Positions 1 through 64,000 of a stretch of DNA of 64,000 nucleotides are shown here, one piece after another (the stretch's first letter is position 1; the number at the start of each line of letters is the position of its first letter). The stretch comes from an uncultured Bacteroidales bacterium. Its GTDB lineage: Bacteria > Bacteroidota > Bacteroidia > Bacteroidales > Muribaculaceae. The notes below the pieces were generated by a model that was not told the DNA's origin, did not search any database, and saw only the letters and a program-made list of their open reading frames with translations. A program made the position numbers and the translations under genes. The stretch covers positions 1 to 64,000 of the forward strand of contig CACZNH010000005.1 of the NCBI GenBank assembly GCA_902782465.1, read 5' to 3'.

Positions 1-120
1 ATGAGCATCGTGAGCATCCTGGTGCCCTTTGTGCTGGCCTACATCGCCTACTGCTGGTACAAGATGGACCACCGCAAACTCACCAGCGACGAACTCGACA
101 ACACGGATCACAAATACTAA
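1..120 (+). CDS. cydB: C-terminal end of a probable cytochrome bd oxidase subunit II (partial)
   Basis: The window opens inside a reading frame that ends with TAA at 118-120. The visible 39 residues are a hydrophobic helix (VSILVPFVLAYIAYCWY) followed by a charged tail ending DHKY. As I remember the family, this matches the last transmembrane helix and tail of Bacteroidales CydB, the membrane subunit of the quinol-oxidising, oxygen-reducing bd oxidase. The ATG at position 1 is probably an internal methionine and the gene starts upstream of the window. The call rests on a short tail, so another membrane protein is possible. Confidence 0.5.
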   Translation: MSIVSILVPFVLAYIAYCWYKMDHRKLTSDELDNTDHKY

Positions 121-160
121 TTAGTGAGGAGTTAGGAGTTAGAAGTTAGGAGTTAAGGGG
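121..160. repeat. Short tandem repeat, unit near GAGTTAG
   Basis: Directly after the stop codon lies a run of near-identical 7-9 base units (GGAGTTAGGAGTTAGAAGTT). Similar short tandem repeats sit next to many genes in this window. Confidence 0.6.
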
Positions 161-244
161 CGTCGGCAATGGCGCCCCTCTTTTTTTGCGCCAGCCAATT
201 CGACGAATTAGGTGATAATAAACTGTCCACCGATTTAACGGATA

Positions 245-276
245 AGCGAGGTGTTCATGATGATGGGCACCTCGCT
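245..276 (+). terminator. Hairpin, probable terminator of the upstream gene
   Basis: A perfect 9-bp stem (AGCGAGGTG with CACCTCGCT) with a 14-base loop is followed by the pyrimidine-rich stretch ATGTCTTTCTC. It lies 125 bases after the probable cydB stop. Confidence 0.5.
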
Positions 277-291
277 ATGTCTTTCTCGAAG

Positions 292-352
292 CGGGTGCCA
301 TCAGCTGGGTTGAGAGCAACAACTTTGCCCGAATCGGGTGCCATCAGCTGGG
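292..352. repeat. 18-bp direct repeat in a 500-bp gene-free stretch
   Basis: The 18-mer CGGGTGCCATCAGCTGGG occurs at 292-309 and again at 335-352. The whole stretch 121-620 holds no convincing gene: the open frames there lack a recognisable product and span the hairpin and repeats. Confidence 0.7.
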
Positions 353-620
353 ACGGTTCTTTTGATTGGCCAAAGCGAAGCGACGCCACCAACAAGACCC
401 GTCCCAATGATGCACCAACCCTGCCGCTATCACCAAAACCGCGACGCGAGGAAACCCTTGCTGGAGTGTAAACATAATTTCACAAATTTGGTTAAATTAA
501 TGTTAAAAAATGGGGGGGAGAACTTTTGTCAATTATTCAGTATATTTGTACTTCAAAACAAATGAATTACCCTTATTTGACCTTTTATTCACATTATTAA
601 CTAATAAAAACTGTTTCTTT

Positions 621-1085
621 ATGAAGAAATTATTTCTCATTTCAATCCTTATGCTGGCAGCGTTTGCAGCATGGGCAGAGGCAGGGTTTTATGTGGTGAC
701 CACCGATGGTGAATGCAAGGGGTTCGTTTTCTCGGACGAGCCCGTTTGGACCTATCAGGGCGACAACCTGGTGATCACCGGCACTAAAGCCACTGTCGAA
801 TACCCCATGGCTGATGTGGCCAACATCTATTTTGACGATGTATCTTTTGTTCCATCGGGCATCACCGAGGTTAAGGTCAGCGAACTGATTCGTGCCATTC
901 CCGATGGCGTCGAATTGACCGGCTTTGCCGCCAACACGGTGGTGACCATCTACAACCTGCAAGGCCAGCAGCTTGGCGCCTACCGCACCAGCCCGTCAGG
1001 TTCACTCAACATCAGCCTTGCCGACCGCGAGCAGGGCATTTACCTTATCCACGCAAACAAATCAACCATTAAAATCAAGAAATGA
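621..1085 (+). CDS. Small secreted protein with a C-terminal T9SS-type sorting-like domain
   Basis: The 154-residue product begins with a signal peptide (MKKLFLISILMLAAFAAWA). Its last 60 residues follow the pattern of a Por secretion (type A) domain: a YNLQGQQLG turn, a GIYLI strand and a lysine-rich end. This suggests export through the type IX system and surface display. The frame is open upstream to 510, but ATG 621 is the first start giving a signal peptide. The body has no recognised enzyme motif. The stop overlaps the next ATG by four bases (ATGA), so both genes are probably one operon. Confidence 0.75.
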   Translation: MKKLFLISILMLAAFAAWAEAGFYVVTTDGECKGFVFSDEPVWTYQGDNLVITGTKATVEYPMADVANIYFDDVSFVPSGITEVKVSELIRAIPDGVELTGFAANTVVTIYNLQGQQLGAYRTSPSGSLNISLADREQGIYLIHANKSTIKIKK

Positions 1086-1747
1086 CAATGAAAAAGATTA
1101 TAAGTGTATTGGCTATGGCATTGCTCGTCATCGGAGCAGCCCAAGCCCAAAATCAAGTGAGAAAAATGGTCGTCCGCACAGCTAATGGCGACGTGACAAG
1201 ATTCAAAACCGCAGAAATTGAGGAAGTAAACTTCGAGTTGAATTCTGTTCCCACAACTGTCGAGGAGGCCGAAGCCATGCTGGTCGGCTATTGGAAATGC
1301 AATAATCAATTTATGGGTTCCATATTCAACAAAGTAGATGAGGATATCGTTGAAAGTACCTACATCATTGTTTCTGAAGACCTATGGGGCGTTGCATTTA
1401 AAATAGCAGATTCATGCACCGACGAAGAATTTGGTATGTATGCAGGACAAATTCTATTACTGGAGTATTCCGATTATTATGGAAACAATATATCTGTCAA
1501 TAGCGACGATCCGACTACAGGTGATTTTTTTAGAATTGTCAATTCAGTAGAGGGAGAGAGTCTATCTTTTAAGAACTTGGACCAGAACAGTTTTGATGCT
1601 ATTTATATAGATTATCGTAGAGATGAAAATGATTTATATAATTATAATCATGAAACAAAACTGTGTGGCACCTTCAATCGTGTAGAGCCGTTTGAGTACG
1701 TTATTCCGGGATATGGTCTAATGAAAAATGGCCTAATGAAAAAATAG
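1082..1747 (+). CDS. Secreted protein of unknown function
   Basis: The product of 221 residues starts with a signal peptide ending near ALLVIGAAQAQ and is translationally coupled to the preceding gene through an ATGA overlap. ATG 1088 is an alternative start giving MKKIISVLAM. After a short segment resembling the start of the neighbour (VVRTANGDVTRFKTAEIEEV), the protein has an acidic, aromatic-rich body with no motif I recognise. The 3' half of the gene is clearly more AT-rich than the 5' half, which may indicate a patchwork origin. A strong terminator follows. Confidence 0.7.
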   Translation: MTMKKIISVLAMALLVIGAAQAQNQVRKMVVRTANGDVTRFKTAEIEEVNFELNSVPTTVEEAEAMLVGYWKCNNQFMGSIFNKVDEDIVESTYIIVSEDLWGVAFKIADSCTDEEFGMYAGQILLLEYSDYYGNNISVNSDDPTTGDFFRIVNSVEGESLSFKNLDQNSFDAIYIDYRRDENDLYNYNHETKLCGTFNRVEPFEYVIPGYGLMKNGLMKK

Positions 1748-1773
1748 TTTTTTGTTAGAATAATAGGATACAG

Positions 1774-1821
1774 ACTCCATGGTTGTGCGGCAACTTAATC
1801 CGCACAACCATGGAGTTTTTC
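1774..1821 (+). terminator. Rho-independent terminator
   Basis: A perfect 17-bp stem (1774-1790 with 1800-1816) closes a 9-base loop and runs directly into five T residues. It ends the two-gene operon at 621-1747. Confidence 0.9.
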
Positions 1822-1839
1822 TAATTGCAGCACCCAATA

Positions 1840-2060
1840 GAGGCGACGGTTGTATCATATAGTGTGGTGCTGACGCCCGTTAGGGCGGCTCTCTGAGTAA
1901 CCCCCAACCCATGACCGTCAAGGGGTCGCCTCCAGCGACGACACGGATGGATTGCGGTGCCGGGGGTGCCTGCCACTTCACTCGCTTCGCTCGTTTCGTT
2001 AGCAGGTACCCCCGGTTACTCAAATGACACCCTCCGGGTGTTTCGCCCGCATTCAGTTTC
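1840..2060. repeat. Palindrome-rich intergenic repeat region
   Basis: The 334-base gap between the convergent genes carries nested palindromes. One is CGCCCGTTAGGGCGG near 1877. A second pairs 1961-1973 with 2002-2014 (one mismatch). A third is ACACCCTCCGGGTGT near 2028. The last is shared with the end of another repeat region near 3331, so these are dispersed sequences rather than single terminators. Confidence 0.6.
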
Positions 2061-2081
2061 AGTTGTATATTAAATTCCTGT

Positions 2082-2489
2082 TTAGTTGCCGCGTTGCTGG
2101 CGTCTGGTGGTAAAGCCTTCGCTAATCTGGCTATAGTCGTCCACATCCTTATAGAGGATCCAGTAGGTCGTGCCGCCAACATCATCGCGAGAGCCCTTGG
2201 GGACTACATAGGCCTGGGCGAAGCGCCAGCCGAACTGCGTCAGATAGTTCAATGCGTCAATCATCGAGTTGAACTTGATTTCCTTGCCGTTCTTGTCCAC
2301 CAGGCGCGACACCTTCACCTTAGTGCTGAACAACTGTTCCTCACACGACAGCTGGGCATAAACCCGCTTGGCAGCAGGGTTAAAACCCTCGACCTCAGTA
2401 ATCTGAGCAGGAGCCACTTCAACCACATCCTGGGCATGGGCGATGCCCAAACCCGTCATCAATACAAATAATAAGATAATCTTTCTCAT
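2082..2489 (-). CDS. Small secreted protein of unknown function
   Basis: A 135-residue product with a clear signal peptide (MRKIILLFVLMTGLGIAHAQ) followed by about 115 mixed residues with aromatic-rich strands (FGWRFAQAYVV, YWILYKDV). I do not recognise a family. The protein is probably periplasmic or surface exposed. The gene stands alone between two repeat-rich intergenic regions. Confidence 0.7.
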   Translation of the reverse strand: MRKIILLFVLMTGLGIAHAQDVVEVAPAQITEVEGFNPAAKRVYAQLSCEEQLFSTKVKVSRLVDKNGKEIKFNSMIDALNYLTQFGWRFAQAYVVPKGSRDDVGGTTYWILYKDVDDYSQISEGFTTRRQQRGN

Positions 2490-2647
2490 GTCTATCTCAA
2501 TTCATTAGGTTCATTACCAAAATAACGCAATCCACCCCCACAATATTCTATAATAACGCCTCATTTCGCAACCCCACCCATCAAAAACCTCCTATCCACT
2601 TACAGCAAATTCCATGATTATTGCGTATTTTGCGGATTACATTCCAT

Positions 2648-2697
2648 AAAAATCACGATTTTTTAGGAATCGTTTCCACAAAAATCGTGATTTTTTT
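2648..2697. repeat. 16-bp inverted repeat with trailing T run
   Basis: AAAAATCACGATTTTT at 2648-2663 is matched by its reverse complement starting at 2680, separated by about 16 bases and followed by seven T residues. It could work as a terminator on the plus strand, but no plus-strand gene precedes it. The surrounding stretch 2490-3448 otherwise holds only repeats. Confidence 0.6.
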
Positions 2698-2789
2698 GGA
2701 TTTACAGTCATTGGTGTCCGGGAAAAAACTTCAAAGTTCCATAAGCACCTCAATATCAATGCAGTTATGGCGTTTTCGAATGAAAGGGC

Positions 2790-3000
2790 TTACTTTGAAG
2801 CCCGTTAGGGCTGGTCAAGGCCATTAGGGGTGACAGACTGTGTGTCAATGACTTACTGCCGCCCCGATGGGGCTTGAACGTGTGTTATCAACTGCTGCAG
2901 GGGTTACACTCGGCTTCGCCTCGTTACACCCCTGCCTAAGCCCTGGCCGCACCCTAACGGGGCTTTCCCCAGGCACTTAAGATTTATTGTGAACTGCAGG
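2790..3000 (-). repeat. Dispersed palindromic repeat, copy A (minus orientation)
   Basis: Read on the minus strand this segment contains blocks also found at 15475-15720: an AGGCAGGGGTG block, a following AGGCG(A/T)AGCCGA hairpin, TGTAACCCCTG, and further on ACACAGTCTGTC. Both copies end near a CCCTAACGGG palindrome. It has no coding potential I can support. Confidence 0.6.
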
Positions 3001-3118
3001 GCAACCGCACTAATATCAGCTGTGCGCGACAAGCCATGCTGTGTGTCAGACGCCCAAAGGGTGGCCCATTGAATAAGGTGTCGCCTCCTGCGACATGGAT
3101 TGTTGCATGTTTATGGAG

Positions 3119-3310
3119 GTGTGTCATAATTCATTCGATGCAAATTGAATCGCGCTTCACGCGAGAACATTTAGTTCGGCGAAGCCAAATCAAGCAAAAT
3201 TATAAATAAAATTAAAATAGAAATTTGTTTTGTTTAATTTTTATACAGATTTTTGCTTAATTTCTCGGCCGCCAGGCCGATTAAAAACCAGCGACGTCAT
3301 TATGACACAC
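3119..3310. mobile_element. MITE-like inverted-repeat element, copy 1 (192 bp)
   Basis: The element is bounded by perfect 12-bp terminal inverted repeats, GTGTGTCATAAT at 3119-3130 and ATTATGACACAC at 3299-3310. It carries two short GC hairpins, CGCGCTTCACGCG near the left and CGGCCGCCAGGCCG near the right, around an AT-rich centre. It has no open frame. Related elements occur at 15742-15847 and 56258-56421. I see no target-site duplication. Confidence 0.65.
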
Positions 3311-3448
3311 CCTCTTACTCAGAGGCCACCCTCCGGGTGTTTTTTGCAACACTTTTTGGTGAGTTTGCCCTGTTGTGTACTGAGAAAGAATTGGTCATGA
3401 AAAGAATTAATAGTACCTTTGCAGCCTAAAAAATAAACGAAAATTATC

Positions 3449-4525
3449 ATGAATGTAATGGTTAACGATATCGTGCGCTTCCTGAATGATGTGGGAGGCG
3501 GACGCGTGACGAGGATTGAAGGCAAGACAGTGTATGTAGAGGACGAGGATGGCTTTGAGCGTCCGTCGTTGGAGCGTGAGCTGGTGGTTGTGGGACAGGC
3601 TGGCACCAAGGCGTCGGCCTATGACCGCCCGCTAGACATCCGTGCCCGTCAGGTGGAGCCCGACAAGCCTGCCCCCAGGCCCAAAGTCATCGAGGAGCCT
3701 GTTCTGCCCGTCGAGGAGACGCCCGAGGGCGAGGTGCTGAACGTGGTGCTGGGCTATGAGGCCCGTGAAATCAAGCACCTGAACACCACCACGTTCTATG
3801 CCTCGCTGGTCAACGACTCTAATTATTTCCTGTATTTCACCTACATGACACGCGGCGACGGTGACGGCGAGTGGCACACCCGCTACCACGGCATCGTGGA
3901 GCCAAACATCCAGGTGCAATTAGAGGAATTCGGCCATGACGACTTGAATGACATGACACACATCGCGGTGCAGTATGTCGCCTTCAAGCAGGACAAGGGC
4001 TTCAAGCTGAAGAATCCCGCCCTCATCGAGCAGCGGCTTGACGTGACCAAGTTCTACAAGGTGCACTGCTTCCACGAGAACCCCTACTTTGACGTGCCCG
4101 TCATCGCCGTGGAAATCGTCACCAACGACCGCCCCGCCCGCATGCAGCGCATCGACAGCGGCGAGCTGGAACGTGCGATGAAGGAGAAGAAACGCATGGA
4201 CCGCCCGCAGCGCAAACCCGTGCAGAAGAAGACCGACAACAACGGCATCATCGTGCAGGACCTGCACATCGCCTCGCTGATGGACAACCTGAGTGGCATG
4301 ACACCCGGCGCTATCCTGGAATACCAGATGGACAAGTTCCGCGAGGTGATGGACGCCAACATCAACAAGCACGGCCAGCGCATAGTCTTCATCCACGGCA
4401 AGGGCGAGGGCAAACTGCGCCAGCACCTGCTGAGCGAACTCAAGCGCCGCTATCCGCGCTGCACCGCCCAGGACGCCAGCTTCCGCGAATATGGCTTCGG
4501 TGCCACCCAGGTCACCATCCACTGA
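3449..4525 (+). CDS. DUF2027 and Smr domain protein
   Basis: The product has 358 residues. The N-terminal 60 residues (MNVMVNDIVRFLNDVGGGRV) and the following beta-rich region match the DUF2027 architecture of Bacteroidetes. The last 90 residues are a Smr domain: DLHIASL at its start, then IVFIHGKGEGKLR, the conserved HGxGxG loop of this MutS2-type nucleic-acid-binding or nicking domain. A basic, proline-rich linker (about 245-265) joins the halves. The substrate is unknown. The start MNVMVND follows the usual promoter-proximal spacing. Downstream lies a large inverted repeat shared with the convergent BspA-like gene. Confidence 0.85.
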   Translation: MNVMVNDIVRFLNDVGGGRVTRIEGKTVYVEDEDGFERPSLERELVVVGQAGTKASAYDRPLDIRARQVEPDKPAPRPKVIEEPVLPVEETPEGEVLNVVLGYEAREIKHLNTTTFYASLVNDSNYFLYFTYMTRGDGDGEWHTRYHGIVEPNIQVQLEEFGHDDLNDMTHIAVQYVAFKQDKGFKLKNPALIEQRLDVTKFYKVHCFHENPYFDVPVIAVEIVTNDRPARMQRIDSGELERAMKEKKRMDRPQRKPVQKKTDNNGIIVQDLHIASLMDNLSGMTPGAILEYQMDKFREVMDANINKHGQRIVFIHGKGEGKLRQHLLSELKRRYPRCTAQDASFREYGFGATQVTIH

Positions 4526-4606
4526 CCCTCAACAGCACGACAAAACACAAAAACAACAACTGAATAGTCTGATATTTCTGAGGGCTGCCGCACTCTTGAA
4601 ATAAAA

Positions 4607-4659
4607 CAACTGAACTGTCTGAGAAATCTGGTTATCAGAAATTTCAGACAGTTCAGTTG
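4607..4659. terminator. Large inverted repeat between convergent genes, probable bidirectional terminator
   Basis: The arms 4607-4629 and 4637-4659 pair over 16 perfect base pairs (CAACTGAACTGTCTGA) and continue imperfectly to a short loop. A partial extra copy of the left arm (ACTGAATAGTCTGA) lies at about 4559. The site is between two convergent genes, so it probably stops transcription from both sides. Confidence 0.6.
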
Positions 4660-4720
4660 TCTATAAAAAGGTTCTTATCGTTGTTTCCGTTTTAAGGCAG
4701 AATCATGCATTTGTTACCCT

Positions 4721-6637
4721 TTACTTCAGGATGATGGCAATGATGGCGTTGACGTCGCTGATGTTGACTGCGCCGTCATCGTTCACATCGGCATCCGATA
4801 AGAATTCGCCCTGCAGGATGGCATCGATAACCTCATTCACATCGCTGATGTTGACCGAGCCGTCGCCGTTCACGTCACCAGGAAGCGCACCGGGCATCTC
4901 AACGATGGAGCCAAAGTATCCGTTCCAGTTCTCGTCGGCCTTATAGGCTGCCGTCTTGCCTGCCGGCACATGCAGGGTGCGCAGCCTGTAACCATAGGAG
5001 CTAAAGAGGTAGAAGGCATCCTCCTCCACGGTCACGTTGGCAGGATTCTTGATGTAGCTATACACGTCCATGAGACTGGTGCATTCCTCAAACGCACTAG
5101 CGCCAATGAAAGTGACCGAGGCGGGGATTTCGACACTGGTCAGTTCTGAGCATTCGTAAAACGCTCTCTCGTCGATAGAAGTGACCGAAGCGGGAATTTC
5201 GATACTGGTCAGTGCTGAGCAATAACTAAACGCTCCAGCGCCAATGTGAGTGAGGTTTTTGGGCATCGTGACACTGGTCAGACTTGAGCAGCCGTAGAAC
5301 ACATAGTCATTGATGACCTTAACGGAGTTGGGGATGACTATGCTCCCCAGTGCAGTGCACCCAGAGAAAACCCCCTCTCCTAAGTCGGTAACTGTATTGG
5401 GGATATTGATTGTGCTCAATCCTAAACAGCCGTCAAATGCATAGTTACCCAGGGCGGTTACATTGCCGGGGATGGTTGTGTACATGCAACCTGATACCAA
5501 CTTGTTGGTTGCTTTCTCGATAATCGCATTACAGCCATCGCGGGAATCATAATTGGGATTTCCGCTCTCGACCGTAATTGTCTTCACGCCCGAGCACGAA
5601 GAGAACGGATTGTCGCCAATTCTGGTGACTGTGCTGGGAATCGTGACGCTCGTCAGACGGCTGCAGCCATTGTAGGCATAATCACCGATGCTTTTGATCG
5701 AACGGGGAATGTTCAAACTCGACAGATTAGTGCAGCCACTGAACGCATTAGTGCCGATGGCAAGGACTGAACCCGGGATGGATGTGCTTTGGCAGCCTGA
5801 AATCAACTTGTTGGTTGCTGTCTCGATAATCGCATTGCAGCCCTCACGGGAATCGTATTTGGGGTTTCCGCTCTCGACCTTAATGACCCTCAGGCCCGGA
5901 CAGTAAGAAAACGGATTGTCCTCAATGCTGGTGACCGTACTCGGGATAGTGACGCTTGTCAAAGCGCTGCAACTATAGAACGCAAGATCATTGATGGTAG
6001 TGAGGGAACTGGAAAGGGTCAAAGAGGACAAGTTGCTGCAACCATAAAACGCTAAAGGACCGATGCTGGTAACGGAATTGGGGAGCGTCACACTCGACAG
6101 GCTGGAGCAATCGCCGAATGCGTATCTAGGGATGGATTTGAGAGAGTTACCGAATATCACACTGCGTAGCGCCATGCACTCAAGGAACGCCATTTCGCCG
6201 ATACTGGTGAGCGAATTGGGGAGCGTCACGCTTCTCAGACTTTCACAAAATACAAACGCATCTTCACCAATGCTCGTGACCGAGTTGCCAATACTTACCG
6301 TGGTCATGGAATAGCAGAAAGCGAAGGCATAATCACCGATGCTCGTGACTGAGTTGGGAATCGTCACGCCTGTCAACGAATAACTACCATAGAATGCCTG
6401 GTCGCCGATGCCGGTGACGCGATAGCTCCAGTTGTCGTAGGTGACATCCTCGGGAATCACGATGTTGCCATTATAGGCTCTTGAGTTAGGTGATGAGCCC
6501 TTATAGGTAACTTCCACCTCGTTATCACCGGTGAAATTGTAATAGATACCATCCACCACAAAATCGTGTGCCTGAGACAGCGTCGGCACAAAAATCGCCA
6601 TGATGGCGAACAGAACAGATTTAGTCAAGTTTTTCAT
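4721..6637 (-). CDS. BspA-type leucine-rich repeat surface protein with dockerin-like C-terminus
   Basis: The 638-residue product has a signal peptide ending at SQAH. From about residue 75 to 545 it is built of roughly 23-residue LRR_5 repeats of the type IPNSVTSIGDYAFxxCxxL, as in BspA of oral and gut Bacteroidales. The repeats are interrupted by two homologous non-LRR inserts with YDSR(E/D)GCNAIIE. The end (from about 580) holds two calcium-loop repeats, DVNGDGSVNISDVNEVIDAI and DVNDDGAVNISDVNAIIAI, which look like a type I dockerin. Such proteins are usually cell-surface adhesins. A TATCTTTG box lies at 6705-6712 on the minus strand. Confidence 0.9.
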   Translation of the reverse strand: MKNLTKSVLFAIMAIFVPTLSQAHDFVVDGIYYNFTGDNEVEVTYKGSSPNSRAYNGNIVIPEDVTYDNWSYRVTGIGDQAFYGSYSLTGVTIPNSVTSIGDYAFAFCYSMTTVSIGNSVTSIGEDAFVFCESLRSVTLPNSLTSIGEMAFLECMALRSVIFGNSLKSIPRYAFGDCSSLSSVTLPNSVTSIGPLAFYGCSNLSSLTLSSSLTTINDLAFYSCSALTSVTIPSTVTSIEDNPFSYCPGLRVIKVESGNPKYDSREGCNAIIETATNKLISGCQSTSIPGSVLAIGTNAFSGCTNLSSLNIPRSIKSIGDYAYNGCSRLTSVTIPSTVTRIGDNPFSSCSGVKTITVESGNPNYDSRDGCNAIIEKATNKLVSGCMYTTIPGNVTALGNYAFDGCLGLSTINIPNTVTDLGEGVFSGCTALGSIVIPNSVKVINDYVFYGCSSLTSVTMPKNLTHIGAGAFSYCSALTSIEIPASVTSIDERAFYECSELTSVEIPASVTFIGASAFEECTSLMDVYSYIKNPANVTVEEDAFYLFSSYGYRLRTLHVPAGKTAAYKADENWNGYFGSIVEMPGALPGDVNGDGSVNISDVNEVIDAILQGEFLSDADVNDDGAVNISDVNAIIAIILK

Positions 6638-6748
6638 ATAATTACGAATTTATTGGGTTAATCATTTTCACTTTTTAGACGCACAAGTGTACCAAAAAAC
6701 TACACAAAGATAGCATTTTTTTCGCTAACAGTGCGATTTTTTTAAGAT

Positions 6749-7459
6749 TTACTTCAGGATGGGGAAGCGAAAGGTGCGCAGTTGCCTCTCGAGGGCCTTT
6801 TCCTGGCCGCCGCAGTAGCTGTCGCATAGAGCATGGAACTGTGGGGAGTGGTTCATGTGGGTGAGGTGAGCCAGCTCGTGACAGATGATGTAGCGCACCA
6901 GCGGCTCGGGCAGGAACATGAGGTTGCGGGAGAGCTGGATGACTTTCTTAGCCGTGCAGTGGCCCAGCTTGCGCATTCCGCGGCCGATTTCAAAGCCTGC
7001 GGGCTGGAGGCCCAGGCCATTGGCGACCTCGCGGGCAAGGGGCAACAGGACATCCTCGGCCTTAACTTCCATAGCACGGCCGATGACCTTGGAAATGGTG
7101 TGTTTGACGGCCTCATCGTCGAGAATGGCATTTTCATGAGGGCACAGGTGGAGCGTGTCGCCCTCCCAACGGTTGAGGATATAGCCCGGATGGGAACGCT
7201 GCGGCTCGATGACGACGCGACAGCCTAAACACTCGATTTCCTGGCCAAACCTGAACGTCACGGATTGGGGCTGCGGCAGCTGTCGCAGCTGCTCACGGTT
7301 AACATCCACCATGCGCTGCAGGTCACTGAGGGAAACACCCAGCGGGGCCCGCATGAGCAGATGACCATCGGCATGATAAGTGAACCGCACCGAGGTCATG
7401 CCCCGGCGCAGTTCCACATAAATCTTTCCGAATTCCTTGTCCTCGATGTATCCCTTCAT
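6749..7459 (-). CDS. YgjP/SprT-like zinc metallopeptidase (DUF45 family)
   Basis: The product of about 236 residues carries the zinc-binding HExxH motif in CHELAHLTHMNHSPQFHALC near residue 195-215, with the third histidine expected in the NHSPQF segment, as in YgjP-type DUF45 proteins. The N-terminal half is beta-rich, as in that family. Physiological substrates are not established. I place the start at ATG 7459 (MKGYIEDKEF); a GTG three codons upstream is also in frame. Tandem CCTAAAA repeats separate it from trpS, which probably lies upstream in the same transcription direction. Confidence 0.8.
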   Translation of the reverse strand: MKGYIEDKEFGKIYVELRRGMTSVRFTYHADGHLLMRAPLGVSLSDLQRMVDVNREQLRQLPQPQSVTFRFGQEIECLGCRVVIEPQRSHPGYILNRWEGDTLHLCPHENAILDDEAVKHTISKVIGRAMEVKAEDVLLPLAREVANGLGLQPAGFEIGRGMRKLGHCTAKKVIQLSRNLMFLPEPLVRYIICHELAHLTHMNHSPQFHALCDSYCGGQEKALERQLRTFRFPILK

Positions 7460-7468
7460 AGAGAACAC

Positions 7469-7497
7469 CTAAAACCTAAAACCTAAAGCCTAAGGCC
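7469..7497. repeat. Short tandem repeat, unit CCTAAAA
   Basis: Three to four copies of a CCTAAAA/CCTAAGG unit fill the 30-base gap between trpS and the metallopeptidase gene. Confidence 0.6.
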
Positions 7498-8544
7498 TTA
7501 GAACTTGGTGATGCCCATGATTTCGCGCACATCGGCAAGGGTCTTGCCGGCACGGGCACGGGCACGCTCGGCACCCATCTCGAGGACGCGGTGCAGATAG
7601 GCGCTGTCGTTCTCGATGTCGAGGATGCGCTCGCGGATGGGCGTGGTCATTGCCACGATATCCTCGGCAATCTCCTTCTTGAGGTCGCCGTAGCGGATGG
7701 AGCAGTTGTTATAGGCGTCGGTGAAGAACTGCACCTTGTCGGGAGTGCCCACCAGCTTGAGGATGGTGAACAGGTTCTGCACCGGCTCGGCCATCGGCAT
7801 GTTAGGCTCGGTGGGACCGCCATCGGTCACGGCACGCATCACCTTCTTGCGGATGGTCTTCTCATCGTCCACCAGATAGATGCAGTTGCCCTCGCTCTTA
7901 CCCATCTTGCCGCTGCCGTCCAGGCCGGGCACCTTGACGGGTGCACTACCGAAGTTGAAGTTCTGCGGCTCCTTGAAATACTCGACCTTGTAGAACGAGT
8001 TGAAGCGACGGGCAAAGCGGCGAGTCAGCTCCAGGTGCTGCTCCTGGTCCTTGCCAACGGGCACGAAGTCGGCACGCTGGATGAGGATATCCACAGCCAT
8101 CAGCGTGGGATAGGTCAGCAGGCCGGCATTGACGCGCTTGTTGGTGCTGGCACCGATGATTTCCTTGGCAACGTCCTCGTCGTCATCGCCCGTGGTGGGA
8201 GCAGTGATGCCCAGCGCCTTGCGGGCCTTGTCCTTGAAGGCGGCGGTGCGCATCAGTTCGCCGATGCCCACGTGCATATTCAGCAGCAGATACATCTCGC
8301 TCACCTCGGGGATGTCGCTCTGCACAAAGATGGTCGATTTCTCGGGGTCCAGACCCGCTGCCAGATACTCGGCCAGGATGTGGCGCACATTGGTGTGCAG
8401 CTCCTTAGGGTCGGGGTTTGTCGTGAGGGCGTGCAGGTCAGCGATGAAGTAGTAGCTGTCATACTTGCCCTCGTTCTGCATCTTCACAAAGTTACTCAAC
8501 GCGCCCAGGTAGTTACCCAGGTGCCTAATTATCTGTATTTTCAA
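7498..8544 (-). CDS. trpS: Tryptophanyl-tRNA synthetase with an abnormal N-terminus
   Basis: This class I synthetase charges tRNA-Trp. Seen here are HLGNYLGAL (the HIGH-motif region), FIADLHALTTNPDP, the GKDQEQHLELTRR region and the KMSKS-type loop GSGKMGKSEGN. Length and order fit the family except at the start. Homologues normally begin with about ten residues ending in GIRPTGxLHLGN, but here HLGN is preceded by only KIQIIR. The longest frame starts at a TTG (8559) that lies inside a promoter box TACCTTTG (8557-8564), so transcription probably starts after it. I use the TTG at 8544 provisionally. A small deletion or an assembly error could explain this. Confidence 0.8.
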   Translation of the reverse strand: MKIQIIRHLGNYLGALSNFVKMQNEGKYDSYYFIADLHALTTNPDPKELHTNVRHILAEYLAAGLDPEKSTIFVQSDIPEVSEMYLLLNMHVGIGELMRTAAFKDKARKALGITAPTTGDDDEDVAKEIIGASTNKRVNAGLLTYPTLMAVDILIQRADFVPVGKDQEQHLELTRRFARRFNSFYKVEYFKEPQNFNFGSAPVKVPGLDGSGKMGKSEGNCIYLVDDEKTIRKKVMRAVTDGGPTEPNMPMAEPVQNLFTILKLVGTPDKVQFFTDAYNNCSIRYGDLKKEIAEDIVAMTTPIRERILDIENDSAYLHRVLEMGAERARARAGKTLADVREIMGITKF

Positions 8545-8576
8545 CAATAGTGGCTGCAAAGGTACGATAAAGTTTT

Positions 8577-8606
8577 TAGTTTTCAGTTTTCAGTTTTCAG
8601 TTTTTT
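8577..8606. repeat. Short tandem repeat, unit TTTTCAG
   Basis: Four copies of TTTTCAG stand between the inositol-phosphatase gene and the trpS promoter box, exactly where the trpS -33 element should be; no clear TTTG element is left there. Confidence 0.7.
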
Positions 8607-8608
8607 GC

Positions 8609-9406
8609 TCACTCTACCAGTTCTAGCAGTTGCGGGGCGATGCCGGGGCAGGCGGCCAGGATGCAGATGCCGTGGTTGTTGCGGTAGCGCTTGACGACGG
8701 CGCCCGCCTCGAGGGCAATCAGTTCGCCGGCGCAGGCGTCCCACTCCTTGAGGTTCAGTTCCCAGTAGCCGTCGAGCCACCCTGCAGCGACATAGCACAG
8801 ATCCATCGCCGCCGAGCCCAGCCGCCTGATGCCCCTCACGCGGGGCATGACCTGGGCAAAGCGTTCCAGGTTGTTGTCGGGGTTGGTGGCCTTGTCATAG
8901 GGGAAACCCGTCGAGATGACGGCACGTTGCAGTTCGGTCGTGGATTTAGCCTGCAGGCGTCCGTAGGGGCCATAGGCACCCTTGCCCTTGATGGCAAAAA
9001 ACTCCTCGCCGAGCGTGGGAGCATAGACATAGCCCATGCGCGTCACGCCATCCACCTTGAGACCTATCGAGATGCAGTAGGTGGCAAGACCGGCGCTATA
9101 ATTCACTGTACCGTCGAGCGGGTCAATCACCCACTGGCAACAGGCCTGGCGGTGGTCGTCACCGCTCTCCTCGCTCAAGATGGCATGGTCGGGGTAAAAG
9201 CGGTGGATATGGTCGAGGATGATGCGCTCGCTGCCCTTGTCGGCCTCGGTAACGATATCATAGGCGCTGCCCTTGTCCTCGATGCTCAGGTCACGGCGCC
9301 TGAAAAAGCCTGTCAGCACCTCGCCCGCCTCACGCGCCATCTGTCTTGCGCTAGCCAGCCACTGTGATTCCTGCTGGCTGAATTCTGTAGTTGTCATGTT
9401 TTCCAT
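8609..9406 (-). CDS. Inositol monophosphatase family protein
   Basis: The 265-residue product has all hallmarks of the magnesium- or lithium-sensitive phosphatase family: DIVTEADKGSE (about 50-60), ILSEESG with the metal-binding Glu (about 77), WVIDPLDGTVNY (about 92-103) with both metal-binding Asp residues, and WDACAGELIALEAGA near 220. It is probably cytosolic and dephosphorylates inositol phosphate or a similar sugar phosphate (SuhB, CysQ-like relatives exist); the substrate cannot be read from sequence. ATG 9397 is an alternative start. It lies upstream of trpS on the same strand. Confidence 0.88.
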   Translation of the reverse strand: MENMTTTEFSQQESQWLASARQMAREAGEVLTGFFRRRDLSIEDKGSAYDIVTEADKGSERIILDHIHRFYPDHAILSEESGDDHRQACCQWVIDPLDGTVNYSAGLATYCISIGLKVDGVTRMGYVYAPTLGEEFFAIKGKGAYGPYGRLQAKSTTELQRAVISTGFPYDKATNPDNNLERFAQVMPRVRGIRRLGSAAMDLCYVAAGWLDGYWELNLKEWDACAGELIALEAGAVVKRYRNNHGICILAACPGIAPQLLELVE

Positions 9407-9444
9407 CGTCCTGAAACAATCTTTTATTCTATTTGAAACCTATT

Positions 9445-9471
9445 AAAAAGGGAGCGACTAACTCGCCCCCT
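9445..9471 (-). terminator. Terminator of the Lrp/AsnC gene
   Basis: An 8-bp stem with one mismatch (9450-9457 with 9463-9470) and a 5-base loop is followed on the minus strand by five T residues (A run at 9445-9449 on plus). It is ten bases downstream of the regulator's stop codon. Confidence 0.75.
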
Positions 9472-9480
9472 TGTCTCTTG

Positions 9481-9966
9481 TTATTCGCCTACCGTTGGCT
9501 CTTCGCCCTCTGGTGCAATGGGTATCTGACGTTTGAATACCTCCTTGAAGGTAATGAGCGTCTCGCTGCGGCCCAGACCCATCTTCATGAAGCGGTCGTG
9601 GATGACTTGCAGCAGGTGGTCGTTGTTCTGAGCGTAGAGCTTGATGAACAGGTCATACTTGCCCGTAGTGAAGTAGCACTCTACAACTTCGGGGACAGTC
9701 TTGAGCCTTGCCACCACCTCGTCAAACTTCGAGGGGTCGTTCAGGAAGAATCCGATGTAGGCACAGGTCTGATAGCCTACTGATGCGGGGTTGATGAGCG
9801 AAATGGAGCCCCTGATGACTCCCATGTTGTAAAGTTTCTGAATACGCTGATGAATAGCGGCACCCGAGACGTTGCAGGCACGTGCAATCTCCAGATAAGG
9901 CTTGCGGGCGTTCAACGACAGCATTTTCAAGATTTTGTAATCCAATGAATCAAGTTTAGTTGCCAT
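9481..9966 (-). CDS. Lrp/AsnC family transcriptional regulator
   Basis: The 161-residue protein has the N-terminal winged helix-turn-helix of the family (LDYKILKMLSLNARKPYLEI, then VSGAAIHQRIQKLYNMGVI) and a C-terminal RAM effector-binding domain (VECYFTTGKYDLFIKLYAQN). Such proteins form octamers or dimers that sense amino acids and control metabolism and transport genes. The tail is slightly acidic (EGEEPTVGE). The gene has its own promoter box and terminator, so it is monocistronic. The target genes cannot be inferred. Confidence 0.92.
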   Translation of the reverse strand: MATKLDSLDYKILKMLSLNARKPYLEIARACNVSGAAIHQRIQKLYNMGVIRGSISLINPASVGYQTCAYIGFFLNDPSKFDEVVARLKTVPEVVECYFTTGKYDLFIKLYAQNNDHLLQVIHDRFMKMGLGRSETLITFKEVFKRQIPIAPEGEEPTVGE

Positions 9967-10081
9967 ATAGTTATCGTTTTAAAGTATTAATATCAGTTAC
10001 TATGATTTACAAAATATTCTAACTATCTCATTATCAGCCATCAAGAGTATAGCCTCAATGACATGGCCAATGATGATGCTG

Positions 10082-10089
10082 CAAAGATA
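10082..10089 (-). promoter_or_regulatory. Bacteroidetes -7 promoter box of the Lrp/AsnC gene
   Basis: TATCTTTG on the minus strand, about 115 bases upstream of the start codon. The sequence just upstream is an AT-rich palindrome (AATATTTTGAGAAAAATATT), a plausible operator for autoregulation. A -33 TTTG lies at a slightly long distance (23 bases). Confidence 0.55.
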
Positions 10090-10154
10090 CAATATTTTTC
10101 TCAAAATATTGACAAATTATAAGAAAATTTCGAAAAAATCTTCACATCTTGAAA

Positions 10155-10188
10155 TAAATAAGTTTCGCAAGTTTTAACTTGCGAAACT
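10155..10188 (-). terminator. Terminator of the thioredoxin-fold lipoprotein gene
   Basis: A perfect 13-bp palindrome (AGTTTCGCAAGTT, 10161-10173, with 10176-10188) is followed on the minus strand by TATTTATTTC. It lies 35 bases after the stop codon at 10223. Confidence 0.8.
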
Positions 10189-10222
10189 CTATAGGGTGCA
10201 TTGCGGCTAGTGCCGCTGGGCA

Positions 10223-11305
10223 TTACATGTACTTGCCGACGGCCGACTTGAGGCGTGTGGCGTCCTCGATGCGCTCGACAATCTCGCCGCCCTTGATGAC
10301 AAATGTCGTGGGGATACCGTTCACGTTGTAGGCGCCCACAGTCTTGGAATCCACACCCATGGGGTCGTAAACCGTTATCCACGGCAGGTTCTTGGCCGAC
10401 TGGCGCCACGCCACGTTATCCTGGTCCAGACTGACCTGATAGATGGTAAGCCCACGGTTGTGGTAAGCCTGATAGACGTCGTTCAACAGTTTGTTCAGCT
10501 GCGGGGAAATCTCGGCGGCATAGGCGGTGAAATCCAGCAGCACGACCTTGTTCTGTGCAGCCACCTGCGAGAGGCTGTACTCCTTGCCATTGTAGTCCTG
10601 CAGCTTGATGTCAATCAACGAGGCAACGTCGGCATACACGGTATCGACAGGCGCATTCACCGAGCGGCGGCGACGCTGGCCGTTAAGCAGCAGATTCACC
10701 AGATAATCGGTGCGCGGGTCATTGGGACGGAAGCTGTTGAAGGCATTGGCTACAGCACCGATGATACGCAGGTCATTGTCATTCATCGGGTCGAACAGCG
10801 GCTTGTTGCCGATGTACTTGTTGATAGTGTAGTAAGCGACAATGCCACTGGGGTCAGCGACAATCTGCTTGGAGAGCTCGAGTTTCCAGCGTTCCAGTGC
10901 GGCCGAGTCGGTAGTAGCTCCCGCAAACTTCCTCGCCTGCTTGTCGATGTCCATCAGCTGCTGGGCATGCTCGCTGCCCGCGAGGGTATAATCACCGGCA
11001 AAGTTAGGCAACTTGGCGGTAATGGTCAGATGCTCCAGGCTGTCGATGGGGAAGCAGATGGCCTGTTCGCCAATCCTCAACTGATAGATGCTGGGCACCT
11101 CGGGTGCCGGGGCACTGACGCTGAAGCTGCCGTTTTTATTCACCTTGACCGAGTCAACGATGAACCACTCGCCGTTACTGGACTGCTCGAGGACCATCGT
11201 CACCGAGTCGTTGGCACCTTCGATGGTGCCCTCTACATGGAATTTGTTGCCGTCACAGGCGGTCAGGCCGACCAGGACAGCCATAATCAACAATATCTTT
11301 TTCAT
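10223..11305 (-). CDS. DUF4369/thioredoxin-like lipoprotein without the CxxC motif
   Basis: The 360-residue product starts with a lipoprotein signal (MKKILLIMAVLVGLTAC, lipobox LTAC). Residues 25-110 resemble the DUF4369 beta domain (FHVEGTIEGANDSVTMVLEQ) that precedes thioredoxin-like domains in Bacteroidetes. The C-terminal 130 residues have a TlpA/AhpC-like fold pattern (KVVLLDFTAY, GLTIYQVSLDQD, YNVNGIPTTFVI with the cis-Pro). Where family members have WCxxC, this protein reads TAYAAEIS, so both redox cysteines are absent. It is therefore probably not an oxidoreductase. The gene is single, with its own terminator. Confidence 0.85.
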   Translation of the reverse strand: MKKILLIMAVLVGLTACDGNKFHVEGTIEGANDSVTMVLEQSSNGEWFIVDSVKVNKNGSFSVSAPAPEVPSIYQLRIGEQAICFPIDSLEHLTITAKLPNFAGDYTLAGSEHAQQLMDIDKQARKFAGATTDSAALERWKLELSKQIVADPSGIVAYYTINKYIGNKPLFDPMNDNDLRIIGAVANAFNSFRPNDPRTDYLVNLLLNGQRRRRSVNAPVDTVYADVASLIDIKLQDYNGKEYSLSQVAAQNKVVLLDFTAYAAEISPQLNKLLNDVYQAYHNRGLTIYQVSLDQDNVAWRQSAKNLPWITVYDPMGVDSKTVGAYNVNGIPTTFVIKGGEIVERIEDATRLKSAVGKYM

Positions 11306-11485
11306 TATATTATGGTTTTGTCTTTACTAAAAAACGTGCGAAATTACTCTTTTTTTCCCAACCCACCAAATCCGAGGGCAAAACGGTGGAAATCTTGCGG
11401 GATATAGGTTGAGTTTTTGGAAAAAGTTGTACCTTTGCCTGCGGTGAAGGGAGGCGGCGCCTCAACAATGCTCAAATAGATTTGA

Positions 11486-11615
11486 ATAATTTTGGCTGCG
11501 CTTCAGCCATTGAAACAAGCTTCATGGCATTCTGCTTGCACAAAATTTGGATAATTTTGGCTGCGCTTCAGCCATTGAAACAAGCTTCATGGCATTCTGC
11601 TTGCACAAAATTTGG
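11486..11615 (+). repeat. Perfect-looking 65-bp tandem duplication upstream of tyrS
   Basis: The unit 11486-11550 is repeated at 11551-11615. Each unit holds two small hairpins, GGCTGCGCTTCAGCC and CAAGC-N12-GCTTG. The end of the second copy supplies the TTTG -33 element of the tyrS promoter, so the duplication lies immediately upstream of the promoter rather than in the transcript. Confidence 0.85.
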
Positions 11616-11642
11616 CATTGTATTCGACTTGCAGTAACTTTG
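11611..11642 (+). promoter_or_regulatory. tyrS promoter
   Basis: TTTG (11611-11614), a 20-base spacer and TAACTTTG (11635-11642) match the Bacteroidetes housekeeping promoter. It is 50 bases upstream of the tyrS ATG. Confidence 0.8.
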
Positions 11643-11691
11643 CATTTTAATTGAGAAAAAAACATAATCAAAAAACGATAAAGTAAAGACA

Positions 11692-12984
11692 ATGAATTTT
11701 GTAGAAGAACTGAAATGGCGCGGGATGATCAATGACATCATGCCGGGCGCCGAGGAGCAACTGAACAAGGAAATGACTAGCGGCTATGTGGGCATCGACC
11801 CCACCGCCGACTCACTGCACATCGGTCACCTGGTGGGCGTGATGATGCTGAAGCACCTGCAGCGTGCGGGACACCGTCCCATCGCGCTGATTGGCGGCGC
11901 CACGGGCATGATTGGCGACCCCTCGATGAAGTCGCAGGAGCGCAAGCTCATCGACGAGGAGACGCTGCGCCACAACCAGGAAGGCATCCGCAAGCAGCTG
12001 GCCAAGTTCCTGGACTTTGACAGCGACGCCCCCAACCACGCCATCCTGGTGAACAACTATGACTGGATGAAGGACTTCTCCTTCCTGAGCTTCATCCGCG
12101 ACGTGGGCAAGCACATCACCGTGAACTACATGATGGCTAAGGACAGCGTGAAGAAGCGCCTGGCCGCCAACGCCGACCACGGCATGTCGTTCACCGAGTT
12201 CTCTTACCAGCTGCTGCAGGGCTACGACTTCCTGTACCTGTATGAGCACGAGGGTTGCCGCCTGCAGATGGGTGGCAGCGACCAGTGGGGCAACATCACC
12301 ACAGGTACCGAACTGATTCGCCGCATCAACGGCGGCGAGGCCTACGCCATCACCTGCCCGCTCATCACCAAGAGCGACGGCACTAAGTTCGGCAAGACCG
12401 AGGGTGGAAACGTGTGGCTCGACCCCAAGCGCACCTCGCCCTACAAGTTCTACCAGTTCTGGATCAACGTGAGCGACGAGGACGCCAAGAAATACATCAA
12501 GATCTTCACCGACCTGAGCCAGGAAGAGATTGCCGAGCTGATTGCCGAGCAGGAGAAGGATCCCGGCATGCGCCCGCTGCAAAAGCGTCTCGCCAAGGAA
12601 ATCACCACCATGGTACACAGCGCCGAGGAATATGAGAACGCTGTCGAGGCTTCGCAAATCCTGTTCTCGAACAAGGCCAAGGACATCCTGCACAAGATTG
12701 ACGAGCAGACGCTGCTGAGCGTGTTTGAGGGCGTTCCCCAGTTTGAGGTACCCCGCAGCGCCATCGACGAGGGCACACCGCTCATCTCGCTGCTGACCGA
12801 TGTTGCCGCCGTCTTCCCCAGCAAGGGCGAGATGCGCAAGCTCACCCAGGGTGGCGGCGTAAGCGTCAACAAGGAGAAGCTCGCCGATCCCAACATGGCC
12901 GTCAGCGCCGACATGCTGCTCAACGGCAAATATATCCTGGCCCAGAAGGGCAAGAAAAACTACTACCTGCTCGTTGTCAGGTGA
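11692..12984 (+). CDS. tyrS: Tyrosyl-tRNA synthetase
   Basis: The 430-residue class Ic synthetase attaches tyrosine to tRNA-Tyr in the cytosol. It shows the [17 protein letters not shown] region with the HIGH motif (about residue 42), the tyrosine pocket [20 protein letters not shown], and the KMSKS-type loop KFGKTEGG (about 232). The C-terminal 80 residues form the S4-like RNA-binding domain ([10 protein letters not shown]). Length is normal. Expression starts from a single promoter just behind a 65-bp duplicated sequence; a small hairpin follows the stop. Confidence 0.97.
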
Positions 12985-12996
12985 TTTGACCCACCC

Positions 12997-13015
12997 ATCG
13001 CAAAAAAAATGCGAT
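12997..13015 (+). terminator. Small hairpin after tyrS
   Basis: ATCGCA pairs with TGCGAT around an A7 loop, 12 bases after the stop codon. There is no T tract, so it is a weak terminator candidate. Confidence 0.4.
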
Positions 13016-13021
13016 AAACGG

Positions 13022-13051
13022 GTTGCAAATCAAAAAAAAACACTAATTTTG
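13022..13051 (+). promoter_or_regulatory. Promoter of tRNA-Gln
   Basis: GTTG, an 18-base spacer and TAATTTTG (13044-13051) precede the tRNA gene by 42 bases. Confidence 0.7.
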
Positions 13052-13093
13052 CACCGCATTTAGAGCAGGTAACTGCTCTGATGACATAGGGAT

Positions 13094-13164
13094 TGCCTTG
13101 TAGTGTAATGGTAACACAACGGTTTTTGGTGCCGCATTTCCTGGTTCGAGTCCGGGCAAGGCAA
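13094..13164 (+). tRNA. tRNA-Gln (anticodon TTG)
   Basis: The cloverleaf is clear: acceptor TGCCTTG pairs with CAAGGCA, D stem GTGT/ACAC, anticodon loop TTTTGGT giving TTG, and T loop TTCGAGT with a CCTGG/CCGGG stem. The discriminator is A64 and CCA follows directly at 13165-13167, so the CCA end is encoded. The short open frames over this locus are shadows of the tRNA. Confidence 0.93.
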
Positions 13165-13398
13165 CCAAGAGTAAAGGAGATGACTTTAACGTCCATCTCC
13201 TTTTTCTTTTTCCATCCAACAACTGAGAATTCTGATTTTTCTGATAGGCATCCGTACGCCTCATTTAACACGAATTGCACTAATTAGGCTAATTACACGA
13301 ATATTACATTTTATTCTCGCGTAATTCGTCAAATTAGTGAAATTAGCGTTAGCCCAAAAAAAGAAAAAGGAAGGGATTGTGAAAAAAATGGCATGAGT

Positions 13399-13432
13399 TT
13401 TGCAACAGATTACTAGGTTTTTTGTAAATTTG
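13399..13432 (+). promoter_or_regulatory. Promoter of the lemA-TPM operon
   Basis: TTTG (13399-13402), 22 bases, TAAATTTG (13425-13432). It lies inside the longest open frame of lemA and so supports the internal ATG 13487 as the true start. Confidence 0.6.
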
Positions 13433-13486
13433 CCATTTGGAAAAAACATTATTCACATTATTATATTAAATAAAAAAGAAAAGAAA

Positions 13487-14095
13487 ATGAAAAAAGGATT
13501 AATCGGACTTATTGTCCTGGGCGTTATCGCCCTCGCTTTGTATGGCTGGGTAAAAGGTGCCTTCAACGGACTCGTAGCTGACCAAGAGAATGTTGAAACC
13601 GCTTGGGGTAATGTAGAAAACCAGTATCAGCGCCGCGCTGACCTGATTCCCAACCTGGTAGAGACCGTCAAGGGCTATGCCAAGCATGAGCAGGAGACCT
13701 TTGAAAACGTCATCAATGCCCGTGCCAACGCCACTAAGATTACCATCGACCCGACCAACATGACCCCCGAGGACCTGCAGAAGTATCAGGCCGCACAGGG
13801 TGAGATAGGCAGCGCGTTGAGCAAACTTATCGCCGTGGCCGAGAACTATCCCGACCTGAAGGCCAACCAGAACTTCCTGGAGCTTCAGAGCCAGCTGGAA
13901 GGCACTGAGAACCGCATCACCGTAGCACGAAAGGACTTCAACGAGGCCGCGAAAGCCTATAACACCAATCGCCGCACCTTCCCCACCAACATCATCGCCA
14001 GCATCTTCAACTTCGGCGAGAAGCCTTACTTTAAGGCTCAAGAGGGTGCCGATGTGGCTCCGAAGGTGGACTTTGGAACCAGCGAGGGTAAGTAA
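13487..14095 (+). CDS. lemA: LemA family membrane protein
   Basis: The 202-residue protein has one N-terminal transmembrane helix (GLIGLIVLGVIALALYGWV) and a long helical-bundle domain with the family signature ENVETAWGNVENQYQRRADLIPNLV written over residues 30-55, ending with the typical RRTFPTNIIASIFNF segment. LemA proteins sit in the cytoplasmic membrane with the bundle outside; their precise role is not known. It is followed at three bases by two TPM-domain genes, a conserved neighbourhood. ATG 13487 is preferred over upstream starts because the promoter overlaps those. Confidence 0.93.
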   Translation: MKKGLIGLIVLGVIALALYGWVKGAFNGLVADQENVETAWGNVENQYQRRADLIPNLVETVKGYAKHEQETFENVINARANATKITIDPTNMTPEDLQKYQAAQGEIGSALSKLIAVAENYPDLKANQNFLELQSQLEGTENRITVARKDFNEAAKAYNTNRRTFPTNIIASIFNFGEKPYFKAQEGADVAPKVDFGTSEGK

Positions 14096-14098
14096 CCG

Positions 14099-14590
14099 AT
14101 GGCACTGGTCGATTTCATCCCCAGTGAGGGGCAACGGCGCATTGCCGATGCCATTACCGCTGCCGAGCGTCACACCACGGGCGAGATTTGCGTCCACGTG
14201 ACGCCCCGGTGCCGCGGCAATGTGATGAAACGTGCCGCACGCACCTTCAACCGTCTGCACCTGTACACCACCAAAAGGCGCAATGCCGTCCTGATTTTTG
14301 TGGCCTACGAGGACCGCAAGTTTGCCATCCTGGGCGACACGGCAATCAACGAGGCGGTGCCCGATGGATTCTGGGATGGTGAGGTACAGGAGCTGCTAGG
14401 CTACCTCAAGGCGGGCAGACCCGTTGACGGCCTGTGCGCCATCATTGCCCGCATGGGAGAGCGCCTGTCAGAGTACTTCCCCGGCGAGCGCGACGACGAG
14501 AACGAGTTGAGCAACGAGGTCACCTTTGACGACCTTGATGACGATGATGAACCCGATGACCACAACGACGACTATGGCAACATGGAATAA
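14099..14590 (+). CDS. TPM-domain protein (short form)
   Basis: The 163-residue product has no signal peptide. It begins with a TPM (TLP18.3/Psb32/MOLO-1) domain: IADAITAAERHTTGEICVHV, AVLIFVAYEDRKFAILGD and the GLCAIIARMGERL helix. The tail is strongly acidic (FDDLDDDDEPDDHNDDY). Such domains occur together with LemA. Biochemical function is uncertain; some relatives were described as phosphatases. It begins three bases after lemA and overlaps the next gene by 17 bases, so the three are surely cotranscribed. Confidence 0.85.
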   Translation: MALVDFIPSEGQRRIADAITAAERHTTGEICVHVTPRCRGNVMKRAARTFNRLHLYTTKRRNAVLIFVAYEDRKFAILGDTAINEAVPDGFWDGEVQELLGYLKAGRPVDGLCAIIARMGERLSEYFPGERDDENELSNEVTFDDLDDDDEPDDHNDDYGNME

Positions 14591-15377
14591 AGTGACCCTG
14601 CGTCTGACGGCAGCACTGCTGCTGTGCCTCACCTCGCTGACGGTGCTGGCACAGGTGCCTGCGCGTCCCGATCCGCCGCGGCTGGTCAACGACTTTGCCG
14701 GCATCCTGGGCGATTGCCAGTGGCTCGAGGACTCGTTGGAGAAAATCGCCATGGAGACCAGCAACCAGATTTGCGTGGTGACCATGGACGACCTGGGCGG
14801 CTATGACAAGGCCATGATGGCCTACAGCATCGGCCAGGAATGGGGCGTGGGCACACAGAGGAACCGCAATGGCGTCGTCATCCTCATCAAGCCCAAGACC
14901 GAGGACAGCAAGGGTGAAGCATTCATCGCAACAGGCTACGGACTGGAAGGTGCCATCACCGATGCCACCAGCACGCGCATCGTCAACCAGGAGATGATCC
15001 CCCACTTCAAGGAGAATGACTACCTGGGGGGCGTGTGGGCAGGAGCACAGGTCGTGCGCGACCTCGCCACCGGCGAGTATAACGAGGAGGACTATGCCCA
15101 GCAGGGCGATGACGACGATGCGTTGTTCGCATTGATCATGTTCATCGCCATCATGGCGCTGTTCATGTACCTTGCCCACAAGAGCAACCAGAACAACGGC
15201 GGCAACCGCAACAACCGTGACACGGGCACCTGGGGCGGACCCATCATCTTCACCACCGGCAGCGACTGGGGTCGCGGCGGCTCATGGAGCAGCGGCGGTG
15301 GTGGAGGCTTCGGCGGTGGCTGGGGCGGCTTCGGCGGTGGCTCCTTCGGCGGAGGCGGAGGAGGCGGCAGCTGGTAA
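14574..15377 (+). CDS. TPM-domain membrane protein (YgcG family)
   Basis: The product (about 267 residues from ATG 14574) has a signal peptide ending VLA, a TPM domain (LVNDFAGILGDCQWLEDSLE, QICVVTMDDLGGYD, GVVILIKPK, GYGLEGAITDA), one transmembrane helix (FALIMFIAIMALFMYLA) and a C-terminal low-complexity tail of Gly, Ser, Phe and Trp ending GGGGSW. This is the YgcG arrangement. The domain faces the periplasm. The start MATWNK is chosen because the upstream frame is an artefact of the acidic tail of the previous gene. A good terminator follows. Confidence 0.88.
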   Translation: MATWNKVTLRLTAALLLCLTSLTVLAQVPARPDPPRLVNDFAGILGDCQWLEDSLEKIAMETSNQICVVTMDDLGGYDKAMMAYSIGQEWGVGTQRNRNGVVILIKPKTEDSKGEAFIATGYGLEGAITDATSTRIVNQEMIPHFKENDYLGGVWAGAQVVRDLATGEYNEEDYAQQGDDDDALFALIMFIAIMALFMYLAHKSNQNNGGNRNNRDTGTWGGPIIFTTGSDWGRGGSWSSGGGGGFGGGWGGFGGGSFGGGGGGGSW

Positions 15378-15410
15378 GCCCCCTACTCTCTACTCTCTAC
15401 TCTCTACACC

Positions 15411-15450
15411 ACAAGTTCTGAAAGCATTTAGTTTTCAGAACTTGTTTTTT
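15411..15450 (+). terminator. Terminator of the lemA-TPM operon
   Basis: A 12-bp stem (CAAGTTCTGAAA, 15412-15423, with 15433-15444) and 9-base loop are followed by six T residues. Four copies of TACTCTC lie just before it (about 15384-15406). Confidence 0.9.
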
Positions 15451-15474
15451 GTATCAGTGTCTAAAAAGGCCGTA

Positions 15475-15720
15475 GGCCTGACAAGATTATAGGCAGGGGT
15501 GGAAGGAGGCGTAGCCGACTGTAACCCCTGTGCATTGGCACCCCAATCCACAAACTCCGTAGGAGTGGCAGAAAAGGCCGACACGCAGTCTGTCGCCCTT
15601 ACAGGGCTAACATATTGTATTGCTCTTATCGCAGGGGTTTCGCGGGCCTGTGGCCCGCTCCACCGCCTGCCTATAATCTCATCGTCCCTAACGGGACTCT
15701 TTTCCCAGACGCCTCATTAT
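15475..15720 (+). repeat. Dispersed palindromic repeat, copy B (plus orientation)
   Basis: This noncoding stretch matches the segment at 2790-3000 in opposite orientation (shared blocks AGGCAGGGGTG, GTAACCCCTG, CGCAGTCTGTC) and is rich in local hairpins such as CGGGCCTGTGGCCCG and GTCCCTAACGGGAC. The remaining gap between the TPM gene and recO holds no gene. Confidence 0.6.
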
Positions 15721-15741
15721 CCTTTAAACATTAACCGACGT

Positions 15742-15847
15742 TGTGTCATAATTGCTACATGGTAATATAACCGTGCTTTCGCACGGGAAATTAAACAAAT
15801 TATTAAATTAAAATTAATATTATATGTATAATAATAAAAATGACACA
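15742..15847. mobile_element. MITE-like inverted-repeat element, copy 2 (106 bp, shortened)
   Basis: The left half (TGTGTCATAATTGCTACATG, then the hairpin CCGTGCTTTCGCACGG) is nearly identical to the left half of the element at 56258-56421. The right GC hairpin is missing and the right end keeps only TGACACA. The element ends six bases before the recO stop codon on the other strand. Confidence 0.6.
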
Positions 15848-15852
15848 GCATC

Positions 15853-16578
15853 TTATACAAACAGTTGCTTGAGGATATCGGGGGAGCGCAGCGTGCCGAT
15901 GGCGGCATTGTGCAGGCGGTAGTAGCTGATGATGACATCGAGCACCTGGTTGCGCTCCTCGCGGTTGAAGCGGAAGACGCCCATGTTGCTGAACGTCATG
16001 CGCGACAGCAGGTGGATGACCCGCGCCTCATCGGGCTTGAGCAACGCATGTCCACGGACGGCAGCAGGCATAAACACGCCGTCGGTCATGTCAAACCAGT
16101 AGCCCTTGCTGTAGCTCTCCAGGTTGGGCTGGATGCCCAGGTGAGCCCCCAGGTGAAAGAGGAAACAGATGTGGAAATTGGCGACCTGACCGGGCATCTG
16201 CTCCAGCAGGCGCACCGACTGCTCGATGTAGCGGAACAGCGGGTCATTGCCCTCGGGCTCCTGGATGACGTGGGCCAGCAGCTCGCTGATGAACAGGGCA
16301 ATGGCATTCTTGACGGGGTCGCTGTAGAGCGTCGCCAGCGGATAGTTGCGGCGCACCTCGCGCAATATCGCCAGGTCGCGGCCGCTGCGCACCCCCGCCT
16401 CAAGGTCCACCAGCGACAGGGGCATGAGCATGGCATTGCGCATCCGCGCGGCATTGGTTTTGCCCAGCGGGACGGCAAACGACATCAGCCCGCGCCCATC
16501 GGTGTAGATGTGCACGATGTTGTGCTTGTCGCTGTAACGCACGGTGTTGAGCACGACGCCCCTCAGTTTCTCATACAT
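15853..16578 (-). CDS. recO: DNA repair protein RecO
   Basis: The 241-residue protein has the N-terminal OB fold (MYEKLRGVVLNTVRYSDKHN, IVHIYTDGRGLMSFAVPLGK) and a helical C-terminal domain as in RecO, which loads RecA onto SSB-coated gaps together with RecR. Length is normal. The zinc-binding cysteines of some RecO proteins are absent, which is common in Bacteroidetes. The gene stands alone; its 3' end abuts the MITE-like element at 15742-15847. Confidence 0.9.
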   Translation of the reverse strand: MYEKLRGVVLNTVRYSDKHNIVHIYTDGRGLMSFAVPLGKTNAARMRNAMLMPLSLVDLEAGVRSGRDLAILREVRRNYPLATLYSDPVKNAIALFISELLAHVIQEPEGNDPLFRYIEQSVRLLEQMPGQVANFHICFLFHLGAHLGIQPNLESYSKGYWFDMTDGVFMPAAVRGHALLKPDEARVIHLLSRMTFSNMGVFRFNREERNQVLDVIISYYRLHNAAIGTLRSPDILKQLFV

Positions 16579-16662
16579 GGCGCTAATTTACTCATTTCTC
16601 GGCAACCATGAGGCATAAAAGTTTAAAAATCACAACTTTTTTCCCTTTTCGGTGGATTAAAT

Positions 16663-16693
16663 TTTGCCAATTCAAAAAATAGTTCTAATTTTG
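16663..16693 (+). promoter_or_regulatory. Promoter of tRNA-Glu and rpsT
   Basis: TTTG (16663-16666), a 19-base spacer and TAATTTTG (16686-16693). A small hairpin GCGGAAAAATCCGC sits between promoter and tRNA. Confidence 0.8.
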
Positions 16694-16723
16694 CAGTCGC
16701 TTTTGCGGAAAAATCCGCTTTTC

Positions 16724-16795
16724 GGCCCATTCGTCTATCGGCTAGGACGCAAGATTTTCATTCTTGAAAGAGCAGTTCGATTCTGCTATGGGCTA
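16724..16795 (+). tRNA. tRNA-Glu (anticodon TTC), copy 1
   Basis: Acceptor GGCCCAT pairs with ATGGGCT (first pair G-U); anticodon stem CAAGA/TCTTG encloses TTTTCAT, giving TTC; the T arm contains GTTCGATTC. CCA is not encoded. The sequence is identical to the copy at 17143-17214. Confidence 0.95.
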
Positions 16796-16832
16796 CTATT
16801 AACAACTAAATAACAACGTTTTATATTTCATT

Positions 16833-17093
16833 ATGGCAAACCATAAATCAGCTATTAAGAGAATCCGTCAGAGCGAGACCCGCCGTCTTCGCAACCGTTA
16901 TTACAGCAAGACCATGCGCAATGCAGTGCGCAACATCCGCAAGATGACCGACGCCAAGGAAGCCGCCGAGGCTATGCCCAAGGTGACCGCTATGCTTGAC
17001 AAGCTTGCTGGCAAGAACGTGATCAGCAAGAACAAGGCTGCTAACCTGAAGAGCAAGCTCGCTCAGCACATCAACAAGCTGAACCAGGCCTAA
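16833..17093 (+). CDS. rpsT: 30S ribosomal protein S20
   Basis: The 86-residue basic helical protein starts [20 protein letters not shown], as is typical of S20, which binds 16S rRNA in the body of the small subunit. Length matches the family. It lies 38 bases after one tRNA-Glu gene and 50 bases before an identical one; all three are probably transcribed together from the promoter at 16663. Confidence 0.97.
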
Positions 17094-17142
17094 GCAATTA
17101 GGAGCGTGGCGCCCCCCGGGGTGTCATGGTTCAGCAAGGTAC

Positions 17143-17214
17143 GGCCCATTCGTCTATCGGCTAGGACGCAAGATTTTCATTCTTGAAAGAGCAGTTCGAT
17201 TCTGCTATGGGCTA
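17143..17214 (+). tRNA. tRNA-Glu (anticodon TTC), copy 2
   Basis: Identical over 72 bases to copy 1 at 16724-16795. It lies downstream of rpsT and is followed by a strong hairpin. No separate promoter box of the usual kind is visible in the 50 bases before it. Confidence 0.95.
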
Positions 17215-17218
17215 CCGC

Positions 17219-17268
17219 AGCAAAGCGTTAATGCACCCACGTGCATTTAACGCTTTGCGTTGTTTGTA
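17219..17268 (+). terminator. Terminator of the tRNA-Glu/rpsT unit
   Basis: GCAAAGCGTTAATGCA (17220-17235) pairs with TGCATTTAACGCTTTGC (17242-17258) with a one-base bulge and is followed by GTTGTTTGTATTTT. The next 160 bases hold no gene. Confidence 0.85.
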
Positions 17269-17427
17269 TTTTCCAATACCAGAATATCACACAGGATCCC
17301 TCCCCACGCTAAGGAGCTAAGGCGCTATGTGAATTGATAAAACTTCGCGTCTCAACGTGAGATTGACTAGATAAATTGTCTTTTAAAACAGATCACGGCG
17401 AAGGGTAGACCTCATTAGTAGACCAAT

Positions 17428-17463
17428 AAAAAAGCAAGAGACGGCTCCCGCAGTCTCTTGCTT
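17428..17463 (-). terminator. Terminator of the tRNA-Asn genes
   Basis: AAGCAAGAGAC (17432-17442) pairs with GTCTCTTGCTT (17453-17463). On the minus strand the stem is followed by further T residues. It lies directly after the second-transcribed tRNA-Asn. Confidence 0.88.
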
Positions 17464-17464
17464 G

Positions 17465-17538
17465 CGCTTCTTCTTGGACTTGAACCAAGGACCCCCTGAT
17501 TAACAGTCAGATGCTCTAACCAACTGAGCTAAAGAAGC
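17465..17538 (-). tRNA. tRNA-Asn (anticodon GTT), promoter-distal copy
   Basis: On the minus strand GCTTCTT pairs with AAGAAGC, D arm GCTC/GAGC, anticodon loop CTGTTAA gives GTT, and the T arm is CTTGG-TTCAAGT-CCAAG. Same 74-base sequence as the copy at 17570-17643. Confidence 0.95.
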
Positions 17539-17569
17539 AATCCACTCTTAAATATCTATCATTATGAAG

Positions 17570-17643
17570 CGCTTCTTCTTGGACTTGAACCAAGGACCCC
17601 CTGATTAACAGTCAGATGCTCTAACCAACTGAGCTAAAGAAGC
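17570..17643 (-). tRNA. tRNA-Asn (anticodon GTT), promoter-proximal copy
   Basis: Identical 74-base tRNA to the one at 17465-17538, separated from it by 31 bases. Both form one transcription unit from the promoter at 17686-17716. Confidence 0.95.
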
Positions 17644-17685
17644 GTTTAAGCACCGTCCGGCAAATCCCTGCCGAAAAATGCGGTG

Positions 17686-17716
17686 CAAAGATACTGCCAA
17701 TAATTGAACTGTGCAA
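17686..17716 (-). promoter_or_regulatory. Promoter of the tRNA-Asn pair
   Basis: On the minus strand TTG (17716-17714), 20 bases, TATCTTTG (17693-17686), about 40 bases before the first tRNA-Asn. Confidence 0.8.
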
Positions 17717-17828
17717 TAAAAAAATGAAAAAACTTGATTTTTTTCGTTTAATAAAGGTTTTTTAGGCTGATAATACGGTCAAAATTCGGGGAATAGTAGT
17801 ACATTCGCAGCCAAATACATGATTAATA

Positions 17829-19553
17829 ATGAAAAAGACGCTCAAATATCTTGCTTGGGGTTGCGTGGCCATGTGCCTGGCGGCTCCGGCTGCTCTTGCC
17901 GACGATGACAAGGCGGTGAACGACGATGCGGCAGTGGCCCGCAGTCTGGACATCTTCAACAGCCTGTACAAGGAGTTGAACACGTTCTATGTCGATACCA
18001 TCAATGCCCAGACCGCCATCGAGAACGCCATCAATGCGATGTTGGACGACATCGACCCCTATACCGAGTACATCCCCGCCAAGGAGACCGACGAGTTCAT
18101 GACCATCAGCACGGGCGAGTATGGCGGCATCGGCAGCTACCTGATGGAACGCACCGTCAACGGCAAGAAGGGTGTTTACATCAGCGGCCCCTATGAGGGC
18201 AGCCCCGCCGCACGTGCCGGCCTGCGCTCGGGCGACCGCATCATCATGATTGACGGCGACAGCACCGCCAACTGGACGAGCGACCAGGTGAGCAAGCATC
18301 TCAAAGGCCAGGCCAACACACACCTGACGGTGACGGTGGTGCGCCCCTATGACGAGGACAGCGTCAAGACATTCTCGTTCAACCGCGAGACCATCAGCGT
18401 CAACCCCGTGCCCTACTACGGCGTGACGCGCGACAACATCGGCTACATTGACCTGACGACCTTCAACGAGAAGTCGGCACAACAGGTGCGCGACGCCCTC
18501 ATTGAGCTGAAGAAGGACCCCAGGGTGAAGAATATCGTGCTGGACCTGCGCAGCAACGGCGGCGGCATCGTCGAGGGCGCCATCCAGATTGTGGGATGCT
18601 TTGTCCCCAAAGGCACCCAGGTGCTGCAGATGCGCGGCCGCGACAAGTCGAGCGAGCGCACCTACAAGACGACCGTTGACCCCGTGGATACCGAAATTCC
18701 CCTGGCTATCCTCATCGACGGCGGCTCGGCGAGTGCCAGCGAAATCACTGCCGGCGCCCTTCAGGACCTGGACCGCGCCGTCATCATCGGCAATCGTTCC
18801 TTCGGCAAGGGACTGGTGCAGTCCACGCGCTCGCTGCCCTATGACGGCATGCTCAAGGTCACCATCGCCAAATATTACATTCCCAGCGGACGCCTCATCC
18901 AAGAGGTGGACTACGGCAACCGCAATGCCGACGGCACCTACAAGAAGACCACTGCCGACAGCACGGCCCGCGTGTTCCACACGGCCCACGGCCGCGAGGT
19001 GCGTGAGGGCGGCGGCATCGACCCCGATATCAAGGTCGAGCCGCGCGAGCTGAAGCGAATCGTCTATAACATCATGCGCGACCACTGGGACTTTGACTTT
19101 GCCACCAAGTATGTTGCCGAGCACGGACAGGACATCGACAAACCTGCCGACTTCAAGGTGACCGACGAACTCTTCAACGAGTTCAAGGCGTTCATCAATG
19201 CCGACAAGTTTGAGTATGACAAGGTGTGCGAGCAGCAGCTGGCCGCCTTGCGCAAGACTGCGACCACCGAAGGCTACATGAACGATTCGACCGAGGCAGC
19301 TTTCAACCGCCTGGAGACCATGCTCAAGCATGACCTGGACCATGACCTGGACCTGCACCGCAACGACATCTCCTATCTGCTCAGTCAGGAAATTATGGAC
19401 CGCCACTACTACCAGCGCGGCCAGGTGGAGTGCTCCATCAAGGAGGACGAGTACCTGGACAAGGCCAAGGAGATGTTTGACAAGCCAGGCGAATTCCGCC
19501 GCATCCTCAACCTGGGCGCCAAGAAGGCCAAATCGGGCAAGAAGTCCAAATAA
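17829..19553 (+). CDS. S41 family C-terminal processing peptidase
   Basis: The 574-residue protein has a signal peptide (ending PAALAD), an N-terminal helical segment with LDDIDPYTEYIPAKE, a PDZ domain (about 95-185: GIGSYLMERT, GSPAARAGLRSGDRII) and the S41 core: GYIDLTTFNE, VLDLRSNGGGIVEGAI, the catalytic serine in DGGSASASEITAGAL (about 305) and the catalytic lysine in GNRSFGKGLVQ (about 330). It cleaves C-terminal tails of periplasmic proteins. A 130-residue C-terminal extension is common in Bacteroidetes Ctp proteins. The sialidase gene starts 12 bases later, so both may be cotranscribed. Confidence 0.93.
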   Translation: MKKTLKYLAWGCVAMCLAAPAALADDDKAVNDDAAVARSLDIFNSLYKELNTFYVDTINAQTAIENAINAMLDDIDPYTEYIPAKETDEFMTISTGEYGGIGSYLMERTVNGKKGVYISGPYEGSPAARAGLRSGDRIIMIDGDSTANWTSDQVSKHLKGQANTHLTVTVVRPYDEDSVKTFSFNRETISVNPVPYYGVTRDNIGYIDLTTFNEKSAQQVRDALIELKKDPRVKNIVLDLRSNGGGIVEGAIQIVGCFVPKGTQVLQMRGRDKSSERTYKTTVDPVDTEIPLAILIDGGSASASEITAGALQDLDRAVIIGNRSFGKGLVQSTRSLPYDGMLKVTIAKYYIPSGRLIQEVDYGNRNADGTYKKTTADSTARVFHTAHGREVREGGGIDPDIKVEPRELKRIVYNIMRDHWDFDFATKYVAEHGQDIDKPADFKVTDELFNEFKAFINADKFEYDKVCEQQLAALRKTATTEGYMNDSTEAAFNRLETMLKHDLDHDLDLHRNDISYLLSQEIMDRHYYQRGQVECSIKEDEYLDKAKEMFDKPGEFRRILNLGAKKAKSGKKSK

Positions 19554-19565
19554 GGAGAACCCGCC

Positions 19566-21008
19566 ATGACCCGCAGCCGCCTCATCACCCTGTGCCTGAC
19601 CCTCGTTGCGAGCGTTGCAATAGCGCTACACGTCGCGGCCCAGTCGGTCGTGTTTGATACCGACATCAATTCGAAACAATACTACCGCATCCCCGTCATC
19701 GTGCAACTCCACGACGGACACCTGCTGGCCATTGCCGATGACCGGCACACCAGCAACAACGACATCGGCGGCAACTGGGGCATCGACATCCTGGGCAGGA
19801 CGAGCCATGACGGCGGCATGACCTGGGGCCCATCCCTGATGATTGCCGATGGCGACGGCTACCGCATGGGGTTCCATGACAGCCATGGCGATGCGGCGGC
19901 AGTTGTGGACAGGGAGACCGGCGACATCCTCATCATGTGCGCATCGGGCTCACAAGGTTTTCTCCAGTCAACACTCGACAACCCATTGAGGGTGGGTCGC
20001 GACACGAGCGGCGACAACGGGCTGACGTGGCAGGAGAGCGACGTGACCAGTGGCATCTACGGCATCTTTGCCGACTACCCCGAGGTAAACGCGCTGTTCT
20101 TCTCCAGCGGCAGAATCTGCCAAAGCACCCGCATCAAGCAGGGCAGCCATTACCGCATCTATTCGGCCGTCGATGGGCCGATGGGCGTGGGATGCCTGGT
20201 GCTGTACAGCGACGACTTCGGGCAGACGTGGCACGCCCTGGGAGGCCCGGCAGCCAAGCCGACGGTGTCCCCCTTTGGCGACGAGGCCAAAGTCGAGGAA
20301 CTGCCCAACGGCAACGTGCTGCTGAGTTGCCGCTCCAAGCAGACAACGACCAACGGCAGGCTGTTCAACATCTATGACTACACCACCGGCTCGTGGGCTG
20401 ATATGGCTGTGAGCAACAGCCCGACACGGGGCACCTACAGCGAGAACTGCTCCTGCAATGGCGAACTGCTCATTGTCCCTGTCCTGCGCACCAGCGACGG
20501 GCTCCAGATGCACCTGGCACTGCAGTCGGTACCGCGAGGCCCTGGACGCCAGCGCGTGAGCATCTACTACAAGCCGTTGGTTGATGAGGGGGACTATGAC
20601 AAGCCATCTGACTTCTCAATGGGATGGCAGCGCTACCAGGTGACAGACCAATATTCGGCCTACTCTACGATGATTGCTCAACGCAACGGCGACATTGCCT
20701 TCTATTGGGAGGACTGCAACGGCAACGCGGACAACTCTGCCTACGACCTGCTTTTCCAACTGCTCACCATCGAGACCATCACGGACGGCAAATACTCCAG
20801 CGCGCCCCCTTTTGGCCCACCAATCCCTGGTGATGCTGATGGTGACGGTATCATCAGCATTGGCGACGTGGTCCTCTTGATTGACCTCATTATTGACAAC
20901 TGCAGCGTTGCCGACCATGAGGCAGCCGATGTGGACGGCGACCAAATGCTAACCATCGCCGATGTCGTCGCCCTCATCGATTTATTGTTTTTATCGACTA
21001 ATGGATAA
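19566..21008 (+). CDS. Secreted sialidase (GH33-like) with dockerin-like C-terminus
   Basis: The 480-residue product has a signal peptide (ending HVAAQ). The RIP motif (YRIPVIVQL) near residue 42 carries the first arginine of the triad. Asp boxes are SHDGGMTW, SGDNGLTW and SDDFGQTW, and QYSAYSTMI near 365 is the usual tyrosine nucleophile context. This is the six-bladed propeller of exo-alpha-sialidases, which release sialic acid from mucin glycans. Residues 415-475 form two calcium-loop repeats (DADGDGIISIGDVVLLIDLI, DVDGDQMLTIADVVALIDLL), a type I dockerin-like pair. The stop is two bases before the dus start. Confidence 0.9.
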   Translation: MTRSRLITLCLTLVASVAIALHVAAQSVVFDTDINSKQYYRIPVIVQLHDGHLLAIADDRHTSNNDIGGNWGIDILGRTSHDGGMTWGPSLMIADGDGYRMGFHDSHGDAAAVVDRETGDILIMCASGSQGFLQSTLDNPLRVGRDTSGDNGLTWQESDVTSGIYGIFADYPEVNALFFSSGRICQSTRIKQGSHYRIYSAVDGPMGVGCLVLYSDDFGQTWHALGGPAAKPTVSPFGDEAKVEELPNGNVLLSCRSKQTTTNGRLFNIYDYTTGSWADMAVSNSPTRGTYSENCSCNGELLIVPVLRTSDGLQMHLALQSVPRGPGRQRVSIYYKPLVDEGDYDKPSDFSMGWQRYQVTDQYSAYSTMIAQRNGDIAFYWEDCNGNADNSAYDLLFQLLTIETITDGKYSSAPPFGPPIPGDADGDGIISIGDVVLLIDLIIDNCSVADHEAADVDGDQMLTIADVVALIDLLFLSTNG

Positions 21009-21010
21009 TT

Positions 21011-21991
21011 ATGATACAGGTAAACGATAACAAGATACCAGTGCTTGCGGCACCGCTGCAAGGAGTGACCGACAACGTGTGGCGCATGGCGCAGCACGAG
21101 GTGTTTGGCGGCGTGGATGCCTACTATGCCCCGTTCATGCGCGTGGAGCATGGCGAGGTAAGGCGCAAGGACCTGCGCGACGTGGACCCGGAACGCAATG
21201 CGGGCATCACGCTCATCCCGCAGATTCTCGCTTGCCAGAGTGACCATGCGCTGATGATGGTGGATGCCCTCAAGCAGATGGGCTACCGCCGCATCGACAT
21301 CAACATGGGCTGCCCCTTCCCGCCCATCGCCCTGCACCGCAAGGGTTCAGGCATGCTGGCCTATCCCGACCTTGCCGAGGAGCTGTTCAAGGCGCTGGCC
21401 ACCGTCCAGGACGTAGAGTATTCGGTAAAGATGCGCCTGGGCTGGGACCGCAACGACCAGTGGCGCGACATCCTGCCCCTGATGGACATCATCAAGCCTG
21501 TCAACATCGCCATCCATCCCCGCACAGGCAAGCAGCAATACAAGGGCGAGCTGGACATGGAGCAGTTCGAGGCGCTGCTTGCCGCCTCGCCGTGGCCCAT
21601 CGTCTATAACGGCAGCCTGCGCACTGTCGAGGACATCGAGCAGACCCTGCAACGCTACCCCACCCTCGCCGCTGTGATGGTGGGCAGCGGACTGGCCGCC
21701 AACCCCGGCATGTTTGCCCCTGATGCCACGCCCGACGATTACCGCCGCTTCCACGACCTGCTGGTGGACGGCTACACCGAGCAACTCAACGGCGGTGAGG
21801 CCCAACTGGTGCGCCGACTGCAAGACATCTGGCAGACCTTCCTGCCCGGCACAGGCCACAAACTCTTCAAGGCCATCCGCAAGTCCCGCACCCTGGAACA
21901 ATACGAAACCGCCGCCACCGCCGCCCTCGCCGACGTCGCCACCGCCCTCAATCCCACCGCTGACCAAGAGGACCAAGAAATCCTCTCATAA
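21011..21991 (+). CDS. tRNA-dihydrouridine synthase family protein
   Basis: The 326-residue FMN enzyme reduces uridines in the tRNA D loop. Seen are APLQGVTDNVWR at the start, YYAPFMR, the catalytic cysteine in DINMGCPFPP (about residue 100), SVKMRLGW, IHPRTGKQQYKGE with the conserved His, and YNGSLRTVEDIE with MVGSGLAANP of the flavin-phosphate site. The C-terminal helical segment contains IRKSRTLEQYETAATAALAD, of which a diverged duplicate lies at 25831-25896 at the far side of a phage-like island. The gene begins two bases after the sialidase stop. Confidence 0.93.
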   Translation: MIQVNDNKIPVLAAPLQGVTDNVWRMAQHEVFGGVDAYYAPFMRVEHGEVRRKDLRDVDPERNAGITLIPQILACQSDHALMMVDALKQMGYRRIDINMGCPFPPIALHRKGSGMLAYPDLAEELFKALATVQDVEYSVKMRLGWDRNDQWRDILPLMDIIKPVNIAIHPRTGKQQYKGELDMEQFEALLAASPWPIVYNGSLRTVEDIEQTLQRYPTLAAVMVGSGLAANPGMFAPDATPDDYRRFHDLLVDGYTEQLNGGEAQLVRRLQDIWQTFLPGTGHKLFKAIRKSRTLEQYETAATAALADVATALNPTADQEDQEILS

Positions 21992-22026
21992 ATAGTCGCG
22001 GCAGCCTTCACTGGCAAGTCTGCCAA

Positions 22027-22419
22027 GTGGTGACCACGCACAAGCCCAAGGTTGACCGCTCGATCGCCGTCACGAACCGTATCTCCACGTTCTACAACCA
22101 GCAGAACGAGAAGCTGTACGAGGTCGAAACGTCGGGCTTGACTATGGAGCAAGCCCGGTGGATCGAGCAGCTGTTCTATTCGCAAGATGTGCGCATGGCG
22201 ACCAAGCGCACCGATTTCTCGCAGGGCTACAATCCGCAAGGTATGCCGATTGTGCTGCTCAGTGACCCGACCTGCGAGATCAGCGACGCGGACGGTGAAC
22301 TCAACACCGTGAAGTTCACCTACCAGTACCAAGACAGGCGGACATATCTGCCGACAGATTACCTGTCAGTGGATCACGACCGCATCTTCACCGAAGAGTT
22401 TGACCCCTCATTCCAATAG
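22027..22419 (+). pseudogene. Phage-like structural gene fragment, 5'-truncated
   Basis: The 130-residue product contains HKPKVDRSIAVTNRISTFYN, ETSGLTMEQARWIEQLFYSQ and a C-terminal strand-rich part. I read it as the C-terminal part of a phage-type protein found next to portal genes in Bacteroidales prophages; this is from memory of context, not a search. The frame stays open upstream to 21964, so coding similarity may begin directly at the dus stop and the GTG at 22027 is only the first usable start. The missing N-terminus marks the left edge of the island. Confidence 0.5.
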
Positions 22420-22423
22420 ACCT

Positions 22424-22657
22424 ATGGCAAAAAGTATCCACATCAGCACCCTACGCAGGATGCTCAAGGCCGGCGACCCGGTTGACCTCAAGCTCTGGAC
22501 AAAGTCAGGGGAGATCCAGTGCTGGCGCAACTGCATCCCCCTGCGTTACAACTTCTACCAAGGCACCCAGCAGTTCAAACTGCTTGACTCGCACCAGATA
22601 CGCCAAGCCCGTATATGCTGCATCTTCGAAATCAACGGCCTTGAAGTATTCCTTTAA
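22424..22657 (+). CDS. Small phage-associated protein of unknown function
   Basis: The 77-residue product (MAKSIHISTLRRMLKAGDPV) starts four bases after the preceding phage-like gene and is rich in basic and aromatic residues (LWTKSGEIQCWRNCIPLRYN). It has no membrane segment or signal. An in-frame TTG upstream overlaps the previous gene; ATG 22424 is preferred. It is followed by a sharp drop in GC content. Its role is unknown; the position suggests a head or tail accessory gene. Confidence 0.6.
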   Translation: MAKSIHISTLRRMLKAGDPVDLKLWTKSGEIQCWRNCIPLRYNFYQGTQQFKLLDSHQIRQARICCIFEINGLEVFL

Positions 22658-22917
22658 TATAATCTATTCCTAAATCCTATCATAAGAGATTACAGAAAAG
22701 GTATGAGAATTTGAAAGCTGCAAATAATACCATAGTCATTGTAAAAAAATCAAGAAAATCTTGCAAACATCAAGAATTCTAATGATATTTGCATTCATGT
22801 TAGACGAGGTAGTTATATAGTCGTTTATTTGCTATTGTATTGCTTAAACAGCTATATTATATATGTTCATACATAATTCCATTACATGCTAAATTATTAA
22901 GAAAAATTTTAAGAAAT

Positions 22918-23646
22918 ATGAGCGATTCAAACACAGAAAATAATTTGAAATCATCGGGAAAGAGAAAAGTCCCAAAACCTGATTATTTTGTCGCAGAATA
23001 CATTGCGTTTTTAGTTTTATGGTTATTTGGAACCTATTGTTTTCAAAAACTAAATTTTTCAGTATTTAATATTGAATATAATGATAAAGACATATTAAGT
23101 TTATTGATTACAATTTACTTAGGTCTTTTAGGTGTTGTAATAGTAGGCAGTGCTGTTTTTAACTTACAATTCAAGCATTATTTTCAAGTAACTAAACAAA
23201 TTCCACTTTACAATAAGTTGGTTGAAGAAGGGAATGAGATAACTAGAAAACTAAATGATGAAATGAAAACTATGACTCTTGAAAATATGGAAAAAATAAA
23301 AGCATTGGTACATGAAAGAGGGGTGATAATAAATAAACAATCTGATTTTCAAGATGAATATTTTAAACCATATATTCATTCAGGAATATTGTCAAAAACA
23401 TGGTATTCAATTATAATAGTTCTTGTAATCCATATAGTAGCATTCACTTTAATGTATTCTTATTCAATTATGACTCCTGAAAGATATAAAGACATATTTG
23501 CTTGTCTACAAAATGGATTCATATCATATTCTATACTTGGAGTTTTCATATTTTCATATAAATTTATGAGAAACTTAACGGATACTATTGCATTCAAAAC
23601 AAAATTTGAGAATCAAGAACAAGATGAAAAGAAATCTCAGAAATAA
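22918..23646 (+). CDS. AT-rich membrane protein of unknown function inside the phage island
   Basis: The 242-residue product has about four membrane helices: YIAFLVLWLFGTYCF, ILSLLITIYLGLLGVVIVG, WYSIIIVLVIHIVAFTLMY and FISYSILGVFIFSYKF. A charged cytoplasmic or coiled segment (about 105-160) separates the two pairs. Codon use is extremely AT-rich compared with both flanks, a sign of separate acquisition. I place the start at ATG 22918 (MSDSNTENN); upstream in-frame codons give an implausible hydrophobic leader. It resembles membrane cargo genes carried by prophages, but I recognise no family. A perfect inverted repeat follows. Confidence 0.65.
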   Translation: MSDSNTENNLKSSGKRKVPKPDYFVAEYIAFLVLWLFGTYCFQKLNFSVFNIEYNDKDILSLLITIYLGLLGVVIVGSAVFNLQFKHYFQVTKQIPLYNKLVEEGNEITRKLNDEMKTMTLENMEKIKALVHERGVIINKQSDFQDEYFKPYIHSGILSKTWYSIIIVLVIHIVAFTLMYSYSIMTPERYKDIFACLQNGFISYSILGVFIFSYKFMRNLTDTIAFKTKFENQEQDEKKSQK

Positions 23647-23680
23647 CTGATTATTTTACTTGTCTTTTAGAGAACGCATC

Positions 23681-23727
23681 GAGTTCCATAATTTTGCGGC
23701 AAACAATTTCGCAAAATTATGGAACTC
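23681..23727. repeat. Perfect 18-bp inverted repeat at the 3' side of the AT-rich gene
   Basis: GAGTTCCATAATTTTGCG at 23681-23698 is followed after 11 bases by its exact reverse complement at 23710-23727. The right arm includes the ATG of the portal-like gene (23719). It may be the footprint of the insertion that delivered the AT-rich gene, or a terminator. Confidence 0.8.
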
Positions 23728-24225
23728 CAATTCAATTCTGTAGAAACCATCCCTTTACTCAACGCATCGGCCGCTTTCAAGACCGACAGCGGCAAGGTGT
23801 TCAAGGAGGATGTGGACATCGTGCCGACAATCATCGACAAGTCGCTGTCCTACATTCCTTGGGGAGGCGACAACAATATGCCGTATCACATCATCAATCT
23901 CATTGAGAGTGACGAAACCCTCGCCACCTGCCAGATGTTCAATGCTGAGGTATGCTACGGCAGCGGGCTGCAGTACAATACTGACTCGTGTGGCGGCGAT
24001 GTCAAACAGGAGGTCGAGGACTTCCTGCTCGACAACGCCTTGCCCTCGTATTTCCTCGGTGTATGCCAGGACTTTAAGCACTTCGCCTTCTGCGTCTCGG
24101 TCATCATCCTCAATGCCGAAGGCACTAAGATTGTACGACTGATCCGCAAGGAGGCCTGCTATTGCCGTCTTACCCCTGCGGGGAAGGACGGCAGCATCAA
24201 GCAGAATCCTACACTATTACGCTAA
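23719..24225 (+). pseudogene. Phage portal-like protein, 3'-truncated
   Basis: The 168-residue frame shows the N-terminal region of portal-like proteins known from Bacteroidales prophages: YIPWGGDNNMPYHIINLIES, TCQMFNAEVCYGSGLQY and LRIRKEACYCRL-like ending. Portal proteins normally have several hundred residues; this one runs into the 3' end of the ATPase gene (stop codon at 24217 on the other strand), and its last residues are probably not native. The break point is near 24195-24210. It cannot be functional as a portal. Confidence 0.6.
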
Positions 24226-25650
24226 CTCGAAGAGGTCGTCCATGAGAATTTCGTTTTGGACGATGCCAGAGTGGATGCCTGGAAGGACGCCGTAGGTGGT
24301 CACCATTGTCAGGGCGAGAGACTTGCGGACGTGGGTAGCCTCGGCGAAGATGGCCATCTTCATGCGAAGGGAATCGGCATAAGCCTTGGTGATGCTGTAA
24401 GGCTTCTCGGAGAATTTCATCTCGCAGATGTTGATGGTGCGGTCACTGCGGTCTATCAGCAGATCAATCTGCGCACCGTCACCGTCACCACCTTGTTTGC
24501 GCCAAGAACAGGCGCTGGTGGCTATTCCGCTGATGCCAAGTCGTTTCTTCATCTGGGGCAAATGCAATAGGCATACCGTCTCAAAACTGAAACCCTGCCA
24601 AGCCCTGACCATCGGAGAATTCATATTACTTGTCCAGTAGTGTTCATCCTTGCTGTTGTTGTTATGGACAAACTTAAAATAGAACAGGGTATAGGGGTCA
24701 GAAATGCGATAAACCGTATTGCGGACTGAACTCTTGAACTTGGAATACGTCTCAATGAAGTCGCAGCGCTCCAAATTTTCCAAGATTTTGCTTAAGCCGC
24801 CACCTGATAATTTCGTTTTCTCGATGATTTCGGCACGAATCATACCCTCGCGCTTACTGGCCAATGCCATCACTACATCTATATACTTGTCAGCCTGAGA
24901 GAACAGCGCATTAAACAATTCGTCAAATTCTTCCTTCATGGCTGCGTTCTTCTGGAAAAAGAGGCGGTCAATATTCTGCGCAAGACTCTCTCGGGGATTC
25001 AACAGACTCAAATAAAAGGGTACCCCGCCCAATGCCATGTAGCACTGCAAAATCGTATATCTGTCCCAACGGCATCCATACTCGTGCAAAAACTCCTCGC
25101 ATTCGCCCAGGTTGAAGGGACGCAAGTAGATTTGGGCCGTGATTCGGTTATGAAGTCCACCCTGATTCTTCACCAACTTGTTGACCATCCATGAGGTTGC
25201 CGAGCCACAAGCGATAAACAGGATGTCACTGCGTTGAGCCGCCCATGCGTTCCAGAAATACTCCAAAGCATCCACAAAACTGCTGCGCGGCGTGTCAATC
25301 CAGGGCATCTCGTCAAAGAAAATCACTTTGCGCTCCTTAGCAGGTTTCATCTTTATGAGTGCCTTTAACTCCTCAAAGGCTTGTTCCCAACTGTTTAGAG
25401 TAGGCGCATAGGGCGACCCGCTAAACTCCTGAAGCTGGCGGGCAAAGCGTTGCAACTGCACTTGCGGCGGCTGCTTTCTCGCTCCCACATAAGTGAAAGT
25501 GAACTCATCTTGAAACACTTGATTGACAAGAAAAGTCTTACCGATGCGGCGACGGCCGTAAACGACTACAAACTCCGAACGTTTGGATTTATACAGACGT
25601 CTCAACTCTTCTACTTCTCGATTGCGGGCTATCAGTTTCATAATCATCAT
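24217..25650 (-). CDS. Archaeal-type AAA ATPase with C-terminal nuclease-like domain
   Basis: The 477-residue protein begins IARNREVEELRRLY and has a Walker A motif GRRRIGKTF (about residue 35), Walker B VIFFDEMPW (about 110) and a sensor-type segment FIACGSATSWM. A winged-helix region follows (about 270-310). The C-terminal third contains AQIDLLIDRSDRTINICEMKF, the spacing D-x(n)-E-x-K of the PD-(D/E)xK nuclease fold (DUF234-like). Function in bacteria is not established. The gene cuts a phage portal gene at its 3' side and is preceded by a 53-bp-period repeat array. ATG 25641 is an equally good start. Confidence 0.88.
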   Translation of the reverse strand: MMIMKLIARNREVEELRRLYKSKRSEFVVVYGRRRIGKTFLVNQVFQDEFTFTYVGARKQPPQVQLQRFARQLQEFSGSPYAPTLNSWEQAFEELKALIKMKPAKERKVIFFDEMPWIDTPRSSFVDALEYFWNAWAAQRSDILFIACGSATSWMVNKLVKNQGGLHNRITAQIYLRPFNLGECEEFLHEYGCRWDRYTILQCYMALGGVPFYLSLLNPRESLAQNIDRLFFQKNAAMKEEFDELFNALFSQADKYIDVVMALASKREGMIRAEIIEKTKLSGGGLSKILENLERCDFIETYSKFKSSVRNTVYRISDPYTLFYFKFVHNNNSKDEHYWTSNMNSPMVRAWQGFSFETVCLLHLPQMKKRLGISGIATSACSWRKQGGDGDGAQIDLLIDRSDRTINICEMKFSEKPYSITKAYADSLRMKMAIFAEATHVRKSLALTMVTTYGVLPGIHSGIVQNEILMDDLFELA

Positions 25651-25660
25651 ATTTTGGCGG

Positions 25661-25802
25661 CAAATTTATATAAAAAATCGAGTTGTGGCAAGTTTTAAGT
25701 CAACAAAAGTGTCCATAACTCGAAAAAAAGTTGAGTTGTGGACAGTTTTATTCAGATTAAAGTGTCCACAAATCGAAAAAAAATCGAGTTGTGGACACTT
25801 TT
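25661..25802 (-). promoter_or_regulatory. Promoter box and iteron-like repeat array of the ATPase gene
   Basis: On the minus strand TAAATTTG (25668-25661) is the likely -7 box. Upstream, the block (T/C)(C/T)GAGTTGTGG (plus strand) recurs at 25678, 25731 and 25784, an exact 53-bp period. Between them lie partners TGTCCA(T/C)AA(C/A)TCG, so each unit is an imperfect palindrome. The layout suggests a cooperative operator or replication-type iterons. Confidence 0.7.
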
Positions 25803-25829
25803 GATGGTTGAGGTACGAACTTTTCTAGG

Positions 25830-25981
25830 ACATCCGCAAGTCGCGCACCATGGAACAATACGAGACCGCTGCAGCAGAGGCCATCGCCGACCTGTCGGGC
25901 GACGCACTACGCTATAATGCCCAAATCAAGAGGCCGGCACAGATAATGACACCGGTGACGAGCAAATCGATGAGGCAGTAG
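25830..25981 (+). pseudogene. Displaced 3' fragment of a dus gene
   Basis: The open frame reads IRKSRTMEQYETAAAEAIAD, nearly the same as IRKSRTLEQYETAATAALAD of the intact dus gene at 21874-21935, with about ten silent or conservative base changes over 60 bases. It has no start and no catalytic part. Similarity fades after about 25896; the frame runs on to a stop at 25981 inside the neighbouring transporter gene. It is the right boundary of the island. Confidence 0.75.
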
Positions 25982-27291
25982 CCCATGATATCCTTCGCGT
26001 CAAGGCGAGCTATGGCTAAAGCCGGGAGAGCCCAGAATGGTTGTATGAGATTGGTCCATGCGTCACCCCATGCAATCGCCATACCTGTCAAGCCGGGGTC
26101 CACACCGAGGTTGGCACCCGCGGTGAACATAATCGGTGCCTGCACAGCCCAATGACCGCCGCCACTGGGCACAAACATATTGAGCACTGCGGCACACAGG
26201 AAGGTGAGCAACGGATAGGTGACGGGATTGCTGATGCGGATGCACGCTTCGGCCATGACGCCTCCCAGGCTGATGCCGCTGACGCCGATACCCGTAATGA
26301 TGCCCATGATGCCGGCATAGAAGGGGAACTGCAATATGATGCCTGCAGCACCGGTAGTCGCTTTTCCGAAGGCACGCACGTAGTTGACTGGTGTGGAATG
26401 CAGCAGGAGACCCAGCGCGAGGAATATCATGATTACCCCGCCAAGGTCTAAACCGGCACCACGCACGGCGAGATGAATCACGAGATAGGCCACAAGCATC
26501 AGTGCCACGAGCCACGAGAGCAGCTTGCTTTGCTCTAGCCGCTGTGCCGGCGTCTTGTCCGAGGAGGCAACGTCGGTGGTGATAATCTTATCATCGTCCT
26601 TCAGGACTGCGGGGTCGATGGTGAGGATGCCTTGCTTGGGGTGCATCAAGGTGTTAGCAACGGTGATGCCGATGATGACGAACAGCACTGTCACCAGATT
26701 GTGCCAGTCAAAGATGGTCTGCATCAATGGCACAGGGTCGGTCAACGCGCCATTGGTGGCCATGGCGAGTGAGTCGCCGGGAGTGGCCATTGTGAGGGGG
26801 ATGGAGCCGGAAATGCCGGCATGCCACACCACAAAGCCACTGTAAGCCGATGCGATAAGAAGCCTATAATCGACATCGGAACGCTGACGAGCTATTGCCT
26901 TAGCGAACACGACACCCACGATAAGGCCGAAGCCCCAGTTGAGGCAGCAGGATATTGCCGACACCACTGTCACCAGGGCTATTGCAGCGGGGGCACTCTG
27001 GGGCAAGCGGGCCAATGAAGCGATGGCTCGTTTGACAACCGGTGCTGCAGCCAGGGTCGAGCCGCATACGAGAACCAGAGCCATCTGCATGGCAAACGCC
27101 AACAGATTCCAGACGCCGCCACCCCAATGCTCAACCACCTCGATGGGGGTCTGGTGACACAATGGCATCGCCACCAATGCTGCCACAAAGGTGAGCAATA
27201 TGGCAAATATAAACGGTTCCGGCAACCAACGCTGCACTAATCGCACACAGAATTGAATCATTTTAGACCATTTGTGTCCACTAAAAATCAT
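25912..27291 (-). CDS. Short-chain fatty acid transporter (AtoE family)
   Basis: The 459-residue protein has about twelve hydrophobic helices and family features such as LVQRWLPEPFIFAILLTF at the start, NWGFGLIVGVVFAKAIAR, YSGFVVWHAGISGSIPLTMA and NMFVPSGGGHWAVQAPIM. AtoE-like permeases are thought to carry short-chain fatty acids such as butyrate or acetoacetate across the inner membrane. The alternative start ATG 27261 (MIQFCVRLVQRW) fits the usual family N-terminus better than ATG 27291. The 3' end overlaps the displaced dus fragment. Confidence 0.88.
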   Translation of the reverse strand: MIFSGHKWSKMIQFCVRLVQRWLPEPFIFAILLTFVAALVAMPLCHQTPIEVVEHWGGGVWNLLAFAMQMALVLVCGSTLAAAPVVKRAIASLARLPQSAPAAIALVTVVSAISCCLNWGFGLIVGVVFAKAIARQRSDVDYRLLIASAYSGFVVWHAGISGSIPLTMATPGDSLAMATNGALTDPVPLMQTIFDWHNLVTVLFVIIGITVANTLMHPKQGILTIDPAVLKDDDKIITTDVASSDKTPAQRLEQSKLLSWLVALMLVAYLVIHLAVRGAGLDLGGVIMIFLALGLLLHSTPVNYVRAFGKATTGAAGIILQFPFYAGIMGIITGIGVSGISLGGVMAEACIRISNPVTYPLLTFLCAAVLNMFVPSGGGHWAVQAPIMFTAGANLGVDPGLTGMAIAWGDAWTNLIQPFWALPALAIARLDAKDIMGYCLIDLLVTGVIICAGLLIWAL

Positions 27292-27548
27292 AGAAGCTCT
27301 TTGATATTATTGAATTAAACTTTTTCTGGTTTTTTGAATCAAGCCACCCTTACGGGTTGACGCGGCAAAAGTAACACTTATTTCCCAAATCCTATCCAGT
27401 TCAACAGTGGTTTTCCCTAAAAAAGGATGTCATTTAGTAATTGGGACCATCATTCTACTTTTCCCTCAAACCCATATCAGCCCGACAATGTTGGTACGAA
27501 TTCCTCAGAAAATCGGTAAATATCAAGCGGAAAAGAAAAGTATTATAT

Positions 27549-27556
27549 TACCTTTG
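27549..27556 (+). promoter_or_regulatory. -7 promoter box upstream of the barrel-like protein
   Basis: TACCTTTG 46 bases before the ATG at 27602. No good -33 element is visible. It lies inside the longest open frame and so argues for the internal start. The gap 27292-27601 holds nothing else I can name. Confidence 0.5.
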
Positions 27557-27601
27557 CGGCTGCAATTTAATAAGAACTACCAACAAACAAATATTAATTG
27601 T

Positions 27602-28198
27602 ATGAAAATCAAATGTTTACTGGCTGCTCTGGCCATCAGTGCAGTTTTGAGTGTTCCCGTTCAGGCCCAGGACGAAGTGGAGACCCGTCATGAGATTGCC
27701 ATTACCTATGGTGGCGTCCCCAACTCCGTGTGGATTGATGCCTTCACAGATATTGTTGCTGCCATGTTTGGTGAGACCCATAAGAACCAACACTACATTG
27801 GCCCCATCGGTCTCGAGTATTTTTATCACACCAGCCCGTTGATTGGCGTGGGTGCCGTGGGTGTTTTCGCTACCAATAACCAGGACGCTTTCTACAAAGA
27901 GACAAAGACGTCGTACTTGACCAAGTCCTACGCCACCATCATGCCAGCGATAAAGTTCAACTGGTTGCGCAAGCACAATTGGGGCATGTACACCAAGTTG
28001 GCCATCGGTGGCACATACGCCTTCATGACCGATGAAGACTGTGACAACGGCCTGAAAACCCATATCAACGACTTCCTGTTCAACTTCCAGGCATCGCTAC
28101 TGGGTGTTGAGGCCGGCAATGACCACGTTCGCGGCTTTGTGGAACTGGGCGTTGGTGAGCAGGGTATCGCCTTGGCTGGCTTGCGCTACAAGTTCTGA
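27602..28198 (+). CDS. Outer-membrane beta-barrel-like protein
   Basis: The 198-residue product has a signal peptide (MKIKCLLAALAISAVLSVPVQAQ written as residues 1-23) and then alternating hydrophobic strands typical of small barrels (IAITYGGVP, IGPIGLEYFYH, IGVGAVGVFA, WGMYTKLAIGGTYAFM), ending with GIALAGLRYKF; a C-terminal phenylalanine is usual for outer-membrane proteins. It resembles the hypothetical barrels abundant in Bacteroidales. Function is unknown. A good terminator follows at once. Confidence 0.72.
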   Translation: MKIKCLLAALAISAVLSVPVQAQDEVETRHEIAITYGGVPNSVWIDAFTDIVAAMFGETHKNQHYIGPIGLEYFYHTSPLIGVGAVGVFATNNQDAFYKETKTSYLTKSYATIMPAIKFNWLRKHNWGMYTKLAIGGTYAFMTDEDCDNGLKTHINDFLFNFQASLLGVEAGNDHVRGFVELGVGEQGIALAGLRYKF

Positions 28199-28218
28199 TT
28201 AACTACCTATTTCATGAT

Positions 28219-28257
28219 AAAAAGCGGCCTGGACACAGTCTCGGGCCGCTTTTCTTT
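28219..28257 (+). terminator. Terminator after the barrel-like gene
   Basis: AAAAGCGGCC (28220-28229) pairs with GGCCGCTTTT (28244-28253), 14-base loop, T-rich tail TTTTCTTTG. Confidence 0.88.
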
Positions 28258-28317
28258 GTGGGACTCACAGATTTTCCCTAATTTTGCACCATTATCATAA
28301 CCCATAATCCATTCATC

Positions 28318-29562
28318 ATGATGAAACTGAATCTGATTACATTCGCATCGTCGCTGGCTACCAGGGAGTCGATTTTCACCGACCATCACGAGTTGCTCGA
28401 CGCCATCGGCGAGAAATATGAGGTACAATACATTTTCCCCGAGGAACTGGACCAGCCCTTGCCCGAGGCCGCTACGATGGTGCTTGTGGGCAGCGGCGGT
28501 GTGGAAGAGATGGTCAAGGCGAACATTGACCGCCTGCCCCACTACGTCGTGCTCATCGCCGACGGCTTGAAGAATTCGCTTGCCGCCTCGCTCGAAATCC
28601 TGTCGTGGATGCGGCAGAACGGTCGCCACGGCCGCGTGCTGCACGGTCCCGTCAGTTTCATCATGCAGGGCATCGACGACTATGCTGTCGCCCATGACGC
28701 TATCCACCGCCTGCACGGCAAGCGCGTGGGCGTTATCGGCAAGCCTTCGGGATGGCTTATCGCCAGCAACGTGGACTATGCCGCCATGCGTGAGCGCTGG
28801 GGCGTGGAGATGGTGGATGTGCCCCTCGACGAGGTGGTCAAGGGCTATGAGGCCGTGCCCGACGACGAGGTGCAGGACATCACCGACGAGTTCATCGACA
28901 AGGCCGTCGGGGTCAAGGAGCCGTCGCGCGACGAGGTGGTCAAGGCGATGCGCCTCTACCGCTCGGTCAAGGGCATCGTGGAGCGTTACCGCCTGGATGC
29001 CTTCACGCTGAACTGCTTTGACCTGATTCCGACAACGCACACCACGGGCTGCGTGGCGCTGGCACTGCTCAACCAGGAAGGTATCCCCGCCGGCTGCGAG
29101 GGTGACGAGCAGACGCTGCTCACCATGCTGGCCGTACAGGCTGCCACGGGCGAGATGACGTTCATGGCCAACCCGTCCAAGATTCTGGACAACGCCGCCC
29201 ACGAGATGGTATTTGCCCACTGCACCATCGCCCCCGCGATGACCGACCGCTACATCGTGCGCGACCACTACGAGTCGCTGAGCGGTGTCGCTGTCGAGGG
29301 CGTCTTTGAGCCGATGCACATGACCGTGGTCAAGTGCGGCGGGGCGGGCATGGAGCGCTTTTTCATCAGCAAGGCACGCCTGCTGGAATGCACCACCAAC
29401 CCCAACATGTGCCGCACCCAGCTGCACCTGCGTCTCGACGAGCCGTTGGACTACTTCCTGGAACGCAGCATCGGCAACCACCACGTCATCGTCCGCGGTG
29501 ACTATGTTGAAAGATTATCACTTGTGTTCCGTATGCTCGGAGCAAAAAAGTCCTCACGCTAA
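28318..29562 (+). CDS. L-fucose/L-arabinose isomerase-like protein
   Basis: The 414-residue protein has an N-terminal Rossmann-like half (MVLVGSGGVEEMVKANIDRL, RVGVIGKPSGWLIAS) and a second half with the conserved block CFDLIPTTHTTGCVALALLN, EGDEQTLLTMLAVQAATGE and FAHCTIAPAMTDRY. This arrangement is that of proteins with the fucose-isomerase C-terminal fold that are often annotated as fucose isomerase-related. Length is shorter than true FucI (about 590), so the substrate may differ or it may be a catalytically altered relative. ATG 28321 is also possible. It is followed by a kinase-like gene. Confidence 0.65.
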   Translation: MMKLNLITFASSLATRESIFTDHHELLDAIGEKYEVQYIFPEELDQPLPEAATMVLVGSGGVEEMVKANIDRLPHYVVLIADGLKNSLAASLEILSWMRQNGRHGRVLHGPVSFIMQGIDDYAVAHDAIHRLHGKRVGVIGKPSGWLIASNVDYAAMRERWGVEMVDVPLDEVVKGYEAVPDDEVQDITDEFIDKAVGVKEPSRDEVVKAMRLYRSVKGIVERYRLDAFTLNCFDLIPTTHTTGCVALALLNQEGIPAGCEGDEQTLLTMLAVQAATGEMTFMANPSKILDNAAHEMVFAHCTIAPAMTDRYIVRDHYESLSGVAVEGVFEPMHMTVVKCGGAGMERFFISKARLLECTTNPNMCRTQLHLRLDEPLDYFLERSIGNHHVIVRGDYVERLSLVFRMLGAKKSSR

Positions 29563-29663
29563 GACGCTAAGTCGCTAAGATAAAATAAGGCTACGCATTA
29601 CATTGAACGGTCTATTGTTCTTATTATCATTAAAAACTTTGCGCCTTAGCGGCTTAGCGTGAG
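29553..29663. repeat. Imperfect 22-bp inverted repeat of CGCTAAG units
   Basis: CTCACGCTAAGACGCTAAG at 29553-29571 overlaps the stop of the preceding gene. Its complement GGCTTAGCGTGAG ends at 29663, 68 bases away. The arms are themselves made of CGCTAAG units. The arrangement is dispersed-repeat-like and may also terminate transcription. Confidence 0.6.
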
Positions 29664-29702
29664 ATTAAATGATAGGCGATACTATTATAGTATAGAAACA
29701 AC

Positions 29703-30449
29703 ATGCTGGTAAATCCCAAATACGAACACTTGAGGGGGTGGCTGGAGAAGTTGCCCGAGGAGTTTGAGCGGCTGGGCGAGGTCATCTATGACAAGCGCAA
29801 CCAGCTGCGCGTCATCGAGGCCCCCGACGGCACCCTCGTCAATGCCAAACGCTACTGCAAGACCCATGCGGTGAACCGCGTAGTCTATTCGCTGGGCATC
29901 CGCAAGCCCAAGGGGTTGAGGGCCTTCCTCTACCCTGCCCGACTGCTCGAGCGCGGCATCGACACACCCGAGCCCATCGCCTACATCGAGCGGCGCCATT
30001 GCGGTCTGTTGGGACTGAGCTACTTCGTCAGTGTGCAGTCCCCGCTGGGGCACACCCTCTATGAGTTGAGCCATGCCGAGGAAGGCACCTATGAGGAGCT
30101 GGCCGAAGCCGTGGGACACTTCATCGCAATGATGCATGAGCGCGAAGTGCAGCACTTGGACCTGTCACCGGGCAACATCCTGTGGGACAAGGACGAACAG
30201 GGTTACCATTTCGCCGTGGTGGACATCAACCGGATGCGCTTCGGCAAGGTCAGCATGGAACAGGGATGCTCCACGCTGTGCCGCCTGTGGGGACCCAAGC
30301 GCCTGACCGAACTGGTCGCCCGCAGCTATGCCCGTGAGCGCGGCTTTGACGAGGAACAAGCCGTCACCCGCACCATGCAGGCCCGCACCGCCTACTGGAC
30401 CCGCTACCTGCACCGCGGCCACACCATCGACTTCCCCCTCGAACTCTGA
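29703..30449 (+). CDS. Lipopolysaccharide kinase (Kdo/WaaP, InaA-like) family protein
   Basis: The 248-residue protein has a protein-kinase-like core: a glycine-poor N-lobe with the lysine in NAKRYCKTHAVNR (about 60), the catalytic loop QHLDLSPGNILW (about 156-167) and the metal-binding DIN in FAVVDINRMRF (about 178). This is the pattern of Kdo/WaaP kinases that phosphorylate lipid A-core sugars at the inner membrane, including small Bacteroidetes members. It follows the isomerase-like gene after 140 bases containing an inverted repeat. The actual acceptor is unknown. Confidence 0.82.
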   Translation: MLVNPKYEHLRGWLEKLPEEFERLGEVIYDKRNQLRVIEAPDGTLVNAKRYCKTHAVNRVVYSLGIRKPKGLRAFLYPARLLERGIDTPEPIAYIERRHCGLLGLSYFVSVQSPLGHTLYELSHAEEGTYEELAEAVGHFIAMMHEREVQHLDLSPGNILWDKDEQGYHFAVVDINRMRFGKVSMEQGCSTLCRLWGPKRLTELVARSYARERGFDEEQAVTRTMQARTAYWTRYLHRGHTIDFPLEL

Positions 30450-30459
30450 CCTCAAAACA

Positions 30460-30630
30460 AAAAGGAAAACAATAAGTACAACAAACACTATGGCATCCGC
30501 ATTCATTTTCAAACAACTTTCATAACGTTGAACAACTGGAACTTTTTTTGATTCCTGTTGTATATCATTTTTGTTGTTTAATTGCTTTGACGAATGAAAT
30601 TGTATTCGTTGTATTTATTGTTTTCCTTTT
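30460..30630. mobile_element. Inverted-repeat element with 23-bp ends (171 bp)
   Basis: The left end at 30460-30482 and the right end at 30608-30630 are inverted repeats with a single mismatch (left AAAAGGAAAACAATAAGTAC). The interior is noncoding and contains further weak complementarity (ATTCATTTTC with GAATGAAAT). It fills the gap between the kinase-like gene and the amylase gene and ends ten bases before the amylase stop codon. It may be a MITE or a very long terminator. Confidence 0.55.
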
Positions 30631-30639
30631 ATCTCTTAG

Positions 30640-32046
30640 TTACTTGTAGAGAACTAGGGCAGTGATAGGGGGAAGGGTGGCCTTGAGGACGCCCTTCTTG
30701 ACCTGGAAGCGTTGATTGGTGACGGCGTCACGGTATTTGCCATTGGACAGGGTGACGGGGATTGCCACCTGGCTGGGCTGTTCGTCGAGGTTGATGACCA
30801 CAGCGGCCTTGCTGCCGCGCTCGACGATAATCTGCTTGCCGTTGTCGCTGAACACGATATTCTCGGGCTGGTTGACCATGCGGTGGCGGAACTCGTTGAC
30901 GGCACGCACCACGGGGTGCTTGAACTCGTCATTACCCACCTTGCCGATTTCGTTGTCGCCCCAGTAGTTCTCACGGGTGCTGCCGTGGGGGCGGGAGTAG
31001 AACAGCGGTGTGCCGTACTGACGTGCGGTCAGGAAGACCCAACCCAGGCGGATGAGCTCGTCGCTCATGCCTGCCGAAGCGTGGTCGTTGCAATAGGTGT
31101 CGTGCGACTCCACCCAGGTCACCAGGTGGGCAGGGTCCACCGAGTGGTGCCACGAGAGCAGGTTGTCGGCACGGGCGTCATGCTTGTTGAGCACGTTGCG
31201 CAGCACCCAGCCGTAATTGCTGGCGGTCAAGTCCATATACTCGGCATAGCCCTGCTCGGGGACGTTGCGGTCCTGCAGCACCTCGCCATAGATGAAGAGG
31301 TCCTCGCGGGGAACGGCGAGCCTGAGGCCCTTGACGGCCTTGCGGCCCATAGCCACGTCCCAGAAGTCGTTCTCGGGCGACTTGGGGTCACGCATCTCGC
31401 CGGGCAGGCCGATGTGCTTGGCGGTGTCATAGCGGAATCCACTGGCACCGCAGGCCAGCACGTCGTTGACAAACTGCATGTAGTAGTACTGGAAGTCGGG
31501 ATTCTCGGTGTTCACATCGGGCAAGGTGCCCATCTCGCCGGTGGTGCACTGGTAGCGGTCGCTGTAGTCCTTGATGGGCCACAGGCCGTTGGCGTGGAAC
31601 AGGTTCTCACGGCCATTCACGGCGCTGTCCAGGCGCGCATTGATCTGCGTGCGGTCGATGACCGTGTGGTTGGGCAGCACATCCACGATGACACGCAGCC
31701 CCAGGCGTTTGGCCTCGTCACACATCGCCTTGAACTCGTCACGCGTTCCCAGCTGGTAGTTGCCGATGGTCCAGTCCGTGGGCTGGTAGTGGTAGTACCA
31801 CTTGCCGTGGCCAAAGAGCTGGCGTCCGCCGCCTTCGCCCACGACACACTCGTTGATGGGCGAGGTCTGCACGATGGTGTAGCCCGCAGCCTTGATTTCG
31901 GGCAGGTGCTGCTTGATGGTGTTGAACGACCACGACCAGGCGTGGAGGATAATCTCATCATTGCCTTGCCCAGCCTCGGCAGCCCATGCCGTGCCCGACA
32001 TCAAACCCGTGAGGGCAATCATAGCGGTAAGAATCAACTTTTTCAT
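30640..32046 (-). CDS. Secreted alpha-amylase (GH13)
   Basis: The 468-residue enzyme has a signal peptide (MKKLILTAMIALTGLMSGTA) and the four GH13 regions: VIVDVLPNHTV, GFRYDTAKH with the Asp nucleophile, FIYGEVLQ with the acid Glu, and WVESHDTY with the third Asp. The C-terminal beta domain (about 395-468) ends the protein. It hydrolyses alpha-1,4 glucans outside the cytoplasm. ATG 32046 gives a proper signal peptide; the in-frame TTG three codons upstream is less likely. It is not next to a Sus-type locus in this window. Confidence 0.92.
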   Translation of the reverse strand: MKKLILTAMIALTGLMSGTAWAAEAGQGNDEIILHAWSWSFNTIKQHLPEIKAAGYTIVQTSPINECVVGEGGGRQLFGHGKWYYHYQPTDWTIGNYQLGTRDEFKAMCDEAKRLGLRVIVDVLPNHTVIDRTQINARLDSAVNGRENLFHANGLWPIKDYSDRYQCTTGEMGTLPDVNTENPDFQYYYMQFVNDVLACGASGFRYDTAKHIGLPGEMRDPKSPENDFWDVAMGRKAVKGLRLAVPREDLFIYGEVLQDRNVPEQGYAEYMDLTASNYGWVLRNVLNKHDARADNLLSWHHSVDPAHLVTWVESHDTYCNDHASAGMSDELIRLGWVFLTARQYGTPLFYSRPHGSTRENYWGDNEIGKVGNDEFKHPVVRAVNEFRHRMVNQPENIVFSDNGKQIIVERGSKAAVVINLDEQPSQVAIPVTLSNGKYRDAVTNQRFQVKKGVLKATLPPITALVLYK

Positions 32047-32165
32047 ATATACCAAATTTTGTGATTAAACTCAATACTAACTCAACCGCAAAGGTAGAAA
32101 AATAACTAAAACTTCACAATGCAAAAAGCAAAAAACGGCTGGTGCCGTGCATCAAACGGCTTTTA

Positions 32166-32203
32166 GCCGTGCATAACGGATAAAGATTAACGAAGGGTTG
32201 ACG
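32166..32203. repeat. Dispersed repeat, copy upstream of pepD
   Basis: GCCGTGCATAACGGATAAAG and the following GGTTGACGC are matched by a longer version at 33970-34013 downstream of pepD, in the same orientation. The surrounding gap 32047-32405 holds no gene. Confidence 0.6.
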
Positions 32204-32323
32204 CACTGAAAAAAGAAATACAACTTCAACAATGAATAATATCTTGTTAGAGTTGTTTTTTGTTGTTCATGTTGTTTGATAAACCCATCGGCGGTTGTTT
32301 GATGAAAAATGTGGGCTGTTGTT

Positions 32324-32353
32324 TTGGGAAATGATTTGAAATACTTATATTTG
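32324..32353 (+). promoter_or_regulatory. pepD promoter
   Basis: TTTG (32324-32327), 18 bases, TATATTTG (32346-32353), 52 bases before the ATG. Confidence 0.65.
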
Positions 32354-32405
32354 CAGCCTGAAAGGAACATTCATTTTATAACCTGTAAGACATTAACACA
32401 AGACA

Positions 32406-33866
32406 ATGAACGAAATTGAAAAACTGAAACCGACGTGCATCTGGCGCAACTTCTATGCGCTGACGCAAGTTCCCCGTCCCTCGGGACATGTTGAGAAAAT
32501 CCAGCAATTCCTGCTCGACTTCGCCAAGAAGGTGGGCGTTGAGGCCTTCCAGGACCTCGCCGGCAACATCGTGATGCGTAAGCCTGCCACCCCCGGCATG
32601 GAGAACCGCAAGTGCATCACCATGCAGGCCCACATGGACATGGTGCCCCAAAAGACGCCCGAGTCGAAACACAACTTCGAGAAGGACCCCATCGAGCCCT
32701 ATATCGACGGCGAGTGGATCAAGGCCCGCGGCACCACGCTGGGTGCTGACGACGGTCTGGGCGTGGCAGCCATCATGGCAGTCATGGAGGACAAGACCTT
32801 GAAGCATGGTCCCATCGAGGGCCTCATCACCAAGGATGAGGAGACGGGCATGTTTGGCGCCAACGACCTGCCTAAGGGTCAGATGAAGGGCGACATCCTG
32901 TTCAACCTCGACAGCGAGACGTGGGGCAAGTTCGTCATCGGTAGCGCCGGCGGCATCGACGTTACCTGCACGCGCAAATACAATGAGGTGAAGACCGCCA
33001 GCGGCGATACCGCAGTGCGCATCACCCTCAAGGGCCTGAAGGGCGGACACAGCGGCCTCGAGATCCATGAGGGCCGTGCCAACGCCAACAAGCTGATGGT
33101 GCGCCTTGTGCAACTGGCCATCGTGGACCACAAGGCCCGCCTGGTGAGCTGGCATGGCGGCAACATGCGCAACGCCATCCCGTTCAAGGCCGAGACCGTG
33201 CTCGTCGTTCCCGAGGATAACCTGAAGGGCCTGAAGAAGCTCGTCAAGACGATGAAGGCCCAGTTCGAGAGCGAGTTCAAGTTCATCGAGGACACCGTGG
33301 ACCTGACACTCAAGGCCATCGACCGTCCCAAGATGAAGATGGCGCTCGACGACCAGACGACCATCCTGCGTGCCCTGTACGCCTGCCACGACGGCGTGGT
33401 ACGCTTCATCCCCGCATATCCCAACGTGGTAGAGACCTCCAGCAACCTCGCCATCATCGACATCGAGGACGGCAAGGCTGCCGTACAGATTCTGGCCCGC
33501 TCGGCCCGTGAGGACATGAAGGACTACATCGTCAAGATGTTGAAGACCTGCTTCCACCTCGCCGACTTCAAGGTAGAGACCGGCGGCGACTACATCGGCT
33601 GGGATCCCAACCCCGACAGCGAGGCCCTGCACATGCTGCTCGACCTGTACAAGAAACTGTTCAAGGAGGAAGGCATCGTGCAAGTTGACCATGCCGGTCT
33701 GGAGTGCTCCATCATCCTGGGCAAATATCCGCACATGGACGTGGTAAGCTTCGGTCCCACGCTGCGTAGCCCGCACACCACCATCGAGCGCGCCTACATT
33801 CCCGCTGCCGAGCCGTTCTGGAAACTGCTCGTCAAGGCGCTCGAGGAGGCACCTGTAAAGAAATAA
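32406..33866 (+). CDS. pepD: Aminoacyl-histidine dipeptidase (peptidase family M20C)
   Basis: The 486-residue cytosolic enzyme splits dipeptides such as Xaa-His. The di-zinc site is visible: QAHMDMV (His and Asp, about residue 78), GTTLGADDGLGVA (bridging Asp, about 115), KDEETGMFGA with the catalytic and metal-binding glutamates (about 145), LDSE (about 172) and a C-terminal histidine in SPHTTIERAY (about 460). The lid domain carries KGLKGGHSGLEIHEGRANAN. Length is typical. It is monocistronic, with its own promoter and a strong terminator, and is flanked by a dispersed repeat on both sides. Confidence 0.95.
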   Translation: MNEIEKLKPTCIWRNFYALTQVPRPSGHVEKIQQFLLDFAKKVGVEAFQDLAGNIVMRKPATPGMENRKCITMQAHMDMVPQKTPESKHNFEKDPIEPYIDGEWIKARGTTLGADDGLGVAAIMAVMEDKTLKHGPIEGLITKDEETGMFGANDLPKGQMKGDILFNLDSETWGKFVIGSAGGIDVTCTRKYNEVKTASGDTAVRITLKGLKGGHSGLEIHEGRANANKLMVRLVQLAIVDHKARLVSWHGGNMRNAIPFKAETVLVVPEDNLKGLKKLVKTMKAQFESEFKFIEDTVDLTLKAIDRPKMKMALDDQTTILRALYACHDGVVRFIPAYPNVVETSSNLAIIDIEDGKAAVQILARSAREDMKDYIVKMLKTCFHLADFKVETGGDYIGWDPNPDSEALHMLLDLYKKLFKEEGIVQVDHAGLECSIILGKYPHMDVVSFGPTLRSPHTTIERAYIPAAEPFWKLLVKALEEAPVKK

Positions 33867-33904
33867 GGAGTAAGTTAAAAAGAGGATAAGATGTTTCATA
33901 AACG

Positions 33905-33940
33905 ACCGCAGGACGCCGTGAGGCACCCTGCGGTTTTTTT
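33905..33940 (+). terminator. pepD terminator
   Basis: ACCGCAGG (33905-33912) pairs with CCTGCGGT (33927-33934), followed by seven T residues. Confidence 0.92.
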
Positions 33941-33969
33941 GTCTATTAACGGCTTATTAAACGGCTGTC

Positions 33970-34013
33970 GCCGTGCATAATGGATAATGGATAAAGGTTA
34001 ATGAGGGCTGACG
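33970..34013. repeat. Dispersed repeat, copy downstream of pepD
   Basis: GCCGTGCATAATGGATAATG and following bases to GGCTGACGC repeat the sequence at 32166-32203 in the same orientation. The segment AATGGATAATG also pairs with CATTATCCATT slightly downstream. Confidence 0.6.
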
Positions 34014-34062
34014 CTTTTCATTATCCATTAAACATTATCCCCTCTTTACGGCTGAAAACCGT

Positions 34063-34178
34063 TTGTAACCCATACTCCACAAAACCACAAAATTCAACAT
34101 TTTTGTAACTTATAGGTCATAAAACTGAAATTTTTCACCATTTTGCAACCTATACTCCACAAAAATCATTTATCTTTG
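34063..34178 (+). promoter_or_regulatory. 40-bp-period repeat array and promoter of the second ATPase gene
   Basis: A 22-bp motif of the form TTG(T/C)AAC(C/T)(C/T)ATA followed by a CA(C/T)AAAA end begins at 34063, 34103 and 34143, an exact 40-bp period. The third copy runs into the promoter box TATCTTTG at 34171-34178. Position and spacing fit an operator bound on one face of the helix or by a large oligomer. Confidence 0.75.
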
Positions 34179-34205
34179 CAAGCGTAAATCAAAAAGAGAC
34201 TAGTC

Positions 34206-35411
34206 ATGACTATCATTAATCGTCCAGATTACACCGATAAAGTACTGCGCCTATTTGGCAAAGGACTGATTATCGCCCTCACCGGCCAGCGAAGAGTGGG
34301 TAAGAGTTTCATTATGAAGCAGGTTATTCAACTCTTGTCACATGATGAACACAATAACATCATCTATGTGGACAAAGAGGATGAACGATTCAATGCTATC
34401 AGCACCCATACCGAGTTGACCCAGTATGTGGAGGCGCACTTGCTGAAAGATAAAAACAATTATCTGTTCATTGATGAAGTACAGAACATCAAGGAATTTG
34501 AACTCACCCTGAGAAGTCTGCACTCGCGAGAAGCCTGTGAAATCGTCATTACCGGAAGCAACGCCAAGATGCTCTCTAGCGAGTTGAGCACCTATCTTTC
34601 AGGACGTTGTATGGAATACTCTATTCAGAGTCTTGATTACACTGAATTCTTTGAATTCCACCAGTTGCCCGACAATGACCAATCCCTCATCAATTATCTC
34701 ACCTATGGTGGCATGCCACAGCTATACCGTATCGGACTTCAAGAAAAAGACCTGGTTAACGACTACCTGCAGAATGTGTATAACACTATCATACTCAAGG
34801 ACGTCGTTGAGCGCGAGGACATCCGCAATGTGCCCCTACTGAAGAATCTGGTGCGCTTTGTTAGCGACAATGTGGGCAAACCCATATCGGCGACAAGTAT
34901 CGTCAACTACCTGAAAAGCCAGCATGTAGATTCGTCAGCCAAGGTCATTATCAACTACCTTGACTACTTGTGCAACGCCTTCATCATTCACCGTGTCAAC
35001 CGCTATGATATACACGGCAAACGACTGTTTGAAGTGAATGACAAATATTACTTTGAGGATATCGGCATCCGCAACTCATTGGTACAAGGAGGCTTGGCGC
35101 AAAGCATGGAGAAAGTCATCGAGAACGCTGTTTACCTGCATCTAGTCAGGTTGGGCTACGATGTCACGGTCGGTTATCTACATAAAGCCGAGATTGACTT
35201 TGTGGCATCAAAGGCAGACCAGACCATCTATGTCCAGGCGACCTATCTGCTGTCCAACGAGGAAACAGTCGCCCGAGAGTTCGGCAACCTCACCCTCATT
35301 AAAGACAATTTCCCCAAGTTTGTCGTCTCGATGGATAGCCTGTATAGCGGAACTAATTACAACGGCATCCAGCACATGCACCTACGGAACTTTCTACGCT
35401 GGAAACCATAA
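34206..35411 (+). CDS. AAA ATPase with DUF4143 domain
   Basis: The 401-residue protein has Walker A GQRRVGKSF (about residue 28), Walker B YLFIDEVQNI (about 94), the sensor segment IVITGSNAKMLSSELSTYLS, and the DUF4143 region with a winged helix (ISATSIVNYLKSQHV) and EIDFVASKADQTIYVQATY, a nuclease-fold motif in which E-x-K is replaced by Q-x-x-Y as is common in this family. Such proteins are very numerous in Bacteroidales, and no cellular role is firmly known. A 40-bp-period repeat array precedes it and a hairpin ends it. Confidence 0.92.
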   Translation: MTIINRPDYTDKVLRLFGKGLIIALTGQRRVGKSFIMKQVIQLLSHDEHNNIIYVDKEDERFNAISTHTELTQYVEAHLLKDKNNYLFIDEVQNIKEFELTLRSLHSREACEIVITGSNAKMLSSELSTYLSGRCMEYSIQSLDYTEFFEFHQLPDNDQSLINYLTYGGMPQLYRIGLQEKDLVNDYLQNVYNTIILKDVVEREDIRNVPLLKNLVRFVSDNVGKPISATSIVNYLKSQHVDSSAKVIINYLDYLCNAFIIHRVNRYDIHGKRLFEVNDKYYFEDIGIRNSLVQGGLAQSMEKVIENAVYLHLVRLGYDVTVGYLHKAEIDFVASKADQTIYVQATYLLSNEETVAREFGNLTLIKDNFPKFVVSMDSLYSGTNYNGIQHMHLRNFLRWKP

Positions 35412-35430
35412 AACACTTATATATAATCAT

Positions 35431-35468
35431 TTACAGCCGAGGATGCAGACTGTTGCACTCGGCTGTAA
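35431..35468. terminator. Bidirectional terminator candidate
   Basis: TTACAGCCGA (35431-35440) pairs with TCGGCTGTAA (35459-35468) between convergent genes. Confidence 0.65.
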
Positions 35469-35490
35469 GTGAATCGTTACTGAACAACTT

Positions 35491-35700
35491 TTACTCAGGG
35501 TCGGGGCGATACTCGAGGATGTCGCCAGGGGAGCAGTCCAGGGCGCGGCAGATGGCGTCGAGCGTTGAGAAGCGCACAGCCTTGGCCTTGCCGGTCTTCA
35601 GGATAGAGAGGTTGGCAATGGTGATGCCCACGCGCTCACTCAGCTCGTTGAGCGTCATCTTGCGACGGGCCATCATCACATCAAGATTCACGATAATCAT
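35491..35700 (-). CDS. Small helix-turn-helix regulator (Cro/C1 type, YozG-like)
   Basis: The 69-residue product is almost entirely an HTH domain: VMMARRKMTLNELSERVGIT, IANLSILKTGKAKAVRFSTL, ICRALDCSPGDILEY. It is of the short HTH_26 type normally encoded after a DUF2975 membrane protein, as here. The start MIIVNLDV at 35700 has a purine-rich upstream sequence and lies 13 bases after the DUF2975 stop. It probably controls its own operon. Confidence 0.88.
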   Translation of the reverse strand: MIIVNLDVMMARRKMTLNELSERVGITIANLSILKTGKAKAVRFSTLDAICRALDCSPGDILEYRPDPE

Positions 35701-35713
35701 GGCAAACAAGGGG

Positions 35714-36190
35714 TTAAATGGTTAACTTCTGTTCCTCGGCTGCATCGTATGCCAACTTGTAGAGAATGGCGACAAGTACTGCCACTATCGCATACACAAA
35801 CGGTGTGTCGGTCAGGCACCAGTCATAGTGATCTATGTCGGAGCAGGCGAAAACCATATTATCACTGATGAACGAATGGATGGGCAGTACTATCGCCATA
35901 ATCCACAACAGCACCACATTGGCATGGTTGAAAATCATTCCGCGCCTCAGGTACTTCAGGATGTTGAACACGAATGCCGCCAACAGTCCTGCCAACAAGA
36001 GAATCGTGATACGGTTGATGACAAAGACGGTCAACTTGCGACCAATGTGCGGAGAACCCCAGTTGATTATACCTTGACCATCGGTGAGGACGAAGTAAGT
36101 TTGAATGGCATAAAACACCACCCACACGGCCACGCAGATAAGTGCGATAACGCACACGATGCTTAATGATTTTCTAGATGTCTTTTTCAT
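35714..36190 (-). CDS. DUF2975 membrane protein
   Basis: The 158-residue protein has four membrane segments: SIVCVIALICVAVWVVFYAI, ITILLLAGLLAAFVFNILKYL, VVLLWIMAIVLPIHSFI and FVYAIVAVLVAILYKLAY. This and the linked small HTH gene are the standard DUF2975 arrangement, thought to be a membrane sensor with its regulator, without a proven signal. The start at ATG 36190 (MKKTSRK) is chosen because the promoter box lies at 36224-36231, which excludes the longer frame. Confidence 0.85.
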   Translation of the reverse strand: MKKTSRKSLSIVCVIALICVAVWVVFYAIQTYFVLTDGQGIINWGSPHIGRKLTVFVINRITILLLAGLLAAFVFNILKYLRRGMIFNHANVVLLWIMAIVLPIHSFISDNMVFACSDIDHYDWCLTDTPFVYAIVAVLVAILYKLAYDAAEEQKLTI

Positions 36191-36223
36191 AATAAACAAA
36201 TCTCTTGGTGAATAATTCTGCCG

Positions 36224-36231
36224 CAAAGATA
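36224..36231 (-). promoter_or_regulatory. -7 promoter box of the DUF2975-HTH operon
   Basis: TATCTTTG on the minus strand, 34 bases before the ATG at 36190. Upstream is AT-rich without an obvious operator. Confidence 0.6.
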
Positions 36232-36417
36232 TATGTATTTATTGAATTACGATAAATTTATTATGTTATTTAAGAATTTTTAATCTTTTTACAAGAAATT
36301 TTCTTGGTTATTTGATGGAGGGAGTGGCCAGGGAAACGTGTTACCAGGGAATAGTGGGAAAGAAGTCAAGAAGGGATTGTTATCTAAAAAGAAAATGATT
36401 TAAAAACGGTGTTTTTC

Positions 36418-36448
36418 TTGGAGGAATTGTTTGAAATGATTAACTTTG
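36418..36448 (+). promoter_or_regulatory. Promoter of the Gln-rich protein gene
   Basis: TTG (36418-36420), exactly 20 bases, TAACTTTG (36441-36448), 67 bases before the ATG. Confidence 0.75.
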
Positions 36449-36515
36449 TGCTTTGATTATTTACAAATTCAAGATTAAATAACTGCAGTACAATAACCAA
36501 TTAATAATTAATGTT

Positions 36516-36860
36516 ATGGGATTACTTGATGAACTTCAGAAAAAATTAGAAGAGGCCGCACGTCAGGCACAACAGCAAGCTGGCGGAGGCGGCTCGGTCG
36601 GTGGTGATGAAATTCCCAATCCATGGGACAATTCGCCGCAACAGCCGCAACAACAGCAGCAGCCCAACTTCCCGCCGGGTTACCAGCAGCCGCAACAGAC
36701 GCAGCAGCCCAACCAGCAGCAGTATCAGCAGCAGTATCAGATGATTATGCAGCAGATGCAGCAACTGGTTCAGCAGGCCTACCAGTTGGGCTATCAGTAC
36801 GGCGTTCAGGTTGCCCAGAGTGGCGGCTTCCGTGCCGGGCTGATGGACGAGGAGAAATAA
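36516..36860 (+). CDS. Small glutamine- and proline-rich protein of unknown function
   Basis: The 114-residue product has an amphipathic N-terminal helix (MGLLDELQKKLEEAARQAQQ), a Gly-rich hinge, a long low-complexity middle of Gln, Pro and Tyr (about 45-90) and a short C-terminal segment YQYGVQVAQSGGFRAGLMDE. No signal peptide or membrane helix. A full promoter and normal codon use support a real gene. Low complexity prevents a family call; it may be a disordered cytosolic scaffold. Confidence 0.7.
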   Translation: MGLLDELQKKLEEAARQAQQQAGGGGSVGGDEIPNPWDNSPQQPQQQQQPNFPPGYQQPQQTQQPNQQQYQQQYQMIMQQMQQLVQQAYQLGYQYGVQVAQSGGFRAGLMDEEK

Positions 36861-36931
36861 GCCCTAGCAAGTTACGCATCACATCCGCACCACTGCCCTG
36901 CCCCATCACCGAGGCAGCGTGGTGGTGTGCT

Positions 36932-37204
36932 TTATTTGTCGCGGTAGTGGCCTTTGGCTGTGAAGACAAGAACCTTGATGATGTCGTCATAGATGTCGTA
37001 AATAAGACGGTCTTTCTTCGTGATGTGCCTTGAATAAGTCACGTCATTTCCATTTAATAACGGTTCAGGATGACCAGTCCCTTCACGTGGGTGAATGCGC
37101 ATTTCTTCCAACATTTTGGCAATCCTTTTGAAAGCCGTAGGGTTAGATTTCTTATAATCTGCCAATTCCTTCCGAGCAACCTTAGAAAACTCAATACTAT
37201 ACAT
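36932..37204 (-). CDS. Txe/YoeB family toxin
   Basis: The 90-residue RelE-fold protein reads YSIEFSKVARKELADYKKSN, GTGHPEPLLNGNDVTYSRHI, DRLIYDIYDD and ends KGHYRDK, the typical YoeB C-terminus with the catalytic histidine and tyrosine. YoeB toxins bind ribosomes and cut mRNA at the A site. It is second in a two-gene operon, ten bases after the antitoxin stop. Confidence 0.93.
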   Translation of the reverse strand: MYSIEFSKVARKELADYKKSNPTAFKRIAKMLEEMRIHPREGTGHPEPLLNGNDVTYSRHITKKDRLIYDIYDDIIKVLVFTAKGHYRDK

Positions 37205-37214
37205 CAGAACATGC

Positions 37215-37469
37215 TTATAATGAGTTCAGAAAGTCCTTTAGTTCTTCGGCAGTGTTGACAGTGGTTGTCTCACCGGCACGGAATTCTTCACGGGCTTGTT
37301 CGATACGCTTGATTGTATCCTCGTCAAGCCTGTTTTCAACAGGCACACGGCTCAACATGAACAATTCCTTGCCACGACAGATCAGAATTGAAACGCCCTG
37401 GGCCGCCAAGTCAAGAAACCGCTTTTGATTCTGACGAAATTCAGTTGTTGTCAGTTCTATTGTTTCCAT
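37215..37469 (-). CDS. Phd/YefM family antitoxin
   Basis: The 84-residue protein has the Phd/YefM N-terminal DNA-binding domain (IELTTTEFRQNQKRFLDLAA, VSILICRGKELFMLSRV) and an acidic C-terminal tail (AREEFRAGETTTVNTAEELK) that would bind the toxin. The start METIEL at 37469 is preferred because the promoter at 37501 and operator GTAC sites precede it; the frame is open four codons further. It is expected to repress its own promoter, most strongly with bound toxin. Confidence 0.88.
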   Translation of the reverse strand: METIELTTTEFRQNQKRFLDLAAQGVSILICRGKELFMLSRVPVENRLDEDTIKRIEQAREEFRAGETTTVNTAEELKDFLNSL

Positions 37470-37475
37470 AATTCT

Positions 37476-37531
37476 GTACAATATTTGTAAATAATTCGTA
37501 CAAAATTAGTACAATTCTCTGAATGTGCAAA
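37476..37531 (-). promoter_or_regulatory. Promoter and operator of the toxin-antitoxin operon
   Basis: On the minus strand TTTG (37531-37528), 19 bases, TAATTTTG (37508-37501). GTAC sites at 37476, 37498 and 37509 are 22 and 11 bases apart, so all lie on one face of the helix; two of them flank the -7 box. This is a natural site for the antitoxin. Confidence 0.75.
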
Positions 37532-37540
37532 ATAATAGTC

Positions 37541-37578
37541 AAAAAAAAGGGGCAACGCTCTGAATGAACGTTGTCCCT
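37541..37578 (-). terminator. Terminator of the glutamine synthetase gene
   Basis: On the minus strand GGGACAACG pairs with CGTTGCCCC (one mismatch) around an 11-base loop and is followed by eight T residues. It sits about 40 bases after the glnA stop and just upstream of the toxin-antitoxin promoter. Confidence 0.88.
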
Positions 37579-37616
37579 TGTTGTTTGTTGTTGTGTTGTC
37601 TGTTTTGTCTGCAGAA

Positions 37617-39155
37617 TTAACCGCACTGGAAGTACTCGTTTACGAGCTGTGAAGTGCGTTTGGGATCGTGCTCGATGTCGTGACGCAGGGTGCGGTCGTT
37701 GAACGAGCGCAGCTCGGCAATGATGCCGTCAATCATGTGGGCACTGAAGACGCCGTGTTCCTCAAAGGCGGCACGCAGCTTCTCCAGGCAGTCGGCGCTG
37801 GCGACGCAGCTGTCGGGCAGACAGTCAAGCTCATTGAGACGTGCAGCGTTGGCAGCGTCGTGGATGTTGACGTCAACGTAGGTCTTGGCAGCCAGTTCGA
37901 GGGCATTGTCCATCTCGAAGCCGTGGCGGCAGGCTACGCACAGTCCGGCGAGCAGCTGATAGATGTCGGCCGAGCCGTCCGGTGAGCGCATCTCGACGGT
38001 CTGCTTCTGTGTCGTGTCAAACTTACTGGCGGGCTCCAGCGGGTTGGCCGTGCGGCACATGTCGGCACCTGCGGTCCAGCCCAGCGGCACGCGCACCAGG
38101 ACAGAGCGGTTGCGGTCGCCCCAGCACACGTTGGTGGGAGCCTCCTGATGGGGTACCAGGCGGAAGTATGACATCGGGTTCTTGTTGCCGAAGGCGGTGA
38201 TGGCGGGAGCCAGCTCCATCATGCCGGCGATGGCCTTGCGTGCCTCGTCGCTGAGGCCGCCCTTCTCACGGTCAATCATCATGTTGCGGCCGTCCTTCAT
38301 CAGGCGCATGTGGATGTGCAGACCCGAGCCAGCCTTGCCGGTGGTAATCTTCGGGGCGAAAGTCACATTCAGGTCCTCGCGGAAGGCCAGGTTGCGGATG
38401 ACCCACTTGGCGACCATCAGCTGGTCGGCAGCATCGAGGACGGGCACGGGCAGGAACTCAATCTCGTTCTGCTCATAGACCACACCGTCCTGCTCAAAGT
38501 TACCCACCTCGCTGTGACCGTACTTGATCTGGCCACCAGCCTTAGCGATATAGTCCATGCAACGCTGGCGGAAGCCGTTGGTCTTGGCATAGGGCATCGA
38601 CTCGTGGTAGCCGTGCTGGTCACGGGCAGGGTAGTAGGCCACCGAGGGACGGATGACGTAGTACTCCAGCTCGCCCATGGCCTCATATTCCATACCGGTC
38701 GTCTCGCGGAAGGCCTGGGCAGCCTTGCGCAGGGTCTGCTCGGGAGAGCTCTCCAGCGGGTTGCCGTCCTTGTCAAAGAAGGAGCACAGCAGGCACAGCG
38801 TGGGAATCTCGGCAAACGGGTCAAGGAAGGCGGTGCTGAACCTGGGCAGCACATACAGGTCACTCGAGCTGGCCTCGATGAAGCTGAACAGGCTGGAACC
38901 GTCAACGCGCTCACCGCACGACAGGATGGTGCGCAGGTAATCCTTGCTGCTGATGACAAAGTTCAGGGTTTTCAACTTGCCGTCTCCGCCGGGATACATG
39001 AAGTTGACCATGCGGATGTTGTTCTCCTCGATGAAACGAATGATGTCGGCCATCGTGAACTCGCGGGGCTCTTTCTGCAGGTAGGCCACTACCTGGTTGG
39101 CGTTCAACGCCAGAATTTCGTTTTCCACTTTATTAATGTAAGATTTTTGGCTCAT
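37617..39155 (-). CDS. glnA: Glutamine synthetase
   Basis: The 512-residue enzyme makes glutamine from glutamate, ammonia and ATP. The beta-grasp domain (VNFMYPGGDGKLKTLNFVIS) includes the Asp-loop region, followed by the catalytic domain with GELEYYVI (metal Glu), EVGNFEQDGVVYEQNEIEFL, GKAGSGLHIHMRL (metal His), NRSVLVRVP and MRSPDGSADIYQLLAGL. Size and motifs fit the type I-like enzymes of Bacteroidales, somewhat longer than enterobacterial GlnA. The adenylylation-loop tyrosine is not evident. ATG 39155 (MSQKSYINK) is preferred to a start in the GCTAATAG repeats just upstream. Confidence 0.92.
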   Translation of the reverse strand: MSQKSYINKVENEILALNANQVVAYLQKEPREFTMADIIRFIEENNIRMVNFMYPGGDGKLKTLNFVISSKDYLRTILSCGERVDGSSLFSFIEASSSDLYVLPRFSTAFLDPFAEIPTLCLLCSFFDKDGNPLESSPEQTLRKAAQAFRETTGMEYEAMGELEYYVIRPSVAYYPARDQHGYHESMPYAKTNGFRQRCMDYIAKAGGQIKYGHSEVGNFEQDGVVYEQNEIEFLPVPVLDAADQLMVAKWVIRNLAFREDLNVTFAPKITTGKAGSGLHIHMRLMKDGRNMMIDREKGGLSDEARKAIAGMMELAPAITAFGNKNPMSYFRLVPHQEAPTNVCWGDRNRSVLVRVPLGWTAGADMCRTANPLEPASKFDTTQKQTVEMRSPDGSADIYQLLAGLCVACRHGFEMDNALELAAKTYVDVNIHDAANAARLNELDCLPDSCVASADCLEKLRAAFEEHGVFSAHMIDGIIAELRSFNDRTLRHDIEHDPKRTSQLVNEYFQCG

Positions 39156-39216
39156 GGCTAATAGCAAAAGGCTAATAGCTACATAGCAGGTTAATTAATG
39201 GTTGTTAGTTTTGCTG

Positions 39217-39247
39217 CAAAGGTAGTGCAAGCCGAGCACAATGGCAA
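39217..39247 (-). promoter_or_regulatory. glnA promoter
   Basis: On the minus strand TTG (39247-39245), 20 bases, TACCTTTG (39224-39217), about 60 bases before the ATG at 39155. Confidence 0.78.
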
Positions 39248-39351
39248 GAAAAATGCAATTTTTATTGCATTGTCGAGGCGCAGCCTACCTTCAACGAAGT
39301 GCAAAGCACTGAGTTAAAGGTCATGCATTTTCTTTAATTCAAACAATTCTA

Positions 39352-39382
39352 TTGCTTATTATGGCGAAAAAGTCTAACTTTG
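39352..39382 (+). promoter_or_regulatory. Promoter of the dockerin-tailed protein
   Basis: TTG (39352-39354), 20 bases, TAACTTTG (39375-39382). It overlaps the 5' part of the longest open frame and so fixes the start at ATG 39415. Confidence 0.78.
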
Positions 39383-39414
39383 TGGCATTAATACATCTTA
39401 ACCCAAAACATATT

Positions 39415-40122
39415 ATGAGAAAGACGCTCTTCATACTCATCGCCTCACTGCTTGCCCTGACGTCGGCAGGACAGGAATTGCCACAATTTTCCAGCGCCAA
39501 CTTTGACGGATGGACTTATAATAACCCAGGAATCACCCTCACCTCGGGCAACATCGCCAGTGGCAGGGTGGTGCTCTATGTCAACAGCAAGGGGAAGGCC
39601 CTCATGCTCACGTCGCCCGAATTCAACTGTCAGGGCATTGACAGCATCGCCGCCGACGTCCTGTGGTACACGGCGACGTTCAACAACAGTGGTTTTGACC
39701 TGTCGCGCGCATCCTTGACGATGGTGATTGACGATGACCTGGGGCAACCGTTGGATTCCGTCACCAGTGTGCCAACGGTTACAGGCAGTACCCGCACGTT
39801 GTCACTGCGTATGGCCGTACCTAGCGGGCTGACGGCATGCCGCCTGCGCTTTGTCTCATGGACAGGCGACGTCATCAGCAGCGGTGCCATCAAGCAGGCT
39901 GTTCTCACCGCCGTCTCAGCCTCCGAGCCACCCGTCGACGTGATGGTGGGTGACGTGGACAATGACGGCTATGTGAGCGTCGGTGACGTCACCACACTCG
40001 TCGACTACTTGCTGATGGGTATGCCCGACAGCGCCCGTCTGGAAGCCTGCGACATCGACCGCGACGGCCAAATCAGCATTACAGACATCACCGCGCTCAT
40101 CGACATCATTATCGGTACTTAA
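39415..40122 (+). CDS. Secreted protein with beta-sandwich domain and dockerin-like tail
   Basis: The 235-residue product has a signal peptide (MRKTLFILIASLLALTSAGQ), a strand-rich middle (FDGWTYNNPGITLTSG, GRVVLYVNSKGKALMLTSPE, LRFVSWTGDVISSGAIKQ) resembling a carbohydrate-binding or choice-of-anchor sandwich, and two calcium-loop repeats at about 178-233 (DVDNDGYVSVGDVTTLVDYL, DIDRDGQISITDITALIDII). The same tail type is on the sialidase and the BspA-like protein of this window. It has no catalytic motif. Confidence 0.78.
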   Translation: MRKTLFILIASLLALTSAGQELPQFSSANFDGWTYNNPGITLTSGNIASGRVVLYVNSKGKALMLTSPEFNCQGIDSIAADVLWYTATFNNSGFDLSRASLTMVIDDDLGQPLDSVTSVPTVTGSTRTLSLRMAVPSGLTACRLRFVSWTGDVISSGAIKQAVLTAVSASEPPVDVMVGDVDNDGYVSVGDVTTLVDYLLMGMPDSARLEACDIDRDGQISITDITALIDIIIGT

Positions 40123-40171
40123 ACCCCACGCTAGTCTTAAACGGCAAGAAAGACAAATAGGACTAATATTT

Positions 40172-40213
40172 GAAATCAGGCGCGAGGCTTCCACTGGTCT
40201 CACGCCTGATTTC
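40172..40213. terminator. Bidirectional terminator between convergent genes
   Basis: GAAATCAGGCG (40172-40182) pairs with CGCCTGATTTC (40203-40213), with GAG/CTC extending the inner stem. Confidence 0.75.
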
Positions 40214-40261
40214 GAGATAATTATATTTCTTGTTGTAAAAACTACCTTGTCGTTTTATTCA

Positions 40262-41578
40262 TCAACGGCTGTGACGCAGGCCGTAGAGCATCACCACGAC
40301 GAAGCACACCGCAGGGACGATAAACGAGAGGTTCACAGCGGGCAACAGCGTCACGTGGCTGTCGATAATCATCGCCTGCAGGGCGGGCAGGAGGCTGCCG
40401 CCCAAGATGGCCATAATCAGTCCTGCCGACCCCAATTCGGCATCGTCCTGCACATTGCCCAGCGCGATTCCGTAAATGGTGGGGAACATCAGGCTCATGC
40501 ACGCCGACACAGCCACCAGGCAGCACATTCCCGTGCGTCCGCCCACGAAGATGACGCCGCACAGCAGCAGCAAGGCCACCGCGGCAAACAGCGCCATCAG
40601 GCGACCGGGCTTGACGTACTTCATCAGCCAGATGTTGACAAAGCGCATGACGCAGAAGAGCACCATCGCCACGATGTTCCATCGCTGCGAGAGCACCTCG
40701 GCGGCCTGCTCACCCATCCCCTCGGCCATAAAGACGCGCGTGCCGTACTGGATGATGAAGGTCCAGCAGGTGATCTGCGCGCCCACATAGAAGAACTGCG
40801 CTACCACGCCACGACGGTAAGGCTTGTTGGCCCACAGGCGGCGAAAGGCGGGCAGCAGCGGCCCACGAACGGTGTGTGACGATGGCCTCAGGGCAGGGAT
40901 GCGCACCAGCAACATCACCGCCAACAAGGCCAGGATGACAACGCCCAGCAGGGCATAGGGGCGGACAAGGACGGCCAGGTCGCTCTGCTTCAACGCCTCG
41001 AAGGCGGCATCGTCGAGCGTAGCCCGCTGTGCCGTGTCAAGGGGCGACAGGCGGGCCTGGATGAACTGCATCGCCACGAACATGCCCGCCAGCGAACCGA
41101 TGGGGTTGAACGACTGCGCCAGGTTCAGGCGGCGCGTCGCCGTCTCACGGTCACCCATGAGCAGGATATACGGATTGGCCGTCGTCTCAAGGAACGACAG
41201 GCCGCAGGTGAGGATGAAATAGGCCAGCAGGAAGGGGGCAAAGCTGCCCATCGCCCGTGCGGGGATGAACAACAGCACACCCAGGGCATAGAGCGCCAGT
41301 CCCAGCACAATGCCGCTGCGGAACGAGTGGCGACGGATAAACAATGCGGCAGGCAGCGCCATGCAGAAGTAACCACCGTAGAAGGCCACCTGAACCAGCG
41401 TGCCGTCGGTCACGCTCATGCGGAAAATCTTGGAGAAGGCCTTGACCATCGGGTTGGTGATGTCGTTGGCAAAGCCCCACAGGGCAAAACAGCAGGTCAC
41501 GACGATAAAGGGCAGCACATAGCTCACGCCCTCGCGCGTCACCAGCAGTCGAGATTTCTTCTCGGTATCGTTTGTCAT
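40262..41578 (-). CDS. FucP-like sugar:proton symporter (MFS)
   Basis: The 438-residue protein has twelve membrane helices and the signatures of the fucose permease group: PFIVVTCCFALWGFANDITN in helix 1, YGGYFCMALPAALFIRR, CGLSFLETTANPYILLMGD and AQSFNPIGSLAGMFVA. FucP carries L-fucose with a proton; relatives take other hexoses, so the substrate is inferred from family and neighbours. ATG 41578 (MTNDTEKK) is preferred to a TTG upstream. It is the last gene of a minus-strand sugar cluster with the mutarotase and the nucleotidyltransferase-kinase genes. Confidence 0.88.
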   Translation of the reverse strand: MTNDTEKKSRLLVTREGVSYVLPFIVVTCCFALWGFANDITNPMVKAFSKIFRMSVTDGTLVQVAFYGGYFCMALPAALFIRRHSFRSGIVLGLALYALGVLLFIPARAMGSFAPFLLAYFILTCGLSFLETTANPYILLMGDRETATRRLNLAQSFNPIGSLAGMFVAMQFIQARLSPLDTAQRATLDDAAFEALKQSDLAVLVRPYALLGVVILALLAVMLLVRIPALRPSSHTVRGPLLPAFRRLWANKPYRRGVVAQFFYVGAQITCWTFIIQYGTRVFMAEGMGEQAAEVLSQRWNIVAMVLFCVMRFVNIWLMKYVKPGRLMALFAAVALLLLCGVIFVGGRTGMCCLVAVSACMSLMFPTIYGIALGNVQDDAELGSAGLIMAILGGSLLPALQAMIIDSHVTLLPAVNLSFIVPAVCFVVVMLYGLRHSR

Positions 41579-41605
41579 CTCACTTCTCAATTATTTTTTT
41601 AGAGA

Positions 41606-41642
41606 CTTTAAGGTCCTTAGGGTCTTTAAGGTCTTTAAGGTC
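41606..41642. repeat. Four tandem copies of a 10-bp unit (CTTTAAGGTC)
   Basis: The unit is repeated with one variant copy in the short gap between the mutarotase and permease genes. Confidence 0.8.
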
Positions 41643-41646
41643 ACTA

Positions 41647-41982
41647 CTACACTTCTAACTTAAAAATCCTCTCCATCAGTTGCCACTTGGCGGTGGAGGG
41701 GGCATTGGGGTCACAGCCTTGGAATTGGGCGACATAGGCCTCCCACTCGGCCTGCCGGGGCAGCGTGGCCAGGCGGGCATTGTCGGCTTCCCAGTCGAAG
41801 TCATCCACCGTGTCACAGATCATGAACAGTCGGTTGCCCAGGATGTAAATCTGCATGTCGAGGATACCCACACTGCGGATGCCCGCCTGTATCTCGGGCC
41901 ACACATGGGCGTGGGCCTCAACGTATTTCTCAATCAGCTCGCGGTCATCCCGCAACTCAAGGGTTTGACAATAGCGTTTCAT
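41647..41982 (-). CDS. L-rhamnose mutarotase family protein (RhaM/DUF718)
   Basis: The 111-residue product reads MKRYCQTLELRDDRELIEKY, VEAHAHVWPEIQAGIRSVGI, MQIYILGNRLFMICDTVDDF and ends QLMERIFKLE, the complete RhaM pattern with the histidine and tyrosine of the sugar site. These small dimeric enzymes interconvert alpha and beta anomers of 6-deoxy sugars. Next to a FucP-like permease the true substrate may be fucose rather than rhamnose. The longer open frame upstream is generated by ATCCGTTT repeats and is not native. Confidence 0.88.
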   Translation of the reverse strand: MKRYCQTLELRDDRELIEKYVEAHAHVWPEIQAGIRSVGILDMQIYILGNRLFMICDTVDDFDWEADNARLATLPRQAEWEAYVAQFQGCDPNAPSTAKWQLMERIFKLEV

Positions 41983-42018
41983 AGACGGATAAAACGGATT
42001 AAACGGAATAAACGGATG
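41983..42018. repeat. Tandem 9-10 bp repeat (AAACGGATT type)
   Basis: Four degenerate copies of GGATAAAAC/GGATTAAAC/GGAATAAAC fill the gap between the fusion gene and the mutarotase start. Confidence 0.75.
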
Positions 42019-42020
42019 GA

Positions 42021-43190
42021 TTATACTGGACTGCGGCGGATGGTGAGGGGGATGGCTCCGTCGGGGAAATGGGCGCGGCCTCGGCACACGAGGGCGAGGT
42101 AGCCACCGCCGCCTGCACCAGGCATCTTCCACGCCAGCACACCGTCCATGGCACTGTAGCGGTCGATGTAGTCCTGCACGCCCGGCTGAATCATCGCGGG
42201 GAACATCGCCACCTGAGCCTCAAAGGAGGCTTTATAGGCCGCAGCAAAGCCATCAAGGTCCTGACGCTGGATGGCATCCCAGCAGCGTTCGGCGGCAGCA
42301 GCGAGGGCACGCACCTTCTCGGGTGTGATATCCTTACCCTCGACCACGCTGCACCCCTGGCGACGAGGGAACATGGGAATCATGCACAGGTGATCCTCCA
42401 GCCACCCCAGCAGGGCAGGGTCGCAGGTATATTCGATTTTCTCGGGCCAATAGCTGCCATTATAATAATGACGCGCGAGACCAGGCACACAGATGCCGAT
42501 AGCGTCCTGAGCTCCGCTGACGATGCCGTCGCTGCGCTCAGGGTCATTCTCAAGACAGAAGATGAGCCGCGCCAGCATCTCGGGGTCCATGTCGGGCAGG
42601 CGATAGGGCCACACGCGCTTGATGGTGTTGCGCGTGCTTGTCGAGAGGCCGCAACGTTCACGCACCTCAAATGTCGGCTCCAGCGAGATGGTCAACGCCC
42701 AGCCGGGAGCATGGCAGGAGACGTAGGGCTGGTCAATCCAGGTGCCCGCAAGGTCGAGGCGGGTGGGCAACTGGCAGGTCAGCTGCTTGAGGTCGGAGCT
42801 GGAGCGAGCATCAAGGCCCTCGGCAGGCACGCGCTGCAGCACGATATACTCCATGCCGCGTTCACGGCACAGCAGGCGCTTCTCCTCGCGGTCGCCGTCC
42901 TCGTTCACCACCAGACAGTCTGGCTGGACGATGTCGAGCGTGGGCAGGAAGTCCAGCATGCCGTCCCCCTGGTTGATGTAAGCCTCCTTGACGTAGCGGA
43001 TGGCCTGCACCATGAACAGGCGCTCACGCTCGCTATAGAGCGTCTTGTGCCCCTTGAGGCGCTCAATGGTCCTGTCGCTGCCGATGCCCACATACAGGTC
43101 GCCATACTGTGACGCCTGCCTGAAGAACTCCACATGCCCCGAGTGCAGCAGGTCATAGCACCCCGACACAAAAACTTTCTTGTTACTCAC
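42021..43190 (-). CDS. Nucleotidyltransferase-GHMP kinase fusion protein
   Basis: The 389-residue protein joins two enzyme-like parts. Residues 1-135 are a cytidylyltransferase-like domain: VFVSGCYDLLHSGHVEFFRQ with the HxGH motif, GIGSDRTIERLKG, and SERERLFMVQAIRYV. Residues 140-389 look like a GHMP kinase: TRLDLAGTWIDQP (motif 1), GLSTSTRN as a possible altered motif 2, SGAQDAIGICVPGL, and KMPGAGGGGYLALV (motif 3). Kinase plus nucleotidyltransferase suggests sugar-1-phosphate formation and activation to a nucleotide sugar, perhaps of a 6-deoxy or heptose sugar. The start codon is GTG. It lies just upstream of the mutarotase and permease genes. Confidence 0.75.
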   Translation of the reverse strand: MSNKKVFVSGCYDLLHSGHVEFFRQASQYGDLYVGIGSDRTIERLKGHKTLYSERERLFMVQAIRYVKEAYINQGDGMLDFLPTLDIVQPDCLVVNEDGDREEKRLLCRERGMEYIVLQRVPAEGLDARSSSDLKQLTCQLPTRLDLAGTWIDQPYVSCHAPGWALTISLEPTFEVRERCGLSTSTRNTIKRVWPYRLPDMDPEMLARLIFCLENDPERSDGIVSGAQDAIGICVPGLARHYYNGSYWPEKIEYTCDPALLGWLEDHLCMIPMFPRRQGCSVVEGKDITPEKVRALAAAAERCWDAIQRQDLDGFAAAYKASFEAQVAMFPAMIQPGVQDYIDRYSAMDGVLAWKMPGAGGGGYLALVCRGRAHFPDGAIPLTIRRSPV

Positions 43191-43315
43191 TGTCGTATCA
43201 ATTATTCATTTCAACGACAAAGGTACAATTTCCCGCCCACAAGAGCATCATGAAGGGCGGAAAAATGCTTTCCGCCCCCAATTCAACTCTATTGTTTAAC
43301 TAAATTATAACCTTC

Positions 43316-44671
43316 CTATTCCGGTACGCTCTGAAGGGTCTGGGCGATATCGACATCCGATACTTGATAGTTCATCAAGTCACCATTCAGGTATTGGTCA
43401 TAGGCGCTCATGTCGATGAGGCCGTGCCCCGAGAGATTGAACAGAATCACCTTGGCTTCACCCGTCTGTTTGCACTTCTTAGCCTCACGGATGGCGGCAG
43501 CAATGGCATGGCCGGACTCTGGTGCCGGAATGATACCCTCGGTGCGGGCAAAGAGCATGCTGGCATCAAAGGACTCGAGCTGCGGGATATCCACACCGTG
43601 CATCAACCCGTCCTTCAGCAACTGGGAGATAATCATGCCCGCTCCGTGATAACGCAAGCCGCCGGCATGGATGTTGGCGGGCTTAAAACTGTGGCCCAGG
43701 GTGAACATCGGCAACAGGGGAGTGTAGCCTGCCTCATCACCGAAGTCATAACGGAATTCTCCGCGTGTGAGTTTCGGACAACTCTCGGGCTCGGCAGCAA
43801 TGAACTCAGTATGCTTGCCGTCCTTCAGGTTGTGGCGCATAAAGGGGAACGCTATGCCACCAAAGTTTGACCCGCCACCAAAACAGGCAATCACCATGTC
43901 AGGATACTCTCCGGCCATCGCCATCTGCTTCTCGGCTTCAAGGCCGATAATGGTCTGATGCAGGCCCACATGGTTGAGTACCGAACCCAGGGTATATTTG
44001 CATCCCGGGGTCATCGTGGCCAACTCCACAGCCTCGGAGATGGCGGTTCCCAACGAACCCGGATGATGCGGGTCGCGCGTGATGATATCCTTGCCCGCAC
44101 GGGTCGACATCGACGGCGACCCCGTCACGGCGGCACCGAATGTGCGCATGATTGAAGAGCGATAGGGTTTCTGCTGCATCGATATCTTCACCTGATAAAC
44201 GGCTGCTTCCAGACCGAATACCGAGGCGGCATAGGCCAAAGCGGCGCCCCATTGACCCGCACCGGTCTCGGTGGTGACGTTGGTCGTACCTTCTTGCTTG
44301 GCATAATAGCACTGGGCCAATGCCGAGTTGATTTTGTGGGAACCCAGCGGATTCACCGACTCGTTTTTGAAATAAATGTGGGCTGGCGTCTGCAATGCCT
44401 CCTCCAGAGCATAGGCGCGCACCAGGGGCGTGCTCCGGTAGGCTTTATACTTGTCCATCACCTCGTCGGGGATGGGGATGAAATCATGTTCTGTGTCGAG
44501 TTCCTGAACACAGCACTCCCGTGGGAAAATGTGTGCTAAATCATCAACTCCCAGGGGCTGCCTGGTGGCAGGATGGATGGGAGGCATGGGTTTGGTAGGC
44601 ATATCGGCCTGAATATTGTACCATGCTGTAGGCAACTCGTTCTCTTGAAGAATAAAGCGTTTCTGTTTCAT
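43316..44671 (-). CDS. trpB: Tryptophan synthase beta subunit (TrpB2-like)
   Basis: The 451-residue PLP enzyme joins indole and serine to tryptophan. Seen are the long N-terminus with PTAWYNIQAD, RSTPLVRAYALEE, the PLP lysine in NPLGSHKINSA (about 113), the catalytic-Glu loop TTETGAGQWG (about 133), the phosphate loop ACFGGGSNFGG (about 257) and SGHGLIDM near the end. Length and the N-terminal extension are those of the TrpB2 type that can work without TrpA. No other trp gene is adjacent. The 160-base 5' region carries a Trp-rich leader peptide and hairpin. Confidence 0.93.
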   Translation of the reverse strand: MKQKRFILQENELPTAWYNIQADMPTKPMPPIHPATRQPLGVDDLAHIFPRECCVQELDTEHDFIPIPDEVMDKYKAYRSTPLVRAYALEEALQTPAHIYFKNESVNPLGSHKINSALAQCYYAKQEGTTNVTTETGAGQWGAALAYAASVFGLEAAVYQVKISMQQKPYRSSIMRTFGAAVTGSPSMSTRAGKDIITRDPHHPGSLGTAISEAVELATMTPGCKYTLGSVLNHVGLHQTIIGLEAEKQMAMAGEYPDMVIACFGGGSNFGGIAFPFMRHNLKDGKHTEFIAAEPESCPKLTRGEFRYDFGDEAGYTPLLPMFTLGHSFKPANIHAGGLRYHGAGMIISQLLKDGLMHGVDIPQLESFDASMLFARTEGIIPAPESGHAIAAAIREAKKCKQTGEAKVILFNLSGHGLIDMSAYDQYLNGDLMNYQVSDVDIAQTLQSVPE

Positions 44672-44699
44672 TTTGGTTATGTATTAATATTAATAATGT

Positions 44700-44733
44700 T
44701 TAAAGGTCTGTCGCGAGTACGACAGACCTTTAA
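44700..44733 (-). promoter_or_regulatory. Strong hairpin in the trpB leader, probable attenuator
   Basis: A perfect 14-bp stem (arms 44700-44713 and 44720-44733, core AAAGGTCTGTCG) with a 6-base loop lies between the leader peptide stop and the trpB start, 29 bases before the ATG. The RNA after the stem is AU-rich but lacks a continuous U run. Between leader peptide and hairpin, CTCA/TGAG and GCGC/GCGC segments could form the alternative stem overlapping the leader stop. Confidence 0.7.
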
Positions 44734-44774
44734 TGTGATATTGCAATCTCTGTGATTCCAAATGGTCAAGCGCC

Positions 44775-44831
44775 TCACGACTTTTTAAATCTTGAGTTGC
44801 GCCACCACCAGAATTTGGAAACCATTGTCAT
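44775..44831 (-). CDS. trpL: trpB leader peptide with three tandem Trp codons
   Basis: A short frame of 18 codons, MTMVSKFWWWRNSRFKKS, begins at 44831 (second ATG at 44825), with GAGGA just upstream as a ribosome binding site and TGA at 44777-44775. Three consecutive TGG codons at 44810-44802 are a strong sign of Trp-sensing ribosome-mediated attenuation. It lies between a good promoter and the hairpin before trpB. Too short to be judged by homology; the evidence is its composition and position. Confidence 0.8.
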   Translation of the reverse strand: MTMVSKFWWWRNSRFKKS

Positions 44832-44857
44832 AATTCCTCATATTTATTTTGTTGCGG

Positions 44858-44889
44858 CAAATATATAACCATTTTTGCATTGCCACCAA
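44858..44889 (-). promoter_or_regulatory. Promoter of the trpL-trpB unit
   Basis: On the minus strand TTG (44889-44887), 21 bases, TATATTTG (44865-44858). Transcription should start about 20 bases before the leader ATG. Confidence 0.75.
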
Positions 44890-45001
44890 GAATCATCTCG
44901 AAAAAAGTCGCTCTCGACAGATAAAACTACAAGAAACAGTCATTATACCCCATCCAAGCATCGGCAGAAATGACAATTGAACAATGTATTTGCACAATTG
45001 A

Positions 45002-45033
45002 TTTGGATTTATGCAAGGAAAAGTTTAATTTTG
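45002..45033 (+). promoter_or_regulatory. Promoter of the DUF853 ATPase gene
   Basis: TTTG (45002-45005), 20 bases, TAATTTTG (45026-45033), 49 bases before the ATG. Confidence 0.82.
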
Positions 45034-45081
45034 TGACCAATTAACATGGAAGAATACAATAACCAATAAATAACGATAATC

Positions 45082-46662
45082 ATGTACACTCAAGAGAACG
45101 GATTTTACATTGCCCACGGGCCTAACGGACCCATCAGCATCCTGGGCAACATGGCCAACCGCCACGGCCTGATCGCCGGTGCCACAGGAACGGGTAAGAC
45201 GGTGACACTGCAAGTGATTGCCGAGAGTTTCTGCAAGGCTGGCGTGCCCTGCTTCATGGCCGACATGAAGGGCGACCTGTCGGGCGTGAGCCAGCCCGGC
45301 AAGATGTCGGGCTTCATCGAGAAGAGGCTGCCCGAGTTCGGCATCGACCAGGAGAGCCTCACCTTTGAGGGCTGCCCCGTGAGATTCTATGACGTCTTTG
45401 GCGAGCAGGGCATCCCCATGCGTGCTACCATCGGCGAGATGGGACCTGACTTGATGGGCCGCATCCTGGGACTGAACGACACCCAGACGGGCGTGCTCAA
45501 CATCCTGTACCGCATCCTCGACGAGAAGGGCGTGCTGCTCGACGATGTCAAGGACCTGCGCAGCGCCCTCGACTGGCTGTCCAAACACGCCAAAGAATAC
45601 TCGACCCAATATGGCAACGTGGCTCCCGCCAGCATCGGTGCCATCCAGCGTGCCCTGTTGCACCTCGAGAATCAGGGTGCCGACAAGTTTTTCGGCATCC
45701 CGTCGTTCAACATCCAGGACCTGATGGAGACACGCGACGGCAAAGGCATCCTGAGCGTACTGGCTGCCGACAAGCTGATGCTGCAGCCCAAACTGTATTC
45801 CACCTTCCTGCTGTGGCTCATCAGCGAGCTGTACAGCACACTGCCCGAGGTGGGCGACCTGGAGAAGCCCAAGCTGGTCTTCTTCTTTGACGAGGCACAC
45901 ATGCTGTTCGAGGACACCAGCAAGGCGCTCACCGACAAGATTGAGCAGGTTATCCGACTCATCCGCAGCAAGGGCGTGGGCATCTTCTTTATCTCGCAAC
46001 TGCCCACCGACATCCCCGACATCATCCTGGGCCAGCTGGGCAACCGCGTGCAGCACGCCCTGCGTGCCTACACGCCACGTGACCAGAAGGCCGTAAAGGT
46101 GGCTGCCGAGACCTTCCGCGCCAACCCCGCCTTCAAGACCGAGGAGGCCATCCTGGAACTGGAGACCGGCGAGGCCCTCGTCTCGTTCCTTGACGAGAAA
46201 GGTGCCCCCAGCGTCGTCGAGCGTGCCAAGGTACTTTTCCCGCTGAGCCAGATCGGCGCCATCACCGAGGGCCAGCGCCTCGACATCATGAACGCCAGCA
46301 AGGACATCAACGAGAAGTATAAGCAGGCCGGAGACAGGGAGAGCGTATTTGAGGTATTCGCCCGCGAGGCCGAAGTAGAGGCCAAGGCAGCCGAGGAAGC
46401 AGCCGCAGCCAAGGAGGCCGAAAAGGCTGAGAAATCCAAGAAAAAGGAGAAAACCGTCTGGGACAAGGTCAAGAAAGCCGTCATCACAGCAGTGACAGGT
46501 ACGCTGGCTACCATCCTGGGCAAGACCGTTGCCGACGCCATCTCAGGCAAGAAGAGCAAGAACAACAGCGTCAAGGATGCCGCCGGACGAGCCGTCAAGA
46601 ACGCCACCAGCGCCGCCGGACGCCAAATCCTGCGCGACATCCTCGGCAACGTGGCCAAATAA
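45082..46662 (+). CDS. DUF853 HerA/VirB4-like ATPase
   Basis: The 526-residue protein has Walker A AGATGTGKTVTLQ (about residue 30-42), the DMKGDLSGVSQPG segment, Walker B KLVFFFDEAHMLFED (about 268-280) and FISQLPTDIPDIILGQLGNRVQHALRA with the arginine finger region. This is the DUF853 (YjgR-type) branch of HerA-FtsK ATPases, usually seen as DNA-pumping or helicase-like motors of unknown role. A long Ala/Glu/Lys coiled segment (about 425-465) and a small hydrophobic C-terminal part (VITAVTGTLATILGKTVADA) follow. Good promoter and terminator make it monocistronic. Confidence 0.92.
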   Translation: MYTQENGFYIAHGPNGPISILGNMANRHGLIAGATGTGKTVTLQVIAESFCKAGVPCFMADMKGDLSGVSQPGKMSGFIEKRLPEFGIDQESLTFEGCPVRFYDVFGEQGIPMRATIGEMGPDLMGRILGLNDTQTGVLNILYRILDEKGVLLDDVKDLRSALDWLSKHAKEYSTQYGNVAPASIGAIQRALLHLENQGADKFFGIPSFNIQDLMETRDGKGILSVLAADKLMLQPKLYSTFLLWLISELYSTLPEVGDLEKPKLVFFFDEAHMLFEDTSKALTDKIEQVIRLIRSKGVGIFFISQLPTDIPDIILGQLGNRVQHALRAYTPRDQKAVKVAAETFRANPAFKTEEAILELETGEALVSFLDEKGAPSVVERAKVLFPLSQIGAITEGQRLDIMNASKDINEKYKQAGDRESVFEVFAREAEVEAKAAEEAAAAKEAEKAEKSKKKEKTVWDKVKKAVITAVTGTLATILGKTVADAISGKKSKNNSVKDAAGRAVKNATSAAGRQILRDILGNVAK

Positions 46663-46690
46663 CGGCGATATTCATTGCCCGACAACATAG

Positions 46691-46731
46691 CTGCCCCAGT
46701 CCTCTTTGCGAGGTTCTTGGGGCAGTTTTTT
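46691..46731 (+). terminator. Terminator of the DUF853 gene
   Basis: CTGCCCCA (46691-46698) pairs with TGGGGCAG (46718-46725), followed by six T residues. Confidence 0.9.
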
Positions 46732-46813
46732 GCCGTTTTTCTTGCTTGTGCGACATTTTTATTGTATTTTTGCCGCAAAATCTGCGACGATATTGCCTAA
46801 ATAACGCCGCAAA

Positions 46814-48115
46814 ATGATAAAAGAGATGTATATTCACGAGAGAGAAAACTGGACGGACTTCCACTGGAATGACCAGGATGTTGCGCTGCTGCTTGATGAA
46901 GTGGCACGTGAGCAAGGCAAACTGTACGGGCGGCTGAGTGGACTCGGATTTGACAGTCAACTTCAGGCCTTTGCCGAGAATTTGACGCGCGACGTGGTAT
47001 TCTCGTCCGAAATTGAGGGTATACGTCTCAATGCCGACGAAGTGCGTTCTTCCATCGCCCGCAGACTTGGCATCGAAAACGTGAAGCAGACCGCACCGTC
47101 ACACTATATCGATGCGGTAGTCGCTGTGATGATTGACGCGATGGAGCACTATGACCAGCCGATGACCAAGGAGAAACTGTGCGCCTGGCAATCGGCATTC
47201 TTTCCCACTGGCTACAGTGAAGGCTCAAGAATCGAAGTGGGGCGTTACCGCACCAATGAGGAACATATCGTATCAGGCTACCTGGGCCGGGAGCGCATCC
47301 ATTATATAGCCCCATCGCCTCAACGTGTCGAGGAGGAGATGTGTCATTTCATTGAGTGGTTTAATTCAGAGAAGCCCTTGTCCCCAATTCTGCGCTCTGC
47401 AATAGTGCACCTGTGGTTCGTATCGATACACCCGTTTGAGGATGGCAATGGCCGCCTAGCACGCATCTTGGGGGACATTTATCTGGCACGTGGCGACAAG
47501 AGCCGATTCCGTTTCTACAATATTTCATCCGAAATCAACCAAGATAAGAACCATTATTATGCTATACTGGAACGCACACAGCATGGCAATGGCGACATCA
47601 CCGAATGGATGGTGTGGTATCTGGAGACGCTGCTGCGGGCAATCAAGGAAGCCAATGCGGTAGTGAGCACAGTGCTCAACAAGAGTTTCTTCTGGATGCA
47701 TGCCGCAAGCATCCCCATGACTGAGCGCCAAAAACGCACACTTAATAAGTTCCTCGATGGATATGAAGCAAAGATAACATCACGGAACTGGGCGACACTG
47801 AACAAGTGTTCAAAGGACACCGCCATTCGAGACATACAAGACCTAGAGTTCAAAGGTGTGCTCCGCAAAGATGTCCCTGACGCCAAACGCCCAAGCTATT
47901 CCATCTGTTATGGAGCTGAGCCCTCTGACTTAACATCGTTGTTTTCCGATATCAGCATCGAAGAAGATAACCAGGAGTTTTATCTGAAAGCGACTTATCA
48001 AGGCAACCCAGTCAAAGAACGCATTCTGCGCCTTGATGCGGAGCAGTATCAGCGAAGCGAACTGCCGCTGAATCATCTGCTGGACAAATATCTCTCATAT
48101 ATCGTACAGCAATAG
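46814..48115 (+). CDS. Fic family protein (adenylyltransferase)
   Basis: The 433-residue protein carries the Fic motif HPFEDGNGRLAR (about residue 201-212) with the catalytic histidine. An N-terminal inhibitory helix has SSEIEGIRLNADEV (about 62-75), matching (S/T)xxxE(G/N), so it is a class II, self-inhibited Fic enzyme. The N-terminal part (FHWNDQDVALLLDEVAREQG) is DUF4172-like. A winged helix (SRNWATLNKCSKDTAIRDIQ) lies near 315-355. Such enzymes usually transfer AMP from ATP to a protein hydroxyl; the target is unknown. Confidence 0.93.
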   Translation: MIKEMYIHERENWTDFHWNDQDVALLLDEVAREQGKLYGRLSGLGFDSQLQAFAENLTRDVVFSSEIEGIRLNADEVRSSIARRLGIENVKQTAPSHYIDAVVAVMIDAMEHYDQPMTKEKLCAWQSAFFPTGYSEGSRIEVGRYRTNEEHIVSGYLGRERIHYIAPSPQRVEEEMCHFIEWFNSEKPLSPILRSAIVHLWFVSIHPFEDGNGRLARILGDIYLARGDKSRFRFYNISSEINQDKNHYYAILERTQHGNGDITEWMVWYLETLLRAIKEANAVVSTVLNKSFFWMHAASIPMTERQKRTLNKFLDGYEAKITSRNWATLNKCSKDTAIRDIQDLEFKGVLRKDVPDAKRPSYSICYGAEPSDLTSLFSDISIEEDNQEFYLKATYQGNPVKERILRLDAEQYQRSELPLNHLLDKYLSYIVQQ

Positions 48116-48185
48116 CCATCCTGATAGATGCAGGACGTCAATATGCATATTGGAGAACATCAACATGGGTGATTCCCTCAACCAA

Positions 48186-48223
48186 TGAAACGGCCCGTTA
48201 CATCATCGTAACAGGCCGTTTCA
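48186..48223. terminator. Bidirectional terminator after fic
   Basis: TGAAACGGCCCGTTAC (48186-48201) pairs with GTAACAGGCCGTTTCA (48208-48223) with one mismatch; the plus strand continues TTTCACTC. Confidence 0.82.
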
Positions 48224-48402
48224 TTTCACTCACAAGAGGCTTGCCGGTTGCCCTCGATAGCAATGGTTTGTCTTGGTTTATTCTAAAATGGTTTGTTTTA
48301 TTATTAATGTGCGGCAAAAGTCGTTGTTCATACTTTAGGTGTGTTTGGCAACCGGCAATGCCTGCGAGTGAAATATCAACATTATTACATAAGTAATCAG
48401 GG

Positions 48403-48927
48403 TTAGTTAGGGTGGGTAGGGCCGAACTCCTCAAAGCGGCCGTCACTGTAGAAGACCAGCATCTTGACCACTCGACGGTCGCCCGCCGAGCCTCCGCGCT
48501 GTGAACCACGCACAGCGGTAGCGCTGCGCATAATGTTCTGAATGGTCTCGTTCATCGAGGTGGACGTGGCAACACGCTGCGGTTGCTTCACGGCACGCTG
48601 ATAGCCCGCCGGCTCTTCCTCGTCGAACGAGATGGCACGCTGAACGGGGTCGTCAGCATGTGCGTCACGGTCGGGTGCAAAGGCACCTGCCGTTGCGGCA
48701 TCGCTGCCGTGCATCAGCATCTCACCATCACCGAACAGGAGCCACATGACGTTCAGGCTGGGATAGGCACGATGGATTTTGCCGATGACCTCATCGCTGA
48801 CTTTCTTGTTGCGACCATTCAGCAACTGCGAAAGTGTGGGACGGGGTATCTCACAGGTGTCGGCAAATTGGGAACTGGAAATTCCAGCTTGCTCCATAAA
48901 CATTTTTAGTCGTGTCACTATATCCAT
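48403..48927 (-). CDS. XRE-family transcriptional regulator (phage-repressor-like)
   Basis: The 174-residue protein has an N-terminal HTH: VTRLKMFMEQAGISSSQFAD, IPRPTLSQLLNGRNKKVSDE and VIGKIHRAYPSLNVMWLLFG, the form with NxxWLLxGDG known from many Bacteroidales regulators. The rest (about 75-174) is polar and disordered-looking, ending in a short strand segment VVKMLVFYSDGRFEEFGP. No protease domain. A 90-base inverted repeat lies 140 bases upstream in a very AT-rich region and may be its operator. Confidence 0.88.
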   Translation of the reverse strand: MDIVTRLKMFMEQAGISSSQFADTCEIPRPTLSQLLNGRNKKVSDEVIGKIHRAYPSLNVMWLLFGDGEMLMHGSDAATAGAFAPDRDAHADDPVQRAISFDEEEPAGYQRAVKQPQRVATSTSMNETIQNIMRSATAVRGSQRGGSAGDRRVVKMLVFYSDGRFEEFGPTHPN

Positions 48928-49066
48928 TTAAGAACATTTTTTAGGGCTCGCTCAACACGGCGAGATTGTCATCTATACGGACTGAAAATTTTCTGAACAC
49001 AAACTTTGGTTTTGAAAACCTCCAAAATCCGCCCCAAAATCAGAAAACCGCCTGTTTGCGTTTTTT

Positions 49067-49157
49067 AATTTTGGGATTGCAAATTTAAAACGTTTTTTTG
49101 AACCGACCAAATTTTCAAACGGAAATTTTTAAATTTGCAATTATATTTTCCAAAATT
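49067..49157. repeat. Large imperfect inverted repeat upstream of the XRE gene
   Basis: AATTTTGG and ATTGCAAATTTAAAA (49067-49090) are matched by TTTTAAATTTGCAAT and CCAAAATT (49127-49157). The palindrome is AT-rich, unlike the terminators of this window, and has no adjacent gene end. Confidence 0.65.
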
Positions 49158-50115
49158 TGACAACTTTTACCTGATTTCAAAAGTAAATAAATTTATTTCA
49201 ATTTACACTTTAATAATAGTATTATAAACTACTATTTATTAGTGTTTTAAATTTATAGTTTGTTGAAATATCAGAGCCAACATACAATATACATGATTAT
49301 TTATAGCACAACTAGAGTTTTTTAGTGTATTTTGCTAGTTTTCAGTATATTGTAGTATAGTTTAAAGAATGTTAACGATAAAATTTTGTGATTTTGTAAA
49401 CTTTACAGGCGTTAATTCGCGTTTTTTAAGCCCATGTTTCAAATGCAAACACCCATCCAGGGCCAAAAACTGGCTGTTTGCGTCCCCATCCGGCCATTTT
49501 TAAATGCAAATCGGGAGGGGTTCGCAAAGGTGAATTCACCGTTGGTAAAATACCATTTTTGATTTTCTGGATGCTCAACTCGATTTCCTTGCGATTCTCT
49601 CAACCCCACCCTATTCCCACACAAAATATGGAATTTTGAGCGATTCTAGTGATTTTAAGATTTGTCATTTTTAGACAATATCGCTTTATTGATAGTCCTT
49701 TTACGGGATTTCATACCAAAATTAGAGAATCGGTTTTTCAGGCCTAAAAACTCAAAAAAATGCTGATTTGCTCGATTTTCCCGATTTTTTGATATTTTGA
49801 GCTTAAAATGGCCCAAAATTGTACTTTTTGACCATTTTTTGATATTCACCTGATAATGAATTGAATGGCTTTTCTCGCCCACCCTACAGGTAATTATAGA
49901 CTAAAATCACGCCAAAATGAGGGCTGGATTTTCACGGTTTTTGACCCGCTACGGGGCCGCCAATGGGTGTAGATGATGCTGAATTTTGGGTGCTGTGGGC
50001 GATTTTTCTGACCTAAAAACGGTGCAATTTCTCAAAAATGGGGCTTCCACTCCACCCTTTTTCTACCTTGACAAGCGATTCAGCAGCGACCATGTCGCAG
50101 CTCAGACAACCGCCA
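49158..50115. other. Long AT-rich stretch without convincing genes
   Basis: Together with its repeats the gap 48928-50376 is the longest gene-free region of the window. Two short minus-strand frames (49439-49624 and 49655-49882) have no start context, promoter or recognisable product. Recurrent small motifs such as TTTTTTGATATT (49786 and 49836 regions) and TGTTTGCGT occur. It may be decayed DNA or hold an untranslated RNA. Confidence 0.5.
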
Positions 50116-50261
50116 CGGGAACAAAAAACGGGAAGTACGGACGAGATAAATTGAGGGAAATCCTGACAGAAAAATCATGAGAGAGCAGCCCCCTCGGGAA
50201 CAAAAAAAAGGGATGCGGCATGACAAGTGAAAGGGACTTGTCATGGAAAAATCATAGAAAG
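50116..50261. repeat. Two imperfect copies of an 80-bp unit
   Basis: CGGGAACAAAAAAC near 50116 and CGGGAACAAAAAAAA near 50195 start two units that both end with GAAAAATCAT followed by a purine-rich GAGAGAG or AGAAAG. The second contains a hairpin, CATGACAAGT with ACTTGTCATG. Confidence 0.6.
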
Positions 50262-50274
50262 AAATAAACTCAAA

Positions 50275-50395
50275 TCGGGAATTGAATTCGGGAATTGAGT
50301 TAAAAAATGAATTCAGAAATTGAGTTCGAAATCGAGTTCGGGAATCTAACTCGAGAAGTTAGTTCGGAAACTGAGTTCAGGGATTGAGCTCGGGT
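50275..50395. repeat. Degenerate tandem repeat (unit near GGGAATTGAGTTC)
   Basis: About eight imperfect 13-15 base units such as CGGGAATTGAATT, GAAATTGAGTTC, GAAATCGAGTTC and GGGATTGAGCTC run up to and slightly into the 3' end of uvrA. Confidence 0.75.
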
Positions 50396-53211
50396 GCGAG
50401 GTAACGGGCGGTGATGGATTGGGGGGATTGGGCTACCTGCTCGGGGGTGCCGCTGGCGACCAGTTGTCCTCCTCCTCGCCCACCCTCGGGACCCATGTCG
50501 ATGATGTAGTCGGCACACTTGATGACGTCGAGATTGTGCTCGATGACGATGACGGTGTTGCCCTTATCGACGAGACGGTTGAGCACACCCAGCAGCACCT
50601 TGATGTCCTCGAAGTGGAGGCCCGTGGTGGGCTCGTCAAGAATATAGACGGTCCTGCCGGTGTCTTTCTTGGCGAGTTCGCATGCCAACTTCACACGCTG
50701 GCACTCACCACCCGACAGGGTGCTGGAAGGCTGGCCGAGCTTGATGTAACCCAAACCGACATCCTGGAGCACCTTGATTTTGCGCAAAATTGACGGCACA
50801 GCATCAAAGAATTCCACGGCCTGGTTGATGGTCATGTCGAGTACGTCGGCAATGGACTTGCCCTTGAACTTTACCTCGAGGGTCTCGCGGTTGTAGCGCT
50901 TGCCGCCACACTCGGGGCACGGCACGAGCACATCGGGCAGGAAATTCATCTCCACCGCCTTGTAGCCGTTGCCACCACAAGCCTCACACCTACCGCCGCT
51001 GGTGTTGAACGAGAAGCGGCCGGGCTTGTAGGCGCGTATTTTGGATTCGGGCAGATTGACGAAGAGGTTGCGGATATCGGTGAACACACCGGTATAGGTT
51101 GCCGCATTGGAACGCGGAGTGCGTCCCAGGGGAGCCTGATCGACGGTCACTACCTTGTCGACGTATTCCAAGCCGCTGACGCTGTCATAAGGCATCGGGG
51201 CGGTGTGGGAACGGTACAGGCGCTGGCTCAGGATGGGCTGCAGCGTGGCATTGACCAACGTGGACTTGCCGCTGCCGCTCACACCGGTGACACAGATGAA
51301 CGTTCCCAGCGGGAAGGTGACATCCACGCCCTTGAGGTTGTTGCCTCGGCACCCTGCCAGCGACAGGTGCTTGCCGCTGCCCGCACGACGCTTCTTGGGG
51401 ACCTCGATGGATCGCGTGCCGTTCAGGTAGTCGGCGGTGAGGGTGTGCTGCTGCAACAACTGCTGCGGAGTGCCGGCAAACACGATGTTGCCGCCCTTGC
51501 GTCCCGCCAGGGGGCCGATGTCGATGACATAGTCGGCCTGCAGCATCATCTCCTTGTCGTGCTCAACGACCAGGATGGTGTTGCCGTCGTCGCGCAGGGT
51601 CTTCAGCGAGTCGATGAGGCGCTGGTTGTCGCGCTGGTGCAGTCCGATGGACGGCTCGTCGAGGATGTAGAGCACGTTGACCAGGCGCGACCCGATCTGT
51701 GTCGCCAGCCTGATGCGCTGGCTCTCGCCACCCGACAGGGACGCCGAATTGCGATTGAGCGACATGTAGTCCAGCCCCACCTCGAGCAGGAAGGTCAGCC
51801 TTGAGCTGATTTCCTTGACGATTTCGCGGGCGATTTCCCACTGGACGGGCGTGACGTGATTGTGCAGGTCGTCAATCCAGTCGCGCAGTTCGCTGATGTC
51901 CATCGCCGCCAGCTCGGCAATGTTCTTGCCGTTGAGCCTGAAGTGGAGCGCCTCACGGTTCAGACGCGCACCGCCGCACTCGGGACACACGGCACGCGAG
52001 AAGAATTGCCCCGCCCACTTCTGGGCAGCGCTGGTGGCGGTCTCGTCCTGCTGCATCTCGATGTACTTGACCAGGCCGTCGAAGGCAAGAAAGTAGTTGC
52101 TTGTGGAGAGCGTTTCGGTGCGCAGGTTCAGGCGCTCGTTGGTGCCGTTGAGGATGTCGTTGAGGGCTTCCTCGGGCAGTTCGCACAACGGCGTGTCGAG
52201 TGTGCAGTCATATTTCTCACAAATGGCTGAAATCTGCCAGAAAATCTGCACATTCTTGTATTTGCCCAGCGGCAGGATGCCGCCGGCGCGGATGCTCAAC
52301 GACATGTCGGGCATGATTTTGTCGCGATCGATGAGGTTGACATAGCCCAAACCCTTGCAGTGCGGACAGGCACCCAGCGGCGAGTTGAACGAGAAATTGT
52401 GGGGCGCCGGTTCCAGATAGGACAGTCCCGTGGCGGGGTCCATGAGCGAGCGGCTGTAGTAGCCCACCTCGTCGGTTTCAGCATCCAGCACCATCAGCTG
52501 GCCGTTGCCCTGCTTGAAAGCGAGTTCTGCCGTGTCGGCCAGGCGCTTGCTGTCCTTGTCGGCGACCTTGAGGCGGTCCACGACCAGTTCCACGCTGTGG
52601 TTGACATAGCGGTCCAGCTTCATGCCGAAGGTGATTTCCTTCAACACGCCGTCAACGCGCACGTTGATATAGCCCTTCTTGCGCAGGTTCTCGAACAGGT
52701 CCTTGTAATGGCCCTTGCGGTTCTTGACCAGCGGGGCCAGGATATAGATGCGATGTCCCTGATAACGTTCCAGAATCAGGCTGAGGATTTTCTCGCTGGT
52801 ATATTTCACCATACGCTCGCCCGAGAGGTAAGAGTAGGCGTCGGCGGCACGGGCATAGAGCAGTCGCAGGTAGTCATAGACCTCGGTGGTCGTGCCCACG
52901 GTGCTGCGCGGGTTGCGGTTCACGGTCTTCTGCCCTATCGAGATGACGGGGCACAGGCCGGATATCTTGTCCACGTTGGGGCGCTCGAGCACTCCCATCA
53001 TGTTGCGGGCATAGGACGAGAACGTCTCCAGGTAACGACGCTGCCCCTCGGCAAATACGGTGTCGAACGCCAGCGACGACTTGCCGCTGCCGCTCAGTCC
53101 CGTGATGACCGTGAGGCGGTCATGCGGAATCTCTGCGTCAATGTTGTTGAGGTTGTGGACTCTCGCCCCCAGCACCTCGACACACGGTATGTCCTGCCCG
53201 TTGAGTTTCAT
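50377..53211 (-). CDS. uvrA: Excinuclease ABC subunit A
   Basis: The 944-residue ATPase scans DNA for bulky lesions in nucleotide excision repair with UvrB. Both ABC modules are intact: Walker [10 protein letters not shown] (about 38) and GVSGSGKST (about 640); signatures [12 protein letters not shown] (about 490) and [12 protein letters not shown] (about 840); Walker B with [10 protein letters not shown] and [10 protein letters not shown]. Zinc-finger cysteines are in [19 protein letters not shown] and CEACGGNGY with CPECGG. The end LAPELNP is encoded by the degenerate repeat region. The gene follows the transglycosylase gene by 63 bases on the same strand. Confidence 0.96.
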
Positions 53212-53274
53212 GCTATTTTCTATAATTCATGGGACAGCCACGCCAAGGCGAGGCCCTACAATCCAATTTTTCAC

Positions 53275-54234
53275 TTAATCGATGACCCAGTCCTTATTGT
53301 AAACTGTGTAGGAACGCTTGCTGCGGTAAAGGTCGCTCTGCTTGGGGATGCGCACCTTATAGGTCTTGCCTGACGCGTTGGTCAGCTTGGTGGAGCGAAT
53401 CCATGGGTTGGCCTCACGCAGCTGGGCATAAGTAATGCCCTTGCCCTTGGCCCAATCTATCCAGCTGGCGACTGAACCGGTGACATCGACAGTGGTGTAG
53501 TCCACCGGCTGATACAAGTTCTTGCGCGAGAAGCGGTAACCGTAGCGCTTGGGGTTCTCCATCAGCAGTTTATAGGCGATGATGCGGAACACGTAACGTG
53601 ACGTTTCCTGCACCAGATACAGGTCGAAGGAACTGCTCACCTGCTGCTTGGACAGCTCATTGCTGATTTTCTGCATGCCGGCATTGTAGCTCGCGGCAAC
53701 GGTGGGCCAGTGGCCGTATTTCTTGTAGGCCGATTTCAGGTACTTGCAAGCAGCAACGGTCGATTTCTCGGGGTCATAGCGCTCATCGACGTCATCGGTC
53801 ACCTCCAGGCCGAAGTCACGGGCGGTGCCTGCCAACAGCTGCCACATTCCTGCAGCCTTGGCGCTGGAATAGGCGTTATAGTCCATCGAACTCTCGGTCA
53901 CCGCCAGATAGAGGAAGTCCAGGGGCACACCCTGCTCCTTCAATATCTTGGAGAGGACGGGAAAATAGCGGTTGGCACGCTTGAAACACAGTTCGGTCGT
54001 GGTTTGGCCATAGATGACGCCCGTCAACTCACGGTCGAGGCGCTCGGCCATATCCAGACGGTCAAAGTTCACCGTTTCGTCGGCAAATACCACGCTCATC
54101 GGTATGTCGGGGCTTGCCGTTGTGCTGAACACCGGCGATGCCGTCGTCTTGCTGTATTCCCGCTTGAGCTGCCCCTGTGTGGTCGTCGATACCGCCATCA
54201 GCAGCACAGCCATCAATAGTATTCTCTTCTTCAT
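53275..54234 (-). CDS. Lytic transglycosylase (MltD-like SLT domain)
   Basis: The 319-residue protein has a signal peptide ([20 protein letters not shown]) and a Slt domain at about 95-230: [20 protein letters not shown] with the catalytic Glu in [42 protein letters not shown] and [15 protein letters not shown]. It cuts peptidoglycan strands with formation of 1,6-anhydro ends. The C-terminal 75 residues ([19 protein letters not shown]) resemble a LysM-like or SPOR-free extension of MltD proteins. ATG 54234 is preferred to the GTG two codons earlier. Confidence 0.9.
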
Positions 54235-54264
54235 TTTCACTAATCCCTAATCAGTACTCACTAA

Positions 54265-54291
54265 TCAACAAATTGCGGCTTTTGCCGCAAT
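54265..54291 (-). terminator. Hairpin between the T9SS gene and the transglycosylase gene
   Basis: ATTGCGGC pairs with GCCGCAAT around a 4-base loop (54272-54291); on the minus strand TTTGTTG follows. It is five bases after the stop of the T9SS-sorted protein. Confidence 0.65.
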
Positions 54292-54296
54292 CTGTT

Positions 54297-55652
54297 TTAA
54301 TACTCGCCACCGCCTGTTCCACCTTCGGTGCCGCCGCCTGCAGCGCCCGCGCCCTTGGTGTAGCGCAGGATGGTGATGTCACCGCGTTTCTTGTATTTCA
54401 CGCCGTCGCTGCCGGTTGCCGTCACCACATAGTAATAAACGCCGGTGTCAACGAGTTTGCCATGATAGGTGCCATCCCAGCCGCTGCCCGGGTCGGTGAA
54501 CTCGCACACCAGGTTACCCCATCGGTTGAAAATCCAGCAGTGGAACTCGACGAGCGACTTGTAGGAAACCTTCCAAATGTCGTTGACGCCCTCGGTACAG
54601 CCCGGGGAGAACACATTGGGGCACACCAGTTCGCTCTCGCTCACCGTGACCTGATAGGTCTCGCCGTAGCTCTCGCACGTGCCAGCAGCATTGGCTACCA
54701 TATAGCGCACATAGTAGGTACCGGCATCATTGAAGGTGTAGTCCAGCTCGTCCTGGTTGAACTGCAGGATGACCTCCTCCATCTCGGGGTCGGTGGCAAT
54801 TTCCCACACACGATACACGACCGCATCGGTGGGATAACCCGTGAACACGATGTGAACCGGTGCCGAACCACCCAATCCGTTGTCCAGGCCTTTCTCGTTG
54901 TTGTTGCCACGGTCCTCTTGAACGGCAGTGGTGCCGCAGCCCACGGCTTGGGTCTCGTAGTAACGCGACTCGACAACCTCTTCAAGCCCCCATTCCTTGA
55001 GGAAACGGTCTCCCGAGAGGCGGAACACAGTGTTACACAAGGGCTGGTCAACTTGGATACCGTCATCCAGGCTCTCGAATTTCTCAATCACGGTATTATC
55101 CTGCCAGTGCGTACTGTCATCCCACTCCAGAGTGCTGTAAGACAGCTCCAGCTCACGGTCCAGTACCATTGGACGGCCATTGATGGTAGTATAGGGTATC
55201 TCGTGAGCAATGCCATCCACCTTGAGCGTCAAGAGGCTACAGGGGTTTTCGCTCTCACAAAACATATCGTTCAACGAGGCGAAATAGTCGGCATAGTTAA
55301 CCACCCAGCAATAGAAGCGGTCGGTGCCCACCTCGATAATGTAGCCGGTGTTGGGCCTCACCTGTGGCAACGTCGTCGAATAGCCGTCCCAAGTGACGCC
55401 GTTCATTTCCTCGGCATATCCGCCGCCACGCGAGTCATAACTGTACCATATCGCCCGCTCGCCCAGCTGAGAAGCGTAGTTCATACCCACGCCTTGGGTG
55501 TCATAGACGACATATATCTTGTTCAAGCCGGTGCTAATATCAGGTGTCACCTCAATGACAGGGTACTGCCCCACCCCGGTAAACGTCACCTGGCCGCTCG
55601 CCGACAACAAAGCCAGCGCGGCCGCCATGAGCATGATGATTCTCTTATTCAT
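54297..55652 (-). CDS. Secreted protein with gliding-motility C-terminal (T9SS type B) sorting domain
   Basis: The 451-residue product has a signal peptide (MNKRIIMLMAAALALLSASG). The last 100 residues are a CHU_C domain: CPNVFSPGCTEGVNDIWKVS, FHCWIFNRWGNLVCEFTDPG, SGWDGTYHGKLVDTGVYYYV and DGVKYKKRGDITILR, the type B sorting signal of type IX secretion. A PKD-like segment precedes it (about 275-340, DYTFNDAGTYYVRYMVANAA). A Gly/Glu-rich tail (GGGTEGGTGGGEY) after the sorting domain is unusual because this domain normally ends the protein. ATG 55652 is used; a GTG three codons upstream is in frame. Confidence 0.88.
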   Translation of the reverse strand: MNKRIIMLMAAALALLSASGQVTFTGVGQYPVIEVTPDISTGLNKIYVVYDTQGVGMNYASQLGERAIWYSYDSRGGGYAEEMNGVTWDGYSTTLPQVRPNTGYIIEVGTDRFYCWVVNYADYFASLNDMFCESENPCSLLTLKVDGIAHEIPYTTINGRPMVLDRELELSYSTLEWDDSTHWQDNTVIEKFESLDDGIQVDQPLCNTVFRLSGDRFLKEWGLEEVVESRYYETQAVGCGTTAVQEDRGNNNEKGLDNGLGGSAPVHIVFTGYPTDAVVYRVWEIATDPEMEEVILQFNQDELDYTFNDAGTYYVRYMVANAAGTCESYGETYQVTVSESELVCPNVFSPGCTEGVNDIWKVSYKSLVEFHCWIFNRWGNLVCEFTDPGSGWDGTYHGKLVDTGVYYYVVTATGSDGVKYKKRGDITILRYTKGAGAAGGGTEGGTGGGEY

Positions 55653-55807
55653 AGTGCGCACAGTTGTTTAGTATCTAGTCCCTAGTTTTTAGTCCCAAGT
55701 TTCTAGTCACTATTATATTTATATAATATATAACGTGAACCCGCCCCGCTTATTGCCCCGACCTGGGAAAACAAGCCAGCACGACAGCCCCACTAGCATC
55801 AATCAAA

Positions 55808-55841
55808 CCAGGGTGCGCACCGACGTGGGCACGCACCCTGG
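55808..55841 (-). terminator. Hairpin downstream of the BspA remnant
   Basis: CCAGGGTGCG pairs with CGCACCCTGG over ten base pairs with a 14-base loop. On the minus strand it is followed by TTTGATT, 22 bases after the remnant's stop. Confidence 0.7.
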
Positions 55842-55862
55842 AATAATGACATACTTAATACC

Positions 55863-56114
55863 TTAGATGGCAACTATATTCTTGAAATGCTTCCAGGTCG
55901 GTGCATTGCGATACTTTTCAATGGATGAGCTCGGCACTTTCAGGGTAGCTTTATAGTATACGTCGGATTCAAATTTTTCTTCTTGTTTAAATCGGAGATC
56001 CCTATACCATGTAGGAGGTTTCTCACTCTTGCATATCACAGTTTTAATCTTGGGGCATTCATCAAAAGTCTGTTCAGCTATTGTTTTAATGGTGCCTCGT
56101 GCGTCCCCTGGCAG
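55863..56114 (-). pseudogene. C-terminal remnant of a BspA-type leucine-rich repeat protein
   Basis: The minus frame without a start codon reads GTIKTIAEQTFDECPKIKTV, ICKSEKPPTWYRDLRF, ATLKVPSSSIEKYRNAPTW and KHFKNIVAI before TAA at 55865-55863. This is the typical last leucine-rich repeat and closing segment of BspA-like proteins. A stop codon precedes it at 56117-56115, and no signal peptide or repeat region remains. It is therefore a decayed relic. The overlapping plus-strand frames are not genes. The rest of the gap 55653-56560 holds repeats. Confidence 0.75.
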
Positions 56115-56229
56115 TCAGCGGTTAGAGGTCAACTTCAGGCGCGGGGACAGGGTTTGCCACACAATGGAGTGCGGCAACGCGCCTCTTTCGGTTTATGATA
56201 TGCAGTTATTCTCAATTCTTGTAAACCGA

Positions 56230-56477
56230 TGGCGAAGGCAGGCGGCGCCTTGGGCGCTGTGTCATAATTGCTACATGGTAATATAACCGTGCTTTCGCAC
56301 GGGAAAGCTTGTGCAAACTGAAGGCAAACGAGTTTACTCGATTTGCTGAAAATTTTATAATTAATTTGCTTAATTTCCCGCCCGCAGGGCGGTTATAATC
56401 CTTGCAATTGAATTATGACACGGCCGCGCTCGGCTTGCACTTCTTTGCCTAATGGCGAAGGTAGGCAGCGCCTTGGG
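56230..56477. repeat. 25-bp direct repeats flanking the third MITE-like element
   Basis: TGGCGAAGGCAGGCGGCGCC plus TTGGG at 56230-56254 recurs with two changes at 56453-56477. A second pair, CGCTCGGCTTGCACT, occurs at about 56427 and 56507. The repeats lie outside the terminal inverted repeats and are too long for a normal target-site duplication. Confidence 0.65.
56258..56421. mobile_element. MITE-like inverted-repeat element, copy 3 (164 bp)
   Basis: Ends are GTGTCATAATT (56259-56269) and AATTATGACAC (56411-56421), exact inverted repeats. Inside are CCGTGCTTTCGCACGG (56287-56302) and CCGCCCGCAGGGCGG (56378-56392), and flanking arms TAATATAACCG and CGGTTATAAT also pair, so the whole unit folds as a cloverleaf with two side hairpins. 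It shares its left half with copy 2 and its architecture with copy 1. Confidence 0.7.
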
Positions 56478-56520
56478 ATAAAAAAAGAATGATTTCTTTT
56501 TTTCTCCGCTCGGCTTGCAC

Positions 56521-56528
56521 TACCTTTG
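56521..56528 (+). promoter_or_regulatory. -7 promoter box of the C_GCAxxG_C_C gene
   Basis: TACCTTTG, 33 bases before the ATG. The preceding GCTCGGCTTGCAC is a direct repeat of a segment 80 bases upstream. A standard -33 TTTG is not clear. Confidence 0.55.
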
Positions 56529-56560
56529 CAGTGGATTTCACATATATAATATAGATAAAG

Positions 56561-56971
56561 ATGGAACAGAACGAGATGATGAACGGCATGCCGCGGCGCG
56601 AGCGTGCGGTGATGTACAAGCGTGAATATAACTGCTGCCAGGCTGTGCTGATGGCCTTTGCTCCCGAGCTGGGTATGCCCGAGGAAAAACTGCTGGCGAT
56701 GGGTGCCTGTTTCGGCAGCGGAATGGGTTGCATGGAGGAGACCTGCGGCGCCCTGTGCGGTGCGCAAATAGCGCAGGGTTTGTTAAAATATGACAACCGA
56801 CGCATGAACCCTCAGGCCAGCCAACTGAGGGCGGAATTTGAGATGCGCTGCGGTGCCACGCGCTGCAAGGACCTGAAGGGCGTGGGCAGCGACCGCGGCG
56901 TGCTGTGCTCGTGCGAGGACTGCGTGCGCCATGCTACCGAGGCGTTGGAACTGTTGGCTTTTAACAGTTAG
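56561..56971 (+). CDS. C_GCAxxG_C_C family cysteine-rich protein
   Basis: The 136-residue product has the family pattern in YNCCQAVLMAFAPELGM, MGACFGSGMGCMEETCGALC and a C-terminal C-x-C-x2-C (CSCEDCVRHATEAL). Such proteins are small, probably redox-active or metal-binding, with conserved cysteines and a Gly-Cys-Ala type loop (here GSGMGCMEETCGALCG). The exact role is unknown. No signal peptide, so cytosolic. It is not coupled to mreB, which has its own promoter. Confidence 0.88.
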   Translation: MEQNEMMNGMPRRERAVMYKREYNCCQAVLMAFAPELGMPEEKLLAMGACFGSGMGCMEETCGALCGAQIAQGLLKYDNRRMNPQASQLRAEFEMRCGATRCKDLKGVGSDRGVLCSCEDCVRHATEALELLAFNS

Positions 56972-57058
56972 TTGCCAGATGCCGCAGTGCATTTGTCGCA
57001 AAAAAACAAACCAAAAAAAACTATATTAAAACATAGTGGTAAATTGTCAGGAATTGAG

Positions 57059-57066
57059 TAATTTTG
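57059..57066 (+). promoter_or_regulatory. -7 promoter box of the mre operon
   Basis: TAATTTTG, 67 bases before the mreB ATG; the -33 region is degenerate. Confidence 0.55.
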
Positions 57067-57133
57067 CAGTCCAATTAACGCGAGATATTTAAAAGATTTT
57101 CATAACTAACACTCTAACATATAGATAACAATC

Positions 57134-58156
57134 ATGGGATGGTTTTCATTCACTCAAGAAATCGCTGTCGATTTAGGAACAGCCAACACCATTATCATCC
57201 ATAACGACCGCATCGTCATCGACGAGCCGTCGGTAGTCGCCCTTGACTCCAAGACCAACAAGCCCATCGCCGTGGGTGAGCGCGCCCGCGAGATGCACGG
57301 CAAGGTGCACGAGGGCATCCGCACCGTTCGCCCCCTGAGCGACGGTGTGATTGCCGACTTCAACGCCGCCGAGCACATGATTCGCGGCATGATCAAGAAA
57401 GTGAGCGCCAAGAACCACTGGTTCTCGCCCTCGCTGCGCATGGTCGTATGCGTTCCCTCGGGTTCTACCGAGGTCGAGATTCGCGCCGTCCGTGACTCGG
57501 CAGAACACGCCGGTGGCCGCGATGTTTACATGATTTACGAGCCCATGGCTGCTGCCCTGGGCATCGGTCTGGACGTGCTTGCCCCCGAGGGCAACATGAT
57601 TGTCGATATCGGTGGCGGTACGACCGAGATTGCCGTGATTTCGCTGGGCGGTATCGTGAGCAACAAGAGCATCCGCACCGCTGGTGACGACCTGACCGAG
57701 GACATCCAGGAGCACATGCGCCGCGCCCACAACGTGCGCGTGGGTGAGCGCACCGCCGAGGCCATCAAGATTAACGTCGGCTCGGCACTGACCGACCTGG
57801 GCGCTGAGGCCCCCGAGGACTTCATCATCCATGGCCCCAACCAGGTGAACTCACTGCCCCTCGAGGTGCCCGTGACCTATCAGGAGGTGTGCCACTGCAT
57901 CGAGAAGTCCATCTCCAAGATTGAGGCTGCCGTGCTGAGCGCACTGGAGCAGACGCCCCCCGAGCTGTATCAGGACATCGTTCACAACGGTATCTTCCTG
58001 ACAGGTGGCGGCGCGTTGCTGCGTGGTCTTGACAAGCGCTTGACCGACAAGATCGGTATCGAGTTCCATGTTGCCGAGGATCCCTTGCACGCTGTTGCCA
58101 AGGGTACCGGCATCGCACTGAAGAACATCAAGCACTTCAAGTTCCTCATGCGTTGA
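57134..58156 (+). CDS. mreB: Rod shape-determining protein MreB
   Basis: The 340-residue actin homologue forms membrane-associated filaments that guide lateral wall synthesis. The N-terminus FSFTQEIAVDLGTANTIIIH has the amphipathic start and phosphate-1 loop. Further are VVCVPSGSTEVEIRAVRDSA, VYMIYEPMAAALGIGLDV, the phosphate-2 loop MIVDIGGGTTEIAVISLGG and FLTGGGALLRGLDKRL. It is the first gene of the cluster mreB-mreC-mreD-mrdA-rodA. The 116-base gap to mreC contains tandem TAAGTTTTAAGTTG repeats. Confidence 0.97.
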   Translation: MGWFSFTQEIAVDLGTANTIIIHNDRIVIDEPSVVALDSKTNKPIAVGERAREMHGKVHEGIRTVRPLSDGVIADFNAAEHMIRGMIKKVSAKNHWFSPSLRMVVCVPSGSTEVEIRAVRDSAEHAGGRDVYMIYEPMAAALGIGLDVLAPEGNMIVDIGGGTTEIAVISLGGIVSNKSIRTAGDDLTEDIQEHMRRAHNVRVGERTAEAIKINVGSALTDLGAEAPEDFIIHGPNQVNSLPLEVPVTYQEVCHCIEKSISKIEAAVLSALEQTPPELYQDIVHNGIFLTGGGALLRGLDKRLTDKIGIEFHVAEDPLHAVAKGTGIALKNIKHFKFLMR

Positions 58157-58159
58157 TTT

Positions 58160-58268
58160 GAGTTGTAAGTTTTAAGTTGTAAGTTTTAAGTACAAATACT
58201 ATCGCCCGAAAGCCATTAGGCTGTAGTATTATTACTAAAAACTTAAAACTATAAACTTAAAACTAAAA
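58160..58268. repeat. Tandem and inverted AAGTTTTAAGTT repeats between mreB and mreC
   Basis: GTTGTAAGTTTTAA occurs twice at about 58162-58190, and the complementary ACTTAAAAC occurs at about 58240-58265, so the gap can fold as a long weak hairpin. It might reduce read-through from mreB into mreC. Confidence 0.6.
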
Positions 58269-58272
58269 AGCG

Positions 58273-59304
58273 ATGAATAATCTGCTCAACTTTTTCATCA
58301 AACACTGTGCGTGGTTCATTTTCGCTATCTATGTGATTTTGAGCCTCGTGCTGTTGTTTAAGGATAACCCTTACCAGCAGAGCGTCTATCTGACGTCGGC
58401 CAACCAGGTGAGCGCCGCCGTCTATAAGGCGTTCAACGGCGTGACGTCCTATTTCCACCTGCGCGGCATCAACGAGAGCCTGCAGGAACGCAACGCCAGG
58501 CTGGAGATGGAACTGATTGAGCTGCGCAACCAGATGGCCGATTTGGAACTGCTGTCGCCCGACTCGCTGCGCCACAATGTCAAGGGACAATATACCTTTG
58601 TCATGGCACAGGTCATCAGCAACAGCATCGCCCAGCCCAACAACTACATCACCATCAACCGCGGTTACCTGGACGGCGTGAGCCCCGAGATGGGCGTCAT
58701 CGACCAGAACGGCGTGGTGGGCATTGTCAACGTGGCCGGACCCCATGCTGCCCGCGTCATCTCGCTGCTGAACCCGCACATCCGCCTGTCGTGCAAACTG
58801 CAGGGCAGCGGATTCTATGGCAGTCTGGTGTGGGACGGCAAGGACCCGCGCTATGCTGTGCTTGAGGAACTGCCGCGCCACGTCGAGTTCCACAAGGGGG
58901 ACACCGTTGTCACCAGCGGCTACTCGGCAGTGTTCCCGCCGGGCCTCATCGTGGGCACCATCGTGGGTAAGCAGACAGGCAAGAACGCCAGCTTTGAATC
59001 ACTGCGCGTGAAGCTGACGACCAACTTCAGCCAGCTGAGCAGCGTGCGCGTCATCACCAACGGCATGAAGAAGGAGCTTGACGCCCTGCTCAGGGCCGAG
59101 CAAGGCATCGACACCGCCGCCAACGTGCAGACACGTCCCGAAATCAAGCCCGAAATCGTGGACGTCATCCCCACCGACAAAACCGACAAGGACAAGGACA
59201 AAGGCAAGGAATCAGGCAACGACAAGCCCGTCCAGACTATCCAGCCTGCCCAGCCCGTCCAACCCGTTGAGCCCGTAGAACCCACTAACGAACCGCAGCC
59301 ATGA
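58273..59304 (+). CDS. mreC: Rod shape-determining protein MreC
   Basis: The 343-residue protein has one N-terminal membrane helix (AWFIFAIYVILSLVLLF), a coiled coil (about 62-95, INESLQERNARLEMELIELR) and the two-barrel periplasmic domain (YITINRGYLDGVSPEMGVID, VVGIVNVAGPHAARVISLLN, DTVVTSGYSAVFPPGLIVGT). The tail after residue 285 is Lys/Asp- and Pro/Val-rich low complexity. MreC links MreB and PBP2 in the elongasome. Its last codons overlap the mreD start by four bases (ATGA). Confidence 0.93.
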   Translation: MNNLLNFFIKHCAWFIFAIYVILSLVLLFKDNPYQQSVYLTSANQVSAAVYKAFNGVTSYFHLRGINESLQERNARLEMELIELRNQMADLELLSPDSLRHNVKGQYTFVMAQVISNSIAQPNNYITINRGYLDGVSPEMGVIDQNGVVGIVNVAGPHAARVISLLNPHIRLSCKLQGSGFYGSLVWDGKDPRYAVLEELPRHVEFHKGDTVVTSGYSAVFPPGLIVGTIVGKQTGKNASFESLRVKLTTNFSQLSSVRVITNGMKKELDALLRAEQGIDTAANVQTRPEIKPEIVDVIPTDKTDKDKDKGKESGNDKPVQTIQPAQPVQPVEPVEPTNEPQP

Positions 59305-59819
59305 CCAAGACCGTTATACAATTCATCGTGCTGTTTGTCGCACTGATTCTGCTGCAGCTGGTTTGCAACAAGATTGTGCTGTGGGGCATCGCCATGCCGG
59401 TGGTGTTCATCTACCTGATATTGCGGTTGCCCGTCAACCTGCATGACGGTTGGGTGCTGACCATCGCCTTTTTCACGGGCCTGTTGCTAGACATCTTCAA
59501 CAACACGCCTGGTATGAACGCCCTGGCCTGCACCATCCTGGCCGCAGTGAGGCGTCCCGTGTTCAACCTGTTCGTGTCGCGAGAGAACGACATGAACATC
59601 CCCATCCCGTCGGTGGACTCGATGGGCGTGGGCGACTACTTCAAGTATATGGCGACACTGGTGACCCTGTATTGTGTCCTCATCTTCCTGATTCAGGCAT
59701 TCTCGCTGCACAACATCGGGCTGACGCTTGCCCGCATCGCCGCCAGCAGCGCGCTCTCGATTATCATCATCTTTGGGTTAGACAGTTTAGTGAGCACGCG
59801 CCGTGAGAAAAGACTATAA
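59301..59819 (+). CDS. mreD: Rod shape-determining protein MreD
   Basis: The 172-residue product has about five membrane helices (IQFIVLFVALILLQLVC, IAMPVVFIYLILRLPVNL, VLTIAFFTGLLLDIFNN, FKYMATLVTLYCVLIFLIQA, ALSIIIIFGLDSLV) in the MreD pattern. It works in the inner membrane with MreC, PBP2 and RodA. It overlaps mreC by four and mrdA by 17 bases, so expression is translationally coupled. Confidence 0.9.
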   Translation: MTKTVIQFIVLFVALILLQLVCNKIVLWGIAMPVVFIYLILRLPVNLHDGWVLTIAFFTGLLLDIFNNTPGMNALACTILAAVRRPVFNLFVSRENDMNIPIPSVDSMGVGDYFKYMATLVTLYCVLIFLIQAFSLHNIGLTLARIAASSALSIIIIFGLDSLVSTRREKRL

Positions 59820-61731
59820 CCTGGAGAAGCGCAAACTGGTCATCGGCGGGTTCATTGTTGCCATCGTCATCATCTACATCATCCGCCTGGTGCAGCTGCA
59901 GGTGCTGGACAGCACCTACAAGGCGCATGCCGACAACAACGCCTTCATGGAGAAGGCCATCTACCCGTCGCGCGGCCTCATCTATGACCGCAACGACTCG
60001 CTGGTGGTCTATAACGCCCCCGAGTATGACCTGGTGATGATTCCCAAGGACGTGACGCCGTTTGACACCATCGACTTCTGCAACACGCTGCAAATCAGCC
60101 TTGAGGAGTTTGACCACCGCTGGAACGAGATGAAGAAGAGCCGCAGCTATTCGGCCTTCACCCAGCAGGTGTTCATGAACCACCTAACGCCCGAAGATTA
60201 CGGCCGCCTGCAGGAGAAACTGTACCGTTTCCCGGGCTTCTACATCGTGCAGCGCATCCTGCGCCAGTACAACTATCCCGTTGCCGCCAACATCCTGGGC
60301 GACATCCGCGAAGTCAATGCCCGCGACATCGAGAACGACAACTACTATCGTCCCGGAGACTACACCGGCGACCTGGGCATCGAGAAGAGTTACGAGACCT
60401 GGCTGCGCGGCATCAAGGGCAAGGAAATCCTCATCCGCGACGCCACGGGAAAAATCAAGGGCCATTATAACGAAGGTGCCGATGACGTCGCTCCCGTTGC
60501 AGGCAGCAACCTGAAGCTGAGCATCGACATCGGGCTGCAGGAATACGGCGAACTGCTGATGCAGGGCAAGGTGGGCGCCATCGTATGCATCGAGCCCAAG
60601 ACGGGCGAAATCCTGGCGCTGGTGTCCAGTCCCAGCTATGACCCTGCACTGCTCATCGGCAAGGAGCGCGGCAAGAACTACCGCGACCTGGTCAACAACC
60701 GCCTCAAGCCGCTGTATGACCGCTCAATTATGGCCGCTTATCCTCCCGGCTCAACCTTCAAGCCCACACAGGGCCTGATTTTCCTGGACGAGGGCATCAT
60801 CACCACAAGCACCCTGTTCCCCTGCCACCGTGGATACGTGAACGCAGGCCTCAGGGTGGGTTGTCACGGCCACCCCGCCCCCATTGCGCTCAAGCCCGCC
60901 TTGCAGACGTCGTGCAACGCCTACTTCTGCTGGGGCTTCAAGTACATGATGGACAAGCGCAGCAAGTACGGCTCAACAGGCAAGGCCTTTGAGGTATGGA
61001 AAAACCACATGGTGTCGATGGGCTACGGCTACAAGCTGGGCATCGACATGCCTGGAGAGAGCCGCGGCTTTATCCCCAACACTGCTTTCTATGACAAAAT
61101 TTACGGCGAGGGCCGCTGGGTGGGACAGACCATCATCAGCGACGCCATCGGCCAGGGCGAAATCCTTGCCACGCCACTGCAAATCGCCAACCTGAGCGCC
61201 ACCATCGCCAACCGCGGCTACTACATCACGCCCCACGTGGTGAAACACATCCAGGGCGTCGGCGTACTCAAGAAGAACCTCGAGCGGCACGACACCGACA
61301 TCGACAAGGCCTACTACGAAGACATCGTCACGGGTATGCGCATGGCCGTGCTGGGCGGTACCTGCACGCGTGCCAACATTCCCGGGCTCGACGTGTGCGG
61401 CAAGACGGGCACCGCCCAGAACCCGCACGGCCGCGACCACTCGGTGTTCATGGGCTTCGCCCCGATGAACGACCCGAAAATCGCCGTTTGCGTGTATGTC
61501 GAGAATGCAGGCTTCGGTGCCGCCTTCGGTGTGCCCATCGGCGCATTGATGATTCAGCGTTACCTGCGCGGCAACTCCTCCTATCTGCAGGCCCAAGGGC
61601 GCGCGATGGCCAGCCGCCACACCATCACCTATCCTAAGGCGAAGAAAACCACTCCCTCCGGCAAAAATGCCGCCGACAATAAGACCCAATCCTCAAAACC
61701 GGCAAGCAATAGCGATGGAAACAAGGAATGA
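59803..61731 (+). CDS. mrdA: Penicillin-binding protein 2 (elongasome transpeptidase)
   Basis: The 642-residue class B PBP has an N-terminal membrane helix (LVIGGFIVAIVIIYIIRLVQ), the pedestal domain with YPSRGLIYDRN and DLGIEKSYETWLRG, and the transpeptidase domain with the serine in YPPGSTFKPTQG (about 318), SxN as TSCNAYF (about 368) and KTG as CGKTGTAQN (about 533). The C-terminal 50 residues are a Lys/Ser/Asn tail. It crosslinks lateral wall peptidoglycan with RodA. The start is GTG 59803, inside mreD. Confidence 0.95.
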   Translation: MRKDYNLEKRKLVIGGFIVAIVIIYIIRLVQLQVLDSTYKAHADNNAFMEKAIYPSRGLIYDRNDSLVVYNAPEYDLVMIPKDVTPFDTIDFCNTLQISLEEFDHRWNEMKKSRSYSAFTQQVFMNHLTPEDYGRLQEKLYRFPGFYIVQRILRQYNYPVAANILGDIREVNARDIENDNYYRPGDYTGDLGIEKSYETWLRGIKGKEILIRDATGKIKGHYNEGADDVAPVAGSNLKLSIDIGLQEYGELLMQGKVGAIVCIEPKTGEILALVSSPSYDPALLIGKERGKNYRDLVNNRLKPLYDRSIMAAYPPGSTFKPTQGLIFLDEGIITTSTLFPCHRGYVNAGLRVGCHGHPAPIALKPALQTSCNAYFCWGFKYMMDKRSKYGSTGKAFEVWKNHMVSMGYGYKLGIDMPGESRGFIPNTAFYDKIYGEGRWVGQTIISDAIGQGEILATPLQIANLSATIANRGYYITPHVVKHIQGVGVLKKNLERHDTDIDKAYYEDIVTGMRMAVLGGTCTRANIPGLDVCGKTGTAQNPHGRDHSVFMGFAPMNDPKIAVCVYVENAGFGAAFGVPIGALMIQRYLRGNSSYLQAQGRAMASRHTITYPKAKKTTPSGKNAADNKTQSSKPASNSDGNKE

Positions 61732-63184
61732 CAATGAAAATACCAACCTGTTGAGGTCGGTGGACTGGTTCACCATCGTGCTGTACCTCATCATGGTCGT
61801 TGCCGGCGCGGTTAGTATCTATGCCGCCACCTACGACTACGACAAGGCCAGCATGTTTGACCTGAGCGAGTTCTCGGGCAAGCAGTTCCTGTGGGCCGGC
61901 CTGTCGTTCCTCATCGGTTTCTCGCTGCTGCTCATCGACCGTCGCATCTATGAGGCCTATGCCTATCCGCTATACGGGTTCATGATATTGCTGCTGATAG
62001 TGACCATCTTTGTCGCGCCCGACATCAAGGGCTCACGCTCATGGCTGGTCTTTGGCCCCGTGAGCCTGCAGCCTGCCGAGTTTGCCAAGACGGCGACCGC
62101 GCTGGCGCTCGCAAAACTGTTCAGCACCTACGGGTTCCAGCTCAACGGGTGGCGCAACTATGCCATCGCCATCGGTATCATCATGCTGCCCATCCTGTGC
62201 ATCATCCTGGAGCGAGAGACGGGCTCGGCACTGGTTTACACGGCGCTCATCTTTGTTCTCTACCGCGAGGGCATGTCGGGGTTCGTGCTGTTTGCCGCCC
62301 TGATGGCTGTGGTCTATTTTGTCGTCGTGCTCAAGTTTGCCGCCATCACGTTCATGGGCATCCCGTTGGGCATGGTCATCGCCTTCATCATGGTGATGAC
62401 GCTCATCGTGGGTATGCTGCTGGTGTATTGCCGCTCATGGATTCTTGGACGCAACGTGCTGCTGGGCTACCTGGCCACTGGAGCGCTGGCGGGCGGTCTG
62501 GCTCTGGCGGGTGTCCATGTCAACGGTTATGCCTTCTTCCTGCCCGTCATCGTGCTGTCGCTGCTCTATCTGTTGTGGGGCATGCTGCATGATGACCTGA
62601 AGAAAGTACTCATCACGGTATGCTTTGCCGCAGCATCGGTGATGTTCATGTTCACGGTGAATGTCGCCTTCAACAAGGTGCTCGAGCCGCATCAGCAAAA
62701 GCGTATCATGGTCACATTGGGTATCGCCGACGACCCGCGCGGAGCAGGCTACAACGTCAACCAGAGCAAAATCGCCATCGGCAGCGGCGGCATCACCGGC
62801 AAGGGGTTCCTGCAGGGCACGCAGACCAAGCTGAAATACGTGCCCGAGCAGCACACCGACTTCATCTACTGCACCATCGGTGAGGAGCAGGGCTTCATCG
62901 GCAGCGTGGCAGTATTGTTACTGTTCCTGGCGCTCATCCTACGCATTATCACCCTTGCCGAGCGCAACCACTCGACCTTTGCGAGGGTCTATGCCTACTG
63001 CGTCGCGTCCTACCTCATCTTCCACCTAGCCATCAACATCGGCATGGTCATCGGGCTATGCCCTGTCATCGGCATTCCCCTACCCTTCTTCAGCTACGGC
63101 GGCTCGTCGCTGTGGGGCTTCACCTTCCTGCTGTTCATCCTGCTGCGCATCGACGCCGACCGCGGCACCTACGGCACCTGGTAA
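61715..63184 (+). CDS. rodA: Rod shape-determining protein RodA (SEDS glycosyltransferase)
   Basis: The 489-residue protein has about ten or more membrane helices and SEDS signatures: IKGSRSWLVFGPVSLQPAEF, ERETGSALVYTALIFVLYRE, GYNVNQSKIAIGSGGITGKG, VPEQHTDFIYCTIGEEQGF with the catalytic-region Asp, and GIPLPFFSYGGSSLWGF. RodA polymerises glycan strands with PBP2. Compared with E. coli RodA (about 370) it has roughly 100 extra residues between the ERETGS and GYNVNQS parts, forming additional helices, which is usual in Bacteroidetes. The start METRND overlaps mrdA by 17 bases. Confidence 0.94.
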   Translation: METRNDNENTNLLRSVDWFTIVLYLIMVVAGAVSIYAATYDYDKASMFDLSEFSGKQFLWAGLSFLIGFSLLLIDRRIYEAYAYPLYGFMILLLIVTIFVAPDIKGSRSWLVFGPVSLQPAEFAKTATALALAKLFSTYGFQLNGWRNYAIAIGIIMLPILCIILERETGSALVYTALIFVLYREGMSGFVLFAALMAVVYFVVVLKFAAITFMGIPLGMVIAFIMVMTLIVGMLLVYCRSWILGRNVLLGYLATGALAGGLALAGVHVNGYAFFLPVIVLSLLYLLWGMLHDDLKKVLITVCFAAASVMFMFTVNVAFNKVLEPHQQKRIMVTLGIADDPRGAGYNVNQSKIAIGSGGITGKGFLQGTQTKLKYVPEQHTDFIYCTIGEEQGFIGSVAVLLLFLALILRIITLAERNHSTFARVYAYCVASYLIFHLAINIGMVIGLCPVIGIPLPFFSYGGSSLWGFTFLLFILLRIDADRGTYGTW

Positions 63185-63222
63185 TCTCTGAATCAGTTTT
63201 CACTATGAGTGTCTCTGCTTTG

Positions 63223-64000
63223 CTATCTTTTTAGCCAGAGGGCAAAGAATCGGTCGTAGACCTGATAGGCACCTTGGGAATCAAGAATCAGTTCCTTTTC
63301 TACCAATGCTTTAGCAGCCGATTTAACGGTGCTTGTCGCACCTAAATGGTGTTTATGGATAAAGGCTTGGCCCATAATCTCTTGAACGGTCCCTTCAATA
63401 GCGATGGCTTTAAGCAATTTAGCTTGGGCAGGAGTAATCAGGCGAAGGAACGTCTGGAACGTAGCCTCATTCTCATCTACAATCTCACTCAACACATTGT
63501 CGACAAGTGATGTTGTTATGGATGACACATTGGACTCATACAGGCGATTTAACAAGACTTGCACATACCATGTATGGCCTGCAAGCTTATCATAGAGATA
63601 ATCAAATGTGTCGGCATCCATCTTTTGATGATGGGTCTTTAATTTAGATATGGCAAACTGACCGTATGACGACTTTGGTATCTCGGCAAGATGCATCATC
63701 TGTGTACTCTGGTAAAATGGACGGTTAGCCGATGCAAACATACTCTCCAACACATGGCGTTGACTGCCCGAGAAAACAAAATTGACTGACGAGAGCCGTT
63801 GAATGTGAGAGCGCAACAGTGCCTCTACATTCTTTTCCTGATAATTGGCTATCGTCTGGAACTCATCAAATACCACAACACACTTTTTTCCTGATTGCTC
63901 TATATAGGAGAATACCTCTACTAAAGAATGCTCTGCCAATTCCGGCTTTACATCTACCGAGAGGGTGGGCACTCCTGTCAGGGAGTCGAAACTCAGCAAT
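63223..64000 (-). CDS. Archaeal-type AAA ATPase, C-terminal part (runs off the window)
   Basis: The visible 258 residues begin after the expected Walker A. They include Walker B VVVFDEFQTI (about residue 42), the sensor segment FVFSGSQRHVLESMF, YGQFAISKLKTHHQKMDAD, and a C-terminal winged-helix part (ITPAQAKLLKAIAIEGTVQE, VKSAAKALVEKELILDSQGAYQVYD split over 225-250). This is another P-loop ATPase of the archaeal-ATPase type; it ends without a nuclease-like domain, unlike the two others in the window. The codon at 63999 is not a true start; the gene continues upstream beyond 64000. Confidence 0.85.
   Translation of the reverse strand, partial: LLSFDSLTGVPTLSVDVKPELAEHSLVEVFSYIEQSGKKCVVVFDEFQTIANYQEKNVEALLRSHIQRLSSVNFVFSGSQRHVLESMFASANRPFYQSTQMMHLAEIPKSSYGQFAISKLKTHHQKMDADTFDYLYDKLAGHTWYVQVLLNRLYESNVSSITTSLVDNVLSEIVDENEATFQTFLRLITPAQAKLLKAIAIEGTVQEIMGQAFIHKHHLGATSTVKSAAKALVEKELILDSQGAYQVYDRFFALWLKR

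Follow-up and report, generated by a model that had tools for sequence, protein, structure and literature searches.

A Bacteroid-trp-like tryptophan leader as a probable attenuator of a stand-alone trpB2 gene in a Bacteroidales bacterium

Leader RNAs with tandem tryptophan codons are already known in the Bacteroidota. They are catalogued in Rfam as RF01692, the 'Bacteroidete tryptophan peptide leader RNA' or Bacteroid-trp, for ordinary tryptophan operons. Table 1 of PMC2864571 gives the family one row, the main text of that paper does not contain the word 'tryptophan', and in the openly licensed literature we found almost nothing in print about it. A first-pass annotation of the DNA studied here had called such a leader at a lone TrpB2-type gene in a Bacteroidales genome unusual; that the kind as such is unusual there is not supported, as the family was already catalogued and such leaders recur across the order. 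On the side of the enzyme, TrpB of the gut bacterium Bifidobacterium uses exogenous indole (PMC11085991), and the same paper cites an archaeon whose TrpB does not pair with TrpA. Indole from gut bacteria acts on hosts and on microbial neighbours (PMC11085991), and an indole sink under tryptophan control in Bacteroidales would therefore influence how much indole is present. A search of the openly licensed literature, main texts only, yielded no account of a tryptophan leader ahead of trpB2, which is weak evidence of absence.

Here we describe a leader that lies ahead of a lone trpB2 gene in a stretch of 64,000 nucleotides (the window) from an uncultured Bacteroidales bacterium. Its elements are collected in Table 1.

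Table 1. Elements of the trpB2 leader and its gene in the window, in the direction of transcription.
Feature	Position	Strand	Basis or remark
-33 element, TTG	44887..44889	minus	direct reading, in the window only; 21 nt ahead of the -7 box
-7 box, TATATTTG (TAnnTTTG)	44858..44865	minus	direct reading
Leader peptide frame, 18 codons, MTMVSKFWWWRNSRFKKS and stop	44775..44831	minus	ATG 44831, TGA 44775
Three consecutive Trp codons, TGG	44802..44810	minus	invariant in 27 of 27 aligned leaders
Trp-codon hairpin (regions 1:2), UGGU..GCGC..CUCA with UGAG..GCGC..ACCA	44763..44810	minus	fold and covariation
Candidate antiterminator pairing, GACC 44767-44764 with GGUC 44728-44725	44725..44767	minus	inferred
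Terminator-like hairpin, 15 pairs (one G-U), 4-nt loop	44700..44733	minus	predicted fold and covariation
trpB2 (TrpB-like PLP enzyme)	43316..44671	minus	TIGR01415, NF009057

The promoter that had been proposed upstream of trpB, TTG and TATATTTG at a distance of 21 nt, can be read on the minus strand, and the TAnnTTTG box recurs in all 25 leaders examined, the window's among them. Together the two elements make up a Bacteroidota-type promoter. A scan for E. coli-type promoters had no minus-strand match, which would be in keeping with a promoter of this kind. The 18-codon frame with its three TGG codons and a ribosome binding site likewise stood up to inspection: GAGG sits 4 nt ahead of the leader ATG, and frame and codons are conserved. 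The occurrence of TGGTGGTGG is unremarkable when considered alone (0.67 expected by chance in the window, one observed); the case that the element exceeds chance is made by its conservation (28 of 29 genomes), fold and covariation.

Two hairpins dominate the predicted structure of the leader, whose 151 nt fold with a z-score of -6.2 (none of 200 shuffles as good). In the Trp-codon hairpin, CTCA (44796-44793) pairs with TGAG (44777-44774) and GCGC (44802-44799) with GCGC (44773-44770). The first-pass annotation had assigned these segments to an alternative stem; their pairing holds, but the stem is no separate structure, being the Trp-codon hairpin itself. The hairpin that had been noted ahead of trpB is also present, with an energy of -22.7 kcal/mol (z -8.6; matched by 0 of 200 shuffles) and a gap of 28 nt to the trpB2 ATG (44671). 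It does lack a long U run, as had been remarked: the only run at its 3' end, UUU, lies within the predicted stem (CCUUUAA) and is followed by A/U-rich sequence, so that the usual U tail is missing, and a scan for T-tail terminators between 44600 and 45100 gave no match. A search of the window genome for the terminator letters, with up to 2 mismatches allowed, found no second copy.

The leader was followed through 101 genomes of the window's genus, in which TrpB2 was counted at E<=1e-100. It is present in 72 of them: 29 genomes of clade A, defined by at least 90% identity to the window TrpB2 (measured on a portion of the protein for G016 and G065), 38 of clade B (66-73% identity) and 5 at about 52% identity. 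A leader with all three TGG codons is kept in 28 of the 29 clade-A genomes, so loss of the frame and its Trp codons among close relatives is not general. In 26 genomes it lies directly upstream of trpB2; in the other two, G102 and G019, it stands at a contig end, adjoining the same neighbour gene (a HerA-like ATPase), and the assembly breaks before trpB2. A match to R1, a covariance model built from trpB2 leaders, is found in all 29 clade-A genomes, either ahead of trpB2 or at a contig end next to that neighbour gene; one of these matches is partial. The exception with regard to the Trp codons is G101 (L044, L212), where the leader frame and the Trp-codon hairpin are gone and the promoter and the terminator hairpin are still there; this is either a real deletion or an assembly error. 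The leader stop is shifted in two relatives, coming two codons early in L045 and four later in L053. Genes on both sides of trpB2 are conserved within clade A, and none of these neighbours was found beside the clade-B copies in the locus DNA covered.

Mean identity among 11 clade-A leaders is 77%, with a lowest value of 65%. An alignment of 27 leaders, 23 from clade A and 4 from Prevotella, was used to assess covariation, and 97.9% of its stem cells pair. Five pairs have changed on both sides, a count reached by 2 of 500 shuffles; four of these lie in the terminator-like hairpin and one in the Trp-codon hairpin (A-U to G-C, in L053). Compensated cells number 13 against 3.7 in shuffles, none of 500 reaching 13. 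The compensatory stem changes sought among relatives are thus present.

Several clade-A loci show peculiarities of their own. In G102 (L214, at the end of C3, and the start of L059) the contigs break between leader and trpB2 at inverted ends, TGTCCACTAAAAA.. and ..TTTTTAGTGGACA, which look like those of an insertion sequence. The leader of G019 (L210/L215, at the end of C6) has three Trp codons but a wholly different terminator-like hairpin, GAGGGGTGTG..CTCACCCTC. In G016 (L014, C101) trpB2 was matched in two pieces with an internal TGA, and the leader is intact.

Among Rfam models, RF01692 is the closest to the window leader, which scores 32.5 bits and falls below the gathering score of 49 bits. 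At E<=0.01 the model matched 6 of the 101 genus genomes (39.1 to 42.6 bits, none above the cut-off). Across the order it matched 37 of 393 genomes at E<=0.001, 21 of them above the cut-off, in a search with stricter filters that may lose weak matches. Thirty of these 37 hits were fetched, including all 21 above the cut-off; TrpB1 lies downstream of 26, and four (L164, L169, L176, L177) have no TrpB match within the DNA covered. The window leader therefore differs from most RF01692 members examined in preceding trpB2 and not trpB1, a position that is seen in those members and is no part of Rfam's definition. The window genome gave one more RF01692 hit (C15, 33.1 bits); no frame with two Trp codons accompanies it, and it was rejected as chance.

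The relationship was also examined in the reverse direction. Run on 29 RF01692 leaders, R1 found every one of them (E 5e-26 to 9e-8), a set that includes 20 of the 21 above-cut-off leaders and omits L164, which is cut by a contig end. The palindromic terminator alone reaches up to 41.3 bits under R1 on the wrong strand, and 4 of the 29 scores (35.9-41.6 bits) are no or hardly higher. For this reason a second model, R2, was restricted to clade-A leaders and stripped of the terminator. Its test set comprised 31 trpB1-type leaders, namely the 29 together with G041 and G074, which are R1 hits before trpB1 in the window's genus. At E<=1, R2 recovers 15 of the 31, all at the leader and at no other place in those loci, with 6 under 0.01; the best matches are L156 (1.7e-7) and G041 (3e-4). 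The 16 that it misses include G074. Over the 72 trpB2 loci R2 finds exactly the four Prevotella leaders (4 of 4) and nothing else. By these sequence comparisons the window leader is homologous to Bacteroid-trp, yet outside the family by Rfam's own threshold.

Leaders of this type are distributed unevenly over trpB2 genes. At 10 clade-B loci, inspected over 230-330 nt ahead of the gene, no leader was seen, a count that excludes an eleventh locus with 75 nt only. Over the 101 genomes, R1 matched clade B only in G010 and G044, at 27-29 bits and on contigs other than that of trpB2. A Trp-rich frame of 11 codons with a TTG start at about -120 in the clade-B locus L060 lies upstream of the apparent promoter, has no R1 match and was put down to chance. 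Other trpB2 leaders in the order (L100-L106, L115, L126, L130, L132, L135, L136, L140) score 15 to 37 bits under R1 where they match. We do not claim a common origin for them, since this level can be reached by the palindromic terminator on the wrong strand and R2 found none of them. One further locus, L121, has an R1 match at E 0.0024, was not picked up by the W-run screen and is outside the tree described below. Separately, L041:4218-4321 gave weak matches to several animal microRNA models (MIR9486 at 42 bits, cut-off 100) and is probably an inverted repeat.

The gene behind the window leader encodes a TrpB2-type protein, with 583.1 bits against TIGR01415 (cut-off 518.85), 680.6 bits against NF009057 (cut-off 366) and 145.8 bits against the TrpB1 model TIGR00263 trpB, under its cut-off of 392.45. 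The first-pass description of a Trp-codon leader with a terminator-like hairpin before a gene of this type is therefore supported. PF00291 has just one further match in the window genome, a threonine synthase. Neither trpA nor trpC has a match there, in a search that covered these two genes of the pathway; because the assembly is 94.8% complete, their absence is likely, not certain. The bacterium is probably unable to make tryptophan de novo. Within the genus, trpA and trpC each occur in 5 of 101 genomes, the same five. One of these, G074, has an apparent full trpBEGDCFA order, in which the names besides trpB, trpC and trpA were assigned from sequence, and a weak R1 leader (37 bits) before trpB1. 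As trpB2 stands alone in an assembly with no detectable trpA or trpC, the leader probably controls indole salvage. A general tie between leader and trpA absence was considered and rejected: among named relatives and the window, many of them metagenome assemblies, 13 of 18 leader-bearing and 9 of 25 leaderless genomes have no trpA match (Fisher p 0.03), but independent tree pairs give a median p of 1. Elsewhere in the window, at 17465-17643 on the minus strand, two equal-scoring tRNA genes lie side by side.

It is unlikely, in our judgement, that TrpB2 serves something other than indole salvage here. Such a role would be compatible with family models that say only 'TrpB-like', TIGR01415 being a hypothetical equivalog, but a Trp-codon leader implies a tie to tryptophan supply. 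Furthermore, the motifs GSHKxN, with the PLP lysine, and GGGSN are invariant across 12 TrpB2 sequences. Tryptophanase-like genes (PF01212, at least 270 bits), whose products would make indole, occur in 64 of the 101 genus genomes and in 21 of the 29 of clade A, with pieces in 5 further clade-A genomes; the window assembly (G000) has none, its best PF01212 match reaching 85 bits. For two of the tryptophanase-like proteins, compared over 376-residue stretches, tryptophanase models match best; one protein exceeds the strictest cut-off and the other narrowly misses it.

Taken as a whole, the element is very probably a ribosome-controlled transcription attenuator, homologous to Bacteroid-trp, that regulates a stand-alone TrpB2 converting indole and serine to tryptophan. 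To judge from the sequence, its conserved frame with tandem Trp codons is as in ribosome-mediated trp attenuators. With ample charged tRNA-Trp, the ribosome would pass the three UGG codons and reach the stop, the terminator hairpin would form, and RNA polymerase would halt ahead of trpB2. When tryptophan is scarce, the ribosome would stall on the UGG codons and cover the 5' half of the Trp-codon hairpin; the freed 3' half would then interfere with the terminator, and trpB2 would be transcribed. We infer the steps of stalling, termination and antiterminator pairing in this scheme, as well as indole as the substrate.

The antiterminator in particular stands as a candidate. GACC and GGUC pair in 96.3% of cells (alignment A3), and their covariation score is reached by 8 of 500 shuffles, with two compensated cells only, a number reached by 75 of 500. 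The energies of the pairing are not consistently above those of shuffled or swapped controls. Against shuffled sequence the mean z in the clade is +0.6, with 0 of 23 leaders at p<0.05, and other groups give 0 of 4, 2 of 29 and 3 of 18. Own versus swapped terminator arms yielded p values of 0.14, 0.07 and 0.10 in three groups. A narrower repeat on 55 of 56 leaders, with L169 dropped for want of the motif and 18 other trpB2 leaders left out, yielded 0.14, 0.12 and, pooled, 0.039, or 0.29 with one leader per distinct arm.

How the second hairpin acts admits of other readings. Termination by Rho or another factor, with the position of the ribosome still deciding, would suit a window hairpin that has no U tail; we regard it as quite unlikely, as the strong stem, its fixed size and place and the T-rich ends of homologues fit intrinsic termination. 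Over the last 4 stem bases and the 6 bases after, T content is 6 to 9 of 10 in 26 of 29 RF01692 leaders, 5 to 7 in the clade and 5 in the window. The leader could also act on trpB2 translation or mRNA stability, the second hairpin then being no terminator, and the missing U tail and the null terminator scan agree with this, as does a minimum-energy fold of 44672-44865 in which an ACCA immediately ahead of the trpB2 start is paired to four bases from the run of Trp codons. That pairing, however, is missing from the centroid fold, and relatives such as L004, L007 and L008 have not retained the ACCA. No other contact with the trpB2 start region is predicted, and for these reasons control of translation is less likely than transcription termination. 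The terminator-like hairpin itself stops 28 nt short of the ATG, and the homologues' hairpin ends are richer in T; we rate this alternative as very unlikely. That the leader has lost its regulatory role and persists as a remnant transmitted with trpB2, as the missing leader region in one of 29 clade-A genomes (G101), the insertion-sequence-like end between leader and gene in G102 and a U tail poorer than that of the relatives might suggest, is highly improbable against compensated stem pairs and a WWW run and frame kept in 28 of 29 genomes though the leaders differ elsewhere. Under transcription attenuation, the preferred reading, TrpB2 is predicted to be made when tryptophan runs short, and a leader family catalogued from the Bacteroidota would thereby be linked with what is probably salvage of indole by tryptophan auxotrophs.

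To trace the history of the gene, a TrpB2 tree of 70 rows was computed by a quick method, with 8 of the 29 clade-A and 8 of the 38 clade-B sequences. Clade A is embedded in a set of rows titled, for the most part, Prevotella or Prevotellaceae and groups with Prevotella L124, which also carries the leader (branch value 98, asterisked). Clade B groups with two rows titled Muribaculaceae (97, asterisked); its row L016 lies very near the Muribaculaceae row L116, so that the window's genus probably belongs to Muribaculaceae. Holding the genus as one clade was rejected (AU p 0.0014) under a constraint that kept it with the two Muribaculaceae rows, included after inspection of the tree. These relationships suggest that the trpB2 of clade A probably came from a donor resembling Prevotella, with an ancient duplication followed by loss standing as an alternative origin. 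Gene and switch probably arrived together by horizontal transfer, since trpB2 is Prevotella-like while a larger number of genus genomes (38 of 101) have a different version, which lacked a leader at all 10 loci inspected. The R2 scores fit such a joint transfer, with 66 bits for the trpB2 leader of L124 against 31 bits for a trpB1 leader of the window's genus. Mean identity to the 11 clade-A leaders separates them less (L124 70%; L156, before trpB1 in another family, 68%; G041 63%). About 10 changes in leader presence, as scored, fall on the tree, which points to repeated gain and loss of such leaders.

Two aspects of the locus look new. One is an RF01692-type leader before a lone trpB2, as the 26 fetched RF01692 leaders with a downstream TrpB match outside the clade all precede trpB1; the other is the probable joint horizontal arrival of the leader and a Prevotella-like trpB2. 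More tentatively, a stand-alone TrpB2 may have come under an attenuator of the trp operon family, and the two may have spread from one bacterial family to another as a single portable cassette, regulating itself, for indole-to-tryptophan salvage. In auxotrophs that carry tryptophanase, the switch might then stop a futile cycle, with indole recaptured only at tryptophan shortage.

The proteobacterial trp operon attenuator shares with the window leader the tandem Trp codons in a short frame, the hairpin that contains them and the terminator downstream; in the window, by contrast, the target is one probable salvage gene and the 2:3 antiterminator is only a candidate. Indole salvage in Bifidobacterium resembles what is predicted here in that TrpB is an indole-using enzyme of a gut bacterium, but the Bifidobacterium TrpB is fused to TrpC, and the word stem 'attenuat' is absent from the main text of the paper (PMC11085991). 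Compared with Bacteroid-trp, the window leader scores 32.5 against the 49 bits required, precedes a lone trpB2 and not trpB1, has a poorer U tail and belongs to an assembly with no detectable trpA or trpC. Both nevertheless occur in Bacteroidota and follow the same order of frame, Trp hairpin and terminator, with a leader peptide bearing WW or WWW, in several cases similar end residues (LKKS, LKRS), and terminator hairpin letters that are much alike.
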